From: a virus
Strand: one strand, 5' to 3'
DNA length: 64,000 bases
IMG/VR virus record: IMGVR_UViG_3300008952_000002
Location: 62,001-126,000 of that record
Part shown: piece by piece, positions 1 through 64,000 of the stretch
Layout: the number at the start of each line of letters is the position of its first letter
Numbering within the stretch: position 1 is the stretch's first letter
Program-made: the position numbers and the translations under genes
The notes under the pieces: generated by a model
Database searches by the model: none
What the model was told of the DNA's origin: nothing
Seen by the model: the letters and a program-made list of their open reading frames with translations, nothing else

Positions 1-6780: not shown

Positions 6781-6788
6781 TATAAATA
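6781..6788 (+). promoter_or_regulatory. T4-type late promoter TATAAATA
   Basis: Exact TATAAATA in the 73-nt divergent spacer, 44 nt upstream of the tape-measure-like start at 6832. A weaker TATAAAATA-like sequence faces the other way toward gp26. Confidence 0.65.
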
Positions 6789-6831
6789 ATATAGCGATAT
6801 TTACCTTATTTTATAATATACGCATATTATT

Positions 6832-9144
6832 ATGGCAGACGACGACGCAATTTTACGAGAAACCAAACGATCTATAGATGCGCTATTTAGAAGTGTCTCT
6901 GACTCTGCGGATCGTGCGTCTACAGAGTTAAATTACATTTCGCGAGTTGCGAGGGTTTCTGGAAAACAAATATCCTATGCTGGTGATAGTGCAGAGGCAT
7001 TTGGAGAAGCATTAAACGGATTGACCAAATCTCTCGGCGGTGCCGCTGTAGAAATAACCAAGGCCGGCATGACCTTTTCCGCAAGCGCCGGAGCAATGGT
7101 CATTGCGATGGGCAATATAGATAAAATTGTTAAAGATGGAAAACTAACTAAGCCAGATTCAGATGGAGATGACAAAGATAAGGATGACGATCAAGGTGGT
7201 ATTATGTCTGCGATCGCGGGAGTCTTTAAGTCGATTCTTGCCAAGGTTCCTTTTATGGCCGCCGGCGCTGGGTTGGGCGGTGCCGCGGGAGCTAGATTCG
7301 GCAGCGCCGGTGCGATGGTAGGTTCTGTTGTGGGCGGCGCCGGCGGCGCGGCGCTCGGAATTGCTGAAGAAGTGTACGGCGGATATTTAGATGGACTAAA
7401 CGAGATAACCACAGCAGGTATACCTTTTGGTAGAAGTCTAGAAACGTATGCGAAGGCCATCACAACAACAACTTTGACACAAACAGAATTTAATGCTTTA
7501 ATGAAAAGAAATTCTGAAACATTGTCTATGTTTGGAGGAACAGCACAACTAGGTGCTGAAAGATTAGTTACTTTAGGTGGCGTACTTTCAGACGTTGGCC
7601 GACGTCATACAACATCCGGAATGTCGTTTAGACGCACAATAGAATTGATGGGTATGGATGTAGAAGATGCATTAGAGTTATCGGCAACCATGCTGAATAA
7701 TGCTTCTCTGGCTGATAGCACTCGTTCGTTATCTGCTCAAGAGCAAGCAGATATGACCGGTGATTATATATACCAATTATCACAGTTAGAAGTACTCACT
7801 GGTAAGAGTAAAGATCGGCTAGCGAAAGAACAACAAAAATTGGCATCTGACGCGCAATTCCAGGCGGCTATTATGAACATGGGCCCAGAACAACAGGCTG
7901 CAATGACAGACGGGCTCAAGAAGGCAATGGAAACAGGCGGCCCGGCGGCCGCTGAGATCTTTAAAGCCAGAGTTGCAGGTGTTGTTCCGAAAGGTAAAGA
8001 GGCTAGAATGATGATGGCTACTCCGATGGGACAAATGTATAACGATCTAGCCTCAGATATGTTATCTGCTGGTGATGGCGCCGGCGAGATTTTTAACGCA
8101 AGTCTAGGCAAATTAGAAGACGCCATAGAAAAAACAAGAGATACTTTTGCTCCTTTAGCCGCGGCTGGCCAACCGATCGGGTTAGCATTGTTCGAAGCTG
8201 CACAGGCAACCACTACAAAATTTAATGCAATTCAAGACGCATATGCCAAACATGCCGGGATAGTTGATACAGAATCAGTAAACTTTTCGACAGCATTTGA
8301 ACATTTTTATGATCAAGCAATGGGTATTGACGCAGAAATTGTCGACGGGAAACTCGTAGGAACGATTGGTGATGCAGCTACCCAACTAACAACTGATATC
8401 AGAGTTCTGAAAGACGAGATAGCAGTTGGCGCCAGGGAATTGTTTTTGGATACTATCTTTAACGCTGATGATGGACTGATCAATTGGGTCCAGGGACAAT
8501 TAAAAACCTATAAAGAAAAAACGGGGTTTGATGAAGAACTTTCAGCTGAGATAATAAAACTACAAGACGAAGGACTTGTATCTTACAGAACTATTCCAAG
8601 AATGGCAGGTACATTAGGTGACAAAATTACAGGTTTTATGAAAACATCTATAGATCTAATTCAAGAACAGTATGACACAATGCATGAAATGTTTGGCGGG
8701 ACTGGAGATCGCGTCGACATAAGGAAGGATGTGCTGGGTGGTACTTCGGAAGCAAAACCTACAGCAGTAGTAAAACCAAATACTCCACCACCTGGTACAC
8801 CAGTAGCAAAACCAAAAGTAGCAACATCAAGTGCAGATGCGCGCCATGCAGGACTTTCCACAAAGATATCAGCCTTGGCCGAGGCAGGCATAGCACAAAC
8901 AGGTGAATCTGCTACTGGGGCAACTGAAGCATCTAAAAGCTTGTCAGATACCGCTAATGAAAACTTACAAGAAGTGAAAAAGCAAACTCAACAATTGGAT
9001 AAACTCGTTGATCTTACTGAAAAACAATTGCAAGCACAGAAAAATAATCAGGTTAATGTTAATATTGATAATGGAAACAAGAACGCAAGATCTCCGCACG
9101 GATTAGCAAATGAAGCAGGGCAAGATGGGACGACATACGGGTAG
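6832..9144 (+). CDS. Tail tape-measure-like protein (gp29-type)
   Basis: 770 residues, rich in Ala/Gly/Thr and helix, with a Gly/Ala hydrophobic stretch (about 137-178, containing MAAGAGLGGAAGARFGSAGA) typical of the membrane-active region of tape-measure proteins. A Pro/Lys linker (about 645-670) and a C-terminal coiled coil (QEVKKQTQQLDKLVDLTEKQ) follow. Its location beside gp26 and the portal operon fits the tail-length determinator of marine T4-like phages. DNA in the Gly/Ala stretch is locally GC-rich. It could instead be another baseplate hub component. Confidence 0.6.
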   Translation: MADDDAILRETKRSIDALFRSVSDSADRASTELNYISRVARVSGKQISYAGDSAEAFGEALNGLTKSLGGAAVEITKAGMTFSASAGAMVIAMGNIDKIVKDGKLTKPDSDGDDKDKDDDQGGIMSAIAGVFKSILAKVPFMAAGAGLGGAAGARFGSAGAMVGSVVGGAGGAALGIAEEVYGGYLDGLNEITTAGIPFGRSLETYAKAITTTTLTQTEFNALMKRNSETLSMFGGTAQLGAERLVTLGGVLSDVGRRHTTSGMSFRRTIELMGMDVEDALELSATMLNNASLADSTRSLSAQEQADMTGDYIYQLSQLEVLTGKSKDRLAKEQQKLASDAQFQAAIMNMGPEQQAAMTDGLKKAMETGGPAAAEIFKARVAGVVPKGKEARMMMATPMGQMYNDLASDMLSAGDGAGEIFNASLGKLEDAIEKTRDTFAPLAAAGQPIGLALFEAAQATTTKFNAIQDAYAKHAGIVDTESVNFSTAFEHFYDQAMGIDAEIVDGKLVGTIGDAATQLTTDIRVLKDEIAVGARELFLDTIFNADDGLINWVQGQLKTYKEKTGFDEELSAEIIKLQDEGLVSYRTIPRMAGTLGDKITGFMKTSIDLIQEQYDTMHEMFGGTGDRVDIRKDVLGGTSEAKPTAVVKPNTPPPGTPVAKPKVATSSADARHAGLSTKISALAEAGIAQTGESATGATEASKSLSDTANENLQEVKKQTQQLDKLVDLTEKQLQAQKNNQVNVNIDNGNKNARSPHGLANEAGQDGTTYG

Positions 9145-9220
9145 TGCAGTTCCCTAGTCACAATACAACAAATATATTATAAAATAGGGTAAATAGTAGT
9201 ATAAAACAAAGATTATAATT

Positions 9221-10891
9221 ATGACTTGGAAAAAATATTTCACACAACCAAACAATGTAGTTCCAATGAGAAATGGAACTCCTGACGTTGGCTTTAAAAA
9301 TTATAGTTCAGTATTGCCTGAAGTTTACTCTGGGCATCCTAATCGTATTGAGCGTTATATTCAATACGATGCAATGGACCAAGACAGTGAAGTAAATTCA
9401 GCACTTGATATTTTAGCAGAATTCTGTACACAACAAAATACAGAATCAGGCATTGCATTCCAAGTTCATTACCATGATGACGCGACAGCAACAGAAATGG
9501 AAATTTTAAATACACAATTAAAACACTGGTATAATCTACAAAGTTTTGATCGTAAAATTTTTAAACTTTTCCGCAACACACTAAAATACGGTGACCAACT
9601 TTTTATTCGTGATCCAGAAACACAAAAGTGGCACTTTGTTGATTGTGCCAAAGTTGAAAAGATTGTTGTTGATGAAAGTGCCGGTAAAGAAATTGAACAA
9701 TATATTGTTCGTGATTTAGCAATTAATTTTGATACTCTACAAACAACAGAAAAGGAGACAGGTGGTACAACTATTCCTAATCTAATGAGTAGAACAGGAT
9801 CACAAACACAAGAGAATATGGCAAATGCTTCCAAATACACATATGGTAAAAAAGCCGTTGCTATTGATGCTAATTATATTGTTCATATTAGTTTAACAGA
9901 AGAGATGGATGGCACCTGGCCATTTGGTAATAGTATTTTAGAGAATATCTTTAAAACATATAAACAAAAAGAATTATTAGAAGATGCTATTATTATCTAC
10001 CGCGTACAACGTGCTCCGGAACGCCGTGTATTTTACATTGACGTAGGTAATATGCCATCACACATGGCTATGGGTTTTGTTGAGCGTGTTAAGAATGAAA
10101 TTCACCAACGTAGAATTCCAACTACAACAGGTGGTGGATCCAAAATGATGGATTCAACATATAATCCACTATCTATTATGGAAGATTATTTCTTTCCACA
10201 AACGGGCGAAGGAAGAGGCAGTAAAGTCGAAACATTACCAGGAGGTGAAAATCTAGGACAAATTGACGATTTAAGATATTTTACAAATAAATTATATCGT
10301 GCATTGCGTATTCCGGCAAGTTATTTGCCAACCGGACCTGATGAAGGTGTCGCCGCTTATAATGATGGTAGAGTAGGCACAGCATTAATTCAAGAATTTA
10401 GATTCAACGAATACTGCAAACGTTTACAAACAATTATTTCTGGTACAGTTGATACAGAATTTAAACTATTTTTAAAGACACGTGGTGTTAATATTGACAA
10501 TAGTATTTTTGAAATTAAGTTTAATGAGCCGCAGAACTTTGCATCATATAGACAAGCAGAGTTGGATAACACAAAGATTTCTGCATTTACGCAGTTAGAA
10601 CAATTGCCATATATGAGTAAACGCTTCTTGCTAACACGTTACTTAGGTCTAACAGAGCAAGAACTAATTGAAAACACAGAAAAGTGGGAAGAGGAAACAG
10701 GCAACAATCAAGCATCCCAAGTATATGGTTCAGATATGCGTAATGTTGGTATTACACCAGGTGGATTAGACTCTGATATGTCTATGGCAGAGGAACCTGA
10801 ACTTCCGGAAGGTGATGAAGCGCCTATAGAGGGTGAAGCACCTATAGAAGGTGGCGAAGCACCTGAGTTAGAACCAGCACCAACAACATAA
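9221..10891 (+). CDS. 20: Portal vertex protein gp20
   Basis: 556 residues. The dodecameric ring for DNA packaging and neck attachment. The N-terminus has SSVLPEVYSGHPNRIERY and DQDSEVNSALDILAEF, and the centre has IIYRVQRAPERRVFYIDVGN, hallmarks of T4-like gp20. The C-terminus is a low-complexity Glu/Pro/Ala tail with the repeat EAPIEGEAPIEGGEAPE. Followed by prohead core, protease, scaffold and capsid genes in the T4 order. Confidence 0.97.
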   Translation: MTWKKYFTQPNNVVPMRNGTPDVGFKNYSSVLPEVYSGHPNRIERYIQYDAMDQDSEVNSALDILAEFCTQQNTESGIAFQVHYHDDATATEMEILNTQLKHWYNLQSFDRKIFKLFRNTLKYGDQLFIRDPETQKWHFVDCAKVEKIVVDESAGKEIEQYIVRDLAINFDTLQTTEKETGGTTIPNLMSRTGSQTQENMANASKYTYGKKAVAIDANYIVHISLTEEMDGTWPFGNSILENIFKTYKQKELLEDAIIIYRVQRAPERRVFYIDVGNMPSHMAMGFVERVKNEIHQRRIPTTTGGGSKMMDSTYNPLSIMEDYFFPQTGEGRGSKVETLPGGENLGQIDDLRYFTNKLYRALRIPASYLPTGPDEGVAAYNDGRVGTALIQEFRFNEYCKRLQTIISGTVDTEFKLFLKTRGVNIDNSIFEIKFNEPQNFASYRQAELDNTKISAFTQLEQLPYMSKRFLLTRYLGLTEQELIENTEKWEEETGNNQASQVYGSDMRNVGITPGGLDSDMSMAEEPELPEGDEAPIEGEAPIEGGEAPELEPAPTT

Positions 10892-10894
10892 ATA
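10887..10894 (+). promoter_or_regulatory. Late promoter-like CATAAATA embedded in the gp20 stop codon
   Basis: CATAAATA contains the TAA stop of gp20 and lies 5 nt before the ATG of the next small gene. If used, transcription would start inside the 10900 gene and serve the downstream prohead genes rather than that gene. Confidence 0.35.
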
Positions 10895-10899
10895 GTATT

Positions 10900-11139
10900 A
10901 TGATTTTACTAGAACTTTTTGGACAATTGGAAGAAAAAGAGGATAACGGTCGCTATGATTCGGACTCTGATCAGACTATTGTTAAAAAAGAGAATACTCG
11001 TAAAACAAGACTAACACTAGAACAAATTAATAAGCTTAGAAAGGTTTCAGAACTAAGAACTGCAGAAAAAATTAAAGACGCAGAGAAATATAAGTTACAA
11101 TACGGCGCGGCGCCAGCTGGCGCAGACGTCCCAATGTAA
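10900..11139 (+). CDS. Small prohead core-like protein between gp20 and the acidic core gene
   Basis: 79 residues, MILLELFGQLEEKEDN at the start and a conserved helix TRLTLEQINKLRKVSELRTA. Marine T4-like phages have a gene of this size here, usually annotated as prohead core gp67. The N-terminus (hydrophobic, then LEE) resembles the short prohead-protease-cleaved signals of T4 core proteins. I am confident of conservation and location but not of which T4 gene it equals. Confidence 0.6.
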   Translation: MILLELFGQLEEKEDNGRYDSDSDQTIVKKENTRKTRLTLEQINKLRKVSELRTAEKIKDAEKYKLQYGAAPAGADVPM

Positions 11140-11258
11140 TTTTGCCCTTTTCTGCCGTTTTCATACCATTTTGGTACTATTTGAGTGCCTTTATATCCCC
11201 TTTAACTTAAATATATTTGATATTTTGTAACTTTTTATATAAAAGGAGTGATTTCGCT

Positions 11259-11987
11259 ATGAGTGATAAATTTAATCAGTTGCTTGACTATATTATCAAT
11301 GAAGAGCAAGATAAAGCTCGTGAACTTTTCCATGAAATTGTTGTTGAAAAGTCACGTGACATTTATGAAGGCTTGATTGACGAACAAGATCTTGATGCAA
11401 TCGAAGAAGAGATTGAAGAAGTTGAAGAAGCAATCTCAGATGAAGAGGTTGAAGATTTTGTTAATGATATTGAAGGCGACGAAGAAGGTATGTCCCTAGA
11501 GGATGCAAGTGAAGAACTTGAAGATGCTATGGATGCCGAAGAAGAAGAAGGTGACGACGAAGGCGAAGAAGCCGACGAAGAAGCCGATGAAAGAATTAGT
11601 GATCTAGAAGCTGCATTTGACGAACTTCAAGCAGAATTCGACAAGTTAATGGCTGAAGTTGGCGACGACGAAGGCGAAGAAGCCGACGAAGAAGGCGACT
11701 ACATGGAGCCAGAAATGGAAGAATCCGTTGAAGAGTCAGCTGAAGAAGCAGAAGAAGATCTAGAAGAGTCAGAAGAAGATGTAGTTGCCGAAGGCGCTGA
11801 ACTAAAGGCAGTTCCTGCACCTAAGGGTGGCGCTGGCGAAGGTTCATCACCTGTTGCCAAAGGTGGTAAGCCACAAGGTGACGCAAACGAACCAGGTGCA
11901 ATGTCATCAGGAGAAGGTTCAAGTTCAGCAGACCCATCATCATCAGATATGGGCATGTCAACTGAACCAGACATGAAGAAAGTATAA
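11259..11987 (+). CDS. Highly acidic prohead core protein (gp67/gp68-like)
   Basis: Start at ATG 11259, 9 nt after AAAGGAGTG; earlier in-frame codons lack a ribosome site. 242 residues. The first 45 residues (LLDYIINEEQDKARELFHEI and following) resemble the start of T4 gp67, then come long Glu/Asp runs. The C-terminus is Gly/Ser/Pro-rich (GEGSSPVAKGGKPQGDANEP). Extreme acidity is typical of T4 prohead core proteins that are degraded by gp21 during head maturation. Sits between gp20 and gp21 as expected. Confidence 0.7.
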   Translation: MSDKFNQLLDYIINEEQDKARELFHEIVVEKSRDIYEGLIDEQDLDAIEEEIEEVEEAISDEEVEDFVNDIEGDEEGMSLEDASEELEDAMDAEEEEGDDEGEEADEEADERISDLEAAFDELQAEFDKLMAEVGDDEGEEADEEGDYMEPEMEESVEESAEEAEEDLEESEEDVVAEGAELKAVPAPKGGAGEGSSPVAKGGKPQGDANEPGAMSSGEGSSSADPSSSDMGMSTEPDMKKV

Positions 11988-11999
11988 CGGATAAAAAAC

Positions 12000-12623
12000 A
12001 TGACTTATCTAAGAGAACACTTGACATTTGACCAAGCTCGCATGGTAACTGAGACTGATTCAGAAGGCAAGAATCTATACATGAAGGGTATTTGCATTCA
12101 AGGTGGTGTAAAGAATGCAAATCAGCGTGTATATCCTGTCTCTGAAATTCAAACCGCAGTATCAACATTAAATGAGCAAATCAATCAAGGAAACTCAGTA
12201 CTAGGCGAAGTTGATCATCCAGACGATCTTAAGATTAACTTAGATCGTGTATCCCACATGGTTACAGAAATGTGGATGGATGGACCCAACGGTTATGGTA
12301 AGATGAAAGTACTACCAACACCAATGGGTAACTTAGTCAAAACTATGCTTGAGTCAGGTGTTAAATTAGGAGTTTCATCCAGAGGTAGCGGCAATGTCCG
12401 TGAATCTTCTGGCGATGTTTCAGAATTTGAAATTGTCACTATTGACGTAGTGGCGCAACCAAGTGCTCCAGAAGCATATCCAACAGCAATTTATGAAGGC
12501 CTTTTAAACATGAGAGGCGGTCATAGAGTGCTTGAGATGGCGGCTGAAGTACGTGAGAATCAAAAGGCGCAAAAATATCTCAAAGAGAGTATTTTGCGTC
12601 TCATAAAGGACCTAAAAATTTAG
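12000..12623 (+). CDS. 21: Prohead core scaffold protease gp21
   Basis: 207 residues. Serine protease that cleaves core and capsid proteins after (L/I)-X-E. Visible catalytic candidates are His73 in GEVDHPDD and Ser126/127 in LGVSSRGSG, the usual spacing for this protease class. NANQRVYP and VAQPSAPEAYP are also typical. Starts 13 nt after the acidic core gene and 10 nt upstream of gp22. Confidence 0.95.
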   Translation: MTYLREHLTFDQARMVTETDSEGKNLYMKGICIQGGVKNANQRVYPVSEIQTAVSTLNEQINQGNSVLGEVDHPDDLKINLDRVSHMVTEMWMDGPNGYGKMKVLPTPMGNLVKTMLESGVKLGVSSRGSGNVRESSGDVSEFEIVTIDVVAQPSAPEAYPTAIYEGLLNMRGGHRVLEMAAEVRENQKAQKYLKESILRLIKDLKI

Positions 12624-12632
12624 GAGAGCATT

Positions 12633-13733
12633 ATGTTAGACGTATTCAAACCACTTATCGAAAACAATATTATCTCCGAGGAAGTTCAAGTTGAACTCCA
12701 GGAAGCTTGGGATGCAAAGTTGGTAGAAGCCACTGAGCAAAACAAGGCCGAGTTACGCGAAGAATTTGCAAAGAGATATGAGCACGATAAGGAGGCGATT
12801 GTCGAAGCCCTAGATACAATGGTTACAGATTCTCTAAAACAAGAAATCAACGAGTTTGTAGAAGACAAGCAAGCACTACTAGCTGAGCGAGTAGCATACA
12901 AGACAGCAGTAACAGAGCATGCCGATCTTCTAAGCAAGTTCGTAACAGAAAATCTAGCAACTGAAATGAATGAGTTCCGTGCTGATAGAGGCACACAGGC
13001 TCAAACAATGCAGAAACTAGAAGATTTCGTAATCAAAGCATTAAGCGAAGAGATTGTTGAATTCAACGAAGACAAGAAAGACGTAGTTGAAACAAAAGTT
13101 AAGTTAGTTGCTGAAGCAAAAACAAAACTAGCCGAACTTAAGAAAACATTTATCGAGCGTAGTGCTAAGATGGTTGAAGAGACTGTCACTAAAACTATTA
13201 AGGGTGAGATGTCACAACTTAAAGAAGATATTCAAAGTGCTCGTGAGAATAACTTTGGACGTCAATTATTTGAAGCTTTTGCCGCAGAGTATGCACATTC
13301 ATATTTGAATGAGAATACTGAAGTTGCAAAACTCAACAAGCAACTTTCAGAAATGGAAGGTGTATTGGCAGAAGCCAATAAAACAATTGAAGAAAAGGAT
13401 GCACTCGTAGAGACAAAAATGAGTGAAATCAACGTTATTAATGACCAAGCAAACCGTAAAGAAACACTCTCTCAACTTCTTTCACCATTGGCGAAAGAGA
13501 AGAAAGAGGTTATGGAAAGTTTACTTGAGTCAGTACAAACTGATAAACTTAAAGCATCTTTTGACAAATACCTGCCAGCAGTTATTAATGGCGATGGCAC
13601 TGGTATTAAACGCAAACTTACTGAGTCAGTAAAGAAAGAAGTAACTGGTGATCGCCAACCTGTTGAAAAGCAAGTTGAAGAAACACCAAACACTTCCAAC
13701 ATTGTTGATATCAAGAAGTTAGCAGGATTATAA
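12633..13733 (+). CDS. 22: Prohead scaffold protein gp22
   Basis: 366 residues, almost wholly helical and coiled coil, rich in Glu/Lys, with several potential gp21 cleavage sites (L/I-X-E). Located between the protease and the major capsid gene, the invariant position of T4 gene 22. Ribosome site AGGAG 6 nt upstream. Expected to form the main prohead core and be digested on maturation. Confidence 0.92.
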   Translation: MLDVFKPLIENNIISEEVQVELQEAWDAKLVEATEQNKAELREEFAKRYEHDKEAIVEALDTMVTDSLKQEINEFVEDKQALLAERVAYKTAVTEHADLLSKFVTENLATEMNEFRADRGTQAQTMQKLEDFVIKALSEEIVEFNEDKKDVVETKVKLVAEAKTKLAELKKTFIERSAKMVEETVTKTIKGEMSQLKEDIQSARENNFGRQLFEAFAAEYAHSYLNENTEVAKLNKQLSEMEGVLAEANKTIEEKDALVETKMSEINVINDQANRKETLSQLLSPLAKEKKEVMESLLESVQTDKLKASFDKYLPAVINGDGTGIKRKLTESVKKEVTGDRQPVEKQVEETPNTSNIVDIKKLAGL

Positions 13734-13764
13734 ATTTATAATTAAGGAGTTTAGGAGACTAAAA

Positions 13765-14937
13765 ATGTCAGAACTATTAAATGAAAACTGGAGTGAAACT
13801 AAAGACGCACTATTAGAAGGTCTTTCAGGTTCAACTCGTAGTACAATGGCAGTAACTCTAGAGAATACAAAAGGCTATTTGACAGAGGCTGCTACAGCCG
13901 GCGCATCAACATCAGGTAATGTTGCTACACTTAACCGCGTAATTTTACCAGTAATCCGCCGCGTAATGCCATCAGTAATTGCTAACGAAATCGTTGGTGT
14001 TCAACCAATGGCAGGTCCAGTAGGACAAATTCACACATTGAGAGTACGTTACGCTGATGCATTCACAGGTAACGCAGGTGGTAACACAACAGCAGGCGAA
14101 GAAGCATTAAGCCCATTCAAAGTTGCTGAAGGTTACTCAGGTAACGTTGCATCTGCTGATACAGCAGGTTCAACATCTGCTAACGAAGGCACAGGCGGTA
14201 ACCGTCTAAGCATCCAAATCTTGAAGCAACCAGTTGAAGCAAAGACACGTAAGCTATCAGCACGTTGGACTTTCGAAGCTGCTCAAGATGCTAACTCAAT
14301 GCACGGTATTGACATGGAAGCAGAAATCATGTCAGCACTAGCACAAGAAATTACTGCAGAAATTGATCAAGAGATCCTACGTTCACTACGTAGTATCGCA
14401 ACAGCAGGTGATCCATATGATCAAAACGCAGTATCAGGTACAGCAACATACGTTGGTGACGAGCACGCCGCTCTAGCAGTTCTAATGAACCGCGCAGCCA
14501 ACACAATTGCACAACGCACACGTCGTGGTGCAGGTAACTGGGCAGTCGTTTCACCACAAGCACTAACAGTTATCCAATCCGCTTCAACAAGTGCATTTGC
14601 ACGTACAACAGAAGGTTCATTCGAAGCACCAGTTAACCAAAAGATGGTTGGCACACTAAATGGTACAATGAAGATCTATGTTGATACATACGCAGCTGAT
14701 GATACAGCAGTACTAGTAGGCTACAAGGGTTCAAGCGAAGCAGACGCAGCTGCTTTCTACTGCCCATACATTCCTCTAATGTCATCTGGTACAGTACTAG
14801 ATCCAGATACATTCGAGCCAGTCGTAGGCTTCATGACACGTTATGGTTATGTTGCACTAACAAACACAGCATCATCACTAGGTAATGCTGGCGACTACCT
14901 ACAAACAATTGCAGTATCAAACCTATCATTTGCATAA
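13765..14937 (+). CDS. 23: Major capsid protein gp23
   Basis: 390 residues, shorter than T4 gp23 (521). N-terminus SELLNENWSETKDALLEGLS is followed by GYLTE-AATAG. LTE|A at residues 39-42 fits the (L/I)XE gp21 cleavage rule and would release a mature protein starting at Ala42. RVRYADAFTGNAGGNTTAGE, KTRKLSARWTFEAAQD and the C-terminal MTRYGYV motif are standard for T4-like capsids. Codon choice is more GC/C-ending than neighbours, consistent with high expression. Ends at a strong terminator. Confidence 0.97.
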   Translation: MSELLNENWSETKDALLEGLSGSTRSTMAVTLENTKGYLTEAATAGASTSGNVATLNRVILPVIRRVMPSVIANEIVGVQPMAGPVGQIHTLRVRYADAFTGNAGGNTTAGEEALSPFKVAEGYSGNVASADTAGSTSANEGTGGNRLSIQILKQPVEAKTRKLSARWTFEAAQDANSMHGIDMEAEIMSALAQEITAEIDQEILRSLRSIATAGDPYDQNAVSGTATYVGDEHAALAVLMNRAANTIAQRTRRGAGNWAVVSPQALTVIQSASTSAFARTTEGSFEAPVNQKMVGTLNGTMKIYVDTYAADDTAVLVGYKGSSEADAAAFYCPYIPLMSSGTVLDPDTFEPVVGFMTRYGYVALTNTASSLGNAGDYLQTIAVSNLSFA

Positions 14938-14960
14938 GGTTTAGAATTTTTTGTAAAGAT

Positions 14961-14988
14961 AACCCCCCATTATTTGGGGGGTTTTTCT
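14961..14988 (+). terminator. Intrinsic terminator after gp23
   Basis: AACCCCCC (14961-14968), loop, GGGGGGTT (14976-14983) followed by a T-run. It is 24 nt downstream of the gp23 stop. Another stem, CTTACTA/TAGTAAG (about 15004-15022), follows in the leader of the next gene. Confidence 0.9.
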
Positions 14989-15089
14989 TGACTAAATAGT
15001 AATGCTTACTAATGGGTAGTAAGTTTATGGGGATTAACCTTCCTCGTAGCGGTTAAAACCCGCAACGGACTTCTAAAAGGAGAAATAAA

Positions 15090-15551
15090 ATGGGTAGACC
15101 ACTTAATAAAAGATACTTCGGTGTCGCGGGCGTAGGCCCAACAGCCGGCGGTAACGAAATCAAAGTTAACTTTAACAGCGGCGGCGGTGTTAAAGAAGGT
15201 TATATTGTTAAACAAAAAGCAAGTAAACGTTTTGTTGTTGAAGAAATCGAAACAGCAGGATTACATACTTGTACTTTAACTTGGGATGATTTACCAGCAA
15301 ACCTAGCATCAGGTGAGATGTCAATTTCATTTAAAATGGATGATGGTGAAACATACCTAGCAAGTAAAATTTCTGGCCGTACAGCAACATTAGCAGCTCC
15401 GACTGCTACAGGTTCAAACGCATATGATGGCAGTAAAGTTCCATGGAACTTCACAGTAGATCTAACAGACGGTGCGGCACAAGTCGAGGAAGCAGGCGAC
15501 GACAATACACTAGTCGGTGTAGACGACGACGATTGGACAGAAGACGCTTAA
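15090..15551 (+). CDS. Small virion-type protein downstream of gp23, function unknown
   Basis: 153 residues, MGRPLNKRYFGVAGVGPTAG at the start, beta-rich middle (WDDLPANLASGEMSISFKMD) and a very acidic end (DDDDWTEDA). Strong AAAAGGAG ribosome site. Genes beginning MGRPLNK-YFG are found near structural genes in marine T4-like phages, but I do not know a function. Flanked by terminators on both sides, so it is probably a separately controlled, abundant product such as a decoration protein (inference). Confidence 0.7.
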   Translation: MGRPLNKRYFGVAGVGPTAGGNEIKVNFNSGGGVKEGYIVKQKASKRFVVEEIETAGLHTCTLTWDDLPANLASGEMSISFKMDDGETYLASKISGRTATLAAPTATGSNAYDGSKVPWNFTVDLTDGAAQVEEAGDDNTLVGVDDDDWTEDA

Positions 15552-15576
15552 TTGATATTCTTACGATCAATACAGG

Positions 15577-15600
15577 AAAGGGGCCATCGGCCCCTTTTCT
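15577..15600 (+). terminator. Intrinsic terminator
   Basis: AAAGGGGCC (15577-15585), ATC loop, GGCCCCTTT (15589-15597) and trailing Ts. Separates the small unknown gene from the fibre region. Confidence 0.9.
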
Positions 15601-15613
15601 ATTCTAAAATTTG

Positions 15614-15621
15614 TATAAATA
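15614..15621 (+). promoter_or_regulatory. T4-type late promoter TATAAATA
   Basis: Exact TATAAATA 25 nt upstream of the 15646 start, directly after a terminator; probably drives the first fibre operon. Confidence 0.7.
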
Positions 15622-15645
15622 ATATAACATTGGAAATCACGAAAT

Positions 15646-16527
15646 ATGGCAAAGGAATTAAGAGTTAACAGCGATTATAATATCAACGTTGGTTCAAATG
15701 ATGTTAATATTACAGCAGATGCATTTCAAGTAACAGGCAATTTAGTTGTTACTGGAACTACTACCACGGTTAATACAACAGATTTAGACATTCAAGATAA
15801 TACAATTGTATTAAACAAGAATGAATCAGGAGCAGGTGTTACGCTTGGAACAGCAGGTGTTGTAATTGAAAGAGGCACTTCTGACGATACATCATTGATT
15901 TGGAATGAAACTACAGACAAATGGAGTTTTAAACTCGGCTCGGGATTAGCAGACTTAGAAGCACTTTCTGTTACAACAACAGGTGATTTAACTGTTAATG
16001 GTGTTACTATTAGCGACATATTAGATGAAGATAATATGGCAAGTGATAGTGCTACTGCTTTAGCAACACAACAATCTATCAAAGCATATGTAGATACTGC
16101 GGCAGGGTCACCAACCCCAGGTGGTGCTAATACTAATATTCAATATAATAATAGTGGAACTCTTGCTGGTAGTTCAAACATTGTATTTGATAATGGAACA
16201 AATGCTGTTACTATAACAGGTGAACTTAGTGTAGATAATATTAATATTAATGCAAATGATATTATTTCATCTAACACAAATGGTAATATTACTCTTACGC
16301 CAAATGGAACGGGTAATATTGTATTATCCAAAGCGGCCAGCGTTTCAGTACAGTTAGATTTTACTGATCAAGGCGGTGATCCAGGTGCTACAGTATCTGT
16401 TAATAAAATTTATTCCAAAACACCAAGCGGTGGTGGCACAGGACTATATTTCGTAAATAACACAACAAGTGGAGAAATGATAAGTAAGAGTAAAGCAATT
16501 GCTTATGCTTTAGTATTTGGTGGATAA
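15646..16527 (+). CDS. Tail-fibre-like structural protein
   Basis: 293 residues, Thr/Asn/Gly-rich beta-structured protein. It carries a cassette seen again in the giant fibre at 24191: GNLVVTGTTTTVNTTDLDIQ, then a GVVIERG...LIWNETTDKW segment, then ILDEDNMASDSATALATQQS. Late promoter upstream. Probably a trimeric fibre or virion adhesin. The final 60 residues differ from the other fibres. Confidence 0.7.
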   Translation: MAKELRVNSDYNINVGSNDVNITADAFQVTGNLVVTGTTTTVNTTDLDIQDNTIVLNKNESGAGVTLGTAGVVIERGTSDDTSLIWNETTDKWSFKLGSGLADLEALSVTTTGDLTVNGVTISDILDEDNMASDSATALATQQSIKAYVDTAAGSPTPGGANTNIQYNNSGTLAGSSNIVFDNGTNAVTITGELSVDNININANDIISSNTNGNITLTPNGTGNIVLSKAASVSVQLDFTDQGGDPGATVSVNKIYSKTPSGGGTGLYFVNNTTSGEMISKSKAIAYALVFGG

Positions 16528-16530
16528 TTT

Positions 16531-16929
16531 ATGGCAGTCACAATAACAAATGTAACAAACAATTCTTCAACAGCAATTTTTACTGCATCAGGCAATGTTG
16601 CTGTTACAGATATAATTATTTTTAATACGGATAGTCACGCCGACTCATTTTTTAATTGGGCATTGAATTTAGTTCCCAGCGGTGACTCTGTAACAGTTAA
16701 TAATTTATTATATGATTCATCCAAAGCGGGAGGTTTTGCAGTTCCTATCTCTACTGGATCAAATTTACATGTAAACACTATAACAGGATTTACTGCCAAT
16801 AAGTGGCTATTAACAAATGGTGATAAATTTTATATTGATTTAGATGATGCAAGTAACTCATCTACCAATTGGTCTGGTTCGCCGGCGACAGTACCTGTAA
16901 ATGTTTTTGTTAACTATATGAGTTTATAA
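16531..16929 (+). CDS. Small structural / fibre-associated protein
   Basis: 132 residues starting 3 nt after the previous stop. Thr/Asn/Ser-rich beta protein (NNSSTAIFTASGNVAVTDII, NFVNYMSL-like end) with no catalytic motif. Operon position among fibre genes suggests a small virion component. No family recognised. Confidence 0.55.
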   Translation: MAVTITNVTNNSSTAIFTASGNVAVTDIIIFNTDSHADSFFNWALNLVPSGDSVTVNNLLYDSSKAGGFAVPISTGSNLHVNTITGFTANKWLLTNGDKFYIDLDDASNSSTNWSGSPATVPVNVFVNYMSL

Positions 16930-16933
16930 TATT

Positions 16934-17365
16934 ATGCCATTTGATCGTACAAATCCAGAATACTTTACTCAGGAATTATTCAATCTTGGTGGAACAAATG
17001 CCATACGAATTCCTATAGGAACTACGAATCAACGACCAGGATCTGCTATAGCAGACTCTGGGATGGTTAGATTTAATGTCACAACAGGTGGATTAGAAAC
17101 ATATCATTTAGGCACTTGGAATCAAATAAGAATTAACGGCACTACGACTATTACTAAAGATACAGACACTGGCGATGGCTCAACAACGGCATTTAATATG
17201 TTATCCTCTGCGCCTGCTGACGAAAACAATATTCTTATTTTTATTAATAACATTTTCCAAGAACCAGATTCTGCTTACACAGTATCAGGAACAACTATTA
17301 CATTTACATCTGCCCCGCCTAACAGTCATGTTATTGTAGCATTAAGCGGATTCGACACAGTTTAA
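16934..17365 (+). CDS. Small tail-fibre-like protein
   Basis: 143 residues. Contains two cassettes shared with larger fibres: GTTNQRPGSAIADSGMVRFN (cf. GTTAQRPGSPSAGDFRYN in the 20864 gene) and the C-terminal GDGSTTAFNMLSSAPADENN...SAYTVSGTTITFTSAPP module found in the 20864 and 24191 genes. Probably a short fibre or fibre-tip protein. Confidence 0.6.
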   Translation: MPFDRTNPEYFTQELFNLGGTNAIRIPIGTTNQRPGSAIADSGMVRFNVTTGGLETYHLGTWNQIRINGTTTITKDTDTGDGSTTAFNMLSSAPADENNILIFINNIFQEPDSAYTVSGTTITFTSAPPNSHVIVALSGFDTV

Positions 17366-17378
17366 TAATTAAACTCTA

Positions 17379-17386
17379 TATAAATA
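17379..17386 (+). promoter_or_regulatory. T4-type late promoter TATAAATA
   Basis: Exact TATAAATA 32 nt upstream of the PKD-fibre gene start at 17418. Confidence 0.65.
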
Positions 17387-17417
17387 CGGTATAAAGTATT
17401 TTTAAACGGAGAATAAT

Positions 17418-20400
17418 ATGGCTATAGGTCGCGTCTCGGGACCAATGTTACAACCAAATCTAGTCAGACAAGGCACTGACTTGGCATTTGAAACAGACTT
17501 ATTATATCTAGATGTAACTAACTCACGTATTGGTATTAACGAAGCTGCCCCGGGGTACTCGTTGGATATTGCCGGCGATCTACAAGTTGGTAACATTGAA
17601 ATTGATACCAATACAATCACTACAACAAATACAAATGGTAATTTAATACTAAATGCTAACGGCACGGGTATTATTTCTGTTTCTAGTAAAGTAGTTGAAG
17701 ATGTAGCAACTCCGGTAGCAGGTACAGATGCGGCAAACAAAGCATATGTAGATACTCAAATAGCAGGCCTAGGCGGTGGCACACTTACATTAGGTACACC
17801 AACAGATGGCAGCTTAACAACGTGCAGTGCGTATTTAGATTGGACATCGTCTACATTAGTTGTAGATGCTATTGATGATTTAAACGAAGTTGTTGAAAAC
17901 ATTCGTAATAGTACTTTTGTTAAGGAAGTAGACTTTACTGCTGACCAAACAGTAGGTGGTGCAGGACTTGTTGTAACACTAACTATTACTGCCACAGGAA
18001 ACGCAAATAGATACACTATTGATTGGGGCGATGGTAACACAACAACAGGAACAACAGACAGTACTCCAACACATACATATAGTTCTAACGTAGGATCACC
18101 ATTTGATGTAGAGGTCACTGCATATAACAATAGTGGCTGTGGAACAGGAAGCACCGCAACTAAATTAAGAGCGGGATATATTATTATCTATACTGCTAAC
18201 CCGGTTGTTAGTTTTGCCGCATATGCCGCTTCATCAGGCGGTAGTCCAATTACATATTGGGATGACGGTGACCAAGTTTACTTTGATAATAATACAACAA
18301 ACATTGGCGGTGCTACAATTCAATACACTTGGGATTGGGACGATGGTAGTAGCGACAATGTTATTTCAAGTGATAGTGCCGCAGGTGGTTCTGCCGGCGC
18401 AAGACTTGACCATACGTTTACGGAAATTTCAGAACAAGAAATAACAAGAACAGTTATACTAACACTAGACAGTCATAATACTGCTGATCCATCAGTAATA
18501 CCAACTAGTGACAATGTCGCATATAAAATTTATGACACACATACTCCTGAAGTATCATTAAGTGCGACAACAGGTATTAACGAAGAAAGTACTAGTGGAT
18601 TACCGATTACCTTTACTAATAATACTGAAGCAACAATTGGCAGTTATGCAACATATGGTATTCAATATGAATACCAATGGGGCGATGGAACTTCAGATAC
18701 AACAGTAAATGTTGGTACAGGCGGAAGTGGTGACACTGGTAACACTATTAGTCACACGTTTGCGTTGAGTCCAAGCGACCAAGCATCAGGAACAGCAAGA
18801 AATTATACTGGTAACTTGAGAGTTATTAGTAATCATACAAGTAGTCCATTTATTAGTTCTAACTTTACAGTTCACGTTGAACCAGATGTTAGAGCAAACA
18901 TTGCGGCCACAGCAGTAACAACAAGTGATAGATCTGGTGACAATCAATATGACATTTATGATTACACAGACTACAATGGAAATAATAGAGCATTAGTAAG
19001 AGCAACAAACACATCACAAAACGCAGATGATTATGTATATAATTGGGGTGATGGTAGTACAAACGACACTCCTACTGAAGATGGTGTAAGTGCTGGTTCT
19101 ATAGGCGCAACATTAGATCATGATTATGCAGGTGAATCAGCAGGCAATTACACATTAGCCTTTACAGCAAACGGAACTCCTGATTTAACATTACAGTCAG
19201 ATTCAGATTCAAGTATTGTGTTCCAAATGAATGCAACGCCATCTGCACCAGCGAATTTGAGTACTAAATCGCTAACGTTGAGTGATTCATACCAAGGCTC
19301 AAGTCCAAAACTTTGTGCTGGATTTGCAGATAACAGTACGAGTAATCCATTGGTTGCGGGCGCGGCGTTGACTACAACTACAGCAAGACGATATACAAGT
19401 GGCACAATTGACACAAATGTTATTGCTAATGCTTACAATGGTTTGAGTGGAACACTAACTGCAACTGTTAACGGCGTTGATAAAGGTAATAAAACATTTA
19501 CAACAGCATTGAACGAGAATGGAACATTTACCTCGCTTGTTGTAAGTGACCAACGTGATGCTAACGACACAATTAGTTCAGCAACTTATCCAACAGGATT
19601 TTATCAAACGTTTGATGCCAAAATTACGCAAGCACTTGCAAGTTATACAGTAGGTGTAAATGACGAAAGATTAGAACACAGTGCAACAGGTAATACAAAC
19701 TATGTTTCTGTTGTATATGATGATATAACAGCAACGCCTACTATAGATGATTCTGGCACATTGTCTGAAGGAACTGGCGGCACAAAAAGATATGTTTCTG
19801 GTATACCATATTATAACACAGGAAGTCCAACACTTACTTTAACTGGTGTACAGGTTAGTGATTTAACAGGACAAGCCTACCGAGATACGTCATCAGTCGT
19901 TGAAGTAGATAACGGAACAAACCAAGAAAGTACAAGTAGCGCGGCAACTACTAATTCAAACTATACTTACGCACAAATTGATGGTGCAAGTTCAATGCTA
20001 ACAGGCGGTATACCAAATGCTGATACTGGCGTTGCGTCTGCATACACGATAGGATCTCTTTCAGTACCTATTACAACAAGTAGCGTAAGAACAGTTGACA
20101 GAGTAAAAGTAAGAGCATCCAACTGTAACGGAACAAGTAGTTATGTTGAAAACACAACTAATATTCAAGTACACAGATCATCACAGAGTGGTATTGTTGA
20201 ACAGACCATTGCTGTAGCAGATAGTTTAGGCAACGGCACGTATACAGATGATGGCAAACGTGTATTTGATTTTAATGCCGACACAACAAACACACCTAGT
20301 TTTAACGGTGCAACAAATTTTTATACTAACGATTTATATTCTGAAAATAGTGATCCAGGTGTTAGTGGAACAAAAGAAGCAACAATTAGACTTGGTGTTT

Positions 20401-20864
20401 TAAAATACGATGTAACAGATTATAGTTCAGGCTTCCTACCAGTAGGACCTGATCGTAGTGCTGATACGGGAACACAATACTTTACATTTGCTTTCCGTAG
20501 ACAAGTTGTTGCTAACTTTGATATTAACATTACATCAAGTTCAGGCATAAGTGGATTATGGATTGCCGCACCAGGCACTGCAATTGATAGTGCTAGTGGA
20601 CTAAATGGATGGATAGATTCAAGTACAACATATGGTGGTAGTGGTGTTCCGGGCAGTGATACAGGCAATGGCGGTAACGGCAGTAATGGCTGTGCGTTTA
20701 CATCAGGTGACAGAATTGCAACAGGCACATCACTAAGTGGTGGCTATACAATGACACTTGGCTCAGAGAATATGTCCAATGCTACAGGCAATGTCGTATT
20801 GGTAAGAATAGCACTAGCAAGCGGTGAATCAGTGACTGCGATAAGCATAGGGGAGGCTTCATAA
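17418..20864 (+). CDS. Large tail-fibre/adhesin with PKD-like repeats
   Basis: 1148 residues. N-terminal cassette (GRVSGPMLQPNLVRQGTDLA, then an IDTNTITTTNTNGNLILNAN module shared with the other fibres). At least four PKD-type motifs follow: YTIDWGDGNTTTG, YTWDWDDGSSDN, YEYQWGDGTSDTT and YVYNWGDGSTNDT, each followed by a TH-Y/DHTF-type strand. PKD folds mediate protein-protein or carbohydrate binding on cell surfaces. The rest is Thr/Ser/Asn-rich beta structure. Ends by a 1-nt TAATG overlap with the next fibre gene. Confidence 0.75.
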   Translation: MAIGRVSGPMLQPNLVRQGTDLAFETDLLYLDVTNSRIGINEAAPGYSLDIAGDLQVGNIEIDTNTITTTNTNGNLILNANGTGIISVSSKVVEDVATPVAGTDAANKAYVDTQIAGLGGGTLTLGTPTDGSLTTCSAYLDWTSSTLVVDAIDDLNEVVENIRNSTFVKEVDFTADQTVGGAGLVVTLTITATGNANRYTIDWGDGNTTTGTTDSTPTHTYSSNVGSPFDVEVTAYNNSGCGTGSTATKLRAGYIIIYTANPVVSFAAYAASSGGSPITYWDDGDQVYFDNNTTNIGGATIQYTWDWDDGSSDNVISSDSAAGGSAGARLDHTFTEISEQEITRTVILTLDSHNTADPSVIPTSDNVAYKIYDTHTPEVSLSATTGINEESTSGLPITFTNNTEATIGSYATYGIQYEYQWGDGTSDTTVNVGTGGSGDTGNTISHTFALSPSDQASGTARNYTGNLRVISNHTSSPFISSNFTVHVEPDVRANIAATAVTTSDRSGDNQYDIYDYTDYNGNNRALVRATNTSQNADDYVYNWGDGSTNDTPTEDGVSAGSIGATLDHDYAGESAGNYTLAFTANGTPDLTLQSDSDSSIVFQMNATPSAPANLSTKSLTLSDSYQGSSPKLCAGFADNSTSNPLVAGAALTTTTARRYTSGTIDTNVIANAYNGLSGTLTATVNGVDKGNKTFTTALNENGTFTSLVVSDQRDANDTISSATYPTGFYQTFDAKITQALASYTVGVNDERLEHSATGNTNYVSVVYDDITATPTIDDSGTLSEGTGGTKRYVSGIPYYNTGSPTLTLTGVQVSDLTGQAYRDTSSVVEVDNGTNQESTSSAATTNSNYTYAQIDGASSMLTGGIPNADTGVASAYTIGSLSVPITTSSVRTVDRVKVRASNCNGTSSYVENTTNIQVHRSSQSGIVEQTIAVADSLGNGTYTDDGKRVFDFNADTTNTPSFNGATNFYTNDLYSENSDPGVSGTKEATIRLGVLKYDVTDYSSGFLPVGPDRSADTGTQYFTFAFRRQVVANFDINITSSSGISGLWIAAPGTAIDSASGLNGWIDSSTTYGGSGVPGSDTGNGGNGSNGCAFTSGDRIATGTSLSGGYTMTLGSENMSNATGNVVLVRIALASGESVTAISIGEAS

Positions 20865-22141
20865 TGGCCATTTCAGATAGCCAAAAAATTGACTACCTAT
20901 GGAAAAAACTAGGTTACGGTGCTACCAAAACAGATACAAACGCACTTAAAAAGGCGCCTAACGAAGCGATTTCAAGTTCGTTGTTGCTACGTGGCGACAA
21001 AGTTTGGAAGGAGGCTTCAAGTATTCCTAGCACAATACCAGGATCAAGCTCCGAGGTTGTAACTGTATACACGACAAGTGCCCCACAAGAATGCACAGAA
21101 GATATTACATCAACAGCGAATAGAACTTGGAAAACAGGACTAACAGATTGGATATCACCTGAAATTGGTTCAACATACCAAGTAAAAGCTTATATACACA
21201 CTAGCAGTAGTGCTGGATCTGCCGCGTCTGGAGGCACACAGGTATTTGCTACAGGTTCTGGTAATAACGACGAATGGTTTTTTGATTATCAAAGTGGCGT
21301 ATTACACTTTATTAGTACAAACTTGCCTAATGGCGTAAGTTTTACAGGCAAGAGTGTTTATATTAGTGGTGCGAGATACACAGGTGACTTTGGCGTAGGC
21401 GGTGACTTGGGAGATTTTACATTCTCAACAAATGTAATGTCAACAAGCACAACAAACGGTAATATACAAATTGATCCAGATGGAACAGGACAATTACAAA
21501 TTGTAGGCACAAATTCTATAGCAATGCCAAATGGCACCACAGCACAACGACCAGGATCACCATCAGCGGGCGATTTTCGTTATAACAGCACTAGTAATAA
21601 AATGGAATACTATAATGGTACTTCTTGGGTTGATTTAGAAGCAAGTAATTATGCATTAGTATCAAGTGACTCATTTACTGGCGACGGTACAACAACTGCA
21701 TTTACACTGAGTTCGTCAGCAACAACAAACGGTACTATCGTTAATATTAACGGTGCTTTACAACAACCTACATCAGCATATAGTGTAAGTGGCACAACGC
21801 TTACAATGGTAGAAGCACCACACACTGATGACATTGTAGAAGTAAGAATTTTTAGTACTTCATTAATTAGTACACAAAATTTAATTGCGGATGCTGATAA
21901 TGATACAAGAATAAGAGTAGAAGCAAGTACTGACGAAGATACAATTCGTTTTGCGACAGCCGGTACCGAAGTTGCTACGATGACTACTGGTGCAACAGTT
22001 TTTGCTAATGCGGTACAATTAGCAAGCATGACAACAACACAAAGAAACTCATTATCGGCTGCCAACGGTATGATTATTTACAATACTACAGATAACAAAT
22101 TCCAAGGCTATGAAAATGGATCTTGGGCAGACTTAATATAA
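20864..22141 (+). CDS. Tail-fibre protein
   Basis: 425 residues, start overlapping the previous stop. N-terminus KIDYLWKKLGYGATKTDTNA is followed by a fibre shaft, then shared cassettes: NGNIQIDPDGTGQLQIVG, GTTAQRPGSPSAGDFRYNST (strand-turn tip module) and DSFTGDGTTTAFTLSSSATT. The C-terminal part (QRNSLSAANGMIIYNTTDNK) resembles tip domains of other phage fibres. Confidence 0.7.
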   Translation: MAISDSQKIDYLWKKLGYGATKTDTNALKKAPNEAISSSLLLRGDKVWKEASSIPSTIPGSSSEVVTVYTTSAPQECTEDITSTANRTWKTGLTDWISPEIGSTYQVKAYIHTSSSAGSAASGGTQVFATGSGNNDEWFFDYQSGVLHFISTNLPNGVSFTGKSVYISGARYTGDFGVGGDLGDFTFSTNVMSTSTTNGNIQIDPDGTGQLQIVGTNSIAMPNGTTAQRPGSPSAGDFRYNSTSNKMEYYNGTSWVDLEASNYALVSSDSFTGDGTTTAFTLSSSATTNGTIVNINGALQQPTSAYSVSGTTLTMVEAPHTDDIVEVRIFSTSLISTQNLIADADNDTRIRVEASTDEDTIRFATAGTEVATMTTGATVFANAVQLASMTTTQRNSLSAANGMIIYNTTDNKFQGYENGSWADLI

Positions 22142-22166
22142 GTTAATAAAAATATTTAAATGTTCT

Positions 22167-22850
22167 ATGATAAAAGAATTCTACTTACAAAATAAAGACA
22201 AAGTATGGAATTACGAACCGATTCCAAGTGACAAAGATCCTGTCAATTGGGTTAATTGGGAATGTAAATATCCATGGTTAAAACTACAAATAGATGCCCC
22301 GTTTAAAGAAATGCTTGAAGAAGCAAAGAACATAAAACATATGTTTGTAGAACATCGCGATGATCAGTCACAAGGCTGGAAAAGTATTTGTTTACACGGA
22401 ATTGATGATCACATAACTGGACCACCGCAAGATCATGGCTATAGCAACGACACTCTTAGAGTGTGGACAAACGCATCTAATCATTGTCCTATAACAACAA
22501 ATTATTTTAAAAATACATTTCCTTTTAGTGCATATGATAGATTAAGAATTATGTTACTTGAGCCCGGCGGATATGTTGATGTGCATTATGACGGACTTAG
22601 AGAAGATAATCCTAGTAGAGCAGTTAACTTCAGCCTTAATCACCCAAAAGACTGTCATCTAATTACAGAAAATGGAATAGTTCCATTTGAAAACACAGGC
22701 AGTATAATTCATTTTAACATTGCATATGACCATTGTGTTATAAACAATAGTAGTGAAGATAGATATCATATTATTGTACATGGTGCAGAAACAGATCAAT
22801 TTAATAATATTGTTTTAACCAGTTATGAAAGTCAAATTAATATTGCTTAG
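22167..22850 (+). CDS. Aspartyl/asparaginyl beta-hydroxylase-like 2-oxoglutarate dioxygenase
   Basis: 227 residues. The core RLRIMLLEPGGYVDVHYDG (candidate Fe ligands HxD at about 139-141) and the distal RYHIIVHG (second His) fit the double-stranded beta-helix of Asp/Asn beta-hydroxylases, as do NFSLNHPKDCHL and the GSIIHFNIAYDHCVINNS stretch. Likely hydroxylates a protein or small-molecule target; being inside the fibre locus suggests a virion or host surface protein (inference). The following gene overlaps its last 26 nt. Confidence 0.65.
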   Translation: MIKEFYLQNKDKVWNYEPIPSDKDPVNWVNWECKYPWLKLQIDAPFKEMLEEAKNIKHMFVEHRDDQSQGWKSICLHGIDDHITGPPQDHGYSNDTLRVWTNASNHCPITTNYFKNTFPFSAYDRLRIMLLEPGGYVDVHYDGLREDNPSRAVNFSLNHPKDCHLITENGIVPFENTGSIIHFNIAYDHCVINNSSEDRYHIIVHGAETDQFNNIVLTSYESQINIA

Positions 22851-23892
22851 AATTACAGATAAAAATTGTAAAAATATAGCAGACAGATTATGTGATTTTA
22901 CAGAATTTTGTGTTCAGCAGAGATATCCTATACACTTGCAAAATGATACAGACCCTATTGTTAAAGCAGATGAAGATTATATTTTTGTTATAAAAGCAGG
23001 GCATGTGTTTTGGGATAGATCAATTTTTGACCAATGCATTGACGAATCAAACGAAGCAGTAATAGGAAATGAAAATTGGTTTTTAATTAATTGTAAACTA
23101 CTCGAAACTGATAAAGAAGCGTATATACCAACAAAAACATTTTCTAATAAAATAGAAATATTAAAAGCATATTGCTACCCAGAAAACTACTACAGTGATA
23201 TAAAAAGGTTAATGGAAAATTTAGATAATCCAATGCCTCAAGAAGTAGAACCATTCGCATTTGAATTACGTGAAGCTGTGAGAAATTTAACAGATGGATA
23301 CTACATTATAAACACAGAAGAAGTTAATATATCACATAAGTTTGCATATAAGTTTGACAATTATATAGGCGTATGTGGTGGATTAAAAACTTATATTTTG
23401 TTAGGACAGGATTATTTTACAGACAACACAAATGTTTTAATGTTTGATATTAGTCCTGCCGCAATAAAGTGGCAACAATATCTAAAAAATAACTGGGATG
23501 GTGAAATAGAATCCTTTAAACTTTTAACAAATAAATTCGTAAAGGCAAATCCAAATTTAGTAGGAATTCAAGACGGCGATCGCACAATTGAAAAATATAT
23601 TAGTGAAAACAATATTACATCATTAGAACTAAAACAATACTGGAATAAGTTTTTAAAGTTAAATGTAGTATATAAACAATTAGATCTTTTTAATAATGAA
23701 CACATTGAGGAACTTTTGGAACATACAAAAAACAAACATAATACATATTTTTGGCTTAGTAATTGTTTTCAAATGGAACGGTTAATATTTCAATACGGTT
23801 CACATATTAATTTACAATCTGAGTTTATAAAGAGTTTTAGAAATCGTTCTAGTTCAACATGCGCCTTCGATATATCATCTGATTTATATTAA
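22825..23892 (+). CDS. Unknown protein encoded in the fibre locus
   Basis: 355 residues, ATG inside the end of the hydroxylase-like gene (26-nt overlap), implying coupled expression. The stretch YIGVCGGLKTYILLGQDYF then VLMFDISPAAIKWQQYL has the glycine-loop and acidic-strand look of a class I methyltransferase, but the match is weak. AT-rich with many Asn/Lys. It could be a glycosyl- or methyltransferase acting with the hydroxylase. Confidence 0.5.
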   Translation: MKVKLILLRITDKNCKNIADRLCDFTEFCVQQRYPIHLQNDTDPIVKADEDYIFVIKAGHVFWDRSIFDQCIDESNEAVIGNENWFLINCKLLETDKEAYIPTKTFSNKIEILKAYCYPENYYSDIKRLMENLDNPMPQEVEPFAFELREAVRNLTDGYYIINTEEVNISHKFAYKFDNYIGVCGGLKTYILLGQDYFTDNTNVLMFDISPAAIKWQQYLKNNWDGEIESFKLLTNKFVKANPNLVGIQDGDRTIEKYISENNITSLELKQYWNKFLKLNVVYKQLDLFNNEHIEELLEHTKNKHNTYFWLSNCFQMERLIFQYGSHINLQSEFIKSFRNRSSSTCAFDISSDLY

Positions 23893-24190
23893 AATAACTC
23901 TAGTCTTGCACGTAAAATGAAAATAATATGCTACTATAATAGTTATATGCTACTAAAATCGTTAATTTAAACGCCTTAGTTAGTATATATGTGCTAACAC
24001 TATTTCTCCATAAATCCATTTAAATATAGGCATACTGTATATGCTCGAGCATATAGATGACCTTTATATCTCTCAATAACGTTAGATTTAAAGGATCTGT
24101 CTGCAATTGCAGACAGAATCATTCCATAATATGTATATATGGTATATTAAGTCTTATATAAGACTTTTTTATAGGAATGGAGAAAAATAA
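23893..24190. promoter_or_regulatory. Intergenic region with three perfect palindromes before the giant fibre gene
   Basis: This 298-nt gap has no gene. It holds three perfect inverted repeats. 24038-24055 (18 nt) is centred on CTCGAG, 24096-24117 (22 nt) is centred on CAATTG, and 24149-24166 is AAGTCTTATATAAGACTT followed by Ts. A longer pairing ATTCC (24121-24125) with GGAAT (24174-24178) would place the Shine-Dalgarno region GGAATGGAG of the 24191 gene in a stem. Possible roles are termination of upstream transcripts and translational control of the fibre. Confidence 0.55.
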
Positions 24191-27100
24191 ATGGCTTTAA
24201 CTAGAATAGATACAGATCAGATTACGGATGGTGCCGTTAGTAATGCCAAAATCGCAGCTTCTGCCGCTATCGCTGGTAGTAAGTTAGAAGATGACATGAC
24301 TTACGGATCAAACCTAACTGTTTCTGGCAACCTTGTTGTTAATGGTACAACAACAACTGTTGACACTACAAATATGTCTATTGAAGATCCTCTATTAGTA
24401 TTCAGTGCAAACGCTTCTGGCTCAGGCGCAGTTGACTCAGGTTTTGTTGTAGAACGTGGTGACGATACCAACGTAGGTTTAATTTGGGACGAATCCGCAG
24501 ATAAATTTAACTTTATCACAACAACAGAAACTGGTAGTACCGCAGGTAACATATCCGTTGCAGGTCAAGCAAACATTATTGCTGGCAATATTGAAGGTAC
24601 TATTACAACAGCGGCTCAAAATACTATTTCATCTGCTACATCACTAGCATCTGTAGGTACAATTACCACAGGTGTTTGGTCAGCAACTGACGTTGCTGTG
24701 GCAGCTGGTGGTACAGGCGCATCAACAGCTTCTGACGCACGTACAAACCTAGGCCTAGCAATTGGCTCAGATGTACAAGCCTATGACGCACAATTAGCAG
24801 ATGTCGCAGGTCTTGCTGTAACAGACGGTGGCATTATTGTTGGCGACGGTTCTAATTTCGTATTAGAAACGGGTGCAACAGCAAGAGCATCATTAGGTTT
24901 AACAATTGGTACACATGTACAGGCATATGACGCACAATTAGCAGATGTCGCAGGTCTTGCAGTAACAGATGGCGGCATTATCGTTGGTGATGGTTCTAAC
25001 TTCACATTAGAAACAGGTGCAACAGCACGAACATCACTAGGCCTAGCAATTGGTACAGACGTACAGGCATACGATGTAGAACTAGCAGCTCTTGCTGGTT
25101 TAGCATCAGCGGCCGACAAGGGTATCCAATTTACAGGCTCAGGTACAGCCGCTACTTACGACTTAACAGCCGCAGGTAAGGCGCTACTTGATGATGCTAA
25201 CGCAGCCGCTCAATTAGTAACACTTGGCTTAACAGCAACCGCAGCTGAACTTAATACTTTAGATGATATCACATCAACAACCGCAGAGTTGAATATCGTA
25301 GACGGCGACACAGCCGCAACAGCAACAACACTTGAATTGTTTGATCGTGTAGTTGTTAACGATGACGGTACTATGGTACAAGTTGCCCTAACAGATTTCG
25401 AAACATATTTCGAAAGCGCACTAGATACATTAAATAATGTAACTTCCGCTTCATCACTAGCCACAGTTGGTACAATTGGTACAGGCGTATGGAACGGCAC
25501 AGCAATTGCTGATGCATACGTTGACAATGACCTAACTATTAGTGGTGGAACAGTAAATGACTCAGTAATTGGTGGATCAACACCAGCAGCTGGTACGTTT
25601 ACAACACTAACAGCCAACGATCAGTTGGTAGTAGCCGCCGGTGCAACAATCACTGGTGATACAACAGACGAGATTACACTAGCAGTTAAAGGTGTAGGCT
25701 CACAAACAGCAAACCTAATAACTGTTGAAATTTCCGACGGTACAGATAAATTTACTATCGCTTCCGACGGTTCAGTAGTAATTAGCGAAGACTTAACACT
25801 TGCTTCAGGTGCTACAGTGTCATCAATCTTAGATGAGGACGCAATGGGTAGTGACAGTGCAACAGCACTTGCTACACAACAATCAATTAAAGCATATGTT
25901 GATTCACAAGTTGGTTCAGCCACATTAACAGTTGCCGCTGATTCAGGTTCAGATGATGGTGTAACAGTTGGTACAGATACACTAACCTTTACTGGTGGTA
26001 ATAACATTACTACAACAGTATCTGATAATGATATTAGTGTCGCATTAGACGCAACAGTATCAGGCCTAACAGCACTAAGTTCAGGTCAGTTGAATGCTGA
26101 TAACATCCGTATTGATGGAAACGTTATTAGTTCAACAGACACAAATGGTAACATTACACTTACACCAGATGGTACAGGTGACGTTGTTATTTCCGGTGAC
26201 TTAACAGTTAACGGTACAACAACAACTGTAAACTCCACAGTTACAACACTAGATGATCCAATTATGACATTAGGTGGTGATACTGCTCCTGGTTCAGATG
26301 ATGACAAGGACCGTGGTATTGAGTTTAGATGGCACAATGGTTCAACCGCTAAAGTTGGTTTCTTCGGTTACGACGATTCCGTAAGCAAGTTTACATTTAT
26401 CCCTGACGCAACAATCTCAGGCGAGGTTGCTTCTGGTACAGTAGGTAATGTAATCTTTGGTAACGTCGAAGGTACAATTACAACAGCCGCACAAAACAGT
26501 ATTACATCTGCAACAAGTCTAGCATCCGTTGGTACAATTGGTACAGGTACATGGGAAGGCACAGACGTAGGTGTAGCACACGGTGGTACAGGTGCTTCAA
26601 CAGCATCCGACGCACGTACAAACCTAGGTGTTGCTATTGGTTCTGATGTACAGGCATATGATGCAGAACTAGCTGCTATTGCTGGTTTAACATCAGCCGC
26701 TGATAAAGGTATTCAGTTCACAGGTAGTGGTACAGCCGCAGTATATGACTTGACTTCCGCAGGTAAAGCGTTGTTGGATGACGCTGACGCCGCGGCTCAA
26801 CGTACAACATTGGGTCTAGTAATTGGTACAGATGTACAAGCATATGACGCTGAATTGGCGGCCATTGCTGGTTTAACATCTGCAGCCGATAAAGGTATCC
26901 AATTTACTGGTTCAGGCACTGCTTCAACATATGACCTAACATCAGCTGGTAAAGCATTGTTAGACGATGCTGATGCCGCCGCCCAACGTACAACCATGGG
27001 CGTAGCAATTGGTTCAGATGTACAAGCATATGACGCAGGTCTTGCAGACATTGCTGGCTTGGCTGTAACAGACGGTAACATCATCGTAGGTGATGGCTCC

Positions 27101-29149
27101 AATTGGACAGCAGAAACAGGCGCAACTGCTCGTGCTTCACTAGGCTTAACAATTGGTACACATGTACAGGCATATGACGCACAACTAGCAGATGTCGCAG
27201 GTCTTGCAGTAACAGATGGCGGTATTATTGTTGGTGATGGTTCTAATTTCGTATTAGAAACAGGCTCAACTGCTCGTGCTTCACTAGGTTTAACAATTGG
27301 TACACATGTACAGGCATATGACGCAGAACTAGCCGCAATCGCAGGTCTAACTTCCGCAGCTGATAAAGGTATCCAGTTTACTGGTTCCGGCACAGCCGCA
27401 GTATATGACCTAACAGCAGCTGGTAAAGCATTGTTGGATGACGCCAATGCAGCCGCACAATTAGTAACATTAGGTGTAACACCTACAGCCGCTGAACTTA
27501 CAGCGGCCGCTGATGGTGACACAGCTGCAACTTCTACAACATTAGCAGACGCAGACCGTGTAGTTGTCAATGACGGTGGCACAATGGTTCAAGTAGCACT
27601 AACAGATTTCGAGACATACTTCGAAACAGCACTTGACACATTGAACAACGTTACATCAGCAAGTTCACTAGCAACTGTTGGTACAATTACTTCAGGTACA
27701 TGGGAAGGTACTACTGTAGCAGTAGACCAAGGTGGTACAGGCGCAACATCCTTAACCGCTAACAGCCTACTAACAGGTAATGGTACTTCAGCAGTACAAG
27801 CAGAAGCAAACATTACTTATGATGGCACAACATTTGGTGTTGACGATGCCGCTGTCTTTAACGAGAGTGGTGGTGACAACGACTTCCGTATTGAATCATC
27901 AGGCAATGCTAACATGTTCTATCTTGACGCTGGTAACGACGCAATTGGCTTGTTAACAGCAACACCTAACGCAGGTTCAGTACTTGATATGAGTTCTTCA
28001 ACAGAATCAATGGTACTACCTTCAGGTACAACTGCACAGCGTCCAGGCTCACCAGCCGCTGGTATGTTCCGTTATAATTCAACAAACAGTAATTTTGAAT
28101 ATTATAATGGTTCTTCATGGAAAGGTGCTACAACTGAATTTACAGTCGTAAGAAGTGAAACCAAAACTGGTGACGGCACAACAACAGATTTTACAGGTCT
28201 AAACTCAGATCTTACAACTGCTGGTTGTATTGTTACTGTTAATGGTGTTGTACAATTACCAACAACAGCTTATGGTATTAGCGGAACAACAATTACATTT
28301 ACAGAAGCACCTGCTAATGGTGATGCAATTGAAATTCGTGAAATCACTACAACAACATCTGTTAACGCATTAGAAGATGCTGACGGTGATACTAAGGTCC
28401 AAGTAGAAGAGTCTTCAGACGAAGATATCATCCGCTTTGACGTAGGTGGCACAGAGATCATGACTTTAACAAGTTCTGCTCTACTACCTAGTGTTGACTC
28501 TAATGGAACAACAGGGTTTGACCTAGGTGGCTCAAGCGACAAGTGGCGTGACCTTTATCTTTCGGGAGATTCAATATACTTTGGTGACTTAGTACTTAAA
28601 GATAGCGGTTCAAACACTCTACAAGTTTTCCAGAGTGATGGGACAACACCAGCTGCTAATGAGATTAAAAGTATTACTAAGAGTGGTACAAACGGTGTAG
28701 GTGATGTCGGTCAGTCTGATAATAAGTTTGCAACAGTTTATGCAACAACCTTCAACGGTATTTCAACATCAGCACAATACGCTGACTTGGCAGAACGTTA
28801 CACAAGTGACGTAATCTACGAGCCAGGTACTGTTGTTTCCTTCGGCGGCGACGCAGAAGTAACAATGACATCTGATTCAATGGATTCACGTATTGCTGGT
28901 GTAGTAAGTACAAACCCAGGCTTCCTAATGAACGAAGGTTTGGAAGGCACAAACGTAGCAGTAGCACTAACAGGTCGTGTACCTGTTAAGGTAACAGGCA
29001 CAATCCGTAAGGGTGACATGCTAGTTTCCGCAGGCGAAGGCTATGCTAAAGCTGAAGCAAACCCACGTTTAGGTTCAGTCATTGGTAAGGCACTAGAAGA
29101 CTTCAACGGTACTTCAGGTATCATCGAAGTTGTTGTAGGCAGACTATAA
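24191..29149 (+). CDS. Giant tail-fibre protein with internal repeats
   Basis: 1652 residues. N-terminus ALTRIDTDQITDGAVSNAKI (typical marine phage fibre start), then cassettes and two arrays of about 48- and 62-residue repeats. The repeats have motifs VQAYDAQLADVAGLAVTDGG and AADKGIQFTGSGTA-YDLT. A strand-turn module GTTAQRPGSPAAGMFRYNST lies near residue 1277. The C-terminus begins AQYADLAERYTSDVIYEPGT and continues through SRIAGVVSTNPGFLMNE and IIEVVVGRL, a terminal domain seen at the ends of many phage fibres and possibly a maturation domain. Ends before a strong terminator. Confidence 0.85.
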   Translation: MALTRIDTDQITDGAVSNAKIAASAAIAGSKLEDDMTYGSNLTVSGNLVVNGTTTTVDTTNMSIEDPLLVFSANASGSGAVDSGFVVERGDDTNVGLIWDESADKFNFITTTETGSTAGNISVAGQANIIAGNIEGTITTAAQNTISSATSLASVGTITTGVWSATDVAVAAGGTGASTASDARTNLGLAIGSDVQAYDAQLADVAGLAVTDGGIIVGDGSNFVLETGATARASLGLTIGTHVQAYDAQLADVAGLAVTDGGIIVGDGSNFTLETGATARTSLGLAIGTDVQAYDVELAALAGLASAADKGIQFTGSGTAATYDLTAAGKALLDDANAAAQLVTLGLTATAAELNTLDDITSTTAELNIVDGDTAATATTLELFDRVVVNDDGTMVQVALTDFETYFESALDTLNNVTSASSLATVGTIGTGVWNGTAIADAYVDNDLTISGGTVNDSVIGGSTPAAGTFTTLTANDQLVVAAGATITGDTTDEITLAVKGVGSQTANLITVEISDGTDKFTIASDGSVVISEDLTLASGATVSSILDEDAMGSDSATALATQQSIKAYVDSQVGSATLTVAADSGSDDGVTVGTDTLTFTGGNNITTTVSDNDISVALDATVSGLTALSSGQLNADNIRIDGNVISSTDTNGNITLTPDGTGDVVISGDLTVNGTTTTVNSTVTTLDDPIMTLGGDTAPGSDDDKDRGIEFRWHNGSTAKVGFFGYDDSVSKFTFIPDATISGEVASGTVGNVIFGNVEGTITTAAQNSITSATSLASVGTIGTGTWEGTDVGVAHGGTGASTASDARTNLGVAIGSDVQAYDAELAAIAGLTSAADKGIQFTGSGTAAVYDLTSAGKALLDDADAAAQRTTLGLVIGTDVQAYDAELAAIAGLTSAADKGIQFTGSGTASTYDLTSAGKALLDDADAAAQRTTMGVAIGSDVQAYDAGLADIAGLAVTDGNIIVGDGSNWTAETGATARASLGLTIGTHVQAYDAQLADVAGLAVTDGGIIVGDGSNFVLETGSTARASLGLTIGTHVQAYDAELAAIAGLTSAADKGIQFTGSGTAAVYDLTAAGKALLDDANAAAQLVTLGVTPTAAELTAAADGDTAATSTTLADADRVVVNDGGTMVQVALTDFETYFETALDTLNNVTSASSLATVGTITSGTWEGTTVAVDQGGTGATSLTANSLLTGNGTSAVQAEANITYDGTTFGVDDAAVFNESGGDNDFRIESSGNANMFYLDAGNDAIGLLTATPNAGSVLDMSSSTESMVLPSGTTAQRPGSPAAGMFRYNSTNSNFEYYNGSSWKGATTEFTVVRSETKTGDGTTTDFTGLNSDLTTAGCIVTVNGVVQLPTTAYGISGTTITFTEAPANGDAIEIREITTTTSVNALEDADGDTKVQVEESSDEDIIRFDVGGTEIMTLTSSALLPSVDSNGTTGFDLGGSSDKWRDLYLSGDSIYFGDLVLKDSGSNTLQVFQSDGTTPAANEIKSITKSGTNGVGDVGQSDNKFATVYATTFNGISTSAQYADLAERYTSDVIYEPGTVVSFGGDAEVTMTSDSMDSRIAGVVSTNPGFLMNEGLEGTNVAVALTGRVPVKVTGTIRKGDMLVSAGEGYAKAEANPRLGSVIGKALEDFNGTSGIIEVVVGRL
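24780..25250 (+). repeat. Coding repeat array A of the giant fibre
   Basis: Two 144-nt units (protein motif DAQLADVAGLAVTDGG...VQAY) are followed by one longer unit (DVELAALAGLASAADKG...). Units are very similar at DNA level; the first two start 144 nt apart (about 24784 and 24928). Confidence 0.8.
26655..27500 (+). repeat. Coding repeat array B of the giant fibre
   Basis: Alternating 186-nt units (DAELAAIAGLTSAADKG... AQRTTLGLVIG) and 144-nt units (DAQLADVAGLAVTDGG...), with about six units in total. The array repeats the organisation of array A about 1.87 kb downstream, pointing to a duplication of the whole module. Confidence 0.8.
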
Positions 29150-29189
29150 GTTACATTATTAGTTTTAACTTACATTTTTAAGTTGTATG

Positions 29190-29222
29190 GTAAGGGGGGC
29201 GAAAGTCCCCCTTACTTTTTGT
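29190..29222 (+). terminator. Intrinsic terminator after the giant fibre
   Basis: GTAAGGGGG (29190-29198), loop GCGAAAGT, CCCCCTTAC (29207-29215), then a T-run. 41 nt after the fibre stop. Confidence 0.9.
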
Positions 29223-29253
29223 AAAATAAATAATATAATATAGGAGATTTAGC

Positions 29254-30000
29254 ATGTCGGTTGCTCGTTACATTGATGATTATGATGGTGAATATATTGT
29301 TTCTGGTGTTACAGTTAAAAATGGCAGAAAACACCAAGATAGATTTTGGATTCCTAATACAATTCCTAATAGTGATCACAATAGTGTTGCTTATGTTGTA
29401 GGCAATGGAAAATCAAGAACATCAATGTCAACATTTAAGTTAAGCTATCTTTCAACAGCGGGCGGTGGACATTTGGGTAAAAATAAAGGGCAATGCTATG
29501 GTTGTAATAAAATATATCAAGATTGGTCTCCAGATTTTTTAGTAGCAACAAATTCTGATATCATTAATGACATAATTGATGAAGGCTATGCAGAAAACAA
29601 TGTAGTGTTTGGCAGAGCATCCTGTTTGTTAAGACATCCTGAACATGTTTCTCTTATTCCACATGATCCTCGTATGAATTGTGGTGCAACCGCAGTATAT
29701 CTTGCTTGTTTTCATGGCCACAAAAAAATATATATGTTAGGATTTGATAATCAATCTACGGATGCTACAATCAATAATAATGTATATGCTGGCACTCAGC
29801 ATTATGGACCAACAGATGAAAATCCTGGCGATGCGGTTTGGATTAATAATATGTCTAGAGTTTTTAATACGTATACAGACGTAGATTTTATTAGAGTAAC
29901 TGTTGCGGGTATGGAAGAAGTAATGCCAGATGAATGGAAATGGCATCGAAATCTTAGACAAATACATTTAAAGCAATTTATTATCGAGGCTGATATCTAA
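29254..30000 (+). CDS. MptE/DUF115-like protein (paralogue of the 63007 gene)
   Basis: 248 residues. VAYVVGNGKSRTS near residue 50, CYGCNKIYQDWSPDFLVATN, CGATAVYLACFHGHKKIYML and GFDNQSTDATINNNVYAGTQ are shared in order with the 63007 gene (VVGNGESRRQ, IYGCNALYREFIPDHLIILD, SGLIALIIAM, MIGFDLES, NNIYNDTENYY). The pattern matches 6-hydroxymethylpterin pyrophosphokinase MptE-like / DUF115 proteins often found with glycan genes. Downstream of a fibre gene, a modification role is possible. Its stop overlaps the convergent Nudix gene by 4 nt. Confidence 0.6.
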   Translation: MSVARYIDDYDGEYIVSGVTVKNGRKHQDRFWIPNTIPNSDHNSVAYVVGNGKSRTSMSTFKLSYLSTAGGGHLGKNKGQCYGCNKIYQDWSPDFLVATNSDIINDIIDEGYAENNVVFGRASCLLRHPEHVSLIPHDPRMNCGATAVYLACFHGHKKIYMLGFDNQSTDATINNNVYAGTQHYGPTDENPGDAVWINNMSRVFNTYTDVDFIRVTVAGMEEVMPDEWKWHRNLRQIHLKQFIIEADI

Positions 30001-30419
30001 ATAGTTTCTACTATAACTTTAATTTTGTCTTTAATAGAGTCTAATTTTAATGTAGAGAAAACACCCGGATGCAATGGTGCTGGCCATCCTTCCATAGTTA
30101 CCCAAGCATACCCACAGTGTTCATTATTTAAATTCGGTATAAACTCGGTTTCAACAATTAGTATAAAAGTATGGTAGAAAAAGTGTCCGTCATCCGAAGT
30201 AAAAAATTCTATGGGAATAATTTTTTCTATAGCAGGTACTATTCCTATTTCTTCAGTAAGTTCTCTTTGTAATCCATCAATGGTGCTCTCCCCTGCTTCT
30301 ATTTTGCCACCTGGAAATCCCCATTTGTGTTTATATTTTGTGTCGTTTCGTAATAGAAATAAAAATTGTTTTGTATCGCGACAATAGAAAATACCGCCGG
30401 CCCCGGTAACTTGCTTCAT
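29997..30419 (-). CDS. Nudix hydrolase
   Basis: 140 residues. Complete Nudix box at residues 37-60 (GGKIEAGES then REL-EEIGI: G-x5-E-x7-REUxEExGU), with WGFPGGK in front. Hydrolyses a nucleoside diphosphate linked to another group; the substrate cannot be told. Marine T4-like phages often carry one. It is on the minus strand with gp15-like and gp14, convergent with the MptE-like gene. Confidence 0.9.
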   Translation of the reverse strand: MKQVTGAGGIFYCRDTKQFLFLLRNDTKYKHKWGFPGGKIEAGESTIDGLQRELTEEIGIVPAIEKIIPIEFFTSDDGHFFYHTFILIVETEFIPNLNNEHCGYAWVTMEGWPAPLHPGVFSTLKLDSIKDKIKVIVETI

Positions 30420-30441
30420 AATAATAATTATTAGTTATATA

Positions 30442-31860
30442 TTATGGTAACAGTAAAATAGACCACAATCCTGCGGTGTATTCACCTTCGTATGATTTAA
30501 TCCATTCACCTGTATTTGTAGGAATATCCTCGTCAATAGCACCTGTCCACTTATACTGAATGCCTGTTTTAGTATTTGTTACATAGTGTATGCCTTTATT
30601 AGCACTAGCATCAAAACTTACAACCCAGTTTGTGCCATCATATTGAATAATATCAAACTTACTTGCTACTAAATCGGCTGCGCCCTTCCAACCATCAGCA
30701 CCGTCCGTATTAGCAGAGTCACCAATATCTTCTAATATTAGATAACGCTGACCTGTAGTTGCGGCAGGTAAACCACCACCAGGAACATTTTTAAGAGGAT
30801 TAATAATTGCATTAATAGCAGTTTGTGTATTTGTTGGAATAGTATCTGTGTCTACAGTAAATTTTAATATATAGTCATCATCTGAATCGTATTCTACAGT
30901 ACCAACAATTTCTGAGAAATCATCAACTCCTCCGGTTGTGTTTTGAAAATTAGTTAATAATTTAACTTGGCTAATACCGTCTTTAAGATCACCAAATTGC
31001 GATATAACTTGTTTCCATGGAATATCGTCACCGTATTTTATTGGAATATGATCAAACGTTACATCTTCTTTTGTGTCTCCGCTTATTGGTTCGCCAACAC
31101 TTAATACTTTAAGTTCGCCGTTTAATAATAATACACCATAATTGAGTGGTGTAAAATATTGTCTGCTACCCATTAGTTTTGTTTCATCAAGTACACTATC
31201 TGCTAAGTTTCCGCTACCATCAAATATACCCATAACAACCTTAGAAATAACACCAAGGCGTTTAATAATAGCCGGAGGATTAACCCATACAGGAATTTCA
31301 AATGTTAGTGTAGCAATATCAATTTGATCTTCAGTACCTACAGGAACAGTTCTATTACTAAAACTAATATCAGTAAGTTCAACATATGATATAGAAGTCC
31401 AGTCTACATAATTGTCTGTCGTTTGTATTTCTAGATTTGGATTAAACATGTAAAATAATTGCTCTGTAAGTTGCAGTTTTTGTTCCATGTTGCTTGTCCA
31501 TATGTCAGCATTAACTGTTAATTTATATGGACTTGGCATACTACGTTCAATACTATAACTATCTCCAGGCCCAGCTGCATATTTGCCTGTGTCTTTGTTA
31601 TAAAATCGTTCTTTAATGTGAATTTTATCTACATGAGAAGGAGCCATTATTCTATCACGATCATACTGTATACCAGTGATATAACAAGAAACACGCGGAA
31701 CAGTATTAAGTGCGTTTTCACTATTTTTGCGAATAATGCTTGCTACCTGTCTTGAGATATCACCGTATGTAACAGGAACTCTTATTAACGCAGAGTTACC
31801 ATCTGAGTCTTTTCCGGTTTCAACATAAAAGTGAGATAAGAGACGAATGAATTGGGCCAT
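30442..31860 (-). CDS. Tail completion / sheath-stabiliser-like protein (gp15-type) with C-terminal extension
   Basis: 472 residues. The N-terminal 260 residues (LIRVPVTYGDISRQVASIIR, TVPRVSCYITGIQYDRDR, PYKLTVNADIWTSNMEQKLQ, YFTPLNYGVLLLN) have the layout of T4-like gp15, which caps the sheath. The C-terminal 120 residues, with GQRYLILEDIG, YDGTNWVVSFDA and GIQYKWTG, look like a tip or carbohydrate-binding domain not present in T4 gp15 (272 aa). Next to gp14 on the same strand. Assignment is moderate. Confidence 0.55.
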   Translation of the reverse strand: MAQFIRLLSHFYVETGKDSDGNSALIRVPVTYGDISRQVASIIRKNSENALNTVPRVSCYITGIQYDRDRIMAPSHVDKIHIKERFYNKDTGKYAAGPGDSYSIERSMPSPYKLTVNADIWTSNMEQKLQLTEQLFYMFNPNLEIQTTDNYVDWTSISYVELTDISFSNRTVPVGTEDQIDIATLTFEIPVWVNPPAIIKRLGVISKVVMGIFDGSGNLADSVLDETKLMGSRQYFTPLNYGVLLLNGELKVLSVGEPISGDTKEDVTFDHIPIKYGDDIPWKQVISQFGDLKDGISQVKLLTNFQNTTGGVDDFSEIVGTVEYDSDDDYILKFTVDTDTIPTNTQTAINAIINPLKNVPGGGLPAATTGQRYLILEDIGDSANTDGADGWKGAADLVASKFDIIQYDGTNWVVSFDASANKGIHYVTNTKTGIQYKWTGAIDEDIPTNTGEWIKSYEGEYTAGLWSILLLP

Positions 31861-31939
31861 GTATCGTCTTATTTGCCCATCGTAAAAAAATCCAACTACT
31901 TATCCTCCTTTTTAAACCATACTCTTTTATAGATATGCA

Positions 31940-33142
31940 TTATTCTTCATCCTCTCTTGCACGTAGTACATTAGATAAACTTTGGCGTGCTTTTACTTCG
32001 CTGCCGTCTGCTAAAGTAATAGAAGTCTTATCATTAAACGTTTTAGTTCTATATGTATAACGATCTGTGTAGTTAGTAATTTGCATACGAACATTATCTT
32101 CAACGAATGCCCATTTTTTGCCATTAAAAATATACAATCTATTAGGCATATAATCTACACGTAATACGTATTCTCCCTTAACAGGAGTAGCAGGGAAACT
32201 TGTTAAAAGTGTCGCCGGCGCTCCATTTGGTGGCACCCCGTCGCCTGCCAAGTAATGACTAATTTTTTCTTCAGACATTCCATAAAATACGTCAGCACTT
32301 TCTTTCTCAGCATCAGAAGTAAGTGAACCATCATCTGCAGAAACTAATAATATAGATCCGTCGTCTTTCGATGGCGCAATCCAAAAACGTGTTGTGTCGT
32401 AACCACTTCTACCGTCTACTACATCTTGTACATATGGAGCCATTGCTTCTGCTTGCTTAACTACGGCATCATTAATTTCTAAGTTCTTACTATAATCACT
32501 TAAAATACTTTTTAGTGTATCATCCTCTCCATCGACGCCTGAAGTAATATCGCCAATAATATCTCTGTATTCTTGTGCATCAACAAGTGGTGTACATTTA
32601 ACTCGCCATAAATGAGGATACCAAGTTTGGCTAAACCCTTCTGCGGCTCGGTTTCCATCTTGAACTACGTAGTATCGTTTTAAACTTTCGTATACTTTGT
32701 CAACTTCTTCATCTTCTAAGGCATGATCATCTTGAAGATGCGGAAGTTCAATAACATCGCCACTAATTAACTTTCTGCCTAAAATATCAACCATATCATT
32801 AAGATGGAACGTAATGAATATAGTATCGTTTTGCAAAAACAAGCCAAATTGAGATAAATCAAAATCTATATCTTGTACGTTATAGAGTCCCTTCATAAAA
32901 TTAACGTCTTTTTCATATTTTCGATCTCTGTTTTCCATAAACAATAGATCTTGTATGTTAGATACGGATTGGTTTTCGTATAATGGTTGATCAGCCTTCT
33001 TTGTGTTGCCTTGGTTAACTGGACCTAGGTATTTGTGAACATTAACTCCAGTGCCACCAATGATAAATTGCTCACGGATGCGATTATCCATGAACTTAAA
33101 ATCGTTACCTTTGGTCGGTTTCCATAGCGATAATCTTGGCAT
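31940..33142 (-). CDS. 14: Neck protein gp14
   Basis: 400 residues. PRLSLWKPTKGNDFKFMDNR, IGGTGVNVHKYLGP, NIQDLLFMENRDRKYEKDV, DFDLSQFGLFLQNDTIFITF and WYPHLWRVKCTPLVDAQEYR are strongly typical of gp14 from marine T4-like phages, which is longer than T4's 256 residues. Forms the neck or collar with gp13, encoded on the opposite strand 1.4 kb away. A short spacer (31861-31939) separates it from the gp15-like gene and holds only a ribosome site. Confidence 0.8.
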   Translation of the reverse strand: MPRLSLWKPTKGNDFKFMDNRIREQFIIGGTGVNVHKYLGPVNQGNTKKADQPLYENQSVSNIQDLLFMENRDRKYEKDVNFMKGLYNVQDIDFDLSQFGLFLQNDTIFITFHLNDMVDILGRKLISGDVIELPHLQDDHALEDEEVDKVYESLKRYYVVQDGNRAAEGFSQTWYPHLWRVKCTPLVDAQEYRDIIGDITSGVDGEDDTLKSILSDYSKNLEINDAVVKQAEAMAPYVQDVVDGRSGYDTTRFWIAPSKDDGSILLVSADDGSLTSDAEKESADVFYGMSEEKISHYLAGDGVPPNGAPATLLTSFPATPVKGEYVLRVDYMPNRLYIFNGKKWAFVEDNVRMQITNYTDRYTYRTKTFNDKTSITLADGSEVKARQSLSNVLRAREDEE

Positions 33143-33186
33143 TATAAAAAACTCTTATTAATTAAACACTTATATAGTGTATTTTA

Positions 33187-33215
33187 TTGACTTTTTTCGG
33201 ATTTGTCTATATAAT
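33187..33215 (+). promoter_or_regulatory. Sigma70-type promoter
   Basis: TTGACT (33187-33192), 17-nt spacer, TATAAT (33210-33215), 40 nt upstream of the 33255 start. This is a host-type promoter, not a late TATAAATA box, implying early or middle expression. A short palindrome, ACACTTATATAGTGT, lies just upstream (about 33165-33179). Confidence 0.75.
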
Positions 33216-33254
33216 ACTATTTAGCACTATATATTCATATTATGGAGTAAAATT

Positions 33255-34487
33255 ATGGCCGCTAAAAAGAAAAAAGCAAAGAAACGAGTATCTAAAAAAG
33301 TTGACGGAGCATTTGCAGAGCCTACGTGGGATGATGTAAGTTTTACGTCTGAAGAAATACTAGATTTGGACGACGAAATAAAAACTGAAATTAACCTGCG
33401 TATTACGCAAGGCCTCAATTTTTATAATTATCACCACACGTTCAAGGACAGTAAGCAACCGCTTATTGAATGGATGAAATCGCAAAAGGTTGTTGATAAA
33501 GTGGCAATTGCGGCAATAAAGGATGCGCCAGATTACCAAATTGGTATTACTGCCGGCTCCGTTGCTCGTATGCTACTCAAAGGCGCTCCGCCAATGGATA
33601 ATCTTCTCGCTGGACTTAAAAAGAGAATTCGCATAATTGTCGAGTCTATTGAAAATCCACAAGGCTGGGGAGAGGATACCGCAAAGCCAAAAGAGAAACC
33701 AAAAGCGGCTCAAGTTATCTCTATTCAGGATCGCATGATAGAGAAAATAAACAATTTTGTTGGCGAGTACATTGAAGGTGCTGTTGACGACATGATTGCC
33801 AATGGCTTTAAGTCAGATTTCAAATTGTCCACTTTGCTACAAACACATAACATATCTGGCAAAGCGGCCGGACTTATTCCTAGGATGTTTGAGAATGAGA
33901 TTGCGGATCTTACACTATTAATTAATGGTGTAGATAAAGAAGATGAGATGGAAGCACAATTATTAGAAGGCTATCCATATAAAAAGTCAGAGTTAAAGAA
34001 GTTACTTGCTTTTTACTCTGCTATTGTTGCAGACGCTGAGCATCATGCTAATCTACAAAAAGCAACTCGCAAGGTGCGTAAGAAGAAAGCACTAAGCAAA
34101 GAGAAGTTGATTGGCAAGATTAAGTATAAAATACAGGACGAAAAACTAAAACTTGTCTCGATAGATCCAAAAGACATAATTGGTGCTAACGAACTTTGGG
34201 TTTACAACACAAAGAATCGCAAGATTGGCAAGTATGTTGCCTCTAACATTGATCCAAAGGGTATGGCTAGGGATGGCACAGGGTTAAGCATTAAAGGCAC
34301 TACTATTATAGGTTTTGACGAGAAGTTAAGCAGACAAAAAACATTGCGTAAGCCAGAAGACTCGCTAAAAGAGTTTAAGAGTGCGGGCAAGGTTGCTTTA
34401 CGCAAGTTCTTAGATGAATTGACCACCACAGACACGAAACTTAACGGGAGGGTAAACTCTGATACTATATTACTTAAGGTAATCTAA
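33255..34487 (+). CDS. Unknown protein, 410 residues, early-promoter-driven
   Basis: Very basic N-terminus (MAAKKKKAKKRVSKK), then helical domains; a conserved-looking segment is PPMDNLLAGLKKRIRIIVES. The C-terminal part (KEKLIGKIKYKIQDEKLKLV) contains IIGANELWVYNTKNRKIGKY and GLSIKGTTIIGFDEKLSRQK, suggesting a beta-rich nucleic-acid-associated domain. Preceded by a sigma70-like promoter and divergent from gp14. I do not recognise a function. Confidence 0.7.
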   Translation: MAAKKKKAKKRVSKKVDGAFAEPTWDDVSFTSEEILDLDDEIKTEINLRITQGLNFYNYHHTFKDSKQPLIEWMKSQKVVDKVAIAAIKDAPDYQIGITAGSVARMLLKGAPPMDNLLAGLKKRIRIIVESIENPQGWGEDTAKPKEKPKAAQVISIQDRMIEKINNFVGEYIEGAVDDMIANGFKSDFKLSTLLQTHNISGKAAGLIPRMFENEIADLTLLINGVDKEDEMEAQLLEGYPYKKSELKKLLAFYSAIVADAEHHANLQKATRKVRKKKALSKEKLIGKIKYKIQDEKLKLVSIDPKDIIGANELWVYNTKNRKIGKYVASNIDPKGMARDGTGLSIKGTTIIGFDEKLSRQKTLRKPEDSLKEFKSAGKVALRKFLDELTTTDTKLNGRVNSDTILLKVI

Positions 34488-34498
34488 TAAATATATGT

Positions 34499-35260
34499 AT
34501 GGCAACAAAAGAATTAACCAAACTTAAAAATGCGTTATTCACAAATGTTAGATTACGTTTAGGTGAGAGAATCATTGATATTGAACTAGACAACGAGCAT
34601 TTGGAAGTAGCATTAAACAATGCTGTTAACAGATATCGTCAAATGAGTGCTAACAGTGTTGAAGAGTCTTATGGCTTTTTAACATTAGAGAAAAATAAAC
34701 AAGAGTATTTTTTAGACGATAATATTTTAGAAGTTAGACAAATATTTAGAAGAACTATTGGTAGCACAAGTGGTGAAGGTGCTTCAAACTTTGAGCCATT
34801 CGAAGCAGGTTACATGAATATGTATATGCTACAGGCAGGTAGAGTAGGTGGTTTAGCAACATATGAATTATTTGCTGGATATCAAGAAACAGCATCAAGA
34901 ATGTTTGGTGGATTTATTAATTATACATGGGATTCAGTAACTAAAAAACTTACAATCGTTCGTAAAGTTGACGGTGACACTGAAAGCGTATTACTTTGGT
35001 TATATAACCAAAAACCACTTGAAAATATAATTCAACACCATATGACAAAGAAATGGATAGAAGATTATACACTCGCAATGTGCAAGCAAATACTCGGCGA
35101 AGCACGTTCCAAATTTGCTACAATCGCTGGACCACAAGGTGGTACAACGATGAATGGTAGTGAATTAAAAGCAGAAGGCCAACAAGAGATGGTTGATCTA
35201 GCATTACAATTACAAAACTTTGAAGATGGTGGCACACCGATGTCATTCGTCATTGGATAA
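34499..35260 (+). CDS. 13: Neck protein gp13
   Basis: 253 residues. LKNALFTNVRLRLGERIIDI, LDDNILEVRQIFRRT, VLLWLYNQKPLENIIQHH, and KWIEDYTLAMCKQILGEARS followed by KFATIAGPQGG-TMNGSEL are hallmarks of T4-like gp13. Caps the filled head together with gp14 and forms the connector to the tail. Start follows the 33255 gene after a short spacer. Confidence 0.9.
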   Translation: MATKELTKLKNALFTNVRLRLGERIIDIELDNEHLEVALNNAVNRYRQMSANSVEESYGFLTLEKNKQEYFLDDNILEVRQIFRRTIGSTSGEGASNFEPFEAGYMNMYMLQAGRVGGLATYELFAGYQETASRMFGGFINYTWDSVTKKLTIVRKVDGDTESVLLWLYNQKPLENIIQHHMTKKWIEDYTLAMCKQILGEARSKFATIAGPQGGTTMNGSELKAEGQQEMVDLALQLQNFEDGGTPMSFVIG

Positions 35261-35287
35261 TATTACACACACACAGGAGAACCACAG

Positions 35288-35365
35288 ATGGGAACCGTGA
35301 TTTTTATCATGGTAGTAGTCGCACTCGTAGCGGCAACACTCTACATTCACAATAAAACACAATAA
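35288..35365 (+). CDS. Tiny membrane peptide, 25 residues
   Basis: ATG 35288 with AGGAGA 7 nt upstream. The sequence is almost one membrane segment (VIFIMVVVALVAATLYI) with a short polar end HNKTQ. Located between gp13 and dNMP kinase. Function unknown; the ribosome site makes it likely to be translated. Confidence 0.5.
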   Translation: MGTVIFIMVVVALVAATLYIHNKTQ

Positions 35366-35376
35366 CATTTAAACAT

Positions 35377-36021
35377 ATGATTATAGGACTAGTAGGATTC
35401 AAAGGCTGTGGTAAAGACACTGTCGCAAATTATCTTATCGATAATAGTAGAGAAACATGGATTAGAGGAAGTTTTGCTGACTCATTAAAAGATTCACTTG
35501 CCTCTGTATTCCAATGGGATCGTGCCATGCTAGAAGGCGACACGAAAGAAAGCAGAGAATGGCGCGAAACAGTAGACGAATGGTGGGCAAATAAACTAGA
35601 CATGCCTGACTTTACTCCACGACTTGCTCTACAAGTATGCGGCACAGATTTATGGCGTAATAAGTTTCACGACGATATATGGTTGTTAAGTTTAGAAAAG
35701 AAACTAACTACTGCTGAACACAACGTTATTATTACTGATACACGCTTTCCCAATGAGATTGATCTAATAAAAAGACTAGATGGAAAGATAATACGTGTAA
35801 AACGCGGTACAGAGCCCGAATGGTGGAGTACAGCAGTTGCAGATAATGCAGAGCGTGATGAACCTATGCATGAGTTAATGATGCCATTAGTGTATCCAAA
35901 AGTACATGCATCAGAATATTCTTGGGTTGGGTGTGATTTGGATTATACTATTAAAAACAATAGCACTCTGCAATCGCTTGAAGAATCAGTTAAAGCATTG
36001 TGTTTAGAAATCAGGAATTAA
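35377..36021 (+). CDS. 1: Deoxynucleoside monophosphate kinase (T4 gp1-like)
   Basis: 214 residues. Nucleotide kinase fold with P-loop GFKGCGKDT (residues 7-15), CGTDLWRNKFHDDIWLL and the distal ITDTRFPNEIDLIKRLDG (Arg/Asp pocket), as in T4 gp1. Phosphorylates dNMPs to feed phage DNA synthesis. The 3' end overlaps the convergent HNH gene by 18 nt. Confidence 0.9.
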   Translation: MIIGLVGFKGCGKDTVANYLIDNSRETWIRGSFADSLKDSLASVFQWDRAMLEGDTKESREWRETVDEWWANKLDMPDFTPRLALQVCGTDLWRNKFHDDIWLLSLEKKLTTAEHNVIITDTRFPNEIDLIKRLDGKIIRVKRGTEPEWWSTAVADNAERDEPMHELMMPLVYPKVHASEYSWVGCDLDYTIKNNSTLQSLEESVKALCLEIRN

Positions 36022-36405
36022 ATCACCCTGCTTCCATCCCTTACCAGTAGCGTATAATAATCTATGACAGTTAGCGCAAACTGTTTTTAAATTCTTCCAA
36101 TTATTATTTTTCCTATCTCCGTCTTGGTGATAAACATCTAGTTGTACTGTGTGGTCTGCTTTAAAGCCACACTTTTCACAGTAGTTTTTTTTATTATATC
36201 CACTAGACTTCCAATTTGTCTTGGGTGTGGTTCGAAGTTTTTTTGCTTTTCGAGCGCACTTATCACACCTTGATCTGTAATGCGGGTTGCCTTTTTTATA
36301 ATAATTTATTGCTACTGGTCGCATACCGCAACGACAGAGCGGTCTTTCGCTATGTTTCACGAGAGTATTTATTTTTATGAACCCTTTTCTTTGCCCTTTG
36401 GGCAC
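36004..36405 (-). CDS. HNH endonuclease, free-standing
   Basis: 133 residues. N-terminal Cys4 region (CRCG, CDKCARK), then CEKCGFKADHTVQLDVYHQD (HNH His), DGDRKNNNWKNLKTVC (Asn) and CANCHRLL (final His), the zinc-ribbed HNH signature. Likely a homing-type or free-standing endonuclease. It is on the opposite strand to gp1 and gp18 and its stop lies inside the gp1 reading frame, as expected for an inserted mobile gene. Confidence 0.85.
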   Translation of the reverse strand: MPKGQRKGFIKINTLVKHSERPLCRCGMRPVAINYYKKGNPHYRSRCDKCARKAKKLRTTPKTNWKSSGYNKKNYCEKCGFKADHTVQLDVYHQDGDRKNNNWKNLKTVCANCHRLLYATGKGWKQGDLIPDF

Positions 36406-36454
36406 CTTCGTATGGCACTAAATTCCGGAAATCTAAATAAATATTGGTAACAAA

Positions 36455-36489
36455 TACATCTATATAGATGTAGAATTTTAATTAAAATT
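36455..36489. promoter_or_regulatory. Two palindromes in the gp18 leader
   Basis: TACATCTATATAGATGTA (36455-36472) and AATTTTAATTAAAATT (36474-36489) are back-to-back perfect inverted repeats, 20-54 nt before the sheath start and just after a weak late-promoter-like CTAAATAA (36433). Could be an operator or stabilising hairpins. Confidence 0.45.
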
Positions 36490-36508
36490 TTATACGAGGA
36501 AAAAGATT

Positions 36509-39500
36509 ATGGCTTTAGTATCTCCAGGTGTTGAAGTTACTGTAACCAATGAATCCGCGTATGTTACATCAGATCCAGGTACAGTTCCACTAATATTAGT
36601 AGCAACTGCACAAAATAAGTTACAAGCTTCTGGATCAGGCACAGCATCCGGAACAACAGCGGCGAATGCCGGCAAGGTTCAGCTACTTACTTCACAACTA
36701 GAATTAGCTACAACATATGGTACTCCTACTTTTTATAGTAGTACTTCTGGAACAATGTTGCATGGCTATGAATTAAACGAATACGGCTTACATGCCGCGT
36801 ATTCATATTTAGGTATTGCTAATAGAGCATACGTGTTAAGAGCAGATATTGATTTAAGCAAATTAACAGGCTCTGCAACGGCGCCAACAGGTACCCCAGT
36901 TAACGGCACACATTGGTTAAATTTAACAAATACAGTGTGGGGTTTACATGTATGGAATGCCACAACAGATACATTTACATATACAATACCTAAAATTTGT
37001 GCTACAGAGCACACAGGTAGTCCATCCTATATTCCAAATGCTTCATTTGGTTCTATAGGTGATTACGCAATTGTTACAGCAACAACAAACAATGCTGTAT
37101 ATTATAAAAATAGCAGTAACACATGGGTAGCAGTTGGTTCAGGTACTGCAACTGACTCTCCACATTCTGAAGCAACAAGAAATGCATCATGGGCATCAAG
37201 TTTCCCAGCAATTTCAGTTACACCAAGTGCGGTGAACATTGGTGACGCGTTTAGTATCAATGGTACAACTATTACATTTACTGGTACAGGCGTTGCTGAT
37301 ATTGTTAACAATATTAATACCACGTTTGACGGTCTTGCAACTGCAAGAAAGGGTGTTCAGGCATATAACAATAGTGGTGTTTTAGAAATATATATTATTG
37401 GTTCATCAGCCGCAGGCGGATCCGCTGATAGATCTGCTATTTTTGCAAACGTTTCAGGTACTGCACTTGCAGACATGGGCATAACTGCCGATACCTATTT
37501 TGGTCCGTTGATGAGCGAAGCATCATATACATCTCCGCCACCTTGGACACCAGGCGCCGCAAACGAAGCACCGACTGGTAGTATGTGGGTTAAACTTGAT
37601 GGCAATTTAGGCGGATCTAACGGTAATAATATTAAATTTAGAGTATATTCATCAACAACTGGGTTATGGGAAGCAAAAGCCCCAAGCGTTTATGATAGTA
37701 TAACAGTCGCTACAACAAGTTTAGGTGGTACTGATCCAAGAACTATAACAGTAGGCTCGATAATGGTTGATACTGATGTTGATTCAGTGGATGAAGTAAC
37801 ATTTAAACCATATCGACGCAAGTCGGCCGGCGAGCTTGTTGTTACTGGTACTAACACATCACCAACATTCACATCTACAGAAACATTCACTATTAATGGT
37901 ACAACTGTAACTTTGACTGGCACTACTGCAACAGCTTTTGTAACAGCAGTCAGCGCCGCAGGTATTACAGATGTTTCGGCTAAAATTGAAACATCAGGTG
38001 CAGTGTCACTAATTCATGCTAAAGGTGGTGACTTAGTACTACGCGATACATCAGGCACACCACTAACGGGTGTGGCAGATGCTAGTATTTCTGCTTCATT
38101 ATCTAATGTATATACGCTGCCAAATGGTGACCTAATTGGTACAAACTGGGAAGAGTTAACATATGAAGCATCATTAACAACACCTACAACAGATCCTGCT
38201 GAAGGTGATTTATGGTATGACACAACACTTGTTGCTGACATCATGGTTCATGATGGTACAACATGGAAAGGTTACCAAAATGTTTCAACAGATTATCGTG
38301 GATATGATCTAAGTGTAACAGATCCAGCTGGCCCAATTTTTGCAGCCGCTGAACCACTAACACAATCTGATGAAACAGCACTTGTAAATGGTGATATTTG
38401 GGTCAACACATCTGACTTAGATAATTATCCTAAGATTTATCGTAGACAAGGTGGTGAATGGATTCTAATTGATACAACAGATCAAACATCATCAAATGGT
38501 GTTTTATTTGCTGATGCAAGATGGCAAACAGCGGCCGCCGCTAAAGTAAGTGGCACTGGCGCTGGTACTGCATCAAGTATTGCAGATTTATTAAGCGATG
38601 ATTTCCTAGATCCGGATGCTCCAGATCCTGCGTCATATCCACGTGGTATGTTGCTATGGAATACAAGACGCAGTGGTTATACAGTAAAAGAATATAAGAA
38701 AGATTTTGTTACAACATCAAAATATTCTTCAGGTAACCCACGTATGTCAAGCGAATCTGTTGCTACTTATTATCCAGATCGTTGGACAAACAAGTCAGGC
38801 ACAAAATCTAATGGAACACTATACGCAGGTCGCAAGGCCCAACGTGCAGTCGTTGTTGCCGCAATGAAATCAGCGGTTGATGCAAATACAGATATTCGTG
38901 AAGAGCAACGTCAATTTAACTTACTTGCCGCCCCTGGATATCCAGAATTGCTATCAAATATGACTACATTGAACGTAGATAGAAAAGAAACTGCTCACGT
39001 TATTGGTGATACTCCGTTCCGTTTAGCAGATAATTCTGCGAAAATTCAAGTATGGAGTAAAAACTCTAATGCAGCCGAAGATAACGGTGAAGATGGCCTA
39101 GTAACTAATAATGAATATATGTCAGTTTACTACCCATCAGGGTTATCAAATGACCTAGCAGGTAACAAAATTGTTGTTCCGGCAAGTCATATGATATTAC
39201 GCACATTTGCTTATAATGATAGTGTCGGTTATCCATGGTTTGCGGCCGCAGGCACAAACAGAGGAAAAATTTCCAATGCTACAGCAATTGGTTATATTGA
39301 TGGATCAGGAGAGTTTAACAGCATTGCAGTTAGAGAAGGACTACGTGACGTATTATATACTGATAACATTAATCCATTAACATTTATTAATGGCAGTGGT
39401 TTGATGAACTTTGGTAATAAGACCCGCTCTTCTACATCTTCCGCAATTGATAGAGTTAACGTTTCAAGACTCGTGTCTTACATGAGACGTCAACTAGATC

Positions 39501-39766
39501 TTATCGCAAAACCATTTATTTTCGAACCCAATGATGAATTAACCCGTAACGAAATTAAGGGTGTAATTGATTCATTTTGTAATGAACTATTGGCTAAGCG
39601 AGCAATTGGTGATTACTTGGTAGTATGTGATGAAACTAATAACACCCCGGCTAGAATTGATCGTAACGAATTATACGTTGACGTAGCAATTGAGCCAATT
39701 AAGGCGTTAGAGTTCATTTATATTCCAGTAAGATTGAAGAATACAGGAGAAATCGCGGCTCTATAG
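36509..39766 (+). CDS. 18: Contractile tail sheath protein gp18, enlarged
   Basis: 1085 residues, against 659 in T4. N-terminus SPGVEVTVTNESAYVTSDPG and the C-terminal region (RFNLLAAPGYPEL-like QFNLLAAPGYPELLSNMTTL, VVPASHMILRTFAYNDSVGY, YPWFAAAGTNRGKI, NINPLTFINGSGLMNFGNKT, SAIDRVNVSRLVSYMRRQLD) are unmistakable sheath sequence. The extra ~400 residues in the middle are Thr/Gly/Ser-rich and hold DGTTWKGYQN / GDLWYDTT modules, likely surface-exposed domains. Followed by a hairpin before gp19. Confidence 0.96.
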   Translation: MALVSPGVEVTVTNESAYVTSDPGTVPLILVATAQNKLQASGSGTASGTTAANAGKVQLLTSQLELATTYGTPTFYSSTSGTMLHGYELNEYGLHAAYSYLGIANRAYVLRADIDLSKLTGSATAPTGTPVNGTHWLNLTNTVWGLHVWNATTDTFTYTIPKICATEHTGSPSYIPNASFGSIGDYAIVTATTNNAVYYKNSSNTWVAVGSGTATDSPHSEATRNASWASSFPAISVTPSAVNIGDAFSINGTTITFTGTGVADIVNNINTTFDGLATARKGVQAYNNSGVLEIYIIGSSAAGGSADRSAIFANVSGTALADMGITADTYFGPLMSEASYTSPPPWTPGAANEAPTGSMWVKLDGNLGGSNGNNIKFRVYSSTTGLWEAKAPSVYDSITVATTSLGGTDPRTITVGSIMVDTDVDSVDEVTFKPYRRKSAGELVVTGTNTSPTFTSTETFTINGTTVTLTGTTATAFVTAVSAAGITDVSAKIETSGAVSLIHAKGGDLVLRDTSGTPLTGVADASISASLSNVYTLPNGDLIGTNWEELTYEASLTTPTTDPAEGDLWYDTTLVADIMVHDGTTWKGYQNVSTDYRGYDLSVTDPAGPIFAAAEPLTQSDETALVNGDIWVNTSDLDNYPKIYRRQGGEWILIDTTDQTSSNGVLFADARWQTAAAAKVSGTGAGTASSIADLLSDDFLDPDAPDPASYPRGMLLWNTRRSGYTVKEYKKDFVTTSKYSSGNPRMSSESVATYYPDRWTNKSGTKSNGTLYAGRKAQRAVVVAAMKSAVDANTDIREEQRQFNLLAAPGYPELLSNMTTLNVDRKETAHVIGDTPFRLADNSAKIQVWSKNSNAAEDNGEDGLVTNNEYMSVYYPSGLSNDLAGNKIVVPASHMILRTFAYNDSVGYPWFAAAGTNRGKISNATAIGYIDGSGEFNSIAVREGLRDVLYTDNINPLTFINGSGLMNFGNKTRSSTSSAIDRVNVSRLVSYMRRQLDLIAKPFIFEPNDELTRNEIKGVIDSFCNELLAKRAIGDYLVVCDETNNTPARIDRNELYVDVAIEPIKALEFIYIPVRLKNTGEIAAL

Positions 39767-39779
39767 AGTTTAAACAATG

Positions 39780-39807
39780 ATTAGGGGTGGCAAAAACCAC
39801 CCCTAAT
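39780..39807 (+). terminator. Hairpin between gp18 and gp19
   Basis: An 11-bp stem (39780-39790 with 39797-39807: TTAGGGGTGG / CCACCCCTAA) with loop CAAAAA. No T-run follows, and a late-promoter-like GATAAATA (39813-39820) comes next. It may act as an attenuator or mRNA 3' end, letting tube and sheath be made at different levels. Confidence 0.65.
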
Positions 39808-39839
39808 ACATAGATAAATAAAAGAAATAGGAGAATAAT

Positions 39840-40448
39840 ATGTCCGTAGCGTCATTAACAAAATTCACAGTTCCAATTAGTGGAGCCGGATCTCAAGGTA
39901 CTTTGATGCCGAAATTGAAATATCGCTTTAGAGCGATAATGGAAAACTTTGGCGTTACTACTCCGAGATCAGAAATCACAAAGAATGTAATGGATATTAC
40001 TCGACCAACAGCATCCTTTGAGAATCAAATTATAGATGTTTACAACTCAAGAATTAATGTTCTTGGTAAACATACATGGGAACCAGTTACAATTAATCTA
40101 CGTGATGATGTAAACGGTGAGATGACTCGCCGAGTAGGTGAACAAATGCAGAAGCAGTTCGACTTCTTCGAGCAAATGAGTTCAGTATCTGGTATTGATT
40201 ACAAGTTTACACTAAAGTACGAAGTACTTGACGGTGGTAACGGTGCGACAGCCCCGGGTGTTCTAGAAACATGGGAATTGTACGGTTGCTATATTGAAAA
40301 CGTAAATTATAATGACTTGACTTATACAGCAAGTGACCCAGCAACAATTACAATGTCAATTAGATATGATAACGCATTGAACACACCGATTGGTAATGGT
40401 GTTGGTGCGCCCGTATCAAGAGGAGCAGGTTCAGTAGCGACAGGCTAA
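39840..40448 (+). CDS. 19: Tail tube protein gp19
   Basis: 202 residues. The T4-like tube fold is indicated by YRFRAIMENFGVT, MDITRPTASFENQIIDVYNS, HTWEPVTINLRDDVNGEMTR, MSSVSGIDYKFTLKYEVLDG and ETWELYGCYIENVNYNDLTY. Directly after the sheath gene as in T4. Ribosome site AGGAGAATAAT. Length matches the family. Confidence 0.95.
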   Translation: MSVASLTKFTVPISGAGSQGTLMPKLKYRFRAIMENFGVTTPRSEITKNVMDITRPTASFENQIIDVYNSRINVLGKHTWEPVTINLRDDVNGEMTRRVGEQMQKQFDFFEQMSSVSGIDYKFTLKYEVLDGGNGATAPGVLETWELYGCYIENVNYNDLTYTASDPATITMSIRYDNALNTPIGNGVGAPVSRGAGSVATG

Positions 40449-40452
40449 TTTA

Positions 40453-41463
40453 ATGGCATCGTATCTTAACAATTATTTGCGTGGTATTGGGGCCGGCGGT
40501 TTTATGAAGGACTACCGCCACGCAAGTAACCTTTACACACATTCTAATTACAGACTTTCACCTAAGTTTAGATTTTTATATCATTGTGTTTTTATTTTAG
40601 ATAGTTCTGCAAAGACATTAAATTATCAAGACAATGAAGTAGGCTTTATGGTAAAGTCTGTTGATCTACCAGGTGTTAGTTTTGATGTAGAGGAACTTAA
40701 ACAATACAATAGAAAGTCTTTTAATTATACAGGTGTTGCGTATAACGGTGTAAACATCGTATTTCATGATGATAACGCAAATAATGTTAGAAACTTTCTT
40801 TCAAATGTTTATAACCACTACACTTCTGACGGGAATAAGGCCGATGGTGAATATGGTATTAGAACATCAGGATTAAAAGACACCTATCAGGAAGCAAGTT
40901 CAAGTGCATTATTGAGTTGGGGTTTAGATTCTAACTTTACTTTGCAAGGAACAAATTTAATTAAAGAAATACAAATATATTCTTTATCAAAAGGAATAGG
41001 AAGTAGATATAGTTTAAAAAATCCTATCGTAACCCAATTCTCTCATGGGTCCCATGATCAATCAGACGGCTCTGGTCCCAAGGAAAGTAATATTGCTATA
41101 AGTTATGATGCGTATACATATGCAGATATCCCCGTGGCACAGATTCCAAATTTTGGGGCTGCTGGTTATGACAGACTTCCAGGATCCACTGCAGACGGAC
41201 TTGGAGCAAGCAGTGAATCAATAATATCAGGGTTGCGTGGAGTATTAGATTCTATTCCTGATAAAAATCCATATGATATATTAAATACAGCAGTACAAAC
41301 CGCGGCACAAATTGAAGCATTTGATAGTCAGAATTTAATACAATCTGCATTTGGGTCTTCTTTGCCGTCTACAATAGAGCAGGTTGTTAAAAACGCATCA
41401 CACGCATTTCCTACTGCCACCGTTAGAAAAGCACAGGAAATAATTAAAGGAATTAAAGGTTAA
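40453..41463 (+). CDS. Tail-tube-associated baseplate protein (gp54/gp48-like)
   Basis: 336 residues starting 4 nt after gp19. The N-terminal half (RFLYHCVFILD, GFMVKSVDLPGVSFDVEELK, YNRKSFNYTGVAYNGVNIVF) has the tube-fold pattern of gp19 homologues, and the C-terminal part is a helical tail. Tube-fold proteins of this kind cap or initiate the tube at the baseplate (gp48/gp54 in T4). The exact T4 equivalent is uncertain. Confidence 0.55.
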   Translation: MASYLNNYLRGIGAGGFMKDYRHASNLYTHSNYRLSPKFRFLYHCVFILDSSAKTLNYQDNEVGFMVKSVDLPGVSFDVEELKQYNRKSFNYTGVAYNGVNIVFHDDNANNVRNFLSNVYNHYTSDGNKADGEYGIRTSGLKDTYQEASSSALLSWGLDSNFTLQGTNLIKEIQIYSLSKGIGSRYSLKNPIVTQFSHGSHDQSDGSGPKESNIAISYDAYTYADIPVAQIPNFGAAGYDRLPGSTADGLGASSESIISGLRGVLDSIPDKNPYDILNTAVQTAAQIEAFDSQNLIQSAFGSSLPSTIEQVVKNASHAFPTATVRKAQEIIKGIKG

Positions 41464-41468
41464 TAACA

Positions 41469-41876
41469 ATGCCTAATTATACAAATTATTATAAAAATAC
41501 AGCACAACCTATAAATGAAACTAGTTCAGGCAAATTAAGTGTTGACGACAAAAGGCAAAAGTTCTTTAATAATTATTATACAAAAGTTCAATCAGTTGAT
41601 CCGGCCCAATATGATATTGTTATCGGTTTTTTAAAGGGAAGAGGTTATGAAGAATCTGTTCAAAGAAATTTATCAATTACATTAATGGAAATCGCTGTAG
41701 AACAGGATGTAAATATAGTAGATTTAATAAATCAACTTGAAGAAGTAAAAGATTCTATAAAATTAAATACTCTTCTATGCATATTATGTAATACTACAAG
41801 AAATAGAACAAGTGTGTTAGGTTTTAAAAAAGATGGCTCAATAAATAGTACAGTAAAAAGAACAATACTGGCTTAA
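41469..41876 (+). CDS. Unknown protein conserved in structural operon
   Basis: 135 residues, DDKRQKFFNNYYTKVQSVDP then IVIGFLKGRGYEESVQRNLS and a helical end with CILCNTTRNRTSVLGF. Begins 5 nt after the tube-associated gene and ends 3 nt before gp4. A small T4-like structural or chaperone protein is likely from location; I do not recognise a name. Confidence 0.6.
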   Translation: MPNYTNYYKNTAQPINETSSGKLSVDDKRQKFFNNYYTKVQSVDPAQYDIVIGFLKGRGYEESVQRNLSITLMEIAVEQDVNIVDLINQLEEVKDSIKLNTLLCILCNTTRNRTSVLGFKKDGSINSTVKRTILA

Positions 41877-41879
41877 ATT

Positions 41880-42314
41880 ATGGCAAAATATGCCCAAGGG
41901 AAATTCATTCCCAAAAATAATAAAAAATATGTAGGAAAAGGTTCACCAACTTATAGAAGTGGTTGGGAGTTTGCCTTTATGAAATTCTGTGACAACCACC
42001 CGTCAGTAACTGAATGGGCAAGCGAACCAATGAAGATTCCATATCGTAATCCTTTAACAGGCAGACAAACTGTTTATGTTCCAGATTTTTTAATCATATA
42101 CGAAGGCAAAAGCGGAAGACGCGCAGAATTAATAGAAATAAAACCCAAAAGCCAAACATTGAAAGAACGCGCCGGCCGTAGTAAATATAATCAAGCAAGT
42201 GTCGCAGTTAACCATGCAAAATGGGAAGCAGCCTATAAATGGTGTCAACGACAAGGCATACAATTTCGTATCGTAACAGAGGATGATATTTTTCATCAAG
42301 GCCGCAAACGCTAA
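41880..42314 (+). CDS. 4: Head completion protein gp4
   Basis: 144 residues. GWEFAFMKFCDNHPSVTEWA, EPMKIPYRNPLTGR, VPDFLI and ELIEIKPKSQ form the TnsA/PD-(D/E)XK-like pattern of T4 gp4 (gp50/65), which completes the head for tail joining. The nuclease-like residues E (WEF), D (PDF) and E-x-K (EIK) are all present. Length matches the family. Last of the head/tail genes before the radical SAM operon. Confidence 0.93.
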   Translation: MAKYAQGKFIPKNNKKYVGKGSPTYRSGWEFAFMKFCDNHPSVTEWASEPMKIPYRNPLTGRQTVYVPDFLIIYEGKSGRRAELIEIKPKSQTLKERAGRSKYNQASVAVNHAKWEAAYKWCQRQGIQFRIVTEDDIFHQGRKR

Positions 42315-42325
42315 TAAGTAATAGT

Positions 42326-43054
42326 GTGTCCTTCAATAGTTTTAAATATATTTTTGTCTGCTATCCACACGGCGGCGGCGGCGAATTTTTATCATACATT
42401 ATAAGCAAAGCAGAAGAATGTAATACATTAGTGCGACGAAAAGTTGGCAATCGTACAAAAGTACATGACATTTTTAATCAGCATATGCTTAGAATGGATT
42501 TTAGTATTGATCGTTGTTTTAATGATTACGGTGATAATGGCGATTTGACTGGAATAGATGACAGCAAGTATGTTGTAGTTCCTACACATTACAGGGAAGA
42601 TGCCGTAGGACAATATTTTAAGAATTATAAGTTTGTAAACATTTTATATCCGAGAACAGAAGAAGGCCACAAAAGAGTTTTGTGTAATATTAAAGATAAA
42701 GTTTGGATGCAGCCCCAACCTACTCAGTTGGAATTCTTTGGTATGCTTCAGCAATTGGAAAAGGATGTAGGCAATAGAGATTGGTTTGTTAATACACACT
42801 TTTCAATGAACACAATTGACATACTTCTAGCATCTCAAGGAAAAGAACTAACTGATGAGAATAGAGAACAACTTGAAAATGATTGGAATAATGATTTACA
42901 AACAAAGCATAAGAAAAAAGATAACAACTTGTGTATTGAATATGAAAATATTATTAATAGTTTAGAACAAATTGGAAAATACTTAGACATTACTATTACA
43001 GAAAAAATGCAAATAGAATTACAAGAAAAAATACAAAATGATGAAAAAATATGA
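42326..43054 (+). CDS. P-loop / sulfotransferase-like protein of the radical SAM operon
   Basis: 242 residues, GTG start at 42326. The N-terminus IFVCYPHGGGGEFLSYIISK looks like a nucleotide- or PAPS-binding loop, and VVPTHYREDAVGQYF resembles a sulfotransferase strand-loop. The rest is helical. The C-terminal end overlaps the radical SAM start by 17 nt, so it is coupled to the operon. Sulfotransferase identity is tentative. Confidence 0.45.
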   Translation: MSFNSFKYIFVCYPHGGGGEFLSYIISKAEECNTLVRRKVGNRTKVHDIFNQHMLRMDFSIDRCFNDYGDNGDLTGIDDSKYVVVPTHYREDAVGQYFKNYKFVNILYPRTEEGHKRVLCNIKDKVWMQPQPTQLEFFGMLQQLEKDVGNRDWFVNTHFSMNTIDILLASQGKELTDENREQLENDWNNDLQTKHKKKDNNLCIEYENIINSLEQIGKYLDITITEKMQIELQEKIQNDEKI

Positions 43055-43925
43055 TCTAAATTATATTGATATAATGGTACAGTATGCATGTAGTTTATCT
43101 TGCAAGGGTTGTATTACGTTGTCTAATTATGATCGTAAAGGACATGTTTCTTGGAAGGAGGGCGAACAATGGTTAAGGGAGTGGAGTCTACGCATTAAAC
43201 CAAAAGAAATCAATCTAATGGGAGGTGAACCACTACTAAACAAAGATTTCCAACAATGGTTATATGGCGTAAGGGAGTACTTTCCAAAATCTCGTATTAA
43301 GTTTATTACCAATGGATTCCATTATAAGTCTCGTCCGGCGTTATACCAATGGTGTAAAGAAGTTAATAATGTATTAATACAAACTAGTTTACACTATCGC
43401 CCTCCTCCTGAGAAATATATAGATAGTATTAAATTCTTTTTAAGTCAAACTGATTGGAAAATAGATGGCATACCGTTTGATCCGCCTGATAAACTTATTA
43501 AATTAATTGATAAGAATACTAATATTAAATGGCATATGAACTTGTTTGGAGAATTTAGGCGTCCGTTCATGGGAGAAGGTGCGAATATATATCCAGCAAA
43601 TAACGACAATTATATAGGAGCACATAGAGTATGTGGATCACCAAATTCTCCAACAATATATAAAAATAAATTATATAAATGCCCTGCAATTGCTAACCTA
43701 GAAGATACATTAAGAGTTTTTGGTAAAGAGAACGAAGAACAATGGGCACCATACTTAAATACTGGATTAGACTATAATAGCGATTTAGATAAGTTTATAG
43801 GAAATATATATAAACCAGATCCAGTAGCATGTAGAGCATGTAGCAGTAATTCGCAAGAGATTGAATATGATCATTATGCACTCGGAAATGTTATTACAAG
43901 GAAAGAATATAATAAAATAAAATGA
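43038..43925 (+). CDS. Radical SAM protein 1
   Basis: 295 residues; start ATGATG (43038 or 43041). CX3CX2C cluster site CSLSCKGC (Cys18, 22, 25) for the 4Fe-4S cluster, then the SAM-binding GGEPLLN (about 62-68). C-terminal cysteines (RVCGSPNSPT, YKCPAIANL, CRACSS) suggest a second auxiliary cluster (SPASM/Twitch type). Catalyses a radical modification of an unknown substrate. Overlaps its neighbours by 17 and 4 nt. Confidence 0.85.
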   Translation: MMKKYDLNYIDIMVQYACSLSCKGCITLSNYDRKGHVSWKEGEQWLREWSLRIKPKEINLMGGEPLLNKDFQQWLYGVREYFPKSRIKFITNGFHYKSRPALYQWCKEVNNVLIQTSLHYRPPPEKYIDSIKFFLSQTDWKIDGIPFDPPDKLIKLIDKNTNIKWHMNLFGEFRRPFMGEGANIYPANNDNYIGAHRVCGSPNSPTIYKNKLYKCPAIANLEDTLRVFGKENEEQWAPYLNTGLDYNSDLDKFIGNIYKPDPVACRACSSNSQEIEYDHYALGNVITRKEYNKIK

Positions 43926-44725
43926 GTAAATTAATCACAGCCGGCTGTGGTATTAGCCAGCGAGACTTTAAACATTATCCAATTTGGGTACACTTTCCCA
44001 CACTTACGCACAAATTAAAACACATTTCTATTGGCGGCCCAGCAGTGGGCAATGAGTATATTGGCCGCACTTGCAAAAAACATATATTAGAAAACTTAGA
44101 TGTTGAAGCAGTTATTATACAATGGACTAGTATTGGTAAACTTGATTTATTTGTAGAGAACGAAGAAATACTTTCTCAAATAAAAGACTTTAATTTACGA
44201 AATTTTATTGTCGATATGGATGCTAATGTCGTCGATGGAAGAGGTTTTTGGGCGAGCAGTAGCAGTGATGATAACGTAATTAAAGAAGTTTACAACGATG
44301 TTTTTAAATCTAATATATATGAGCACATGAAAGATCTAGAGCAAATATTAGATATACAAACATTGTGTGAGTTGCATGGAATTCCATATTATTTTTTCTT
44401 TGGCTATGCTTTTAATTTTGATTTTATAAAAGAGACACCTGAATTACAGCATTTATATTATAATATAAATTGGAATAAGTTTATAACGCCAAAACCAATA
44501 TATGAAATTTATAAAGAAAGTGAAGAGTTTGAATTAGACGTATTTGATAAAGATGCAAGATATATGTCACCCAACAGTGCGTTTCAAATTGATTTTTATG
44601 TTAAATATATAATACCAATATTAAATGACTATTTTACTACTATAAATTTTGATATCGAACGATTACAAAAACATAGCATTAAATTGGCACAAAATTTAAG
44701 AAAATTATATGGAAATATGGAATAA
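43922..44725 (+). CDS. SGNH-like protein
   Basis: 267 residues, ATGA overlap with the radical SAM gene. LITAGCGISQRDF (block I-like G-x-S), ISIGGPAVGNEYI (block II/III-like Gly and Asn) and VIIQWTS resemble the SGNH/GDSL hydrolase fold, though the catalytic His block is unclear. In marine phages such proteins lie beside radical SAM and methyltransferase genes. It might be an esterase, an acyl transferase or a degenerate fold member. Confidence 0.5.
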   Translation: MSKLITAGCGISQRDFKHYPIWVHFPTLTHKLKHISIGGPAVGNEYIGRTCKKHILENLDVEAVIIQWTSIGKLDLFVENEEILSQIKDFNLRNFIVDMDANVVDGRGFWASSSSDDNVIKEVYNDVFKSNIYEHMKDLEQILDIQTLCELHGIPYYFFFGYAFNFDFIKETPELQHLYYNINWNKFITPKPIYEIYKESEEFELDVFDKDARYMSPNSAFQIDFYVKYIIPILNDYFTTINFDIERLQKHSIKLAQNLRKLYGNME

Positions 44726-45662
44726 AATAACAATTGTTCATGTAGAGCCAACAACCAAATGTAATGCTAGTTGCCCAGGATGTCCGCGCAATAATAATGG
44801 ATATGGACTTAAAGACAATTTTGAATTAATTGATCTTGATCTAGATTTTTTTATTGATTTTGTTAATAAATGTAATATATTAAAAAATATTCATTTATGT
44901 GGAAATCGAGGAGACCCTGCAGCCTATAAGCATCTTAAAGATCTTTTAAGATTGGTATCATTCGATAACAGAGAATTTTTTGTTTCAATGCACACAAGCG
45001 GTAGTTTAAGATCTACGACTTGGTGGGCCGATTTAGGAAGTTATAAAAGCAATCAACTTGAAGTTACTTTCTCAATTGATGGACTAGAGGATACAAATCA
45101 TATCTATAGACAAGGCACAAATTTTAATAAAATAATAGATAATGCAAAGGCATATATCGACGCCGGCGGCCACGCGGTGTGGAAATTTTTAACGTTTAAA
45201 CATAACCAGCACCAAGTTGAAGAGGCAAGGGAATTGTCTCATAAATTAGGGTTTTCAGAATTTTATACAGAATTGCCCTATGTGCCAGAGGCATTTCATT
45301 GGAAAACTAATGAAAGATATTTATTAGAGTTTCCTGATGAAGATAATAATTCATATGACTCAGTAAAGACTCAAGTATTCGAAAACACAGCAATTTCAAA
45401 TGAAGTAGATAAAAAAGCCTATTTAGATAAGATTATTTCCAATAATTATGTCGATCCAAATGTTTGTGATCATTTACAGTGCTCTGACGATGATGAGCAT
45501 TATCAACTTTTTATAAGCGCAGATGGCGTAATTCATCCTTGCTGTTTTTGGGAAGATGAAAGAAAAGAAGTTTATGATATTGAAACTTTAAACATAGCAA
45601 AAGAATTTTCCCAAGGATTGTATCGAAAGACATGTTTAGAAGTATGCGGAGTGATTAAATAA
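44709..45662 (+). CDS. Radical SAM protein 2 (SPASM-like)
   Basis: 317 residues; start overlaps the SGNH-like gene by 17 nt. HVEPTTKCNASCPGC gives CX3CX2C at Cys18, 22 and 25. LCGNRGDPAAYKHL replaces the usual GGEP motif. SIDGLEDTNHIYRQGTNFNK matches the radical SAM/SPASM core. The C-terminal CDHLQC, HPCCFW and CLEVCG cysteines fit auxiliary clusters. Often such enzymes act on peptides. The two radical SAM proteins are distantly similar. Confidence 0.85.
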   Translation: MEIWNKITIVHVEPTTKCNASCPGCPRNNNGYGLKDNFELIDLDLDFFIDFVNKCNILKNIHLCGNRGDPAAYKHLKDLLRLVSFDNREFFVSMHTSGSLRSTTWWADLGSYKSNQLEVTFSIDGLEDTNHIYRQGTNFNKIIDNAKAYIDAGGHAVWKFLTFKHNQHQVEEARELSHKLGFSEFYTELPYVPEAFHWKTNERYLLEFPDEDNNSYDSVKTQVFENTAISNEVDKKAYLDKIISNNYVDPNVCDHLQCSDDDEHYQLFISADGVIHPCCFWEDERKEVYDIETLNIAKEFSQGLYRKTCLEVCGVIK

Positions 45663-45666
45663 CGTT

Positions 45667-46158
45667 ATGACAAAAAAACTAGAAGAACTTTTTGATTTAG
45701 CACAATCAGAGCAAGAAGAAGAGAAGCCCTCGGACTTTAAACCCGAAGAAGCAACAAAACTACAGTCAGTATTAAGCGATGTAGATAAAATTGATAGTGC
45801 ATTACCACTAGTTAGAGATTTAGAATCTAATGATAAAGAAATGGACAACATTGCTGAAAAGTCCATAACAACATTTAATGATCTAATGGATTTGGGCATG
45901 AATGTAGAAGCACGATACGCAGGTAAGATATTTGAAGTAGCAGGCACTATGATGAAGAACGCCATTGATGCTAAAGCCGCAAAAATTGATAAGAAATTGC
46001 GTATGGTTGAATTGCAAATTAAGAAGCAACGTGTAGATCAACAAGAAAGGGATGTTGGCGGACTAGAAATAGAAGCAGAAGCAACTATTGTAGCAGATCG
46101 CAACGAACTAATTAAGCAAATCCTAGATCAAAATAAAGACAGCAAAGATAAAAAATAG
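45667..46158 (+). CDS. 16: Terminase small subunit gp16
   Basis: 163 residues. Acidic N-terminus (LAQSEQEEEKPSDF), then NIAEKSITTFNDLMDLGMNV-EARYAGKIFEVAGTMM and a coiled coil (KIDKKLRMVELQIKKQRVDQ), the T4-like gp16 pattern. Recognises concatemeric DNA and recruits gp17. Starts 4 nt after the radical SAM operon and may be read from the same transcript. Confidence 0.9.
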   Translation: MTKKLEELFDLAQSEQEEEKPSDFKPEEATKLQSVLSDVDKIDSALPLVRDLESNDKEMDNIAEKSITTFNDLMDLGMNVEARYAGKIFEVAGTMMKNAIDAKAAKIDKKLRMVELQIKKQRVDQQERDVGGLEIEAEATIVADRNELIKQILDQNKDSKDKK

Positions 46159-46204
46159 TGTGATTTAAATAAATAAGTAATATAAAACTTAAAAGAGTAC
46201 CCTT

Positions 46205-46807
46205 ATGAAAAGTTTAAAACAATACATTACAGAAGCAAAAACAGATTATCCTTTTAGATTGAAGTTTGCTGTAGATATTACAGACGAACACTTAGATCGC
46301 CTAGAAGGATGTTTGAATAGATACGGCGTTAAAAGCGTATCTAAAGCAAACAAAACAATTATGCAAAAACATCCAATGGATTTTGGTAATTTAGGAGCTG
46401 GTGAAATTTATATTGTAGATATTGTATTAGAATATCCTACTACTCCCAACGTATTACAAAATTATATTCATAGCATGTTAGGAATTCCTGAAAGTCATAT
46501 TGTTGTTCGTAGTCCAGATCATCCAGAAGAAGTTCAAAATGACAAAGACCAAAAGGAACTAGACGAAAAGGATCCAGATGCTAAACCAGAATCACTATTA
46601 GATAGTGATTATCCAGAATCAGAAGGCGACTTACCTGCTGGACAAGAACACACAGATAAGATGCTTGCAGATGAAGATGAAAAACGCAAAGGTAGATTGT
46701 TTGATATGGTTAATTTTGCAAAAGATCCAAGTAGTGAAATTGAGCACGAGCCGGACGAATTTTTGAAAGCACCGATGGGTACTACATCACCAGTAGGAAC
46801 TAATTAA
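46205..46807 (+). CDS. Virion-type protein with capsid-targeting-like N-terminus
   Basis: 200 residues. It begins MKSLKQYITEA, closely like the T4 capsid targeting sequence (MKTYQEFI-E|A) that directs internal proteins into the prohead and is removed by gp21 after (L/I)XE; here ITE|A. The middle (FRLKFAVDITDEHLDRLEGC, YPTTPNVLQNYIHSMLGIPE) is a small alpha/beta domain and the end is acidic. Located between gp16 and gp17. Function unknown; packaging into the head is inferred from the signal. Confidence 0.65.
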   Translation: MKSLKQYITEAKTDYPFRLKFAVDITDEHLDRLEGCLNRYGVKSVSKANKTIMQKHPMDFGNLGAGEIYIVDIVLEYPTTPNVLQNYIHSMLGIPESHIVVRSPDHPEEVQNDKDQKELDEKDPDAKPESLLDSDYPESEGDLPAGQEHTDKMLADEDEKRKGRLFDMVNFAKDPSSEIEHEPDEFLKAPMGTTSPVGTN

Positions 46808-46808
46808 A

Positions 46809-47705
46809 ATGGAAACAAAATATAACCTAAATATTACAACATCTGGAGAGAACGGTGATAACGCAACAACATCAATTTCTACTACAGATGCAAACAAACT
46901 AGCAGAGTTGCTAAATTTAGCAGGCATGAGCCAATCTCATCCTGTAGCATTAAATGTAAGTCCTGAAGAAGAGTATGATGCTCCATGCCCAGACTGTGGT
47001 GATTCACCATGTGGTTGCGGTATGACAGAAGGCGAAAGTTGGGATAATGAGCCAGAAGCAACAGTTCATTCACCAGAAGAAGTTTTTAAAGTAGGTGACG
47101 ACTTGCATAGGGTAAAGAAAAGTTATCCTCCAGTAGCAGGCGGTGACAATCCAATGGCATTGGAATCTGCAGAAAATAAATTACGCAATGCGTATGACGA
47201 GTTTATTGCTGAAAGTGAAGAAGAAGCTGAGGAAGTTGAAGAGGCAATTAGAGTCAATTACCGCACAAAGAAAGAAGTTCCTCACCGTGCTAGAAAACCT
47301 TTAGAAAAAGAAGAGGTAGAAGAAGAAGTAGAAGAAGTTCATGAAACACCCGCTGGATGGGCCAAAAGTAAAGAAATAGATAACATGGAGTTTCCTACTA
47401 AAGGTGTAAAACCGGGTTGGAAAGAAGATGCAATCAAAGCCGCAATAAAAGTAGTACACGATATGGCAGGCGATTACGATGGTGCGTGGGCTGCAATTAA
47501 AGATGCTTATGGTGAAGATGTTTTAAATGATGATGCTGTACAAGATGCATTATATAAAGCAAATGTAGAAGAAGATGTTAATCGTATTAGACAACTAGCA
47601 GGTTTGGATGAAGCCGCAGGAAAACGGAAAAAGCCTGAAGAGGCAAAAAAAGCACCAGAAAAGAAAGACGACGGTAAAGGAAAAACCTGGGGTGTAGTAG
47701 CCTAA
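46809..47705 (+). CDS. Unknown structural-type protein with Cys-rich knuckle
   Basis: 298 residues. Begins METKYNLNITTSGENGDN; CPDCGDSPCGCG (about 59-70) is a zinc-knuckle candidate. ALESAENKLRNAYDEFIAES, a Glu-rich linker and EDAIKAAIKVVHDMAGDYDG follow, ending VNRIRQLAGLDEAAG. Found in this location in related marine phages; possibly a core or internal head protein. 1 nt separates it from the previous stop. Confidence 0.6.
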   Translation: METKYNLNITTSGENGDNATTSISTTDANKLAELLNLAGMSQSHPVALNVSPEEEYDAPCPDCGDSPCGCGMTEGESWDNEPEATVHSPEEVFKVGDDLHRVKKSYPPVAGGDNPMALESAENKLRNAYDEFIAESEEEAEEVEEAIRVNYRTKKEVPHRARKPLEKEEVEEEVEEVHETPAGWAKSKEIDNMEFPTKGVKPGWKEDAIKAAIKVVHDMAGDYDGAWAAIKDAYGEDVLNDDAVQDALYKANVEEDVNRIRQLAGLDEAAGKRKKPEEAKKAPEKKDDGKGKTWGVVA

Positions 47706-47858
47706 GTGCGTATTTCCGAACTACTTCTCGAAAAAGCACCTCCAGGTAGAGAGAAGTAAGTTAAGAAGTTAAAGAAAAAGATGTGCGGCGGGGATGACGA
47801 TTGTCCCGCCGCATACGCCATTGCTTGGTCACAGCATAACAAAAAGAAAAAGAAATAA
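47706..47858 (+). pseudogene. Small gene interrupted by an in-frame TAA
   Basis: GTG at 47706 (directly after the previous stop) encodes VRISELLLEKAPPGREK, then a TAA (47757-47759). The same frame continues VKKLKKKMCGGDDDCPAAYA then IAWSQHNKKKKK to a TAA at 47858. Before the stop the sequence looks like the N-terminus of small phage proteins of the ELL-EAPPGREKQVK type, and after it like their C-terminus. CAA to TAA would explain the break. It may be a dead gene, or two peptides, or a read-through product. Confidence 0.55.
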
Positions 47859-47885
47859 CCCCCTTAAAAACTGTTAAATACAGTT

Positions 47886-49469
47886 ATGTCCAATAAATCA
47901 CTTGACGGCAATTTAGTCAAAAAAGCACACACTAGAGAATCATACACAGATGAACAGTTATTGGAACTGGCAAAATGTGCTGATCCTGACACCGGCCCTG
48001 CTTATTTTTTAGAGAACTATTTTTGGATACAACATCCACGCAGAGGTAGAATAAAATACCATGCGTATGAATATCAAACACGTTTGTTGGACAGTTATCA
48101 CAAACATAGATTTAGTGTTAATCTAATGCCTAGGCAAACTGGTAAAACTACCACCGCGGCAGGATATTTGTTATGGCATGCTATGTTTATTCCAGATAGC
48201 ACAATACTTGTTGCGGCGCACAAGTATGCTGGCTCACAAGAGATTATGCAACGCATACGATATTCATATGAAGACGTTCCTGATTTTATTCGTCCGGGTG
48301 TTTATTCATATAATAAAGGTAGTATAGACTTTGATAACAGTAGTAGAATTGTTAGCACAACTACTACAGAAAACACAGGACGTGGTTTGTCCATCTCACT
48401 ACTATACTTAGACGAGTTTGCGTTTGTAAAGCCTAGCATTGCGAAAGAATTCTGGACGTCCATATCTCCAACACTAGCAACAGGCGGTGGTGCTATTATT
48501 ACCTCAACGCCAAACAGTGATGAAGACCAGTTTGCTATGATTTGGAGAGACGCAAATAAAACTATTGATGATTACGGTAATGAAACAGACGTAGGACGCA
48601 ATGGCTTTTTTGCGTTTAGAGCATATTGGAACGAACATCCAGAGCGTGATGAGAAGTGGCGACAGGAAGAACTAGGACGCATTGGTGCAGAACGCTTTGC
48701 TCGCGAACATGATTGCGAGTTTGTTATTAACGACGAGACATTAATTGACTCTCGCGTATTGGCATCATTACGTCCAATACATGTATTGGAAAAACACGGT
48801 CAAGTTAAATGGTACACCAAGCCACAAAAAGGACACAATTACTTAATAGCATTGGATCCAAGTTTAGGCACAGGTGGAGACAATGCCGCTATACAGGTAT
48901 TTGAAATACCTACAATGAAACAAGTAGCAGAGTGGATGCATAATAAAACACCAGTACAAGGACAAATAAAAATATTAAGAGATATTACATATTATATTGC
49001 AGAAGAAATAGGTGCAAAGAATTTAGATACACCACAAATATGGTTTAGTATAGAAAATAATACACTAGGCGAAGCGGCATTAGTCGTTATAGATGATCTA
49101 GGTGAAGAACAGTTTAAAGGTATATTTTTATCTGAGACTAAAAAGCACGGCAATTCGCGTAGATTTAGAAAAGGTTTTAATACTACGCATAAATCAAAGT
49201 TATTAGCATGTAGTAGATTAAAAAACCTAATTGAAACAGATAAAATTGAAATAAAAAGTAAAAATTTAATCTCTGAACTAAAAACATATATAGCAAGAGG
49301 GCAAAGTTATGCCGCAAAAGACGGCGAAACAGATGATTTAGTATCTGCTACATTGTTGATAGTTCGAATGAGTTATGAAGTAAGGCAATGGGATACTGGA
49401 TTATTTGATAGATTAAAGGATGATATTGATTCTGAACAAGATATGCCAATGCCGTTTATTGTGGTTTAA
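47886..49469 (+). CDS. 17: Terminase large subunit gp17
   Basis: 527 residues. Packaging ATPase-nuclease. Walker A MPRQTGKTT (residues 81-89), Walker B LLYLDEFAF (172-180), FWTSISPTLATGGGAIITST (coupling motif region), nuclease acidic residues in LIALDPSLGTGGDNAA (about 320-335) and DDLVSA near 483. Marine T4-like length. Preceded by a short spacer. Confidence 0.97.
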   Translation: MSNKSLDGNLVKKAHTRESYTDEQLLELAKCADPDTGPAYFLENYFWIQHPRRGRIKYHAYEYQTRLLDSYHKHRFSVNLMPRQTGKTTTAAGYLLWHAMFIPDSTILVAAHKYAGSQEIMQRIRYSYEDVPDFIRPGVYSYNKGSIDFDNSSRIVSTTTTENTGRGLSISLLYLDEFAFVKPSIAKEFWTSISPTLATGGGAIITSTPNSDEDQFAMIWRDANKTIDDYGNETDVGRNGFFAFRAYWNEHPERDEKWRQEELGRIGAERFAREHDCEFVINDETLIDSRVLASLRPIHVLEKHGQVKWYTKPQKGHNYLIALDPSLGTGGDNAAIQVFEIPTMKQVAEWMHNKTPVQGQIKILRDITYYIAEEIGAKNLDTPQIWFSIENNTLGEAALVVIDDLGEEQFKGIFLSETKKHGNSRRFRKGFNTTHKSKLLACSRLKNLIETDKIEIKSKNLISELKTYIARGQSYAAKDGETDDLVSATLLIVRMSYEVRQWDTGLFDRLKDDIDSEQDMPMPFIVV

Positions 49470-49470
49470 G

Positions 49471-49478
49471 CATAAATA
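49471..49478 (+). promoter_or_regulatory. Late promoter-like CATAAATA
   Basis: CATAAATA one base after the gp17 stop and 6 nt before the next ATG, so it would transcribe only later genes. Weak. Confidence 0.35.
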
Positions 49479-49484
49479 CTAACA

Positions 49485-50852
49485 ATGGAAAATATTGAAA
49501 AAATTGCTGAAGATCTTTTTAATAAATTAAGATCAGTTTATCCAACACTAACAATTGGTGATGCAAGTGCAATGAAAACACTTGAGCCAAGAGAAGCCCG
49601 CTTCTTTGATTTTGTATTTGAAGACAATGGTACAGACGTTGGCACAGTTACTATTAGTTTAGTAGACGACAAATTTAAAGTTTACTATGGTAATGATTTA
49701 GTAGAAAGTTTGGGTGATAGTAAACAGCAATGGTATAATTTTTTAAAAGAAATGCGTCAATTTGCAAAACGCAGAATGTTGACGTTTGATGTAAGAGATA
49801 TTAATAAGTCCAATTTGGAAAGAAAAGATTTTGAATTTTTACGCAATCAGCAAGCAGAATTTAAGGATAGTGATATGAACGAGTCAAAAATGTATGGTAG
49901 CATTAAAAGTAGTTACCAAGATTTAGGTGAGACTGCAAGAATTATTGTCAGACATAGACGCCCAGTAGATGAAGAAGTTAGAGGATCACGCAGTAGAAAT
50001 ATTAGCAAAATTTTTGTTGAAACTACAAGCGGTGAAAGAACACTACTTCCATTTACTAACTTACTAGGTGCAAGAGCAGTTGCAAGGCACATTAGTGAAG
50101 GTGGCAACTTGCATGATGACATTGGCACACACATTGTTAACAATGTTAACCAATTAGGCCAATTAAAGAACTTTGTAGCATACAGCAGACGCAATAGCTT
50201 AGTAAATGAAGATACAGCAGACATTGTAGAAAGTGTACGTGATGCTTACAATGGTATTAGGAGCAGTTTAGCACGTATCTCAACAGCACGTGGATACACC
50301 TCATTTGCAGAAAGTTTTGAAGCACAAGAAGAAACACTATCCGAAGATAACTTAGATGAAATGAAAGACTTCTTTACAGTTAAGAAGTTTGATGAAAGCG
50401 TATTTGAGTCCCTACCATTAATTAATAGCATTTACAAAACTGCTATGGAAAATAAAGCAAACAAACTAAACCAAATCAGAGAGTTTATTGAAAGCGGTGA
50501 TCTAGTATTAGAGAGTTCAGTTGATACAGATCAATTTGCTCGTTCAGTTCAGCACGATGATGTAAGAAGTTTAGTGAGCACTGCTCTAGAAGATATCAGC
50601 AATCGTATTGTTGACAATGACATTGTTAGAGAGTTTGCACATAAGTTTGTTGGTGCAGAACTTTCCGAATCAGAGGAAGGTGCATTAGCAGTACAACTAG
50701 CAAAGAAATATGTAAGCGACTTGGGCCGTATTAACGAAGATGAAGAATATACTCAACGTGTAAGATATACTCACGCAGTAGAAAGCAAGTCATTTAAAGA
50801 TGAAGCAGATCTAGTAGAAGAATGGGCAGACGAAATTACACAAGGTTACTAA
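49485..50852 (+). CDS. Unknown protein, 455 residues, downstream of gp17
   Basis: N-terminal alpha/beta domain (TLEPREARFFDFVFEDNGTD, VYYGNDLVESLGDSKQQWYN). The centre YGSIKSSYQDLGETARIIVR-HRRPVDEEVRG is a segment repeatedly seen in marine phage genes of unknown role. The long helical C-terminus contains LVSTALEDISNRIVDNDIVR. Glu/Lys/Asn-rich; no catalytic motif seen. Lies in the packaging/head operon, so an internal or structural role is possible. Confidence 0.6.
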   Translation: MENIEKIAEDLFNKLRSVYPTLTIGDASAMKTLEPREARFFDFVFEDNGTDVGTVTISLVDDKFKVYYGNDLVESLGDSKQQWYNFLKEMRQFAKRRMLTFDVRDINKSNLERKDFEFLRNQQAEFKDSDMNESKMYGSIKSSYQDLGETARIIVRHRRPVDEEVRGSRSRNISKIFVETTSGERTLLPFTNLLGARAVARHISEGGNLHDDIGTHIVNNVNQLGQLKNFVAYSRRNSLVNEDTADIVESVRDAYNGIRSSLARISTARGYTSFAESFEAQEETLSEDNLDEMKDFFTVKKFDESVFESLPLINSIYKTAMENKANKLNQIREFIESGDLVLESSVDTDQFARSVQHDDVRSLVSTALEDISNRIVDNDIVREFAHKFVGAELSESEEGALAVQLAKKYVSDLGRINEDEEYTQRVRYTHAVESKSFKDEADLVEEWADEITQGY

Positions 50853-50853
50853 A

Positions 50854-51654
50854 ATGCTTTTAGAAGAACTTTTTAATGATAATGATACAAAAATGTTAGA
50901 AGTTCTTAATAAACTCACGCCTGAAGATATAGGCGATTATGTTTTTGAATCATTCATATTAGTAGAAACAAATCCATTTCATCTTCACCCAGAAAAAAGG
51001 TCAGGAGAAGGAGAAGGAGAAGATGAGTCAGGCATCCTTGCCAATGTGCCAGGGGGCATGCCGGCGGCCACTAGTGCCGTGTTGGCTTATAGAGCTGCAA
51101 ATAAAATGCGCCGAGCAGCGGGCCATGCATTGAATCAGAAAAGAGCCCAATTGGTAAACAAAACGACTCCGAGAACCAAGCGCGGGGTATTAAAAAAAGC
51201 AAAACTTAATGCAAAAGCCATAGGATCTGAAGTTGGACAGAATGCTAAATCAAACAAGCTACGAACAAGAGGCAGTATAACTGCCGCCCAGGCCGATGCT
51301 GCGAAGCGAGCCCAAGCCAACGTTGATGATAACGTTAAAGACTGGAACAAGAAATATCCTGACAATAAATTCGATCCTGAAAAGGTCAAACCAGCAAAAA
51401 AGAAAGCAGCCAATATCGCATCAAAAATAGCCGCAAGGCACGCGGCCGCAACATTACTTGGTGGCGGATTTCTCTCCTGGGCAACTAACGCGGCTGCATT
51501 AGGTTGGGATGTTTGGGATATCTATAATTGGTATCAAGATAAAAACAACTCAGGCAGTGACTCCACTAGTACAAAAAGTAAAAGAAAATCCGAAGTAGAA
51601 AAAGCCAAAGAACTCCTTGCGAATCCGAATGATGCCCTGGGACTATCAGGTTAA
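50854..51654 (+). CDS. Candidate internal head protein with basic core
   Basis: 266 residues. Begins MLLEELFNDNDTKM; the N-terminal 50 residues are acidic, then a strongly basic Lys/Ala region (KRGVKKAKLNAKAIGSEVGQ-like, NQKRAQLVNKTTPRTKRGVL) and a hydrophobic C-terminal stretch (HAAATLLGGGFLSWATNAAA). This mix of a DNA-binding body with a membrane-active segment resembles ejected internal proteins. Identity is not established. Confidence 0.45.
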   Translation: MLLEELFNDNDTKMLEVLNKLTPEDIGDYVFESFILVETNPFHLHPEKRSGEGEGEDESGILANVPGGMPAATSAVLAYRAANKMRRAAGHALNQKRAQLVNKTTPRTKRGVLKKAKLNAKAIGSEVGQNAKSNKLRTRGSITAAQADAAKRAQANVDDNVKDWNKKYPDNKFDPEKVKPAKKKAANIASKIAARHAAATLLGGGFLSWATNAAALGWDVWDIYNWYQDKNNSGSDSTSTKSKRKSEVEKAKELLANPNDALGLSG

Positions 51655-51676
51655 CCATAAAATCCCTCTTTTTTAC

Positions 51677-51705
51677 TTGACAAACTAAATACTTTATCAT
51701 ATACT
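51677..51705 (+). promoter_or_regulatory. Sigma70-type promoter before gp32
   Basis: TTGACA (51677-51682), 17-nt spacer, TATACT (51700-51705), 55 nt before the gp32 start. A perfect palindrome ATACTATATAGTAT (51701-51714) covers the -10 box and could be an operator. Confidence 0.8.
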
Positions 51706-51759
51706 ATATAGTATGTGTTTTAGGCACAAATTTAGGCAAACAACAAGAGGCAAATTATT

Positions 51760-52704
51760 ATGGCATCATTAGCAGATATACGAGCTAAGCTACAGGCTCA
51801 AGAAAACAAAGGTAGCGGTTCTTCATTTATTGGCGACAACGCCATTTATCCTTTCTGGAATATTCCAGAACAATCCACAGCAGTACTAAGGTTTTTACCC
51901 GACGGTAATGAAAGTAATCCGTTTTTCTGGGTAGAAAGACTTATGATTAGACTTCCATTTAGCGGAATTAAAGGCGATAGTGATTCTAAGAATACTTTCG
52001 TACAGGTTCCGTGTATGGAAATGTGGAACGAAACTTGTCCAGTTTTGACCGAGGTTCGCACTTGGTTTAAGGACCCAGCACTAGAAGATATGGGTCGTAA
52101 GTACTGGAAAAAGCGTTCTTACATTTTCCAAGGATTTGTATTGGATAGTCCACTTGCTGAGGATACTGTTCCGGAAAATCCAATTCGTCGTTTTATTATT
52201 GGACCACAAATTTTCCAATTACTTAAAGCGGCATTGATGGATCCTGAACTGGAGGAACTTCCAACTGATTATACAAATGGATTGGACTTCCGTTTGACAA
52301 AAACAACTAAAGGTGGATATGCTGATTATTCAACATCTACTTGGGCAAGACGCGAACGTGCTCTTGACAAAGAAGAAATGGATGCAATCTCACAATATGG
52401 CTTGTTTGATCTTAGCAGTTTCCTTCCTAACAAACCGGATGAAACGGCGGTCAATGTTATTAAAGATATGTTTGAAGCATCTGTAGACGGAAAGCAGTAT
52501 GATCCAGATCTTTATGGACAATATTTCCGTCCAGCAGGTATGTACAAACCAGAAACAACTTCCAACGATTCAAAAGCAACCACTACCGCTTCTGAACCTA
52601 AGGAAGAAAAACAAGAATCGGTAGTCTCCGAAACTCCGCAGAGTAGTGGTGGTTCCAAAGCAGAGGATATTTTAGCAACTATCCGTGCTAGACAGGGCCA
52701 GTAA
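51760..52704 (+). CDS. 32: Single-stranded DNA-binding protein gp32
   Basis: 314 residues. ASLADIRAKLQAQENK at the start, then the OB-fold region (AIYPFWNIPEQSTAVLRFLP, NPFFWVERLMIRLPFSGIKG) with VPCMEMWNETCPV (zinc region), FQGFVLDSPL, and a C-terminal acidic/Ser linker ending EDILATIRARQGQ. Coats ssDNA in replication and recombination. Has its own sigma70-type promoter and terminator. Confidence 0.95.
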   Translation: MASLADIRAKLQAQENKGSGSSFIGDNAIYPFWNIPEQSTAVLRFLPDGNESNPFFWVERLMIRLPFSGIKGDSDSKNTFVQVPCMEMWNETCPVLTEVRTWFKDPALEDMGRKYWKKRSYIFQGFVLDSPLAEDTVPENPIRRFIIGPQIFQLLKAALMDPELEELPTDYTNGLDFRLTKTTKGGYADYSTSTWARRERALDKEEMDAISQYGLFDLSSFLPNKPDETAVNVIKDMFEASVDGKQYDPDLYGQYFRPAGMYKPETTSNDSKATTTASEPKEEKQESVVSETPQSSGGSKAEDILATIRARQGQ

Positions 52705-52715
52705 TATAAAGTAAT

Positions 52716-52745
52716 AGGGGCGGGTTAACGCTCGCCCCGTCTTTA
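52716..52745 (+). terminator. Intrinsic terminator after gp32
   Basis: GGGGCG (52717-52722), loop, CGCCCC (52733-52738) followed by a partly T-rich GTCTTTATTCT. 13 nt after the gp32 stop. Confidence 0.75.
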
Positions 52746-52800
52746 TTCTATTAGAGGAAAATTATAAGGATGGAAACATACTAATGAAACAAAAGAAAAG

Positions 52801-52917
52801 ATGCGAGGCCCAAGGGGACCCATGCCTGAATGGCGTAAAGAAATACAAAGAAAAAATGCATCAAAAGGTTGGGAGACACGTAGAAAAAGATATGGCGAAA
52901 ACGGGAGGAAGAAATGA
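52801..52917 (+). CDS. Small protein with NUMOD3-like motif, homing-endonuclease remnant
   Basis: 38 residues from ATG 52801, MRGPRGPMPEWRKEIQRKNA then SKGWETRRKRYGENGRKK. The frame stays open upstream through GWKHTNETKEK to a stop near 52766, so the whole reads KHTNETKEKMRGPRGP. It looks like the DNA-binding NUMOD3 repeat of GIY-YIG and HNH homing endonucleases with the nuclease domain missing. It overlaps the UvsX ATG by 4 nt (ATGA). The first in-frame ATG is taken as start; translation is plausible but unproven. Confidence 0.45.
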   Translation: MRGPRGPMPEWRKEIQRKNASKGWETRRKRYGENGRKK

Positions 52918-53984
52918 GACCGTTTGACGTGGCAAAATTTAGAAAAGATATTACAAAGTCTATTGACGGCTTGTCAGTAGGCTTTAGCGATCCTACCGAT
53001 TGGATTTCTGTAGGTAATTATTGTTTAAACTATCTTGTCAGTGGAGACTTTTACAAAGGCATTCCATTAGGAAGAGTCACTGTATTAGCAGGAGAATCAG
53101 GCTCAGGCAAATCTTATATTGCTTCTGGGAATATCGTTAAAGAAGCACAAAAACAAGATATTTTTGTAGTTTTGATCGACTCTGAATCTGCTCTAGATAA
53201 GGAGTGGTTAGAAAGACTAGGTGTTGATACTAGCGAAGAAAAACTACTTCGCTTGTCTATGAGTATGATTGATGACGTTGCTAAAACTATCAGCGTCTTT
53301 ATGAAAGACTACAAGACAATGGAAGAGGAAGAACGCCCTAAAGTTCTTTTTGTTATTGACTCTTTAGGTATGTTACTTACTCCCACAGACGTAGATCAAT
53401 TTGATAAAGGTGATCTAAAAGGTGATATGGGCCGCAAACCTAAAGCATTAACCGCACTTGTTCGCAATTGCGTTAATATGTTTGGCGGACACAATGTAGG
53501 ATTAGTAGCAACAAACCACACTTATGCATCTCAAGATATGTTTGATCCAGATGATAAGATTTCAGGGGGTCAAGGCTTTATCTACGCAAGTTCTATCGTT
53601 ATTGCTATGAAAAAGTTAAAACTTAAAGAAGATGCAGATGGCAACAAAACATCACAAGTCTATGGTATTAGGGCAGGTTGTAAGGTAATGAAAACACGCT
53701 ATGCCAAACCATTTGAAGGTGTTCAAGTTAAAATTCCTTATGAAACAGGCATGGATCCTTATAGTGGCTTGATAGAAATGTTTGAAGCACAAGGCTGGGT
53801 TAAGAAAACCGGCAATAGACTTGGTTATACATGTAAAGATGGTACTGAAATTCTAGAGTTTAGAAAAGGATGGACTGGCGAGAAATTAGATCGCGTTATG
53901 CGTGATGTAATGTCAGGTGGTATTGGCGAAAATGTAGAATCAGACCCCGATGTAGAATTTGAAGAAACTGAAACAGAAGCATAA
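52914..53984 (+). CDS. uvsX: UvsX recombinase
   Basis: 356 residues. Walker A GESGSGKS (residues 60-67), Walker B VLFVIDSLGML (about 144-154), VATNHTYASQDMFDPDDKIS and GGQGFIYASSIVIAMKK are T4 UvsX/RecA-family signatures. Strand exchange in recombination-dependent replication. The C-terminus is acidic. Overlaps the preceding small NUMOD3-like frame by 4 nt, consistent with coupled translation. Confidence 0.95.
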   Translation: MRPFDVAKFRKDITKSIDGLSVGFSDPTDWISVGNYCLNYLVSGDFYKGIPLGRVTVLAGESGSGKSYIASGNIVKEAQKQDIFVVLIDSESALDKEWLERLGVDTSEEKLLRLSMSMIDDVAKTISVFMKDYKTMEEEERPKVLFVIDSLGMLLTPTDVDQFDKGDLKGDMGRKPKALTALVRNCVNMFGGHNVGLVATNHTYASQDMFDPDDKISGGQGFIYASSIVIAMKKLKLKEDADGNKTSQVYGIRAGCKVMKTRYAKPFEGVQVKIPYETGMDPYSGLIEMFEAQGWVKKTGNRLGYTCKDGTEILEFRKGWTGEKLDRVMRDVMSGGIGENVESDPDVEFEETETEA

Positions 53985-53987
53985 ATA
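53980..53987 (+). promoter_or_regulatory. Late promoter-like CATAAATA overlapping the UvsX stop
   Basis: CATAAATA includes the UvsX TAA stop codon and lies 28 nt upstream of the 54015 gene. Confidence 0.45.
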
Positions 53988-54014
53988 TCCTTAACTTTAA
54001 CTTGAGGAATATTT

Positions 54015-54242
54015 GTGGATAAAATTGTTTTAGTTCATACATGGGAAATGTTGAAAGCATACATTCCGAAAAAAGAGTTACCACTTGCCGCAGAACAACT
54101 AGTAAACTATCTAACTGATGAAGATATGTCTGAAGTAATAGATGAATTAGCAAACAACTGTCCAACTATTGCACAACTTTTAAATGATTTAGATGAAGAA
54201 GATTACGAAGATGAAGATTATGACGAGGACACAGAGTGGTGA
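54015..54242 (+). CDS. Small acidic protein, unknown
   Basis: 75 residues, GTG start at 54015. Helical (VLVHTWEMLKAYIPKKELPL, QLVNYLTDEDMSEVIDELAN) with a very acidic end (LDEEDYEDEDYDEDTEW). Ribosome site TTGAGGAA 7 nt upstream. Between UvsX and UvsY; may be a small partner of the recombination proteins. Confidence 0.6.
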   Translation: MDKIVLVHTWEMLKAYIPKKELPLAAEQLVNYLTDEDMSEVIDELANNCPTIAQLLNDLDEEDYEDEDYDEDTEW

Positions 54243-54248
54243 CTTATA

Positions 54249-54701
54249 GTGTGGTATAATAAAATTGTCCAAGACATGGGTAATATACCGGATGCTCTAG
54301 AATATTTCGAGAACGAATTAACTGGTGCTAAAAAAGACGTCAAAATTTCTGGCGTCTTAGAAAAAAATGCAACAGCGTTACCAGGTATTGTAGAGCATCG
54401 CTTTAATCAACTTCAAGAGTTAGAAGCAATCCTGCAACATCTTAATATTCAACTACGCAAACTTAGACGTAAACACTTTAAAAAATACTTAGAAAGTTAT
54501 AATAGAGCCTTGAGTGCTCGTGACGCTGAAAAATATGTAGACGGCGAAGATGAAGTGGTTGATCTAGAAACTGTTATTAATGAAGTTGCATTGGTTCGCA
54601 ACAAATGGTTAGGAGTTATTAAAGGACTTGATGTTAAGCAATTTCAGGTAAGTAATGTAATAAGACTTCGCACAGCAGGTATGGAGGATGTTACAGTATA
54701 A
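54249..54701 (+). CDS. uvsY: UvsY recombination mediator
   Basis: 150 residues, likely GTG start at 54249. FNQLQELEAILQHLNIQLRK, LRRKHFKKYLESYNRALSAR-DAEKYVDGEDEVVDLETVIN and EVALVRNKWLGVIKGLDVKQ are close to UvsY of marine T4-like phages. UvsY loads UvsX onto gp32-coated ssDNA, which fits the order gp32-UvsX-UvsY. Ends by TAATG overlap with the methyltransferase. Confidence 0.85.
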   Translation: MWYNKIVQDMGNIPDALEYFENELTGAKKDVKISGVLEKNATALPGIVEHRFNQLQELEAILQHLNIQLRKLRRKHFKKYLESYNRALSARDAEKYVDGEDEVVDLETVINEVALVRNKWLGVIKGLDVKQFQVSNVIRLRTAGMEDVTV

Positions 54702-55456
54702 TGAATAAAACACTTATATATGGTGATTTAGTCGAACAAAGAAAATCAGCCCAAGAAGTTTTCAAAGTAGTTTCTAAACAATTGTTTGAGAACATGTTGC
54801 ATGTATGTGATTTTGGCTGTGGGGATGGATCTAATACAGAATGGTGGTGTAACCAAGCATCATATGAAGAATCTGCACCATACGCTAATCACACAAAAGT
54901 TTCTGGTATTGATTTAATTGATAGGGAAACTGATAAATTTGACTTTACTTGTGGCGATATTTTAAATATGCCATACAAAGACGATGAATTTAATATTGGT
55001 TGGTGTCACTATACATTACAACAATTGAAAGACCCTATACAAGGGTTATTAGAAATGCGTAGAGTACTTACTCCTTTTTCATTACTGTTTATAACTGTTC
55101 CACAAACATTAGATACAGAGTTTGGTAGACTAAAAACTAAATTTGGAAGATATGATAGAAACTTTTATACCTTACCTACATTTATAAATCAGTTAGCAAT
55201 AACAGGCTGGGATTGTAGAAAGGGATATTTTCTTAAAAATTTTAATGATCGTAATATTTACGGTATTGTTAAACCCAAACAAGATTGGGAAGAACTAGAT
55301 GATCCAATGGATTTAGGACCAGTAGATCTTATGGAAAGAGAAGTCTTGCCTGAAAGTACGGATGATATGATAAAAGCAAAAGGTTATTTTGACGAGTCTG
55401 CGTTAATGCTAACGTGGATGAATGGCTCAATTACTGATTATGGAAGTAGAGTGTAA
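54701..55456 (+). CDS. Class I SAM-dependent methyltransferase
   Basis: 251 residues. SAM-binding motif VCDFGCGDGSN (about 36-46), acidic strand SGIDLID and GDILNMPYKDDEFNIGWCHY, then LQQLKDPIQGLLEMRRVLTP typical of Methyltransf_11 enzymes. Start shares one base with the UvsY stop. Substrate not evident; the adjacent FkbM enzyme suggests sugar or small-molecule methylation. Confidence 0.85.
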   Translation: MNKTLIYGDLVEQRKSAQEVFKVVSKQLFENMLHVCDFGCGDGSNTEWWCNQASYEESAPYANHTKVSGIDLIDRETDKFDFTCGDILNMPYKDDEFNIGWCHYTLQQLKDPIQGLLEMRRVLTPFSLLFITVPQTLDTEFGRLKTKFGRYDRNFYTLPTFINQLAITGWDCRKGYFLKNFNDRNIYGIVKPKQDWEELDDPMDLGPVDLMEREVLPESTDDMIKAKGYFDESALMLTWMNGSITDYGSRV

Positions 55457-56325
55457 TGGGTTTTCCTATACTACAATGTGAAAATGTTAGAGTTAAGCCG
55501 TGTAAGCACGGAGATTTTGCATATAATATCAAAGACACAATTGTCGGTCGTAGTTTAGATTTATACGGTGAATATGCAGAGGCAGAACTAGCATTGGCAT
55601 CACAATTATTACGACCAGGTGCTAAAGTTATTGATGTAGGGGCTAATATAGGATTACATTCTGTGTTTTATTCTAGAATAGTAGGCAAGGAAGGAGAAGT
55701 ATATGCTTTTGAACCAAGCCATTTAAATTATTTTTTCTTAATGACTAATCTGACTATTAATAGTGCATTTAACGTAACGCCAGTCAAAGGAGCAGTGGGA
55801 ACAAAACGGCCATTATACTTGCCATTGAATAGAGTAGATGACGAAATGAATCATGGCGCATTAAAAACATCTGACAATGATACAGGCAATGATGTAGAAC
55901 GTTGCGCGGTGTTTAATTTAGATGATATTGGTCTCGATTATTGTAATTTGGTTAAAGTAGATGTAGAAGGTAATGAATCAGATGTTCTACATACTGGTAC
56001 AAGGCTATTCTCAACTCATAGACCATTTGTTATTGCAGAATGCCAAGAAAACCAAAAAGAATTGCTACAAACTTTTAAAGATATGGATTATGACTGTTAT
56101 TGGCTTCCCTCTCCGGATTTTAATCCAGATAATTACTTTGAAAATTCTGAGTGTATTTTTGTAGATCCCACAGGTGCTGTAATCAACGTTTTTGCCCACC
56201 CTAAAGAAATTGACATCAAAATAGATAATTTGACTAAAATCCGCAAAGTTACAGATAAGTGGAAATCTCCAAAAACCACTAAAAAATCCAAGAAAAAGAC
56301 TACTAAGAAAACTAAGAAAAAGTAG
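55456..56325 (+). CDS. FkbM-family methyltransferase
   Basis: 289 residues. VIDVGANIGLHSVFYSRIVG (motif I), VYAFEPSHLNYFFLMTNLTI, and LVKVDVEGNESDVLHTG (the EGxE motif of FkbM methyltransferases). C-terminus ends in a poly-Lys/Thr tail (KKTTKKTKKK), perhaps for nucleic-acid or membrane binding. O-methylation of a sugar is the usual role. Overlaps the preceding methyltransferase by 1 nt. Confidence 0.88.
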   Translation: MGFPILQCENVRVKPCKHGDFAYNIKDTIVGRSLDLYGEYAEAELALASQLLRPGAKVIDVGANIGLHSVFYSRIVGKEGEVYAFEPSHLNYFFLMTNLTINSAFNVTPVKGAVGTKRPLYLPLNRVDDEMNHGALKTSDNDTGNDVERCAVFNLDDIGLDYCNLVKVDVEGNESDVLHTGTRLFSTHRPFVIAECQENQKELLQTFKDMDYDCYWLPSPDFNPDNYFENSECIFVDPTGAVINVFAHPKEIDIKIDNLTKIRKVTDKWKSPKTTKKSKKKTTKKTKKK

Positions 56326-56340
56326 CAATTAGTAAGTCAT

Positions 56341-56426
56341 TGATTTTATTGGCTTTTTTCTTCAATGATTTCAAACACTTACCAAAATATCAAAAATAGT
56401 TGATTCTTCAATAAAATCAAGCACTT
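56341..56426. repeat. Inverted and direct repeats upstream of the AAA+ cassette
   Basis: TGATTTTATTG (56341-56351) pairs with CAATAAAATCA (56409-56419). Overlapping this are two 23-nt imperfect direct repeats starting TTCTTCAAT and ending CACTT (56358-56380 and 56404-56426; 19 of 23 match by eye). They sit just upstream of a sigma70-like promoter, so they may bind a regulator. Confidence 0.5.
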
Positions 56427-56441
56427 AGAGTACAAAAAAAA

Positions 56442-56469
56442 GTGACAGATCTGACAAAATCAGTATAAT
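56442..56469 (+). promoter_or_regulatory. Sigma70-type promoter of the AAA+ cassette
   Basis: GTGACA (56442-56447), 16-nt spacer, TATAAT (56464-56469). The expected transcription start is near 56476, so the ATG at 56468 cannot be used and the ATG at 56504 is the start of the first gene. Confidence 0.7.
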
Positions 56470-56503
56470 GTATATATACGCTAAAGAAACAAGGAGAAAC
56501 GTG

Positions 56504-56680
56504 ATGACTAGAACAGAAATTGTAAACAAACTTCTTGAGTCTTACAATGATGAAGAAATAAAGTCAGTAGGAAATGCTATCGGCATAGGATATACTAGTC
56601 TTTGGAGACAAGAAGTAATGAATATGTTTGTCGAAGCGATAAATGATTTCTTGTCAGACCCAACTAACAAGGAGCGATAG
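56504..56680 (+). CDS. Small protein, unknown, first gene of the AAA+ cassette
   Basis: 58 residues, ATG 56504 with AAGGAGAA 5-12 nt upstream. Helical, TEIVNKLLESYNDEEIKSVG then IGYTSLWRQEVMNMFVEAIN. Start is fixed by the promoter at 56464-56469. One Trp and no recognisable motif; may be a small regulator. Confidence 0.6.
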   Translation: MTRTEIVNKLLESYNDEEIKSVGNAIGIGYTSLWRQEVMNMFVEAINDFLSDPTNKER

Positions 56681-56926
56681 ATGCGTAATACTTTTGTAAT
56701 CAACTTTCGAAACATTGCTGGATCTCAGCGTGAGACTTGTGTTTACGACGACACGCTGGTGGGTGCTGTTGGGCAGTTTAATGCCAATCCCAAAACCAGT
56801 GGCTTCGATACTCCGTTGAGAGTGCAGGCGTTCAAGGGCGAAGTACATTGGCCCGCAACTGGCAATGCCACGCGCCTCGGCACCTTCACCATGCAGGGAC
56901 GATATGACGTCCCCCGCCAAGTTTAA
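56681..56926 (+). CDS. Small unknown protein in the GC-richer cassette
   Basis: 81 residues, ATG 56681 immediately after the previous stop, with AAGGAGCG in front. Contains VINFRNIAGSQRETCVYDD and HWPATGNATRLGTFTMQGRY; beta-rich, no known motif. DNA here is clearly richer in G/C and uses different codons from the neighbours. Confidence 0.6.
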   Translation: MRNTFVINFRNIAGSQRETCVYDDTLVGAVGQFNANPKTSGFDTPLRVQAFKGEVHWPATGNATRLGTFTMQGRYDVPRQV

Positions 56927-56951
56927 TCCACTGACATATAAGGAGCGAATT

Positions 56952-58016
56952 ATGTCACACATTAAAGTCCTCAAAGGCATCATCAACCGTAAAGACTCTC
57001 CCACTAAGGATGTGGAAAATGTCATTTTCCCACTGGTCAAAAATTATCGTCCGTCTACTAAAGGCGGCGGCAAGATTACCGTAGACGGAACTGATATGCT
57101 GGGATTCCCGCAGTATACATTCGCAATCCAGGTTGAGTCTCCACTACATATTGAAATGGTGGGCGAGAGTGAAGCCGAGGAATATGCAAAGAAAATGGCT
57201 GCAGGAAATACCTCGTCTAAAAGTCCCGTTGTAGAGAAGGTCGAAGAAACTGACGAAGAGGTCATGAACCGCATTGAAGAGCGTTTCAGCATCCTCAACG
57301 AAATGACTGAAGCGACTATCAATGGTGATGTCCGTGCAATGATTGTCACAGGCCCTCCTGGAGTTGGTAAGTCCTACGGTGTAGAGACCACCCTGGAAAA
57401 GGCCTCACTGTTCGACAAAATCAAAGGCACTCGTACACGATACGATGTTGTAAAAGGTGCGATGACTGCTCTTGGACTGTACGCGAAACTGTATGAGTAC
57501 AGCGATCCAGGCAACGTGTTGGTGTTTGATGACTGCGACACTGTATTGTTTGATGACTTGTCACTCAACATACTGAAAGCGGCATTGGACTCGGGTAAGA
57601 GACGCCGAATCCATTGGAATGCTGACAGTGTCAAACTCCGTGCAGAAGGCATTCCTAATTCGTTTGACTTCCGCGGGTCAGCAATCTTCATCACTAACGT
57701 GAAGTTTGAGAATATACGCTCTAAGAAAGTACAGGACCACTTGGAAGCACTCCAGTCACGTTGCCACTACTTGGACCTTACGTTGGACACAATGCGTGAC
57801 AAGATCCTGCGTATCAAACAGATTGCCAAAAGCGGTGAATTGTTCAACGGATACAAGTTTAATAAACAAACGCAAGACGAGGTTCTTGACTACATGGAAA
57901 AGAACAAAGACCGAGTTCGAGAAATGTCACTTCGTACTGCTCTCAAGATTGGTGACTTGCGTAAAATCTCCAAAGATAATTGGAGACGTATGGCGGAGGT
58001 TAGCATACTTCGTTAA
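56952..58016 (+). CDS. AAA+ ATPase
   Basis: 354 residues from ATG 56952 (AAGGAGCG 6 nt before). N-terminal MSHIKVLKGIINRKDSPTKD and a linker, then the AAA+ core: Walker A GPPGVGKS (134-141), Walker B VLVFDDCD (189-196), sensor-like FITNVKF and ALQSRCHYLDL (Arg-finger region). C-terminal helical lid. Known in marine phages as an AAA family ATPase; may act in replication or host takeover. GC-rich codon use compared with the rest. Confidence 0.8.
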   Translation: MSHIKVLKGIINRKDSPTKDVENVIFPLVKNYRPSTKGGGKITVDGTDMLGFPQYTFAIQVESPLHIEMVGESEAEEYAKKMAAGNTSSKSPVVEKVEETDEEVMNRIEERFSILNEMTEATINGDVRAMIVTGPPGVGKSYGVETTLEKASLFDKIKGTRTRYDVVKGAMTALGLYAKLYEYSDPGNVLVFDDCDTVLFDDLSLNILKAALDSGKRRRIHWNADSVKLRAEGIPNSFDFRGSAIFITNVKFENIRSKKVQDHLEALQSRCHYLDLTLDTMRDKILRIKQIAKSGELFNGYKFNKQTQDEVLDYMEKNKDRVREMSLRTALKIGDLRKISKDNWRRMAEVSILR

Positions 58017-58029
58017 CACCCGCCAAAAT

Positions 58030-58104
58030 AGATACTTATTGCCTCGCTCCGGCGATAAGTATCTAATACACTTGGGGAGGCCTAGTGTCTCCCCTTTCTT
58101 TTTA
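58030..58104 (+). terminator. Double hairpin terminator closing the AAA+ cassette
   Basis: First hairpin AGATACTTAT (58030-58039) with ATAAGTATCT (58055-58064), 10 bp. Second hairpin GGGGAG (58074-58079) with CTCCCC (58089-58094) followed by TTTCTTTTT, a typical intrinsic terminator. Confidence 0.85.
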
Positions 58105-58106
58105 TT

Positions 58107-59141
58107 ATGAATAAACCTGTCAAAGTTTATATAGACGACAAAAAGATTTATCTAAAACTTCCGTTTTCAATGACGGGATTAGACATTACTGAAAGATTTA
58201 GCACTTCAGATATACCACGCAGACTATTCGCACACGGTAAGCAAAGCAATACAGACTTGACTTGGGATGTAGAGCGTAAAGCTTGGGCTTTTAGTTTAGC
58301 AGAGATTAATTTTACTTTTATACAAGACTTTTTACAAAGCCTTGAGATTACCGAAGTAGAATACAGCAACGAAATACAAGAATATTTAGATACTATAAAC
58401 GAAATAAAGCAGTCTGAAGATGAATACAGAGTTGAACTTTGTGTTGATAATAGTTTTAAACCGTATATTAAAAACGCATCACAGGCATTGTTAGATTATT
58501 TAGAAAAAAAAGAAATAATTGATCTTTGGGATTTAATAGACAAGTCTGCAGAACTTGGTTATGGTTTAAGTAATAAAATAAAACTATTGCTTAACGATTC
58601 TGTAGAGCATATTATGGCATCCAATACTCGTGTGTCGTTAACAGGCTCAGTAAAAGACAAGGAAAAGAAACTAAAGCATATGATTTTGTATGCTTTGAAA
58701 TACAATAGACTTCCAATAGTATTTTATTCACCAGAGCGTTTATTATTTGGTCCAAAGGTAGACGCAGGCATTGCTAAACAAAACAGTGAAGTGAGGGCCG
58801 TAACTAAACAACAAGTAATGATAGATACACAGTTTGAACCGATGGTGGTTAAAGTAATAAAGCAGTTTATTAAGGATGATGCTATAGGCAAAGCAGAAAG
58901 AGTGTGTAAAAAAGACTGCTTAGTTTATTACGCTCATAACGTTCAAGAATTAATAGAAAGCGAAGTAAACCCGCAGTTAATATTTGTTACAAGAATGGTT
59001 AATGAAAAAACATTCAACATTTATCTTGACCAAATACCTAAGGTATGTTATTATAATACTGTAAACTCGCCGCTGAGCGATGAGGATAAAAAGATATTAA
59101 AACAGTTAGGTCCTGGCCCAGCATATTATGCCAAAGTGTAA
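58107..59141 (+). CDS. Unknown protein next to UvsW
   Basis: 344 residues. Helical with VYIDDKKIYLKLPFSMTGLD at the start, LYALKYNRLPIVFYSPERLL (nt 58690s) and LVYYAHNVQELIESEVNPQL then FVTRMVNEKTFNIYLDQIPK. No helicase motif is complete. Overlaps the UvsW start by 14 nt, so a partner role in UvsW-dependent branch processing is possible. Confidence 0.6.
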   Translation: MNKPVKVYIDDKKIYLKLPFSMTGLDITERFSTSDIPRRLFAHGKQSNTDLTWDVERKAWAFSLAEINFTFIQDFLQSLEITEVEYSNEIQEYLDTINEIKQSEDEYRVELCVDNSFKPYIKNASQALLDYLEKKEIIDLWDLIDKSAELGYGLSNKIKLLLNDSVEHIMASNTRVSLTGSVKDKEKKLKHMILYALKYNRLPIVFYSPERLLFGPKVDAGIAKQNSEVRAVTKQQVMIDTQFEPMVVKVIKQFIKDDAIGKAERVCKKDCLVYYAHNVQELIESEVNPQLIFVTRMVNEKTFNIYLDQIPKVCYYNTVNSPLSDEDKKILKQLGPGPAYYAKV

Positions 59142-60579
59142 GTTATATTTAAAAGACGAAGTAAATTGTAAATTTGAAGGATTAGATTTAACAGACAGAC
59201 GAAAGTTAGTCGATAAATTTAAATTTGATATCCCCCACGCAAGATTTATGCCAGCAGTTCGTTTAGGACGCTGGGATGGTAAAGCGTCTTTCTTTAATCT
59301 TGGTGGTAGTACATATACAAACTTGTTGGGCGATATATTACCATTACTCGACAATTACAAAATAGAATTAATTGATTATAGGAATCCTGTTGAACTAACT
59401 TTTGATAAAGTAAATGTAAACAGTTATAATCACGTCAAATGGCCTAGCGGACATACGCATGAAGGACAGTCTATTGTATTACGAGATTATCAAGTTGAAG
59501 TAATTAATCGCTTTTTAGAAAATCCACAGTCCATACAAGAGGTCGCGACTGGCGCAGGCAAAACACTTATTACTGCCGCACTTAGTAATATATGCGAGAA
59601 ATATGGGCGCACTATAGTTATTGTGCCAAACAAAAGTCTTGTGACTCAAACCGAAGAGGACTACATAAACTTAGGACTTGATGTGGGTGTCTTTTATGGT
59701 GACAGAAAAGAATACGGCAGAACGCATACCATTTGCACTTGGCAAAGTTTAAACATACTTACAAAGAAAACACGTAATGCAGAAGTAGATGTTACTATAG
59801 AAGACTTCATAGAGGGCGTGGCGTGTATTATGGTAGACGAAGTCCATATGAGTAAGGCAGATGTGCTGAAGCAATTGCTAACGCAACAGTTTGCTAATGT
59901 GCCTATACGTTGGGGTTTAACAGGCACAATACCAAAAGAAAAGTATGAATGGATGTCACTAAAAGTTAGTATTGGTGATGTAGTTAATAGAATAGCCGCC
60001 GCTGACCTGCAAGACAAGGGCGTCTTAGCAAATTGCCACGTTAATATAGTACAACTTAATGATTATGGCGAATATAATAATTATCAGAGTGAATTGAAGT
60101 ATCTTTTAAGCAACGAAGATAGAATAGATTACATAGGCAATTTTATTGATGATGTTAAAGATAGTGGAAACACTTTGATATTAGTTGATAGAATAAGCGC
60201 CGGCAAACTGCTTGAACAAAGGTTAGATGGAAGTGTATTTGTGAGCGGTGCTACTAAGGCAGATGAAAGAAAAGAACATTATGATGATGTTAGAACAGCA
60301 GACGCAAAAATAATTATTGCAACATATGGCGTTGCGGCAGTTGGCATTAACATACCACGTATATTTAATTTGGTATTAATTGAACCAGGCAAAAGTTTTG
60401 TTAGAGTAATACAAAGTATTGGCCGTGGTATTAGAAAAGCAGAAGATAAAGACTTTGTACAAATTTGGGATATAACTAGCACTTGCAAGTATGCTAAACG
60501 ACATTTAACTAAAAGAAAAAGTTATTACAGGGAAGCAGAATATCCATTTACTGTAGAAAAAGTGAATTGGCAAGGATAA
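59128..60579 (+). CDS. uvsW: UvsW RNA-DNA and DNA helicase
   Basis: 483 residues. SF2 helicase: RDYQVEVINRFLENP (Q-like motif), Walker A ATGAGKTL (about 139-146), VDEVHMSK (DExH, about 236), WGLTGTIPKE (motif III), and QSIGRGIRKAED (motif VI). N-terminal domain LGRWDGKASFFNLGG as in T4 UvsW. Unwinds branched DNA and R-loops, helping switch from early to late replication. Confidence 0.95.
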   Translation: MPKCKLYLKDEVNCKFEGLDLTDRRKLVDKFKFDIPHARFMPAVRLGRWDGKASFFNLGGSTYTNLLGDILPLLDNYKIELIDYRNPVELTFDKVNVNSYNHVKWPSGHTHEGQSIVLRDYQVEVINRFLENPQSIQEVATGAGKTLITAALSNICEKYGRTIVIVPNKSLVTQTEEDYINLGLDVGVFYGDRKEYGRTHTICTWQSLNILTKKTRNAEVDVTIEDFIEGVACIMVDEVHMSKADVLKQLLTQQFANVPIRWGLTGTIPKEKYEWMSLKVSIGDVVNRIAAADLQDKGVLANCHVNIVQLNDYGEYNNYQSELKYLLSNEDRIDYIGNFIDDVKDSGNTLILVDRISAGKLLEQRLDGSVFVSGATKADERKEHYDDVRTADAKIIIATYGVAAVGINIPRIFNLVLIEPGKSFVRVIQSIGRGIRKAEDKDFVQIWDITSTCKYAKRHLTKRKSYYREAEYPFTVEKVNWQG

Positions 60580-60592
60580 TAAATAATAAGCA

Positions 60593-61015
60593 ATGAGTTC
60601 ACAAGTTAGCGATCTTTATAAAAAGTACCACGACTTAATCAAAGAATTAGACGATATTAAATTAGAACACAAAAGTCTAATAGACAAAATTGATAAGGTT
60701 AAACTTGAAAATAAAGATTTACAATCCGAAATTATATTATTAGTAAAGCAGATGGCTTCACTGGAAAAACTCGTTCATACAAAATATATGAATACAGGTC
60801 CGGGCTCTCCATCTACTCCGGATTATGATGATGCTGGTAATCCTACACGCCCTACAATTAAAGGTAACCCAATTCCGGCTAGATCAAAAGACAGAACACA
60901 CCAATATTATATAATTAACCCACGAACAAAACAAATAGTTAAAAATCCAGATTACAAACCCAAACCAGCAGATGATCAAATTAGTGATCCTACTGATGAT
61001 GATCCACCATTTTAA
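60593..61015 (+). CDS. Coiled-coil protein, unknown
   Basis: 140 residues. Residues 1-62 are a coiled coil (KKYHDLIKELDDIKLEHKSL, IDKIDKVKLENKDLQSEIIL), then a Pro/Asp-rich linker and a Lys/Pro/Asp end (KPKPADDQISDPTDDDPPF). In phages such small coiled-coil genes beside UvsW are of unknown role; might be a scaffold or replication accessory. Confidence 0.6.
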   Translation: MSSQVSDLYKKYHDLIKELDDIKLEHKSLIDKIDKVKLENKDLQSEIILLVKQMASLEKLVHTKYMNTGPGSPSTPDYDDAGNPTRPTIKGNPIPARSKDRTHQYYIINPRTKQIVKNPDYKPKPADDQISDPTDDDPPF

Positions 61016-61033
61016 ATTATAAGAGAAAACTCA

Positions 61034-61534
61034 ATGAGAATATTAACGTTAGATGACGTTTCATACCCAATGAACGCTATGCCTGAAAAGGTAGATGATG
61101 TAAGATTTTGTATATTAGATAATAGTAATCCTGCCGATCCGGATTACTTTTTTATACCACTTATCTTTTTGGAATCTTTTAACGCACCGGCAGTAGTACT
61201 ACAACTTGGTAAGTATAAAATTCCAATGCCTGTAGATTGGCATATCGTGGTAGGTAGTCCTGAAGTAGGTGATTTAGAAGTGTTGCCTCTTACTAGTGTA
61301 AATGATAGAGGGTTTGAAGCCTTTTTATACAATCCACTAAGTGGCTATATGCACAATTATGCGGAAATTGACATTGTAGATATCTATACAGAAGTTAAAT
61401 GGTACTTTCCTAAACTTAAAACAGGACAATTACTGGCAGTTCCTTTACATGATGGTCCTAAGCCACAATGTGCTTATTTTATTAGTGAAATTAATAAACA
61501 ATCGGAAGTTATTGATGTCACTCAAGTTATGTAA
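61034..61534 (+). CDS. Unknown conserved-looking protein
   Basis: 166 residues, beta-rich: FCILDNSNPADPDYFFIPLI, KYKIPMPVDWHIVVGSPEVG-DLEVLPLTSVNDRGFEAF, YFPKLKTGQLLAVPLHDGPK and CAYFISEINKQSEVID. I believe similar sequences occur near replication genes in marine T4-like phages but know no function. Start ATG 61034, AAGAGA upstream. Confidence 0.6.
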   Translation: MRILTLDDVSYPMNAMPEKVDDVRFCILDNSNPADPDYFFIPLIFLESFNAPAVVLQLGKYKIPMPVDWHIVVGSPEVGDLEVLPLTSVNDRGFEAFLYNPLSGYMHNYAEIDIVDIYTEVKWYFPKLKTGQLLAVPLHDGPKPQCAYFISEINKQSEVIDVTQVM

Positions 61535-61542
61535 AAAAACTA

Positions 61543-61586
61543 AACAACTAAATATTCATATGAAAACAACTAAATATTCATATGAA
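61543..61586. repeat. 22-bp tandem duplication spanning the start of the glycosidase-like gene
   Basis: AACAACTAAATATTCATATG plus AA is repeated exactly at 61543-61564 and 61565-61586. Each copy ends in ATGAA, so the gene has two candidate ATGs (61560 and 61582), and the second copy is in frame for the signal-anchored protein. CTAAATA in each copy is a weak late-promoter-like box. Recent slippage is likely. Confidence 0.8.

Positions 61587-64000: not shown

Follow-up and report, generated by a model that had tools for sequence, protein, structure and literature searches.

A four-gene cassette with two predicted radical SAM enzymes, conserved between the head-closure and terminase genes of related T4-like phages

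Organization of the locus

The window analysed here, a stretch of 64,000 nucleotides, spans positions 62001-126000 of G000, a virus record of 201,690 nt, and contains, at window positions 42326-45662, a block of four genes, A to D, bordered by a head-closure gene and a small terminase subunit (TerS) gene (Table 1). A preliminary description of this DNA had reported successive overlaps of 17, 4 and 17 nt within the block, as well as its insertion between head-completion and terminase genes. Both observations were borne out: the open reading frame coordinates were exact as first given, 11 nt separate the head-closure gene from A and 4 nt separate D from TerS, and the large terminase (TerL) gene also lies downstream. 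The GC content of the four genes (26-36%) is near that of the adjoining genes (~27-41%), so that composition gives no mark of a recent foreign origin. Terminator-like and sigma-70-like sites occur in the region at a frequency near the shuffle expectation, and a search around the cassette for a T4-type late promoter (TATAAATA) gave none.

Table 1. Genes of the cassette and of its borders (window positions)
Feature	Position	Strand	Description
Head-closure protein (left neighbour)	41880-42314	+	phrog_218 (2.7e-44); TnsA-like endonuclease fold; left insertion border
Gene A	42326-43054	+	GTG start; 242 aa; orphan
Gene B	43038-43925	+	Predicted radical SAM enzyme; second ATG at 43041
Gene C	43922-44725	+	267 aa; orphan; weak DUF6071/SGNH-like relation
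Gene D	44709-45662	+	Predicted radical SAM protein; SPASM-like C-terminal Cys
TerS (right neighbour)	45667-46158	+	phrog_445 (5.5e-5); right insertion border

Radical SAM features of B and D

By cluster motif and core profile, B and D belong to the radical SAM superfamily. Both score above the Pfam Radical_SAM cut-off of 29.5 bits (37.4 bits for B, 32.3 bits for D), and both carry a CxxxCxxC motif at residues 18, 22 and 25, which reads CSLSCKGC in B (counted from 43038) and CNASCPGC in D. These cysteines, already pointed out in the preliminary description, are invariant in the seven to eight relatives aligned. At the SAM-binding motif, for which we took GGE(P) as the criterion, B has an invariant GGEP (residues 61-64), while in D an invariant CGNxGDP replaces it, with the variant CGYDGDP in the paralogue at G000 27249.

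Radical SAM enzymes with C-terminal auxiliary clusters use four cysteines for the single cluster of a Twitch domain and seven for the two clusters of a SPASM domain. Invariant C-terminal cysteines are present in B (C198, C214, C264 and C267, counted from the ATG at 43041), where their number and spacing are Twitch-like, and in D (C253, C278, C279, C309 and C313), which scores 16.2 bits against Pfam SPASM, under the cut-off of 21.5. Of the earlier description of both proteins as SPASM/Twitch-like, the C-terminal cysteines are thus conserved; as to type, B is Twitch-like by its cysteine pattern, and D can be called SPASM-like only below the family threshold. Neither protein is an ordinary member of N_Twi_rSAM (NF033640), a family with many full-length members in the same genome and clade, including one after TerS in some relatives: B and D reach 28-30 bits against a cut-off of 170, and their auxiliary cysteines are C-terminal rather than N-terminal.

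D is the fastest-evolving of the four genes and varies in length. It is duplicated in one haplotype (L094, L095, L098) and has paralogues in G000 at 151164 (E 2.7e-48) and 27249 (E 2.8e-25), while the genome-contig search with D returned only six distant relatives. Among annotated phage records, B and D gave weak matches alone. Among the nearest solved structures in sequence is that of the peptide epimerase YydG, with a match that spans only the common radical SAM core. Nucleotides are substrates of some radical SAM enzymes, and viperin and MoaA models match B weakly, below cut-off, as would fit a cassette whose product is of nucleotide or cofactor type and serves host takeover or counter-defence rather than surfaces. 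We nevertheless regard such a product as very unlikely, given that no nucleotide-specific motif or partner was seen and that the position in a structural operon suggests late, not early, expression.

Families of A and C

The N-terminus of A holds an invariant glycine-rich motif, CYPHG[GTA]GGEFLSYI. A had been labelled P-loop/sulfotransferase-like, which we assessed by the presence of a Walker A motif (GxxxxGK[ST]) or a match to a sulfotransferase profile. No Walker A was found, and searches of Pfam, PHROGs, NCBIfam and PDB sequences returned no family, so the label is unproven; annotated phage records gave no match either. Comparison with two proteins of the same genome, at G000 12055 (a weak Sulfotransfer_3 match) and 143109, did not support A as a P-loop protein. 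A relation to P-loop NTPases or sulfotransferases at the level of the fold is conceivable. The structure model of A, built from a seven-member alignment, was poor (pLDDT 39).

C shows a weak likeness to SGNH proteins. When its profile was compared with the 221 open reading frames of its own genome, three SGNH-like proteins ranked first to third after C itself (E 0.05-0.23, each alone not significant); DUF6071 matched weakly in three of the seven C members, with a best E of 0.045, and a QWTS block is common to C and the DUF6071/SGNH-like phage proteins at G000 14265 and 16328. Unlike those proteins, C lacks the two residues that we took as the criterion for an SGNH hydrolase, the catalytic serine of GDS(L) and the histidine of block V. 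In all seven members GDS aligns to GCG, which puts glycine at the serine position, although the alignment is approximate at this low identity; at the same low identity, and by our own placement of block V, MSP stands where a GHP-type histidine would be expected. C is therefore unlikely to be an ordinary SGNH hydrolase, and of its original description as SGNH-like the weak similarity survives whereas the active enzyme does not. The genome-contig search yielded no relative of C, and annotated phage records no match. A model from the seven-member alignment was poor (pLDDT 46), and a Foldseek search with it returned no PDB match.

The cassette as an inherited unit

We surveyed viral contigs related to the window by their large terminase. 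The order head closure-A-B-C-D-TerS is preserved at 17 loci, with head closure and TerS bordering the cassette in all 17, while at 28 loci the head-closure gene is directly followed by TerS (gap -41 to 16 nt) and at one a different gene lies between them. TerL identity to the window is at least 83% in carriers and at most 66% in relatives with an empty site. Carriers are monophyletic on the TerL tree (support 1.0), which suggests that the cassette probably entered once, in the ancestor of the carrier clade, and was then inherited vertically; the gene trees of A, B, C and D each show the same deep split. Across the 17 relatives, the four proteins are 42-100% identical, at a dN/dS of ~0.07-0.4.

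The cassette is under purifying selection. Over the pairs compared, Nei-Gojobori estimates of dN/dS lie at ~0.03-0.2 for A to C and 0.1-0.4 for D; against L084 they are ~0.14 (A), 0.09 (B), 0.08 (C) and 0.21 (D). Low dN/dS, coupled with an order kept intact in 17 relatives, argues for more than chance. Overlapping genes are common in phages, and the site after TerS has itself gained an N_Twi radical SAM gene and a gene for an unassigned 235-aa protein in some relatives, so that A to D might be pictured as a chance collection of unrelated cargo genes. That picture is already disfavoured by full co-occurrence at 17 loci, drawn from at least six haplotypes, and we consider it highly improbable: every carrier keeps all four genes in order, and the contigs with A but not B to D, or the reverse, were contig ends in the cases examined. 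Neither of the outcomes that the preliminary description had named as refuting it, cluster cysteines lost in homologues or genes unlinked in relatives, was observed.

The gains after TerS suggest that this region keeps acquiring such genes. N_Twi-type radical SAM genes lie after TerS at L088:6342-7568 (317.7 bits), L090:7256-8530, L093:7036-8247 and L094:5435-7340, and L094 has the extra 235-aa gene besides.

No precursor gene within the cassette

A pathway for a ribosomally synthesized and modified peptide (RiPP), such as an antimicrobial or one directed against competitors, could also use two radical SAM proteins whose C-termini are SPASM/Twitch-like; its precursor would be encoded elsewhere in the genome. 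Weak NCBIfam peptide-maturase matches point the same way, although all fall far below their cut-offs. As the preliminary description had noted, there is no obvious precursor gene: with flank gaps of 11 and 4 nt and the other junctions overlapping, none fits inside the cassette, and no gap above 26 nt was found inside it or at its borders in any relative aligned. The cassette also holds no peptidase or transporter gene. The only small conserved open reading frame seen nearby, of 50-59 aa before TerL, was considered as a precursor and rejected, being broken by an in-frame stop here and different in sequence in the cassette-bearing L090 and L093. We therefore find a RiPP quite doubtful. In the window this frame is a Lys-rich 50-aa sequence at ~47705-47857 with an in-frame TAA, and it is intact in the near-identical L080.

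Radical SAM and sugar genes elsewhere in the genome

The cassette belongs to a genome rich in radical SAM genes, with 14 Pfam Radical_SAM domains in its 201,690 nt and a CxxxCxxC motif in 16 open reading frames. Nine of these form a minus-strand array at 15-30 kb of G000, many of them N_Twi_rSAM, next to genes for a PIG-L deacetylase, a DegT aminotransferase, an NAD-dependent epimerase and a carbamoyltransferase and to SGNH/DUF6071 genes. The array adjoins very large open reading frames that could encode tail fibres, judging by size and position alone. In carriers, 77 Radical_SAM domains in 1.24 Mb amount to an approximate density of ~6.2 per 100 kb, taken over eight fragmentary records, some closely related, with three near-identical copies of this genome left aside; in the non-carrier relatives searched it is ~1.0 per 100 kb (10 in 1.02 Mb, 14 records). 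One carrier, IMGVR_UViG_3300025676_000713, has 19 such domains in 322,647 bases.

Distant homologues of D in other viral contigs likewise sit amid radical SAM genes, and the open reading frames around one gammaproteobacterial D-like gene resemble, in our reading, polysaccharide biosynthesis. In L039 and L044, D-like and N_Twi radical SAM genes lie beside or between homologues of G000 61923 and 62950. Such pairs next to other core genes suggest that genes of this kind may be cargo that inserts beside core genes, and the position of the cassette is thus by itself no proof of a role in the virion. Fe-S assembly does not track the cassette, since no more than 3 of 25 records gave a match to the Fe-S carrier family PF01521; the A-type Fe-S carrier-like gene of this genome scores 23.0 bits, below the cut-off of 26.3.

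Proposed role and comparison with known systems

A surface sugar and a peptide are the leading candidates for what the cassette modifies. Among the readings considered we tentatively favour one, possible rather than probable, in which A to D are expressed late and tailor a glycan or glycoconjugate of a surface. The phages concerned are presumably marine, to judge by the phages they resemble and by the places of sampling to which the contig names point. A single acquisition would have taken place in the ancestor of this clade of large T4-like phages; expression would be late, as suggested by its position alone, without gaps in a tail, head and packaging operon. B and D would be the radical SAM catalysts, both equipped with an auxiliary Fe-S domain at the C-terminus, and C, SGNH-like with its catalytic serine and histidine lost, might serve as a binding or scaffold subunit or perform an altered chemistry. 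A could be a transferase-like or carrier partner. The four proteins would act jointly on a sugar or glycoconjugate that decorates the virion or the envelope of the infected cell, possibly in the same pathway as the array of sugar-biosynthesis and radical SAM genes near the tail-fibre-sized genes.

What points to a glycan is this sugar and radical SAM cluster, together with the surroundings of D-like genes. Against it, the cassette neither contains nor adjoins a sugar gene, and the cluster is ~75 kb distant and largely on the opposite strand. Neither A nor C can be assigned an activity, and no late-promoter motif was seen. For radical SAM enzymes of the SPASM/Twitch type, peptides or proteins are substrates no less often than sugars, and YydG, even if matched only in the common core, is a peptide epimerase. 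The earlier suggestion of a pathway for a surface molecule or a peptide gains from the co-inheritance of the unit and from the surface-sugar-like radical SAM cluster, but a sulfotransferase in A and an active SGNH enzyme in C are not supported.

The same YydG match, the low dN/dS of A to C and a position fixed between head-closure and terminase genes throughout the clade could instead reflect post-translational modification of a protein of the virion or of the packaging machinery (capsid, tail or terminase), in which C-C, C-S or epimerised residues would be the products of B and D. Such a function would explain the fixed place of the cassette in the structural operon. We think it rather unlikely, since relatives with an empty site share the structural genes and manage without it, the position may mark a tolerated insertion, as for the D-like and N_Twi genes by core genes in L039 and L044, and the resemblance to YydG is confined to the common core. 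In a broader form, with A and C as partners (C as a changed SGNH-like scaffold) and either a packaging or head protein or a bound glycan as the target, late virion modification of an unusual chemical kind seems unlikely to us; if true, it would be a new late-stage modification system with two previously undescribed partner proteins.

Radical-SAM-rich T4-like phages from the sea are, as a general phenomenon, already known from two reports. One (Nishimura et al. 2017, PMC5332604) describes TARA_ERS488813_N000010, a T4-like marine viral genome of 183 kb in which 12 radical SAM genes occur along with an A-type Fe-S carrier. Our genome resembles it in its T4-like type, its large size, its dozen or so radical SAM genes and its A-type Fe-S carrier-like gene, weak here; the passages of that account found by term search give radical SAM counts and Fe-S logic only and contain no description of the A-B-C-D cassette or its site. 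The other describes pelagimyophage radical SAM gene cassettes in a host recognition cluster (mSystems 2020, PMC7029224). Cassettes gained by marine T4-like phages are common to both cases, but theirs lie near tail-fibre and LPS-type genes, while ours sits in the head and packaging operon with the orphan families A and C. In the papers searched we found no A-B-C-D cassette, with its pair of orphan families, at this site; set against them, an orphan cassette in a packaging operon is a new form of a known phenomenon.

We found in the literature no tested role for marine T4-like phages' radical SAM genes where these number a dozen or more. In this respect, phages that are otherwise syntenic, with the site occupied at 17 loci and empty at 28, provide clean presence/absence controls, and a cassette that is both compact and vertically inherited, with such controls, offers a good handle on what phage radical SAM enzymes modify.

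Other features of the genome

A phage tmRNA lies at L015:5815-6136 (G000 171815-172136), with the ARAGORN tag ANDDYYDYALAA and Rfam matches to tmRNA_permuted (121.8 bits) and alpha_tmRNA (83.7 bits); these family matches hint at an alphaproteobacterial host. By eye, an open reading frame at G000 170789 is ClpS-like. The genome also has a full-length elongation factor G gene with all EF-G domains (L016:7911-9977; G000 193911-195980). At window 15005-15092, the Rfam freshwater-2 cis-regulatory RNA (66.7 bits, E 7.5e-8) ends at the start of an open reading frame at 15090. Finally, seven proteins (G000 142532, 143782, 144312, 147322, 127627, 200629 and 30866) have similar short N-termini of roughly the type M[KR]xxE[LF]xxE, which resemble the sequences that target T4 internal head proteins to the capsid.
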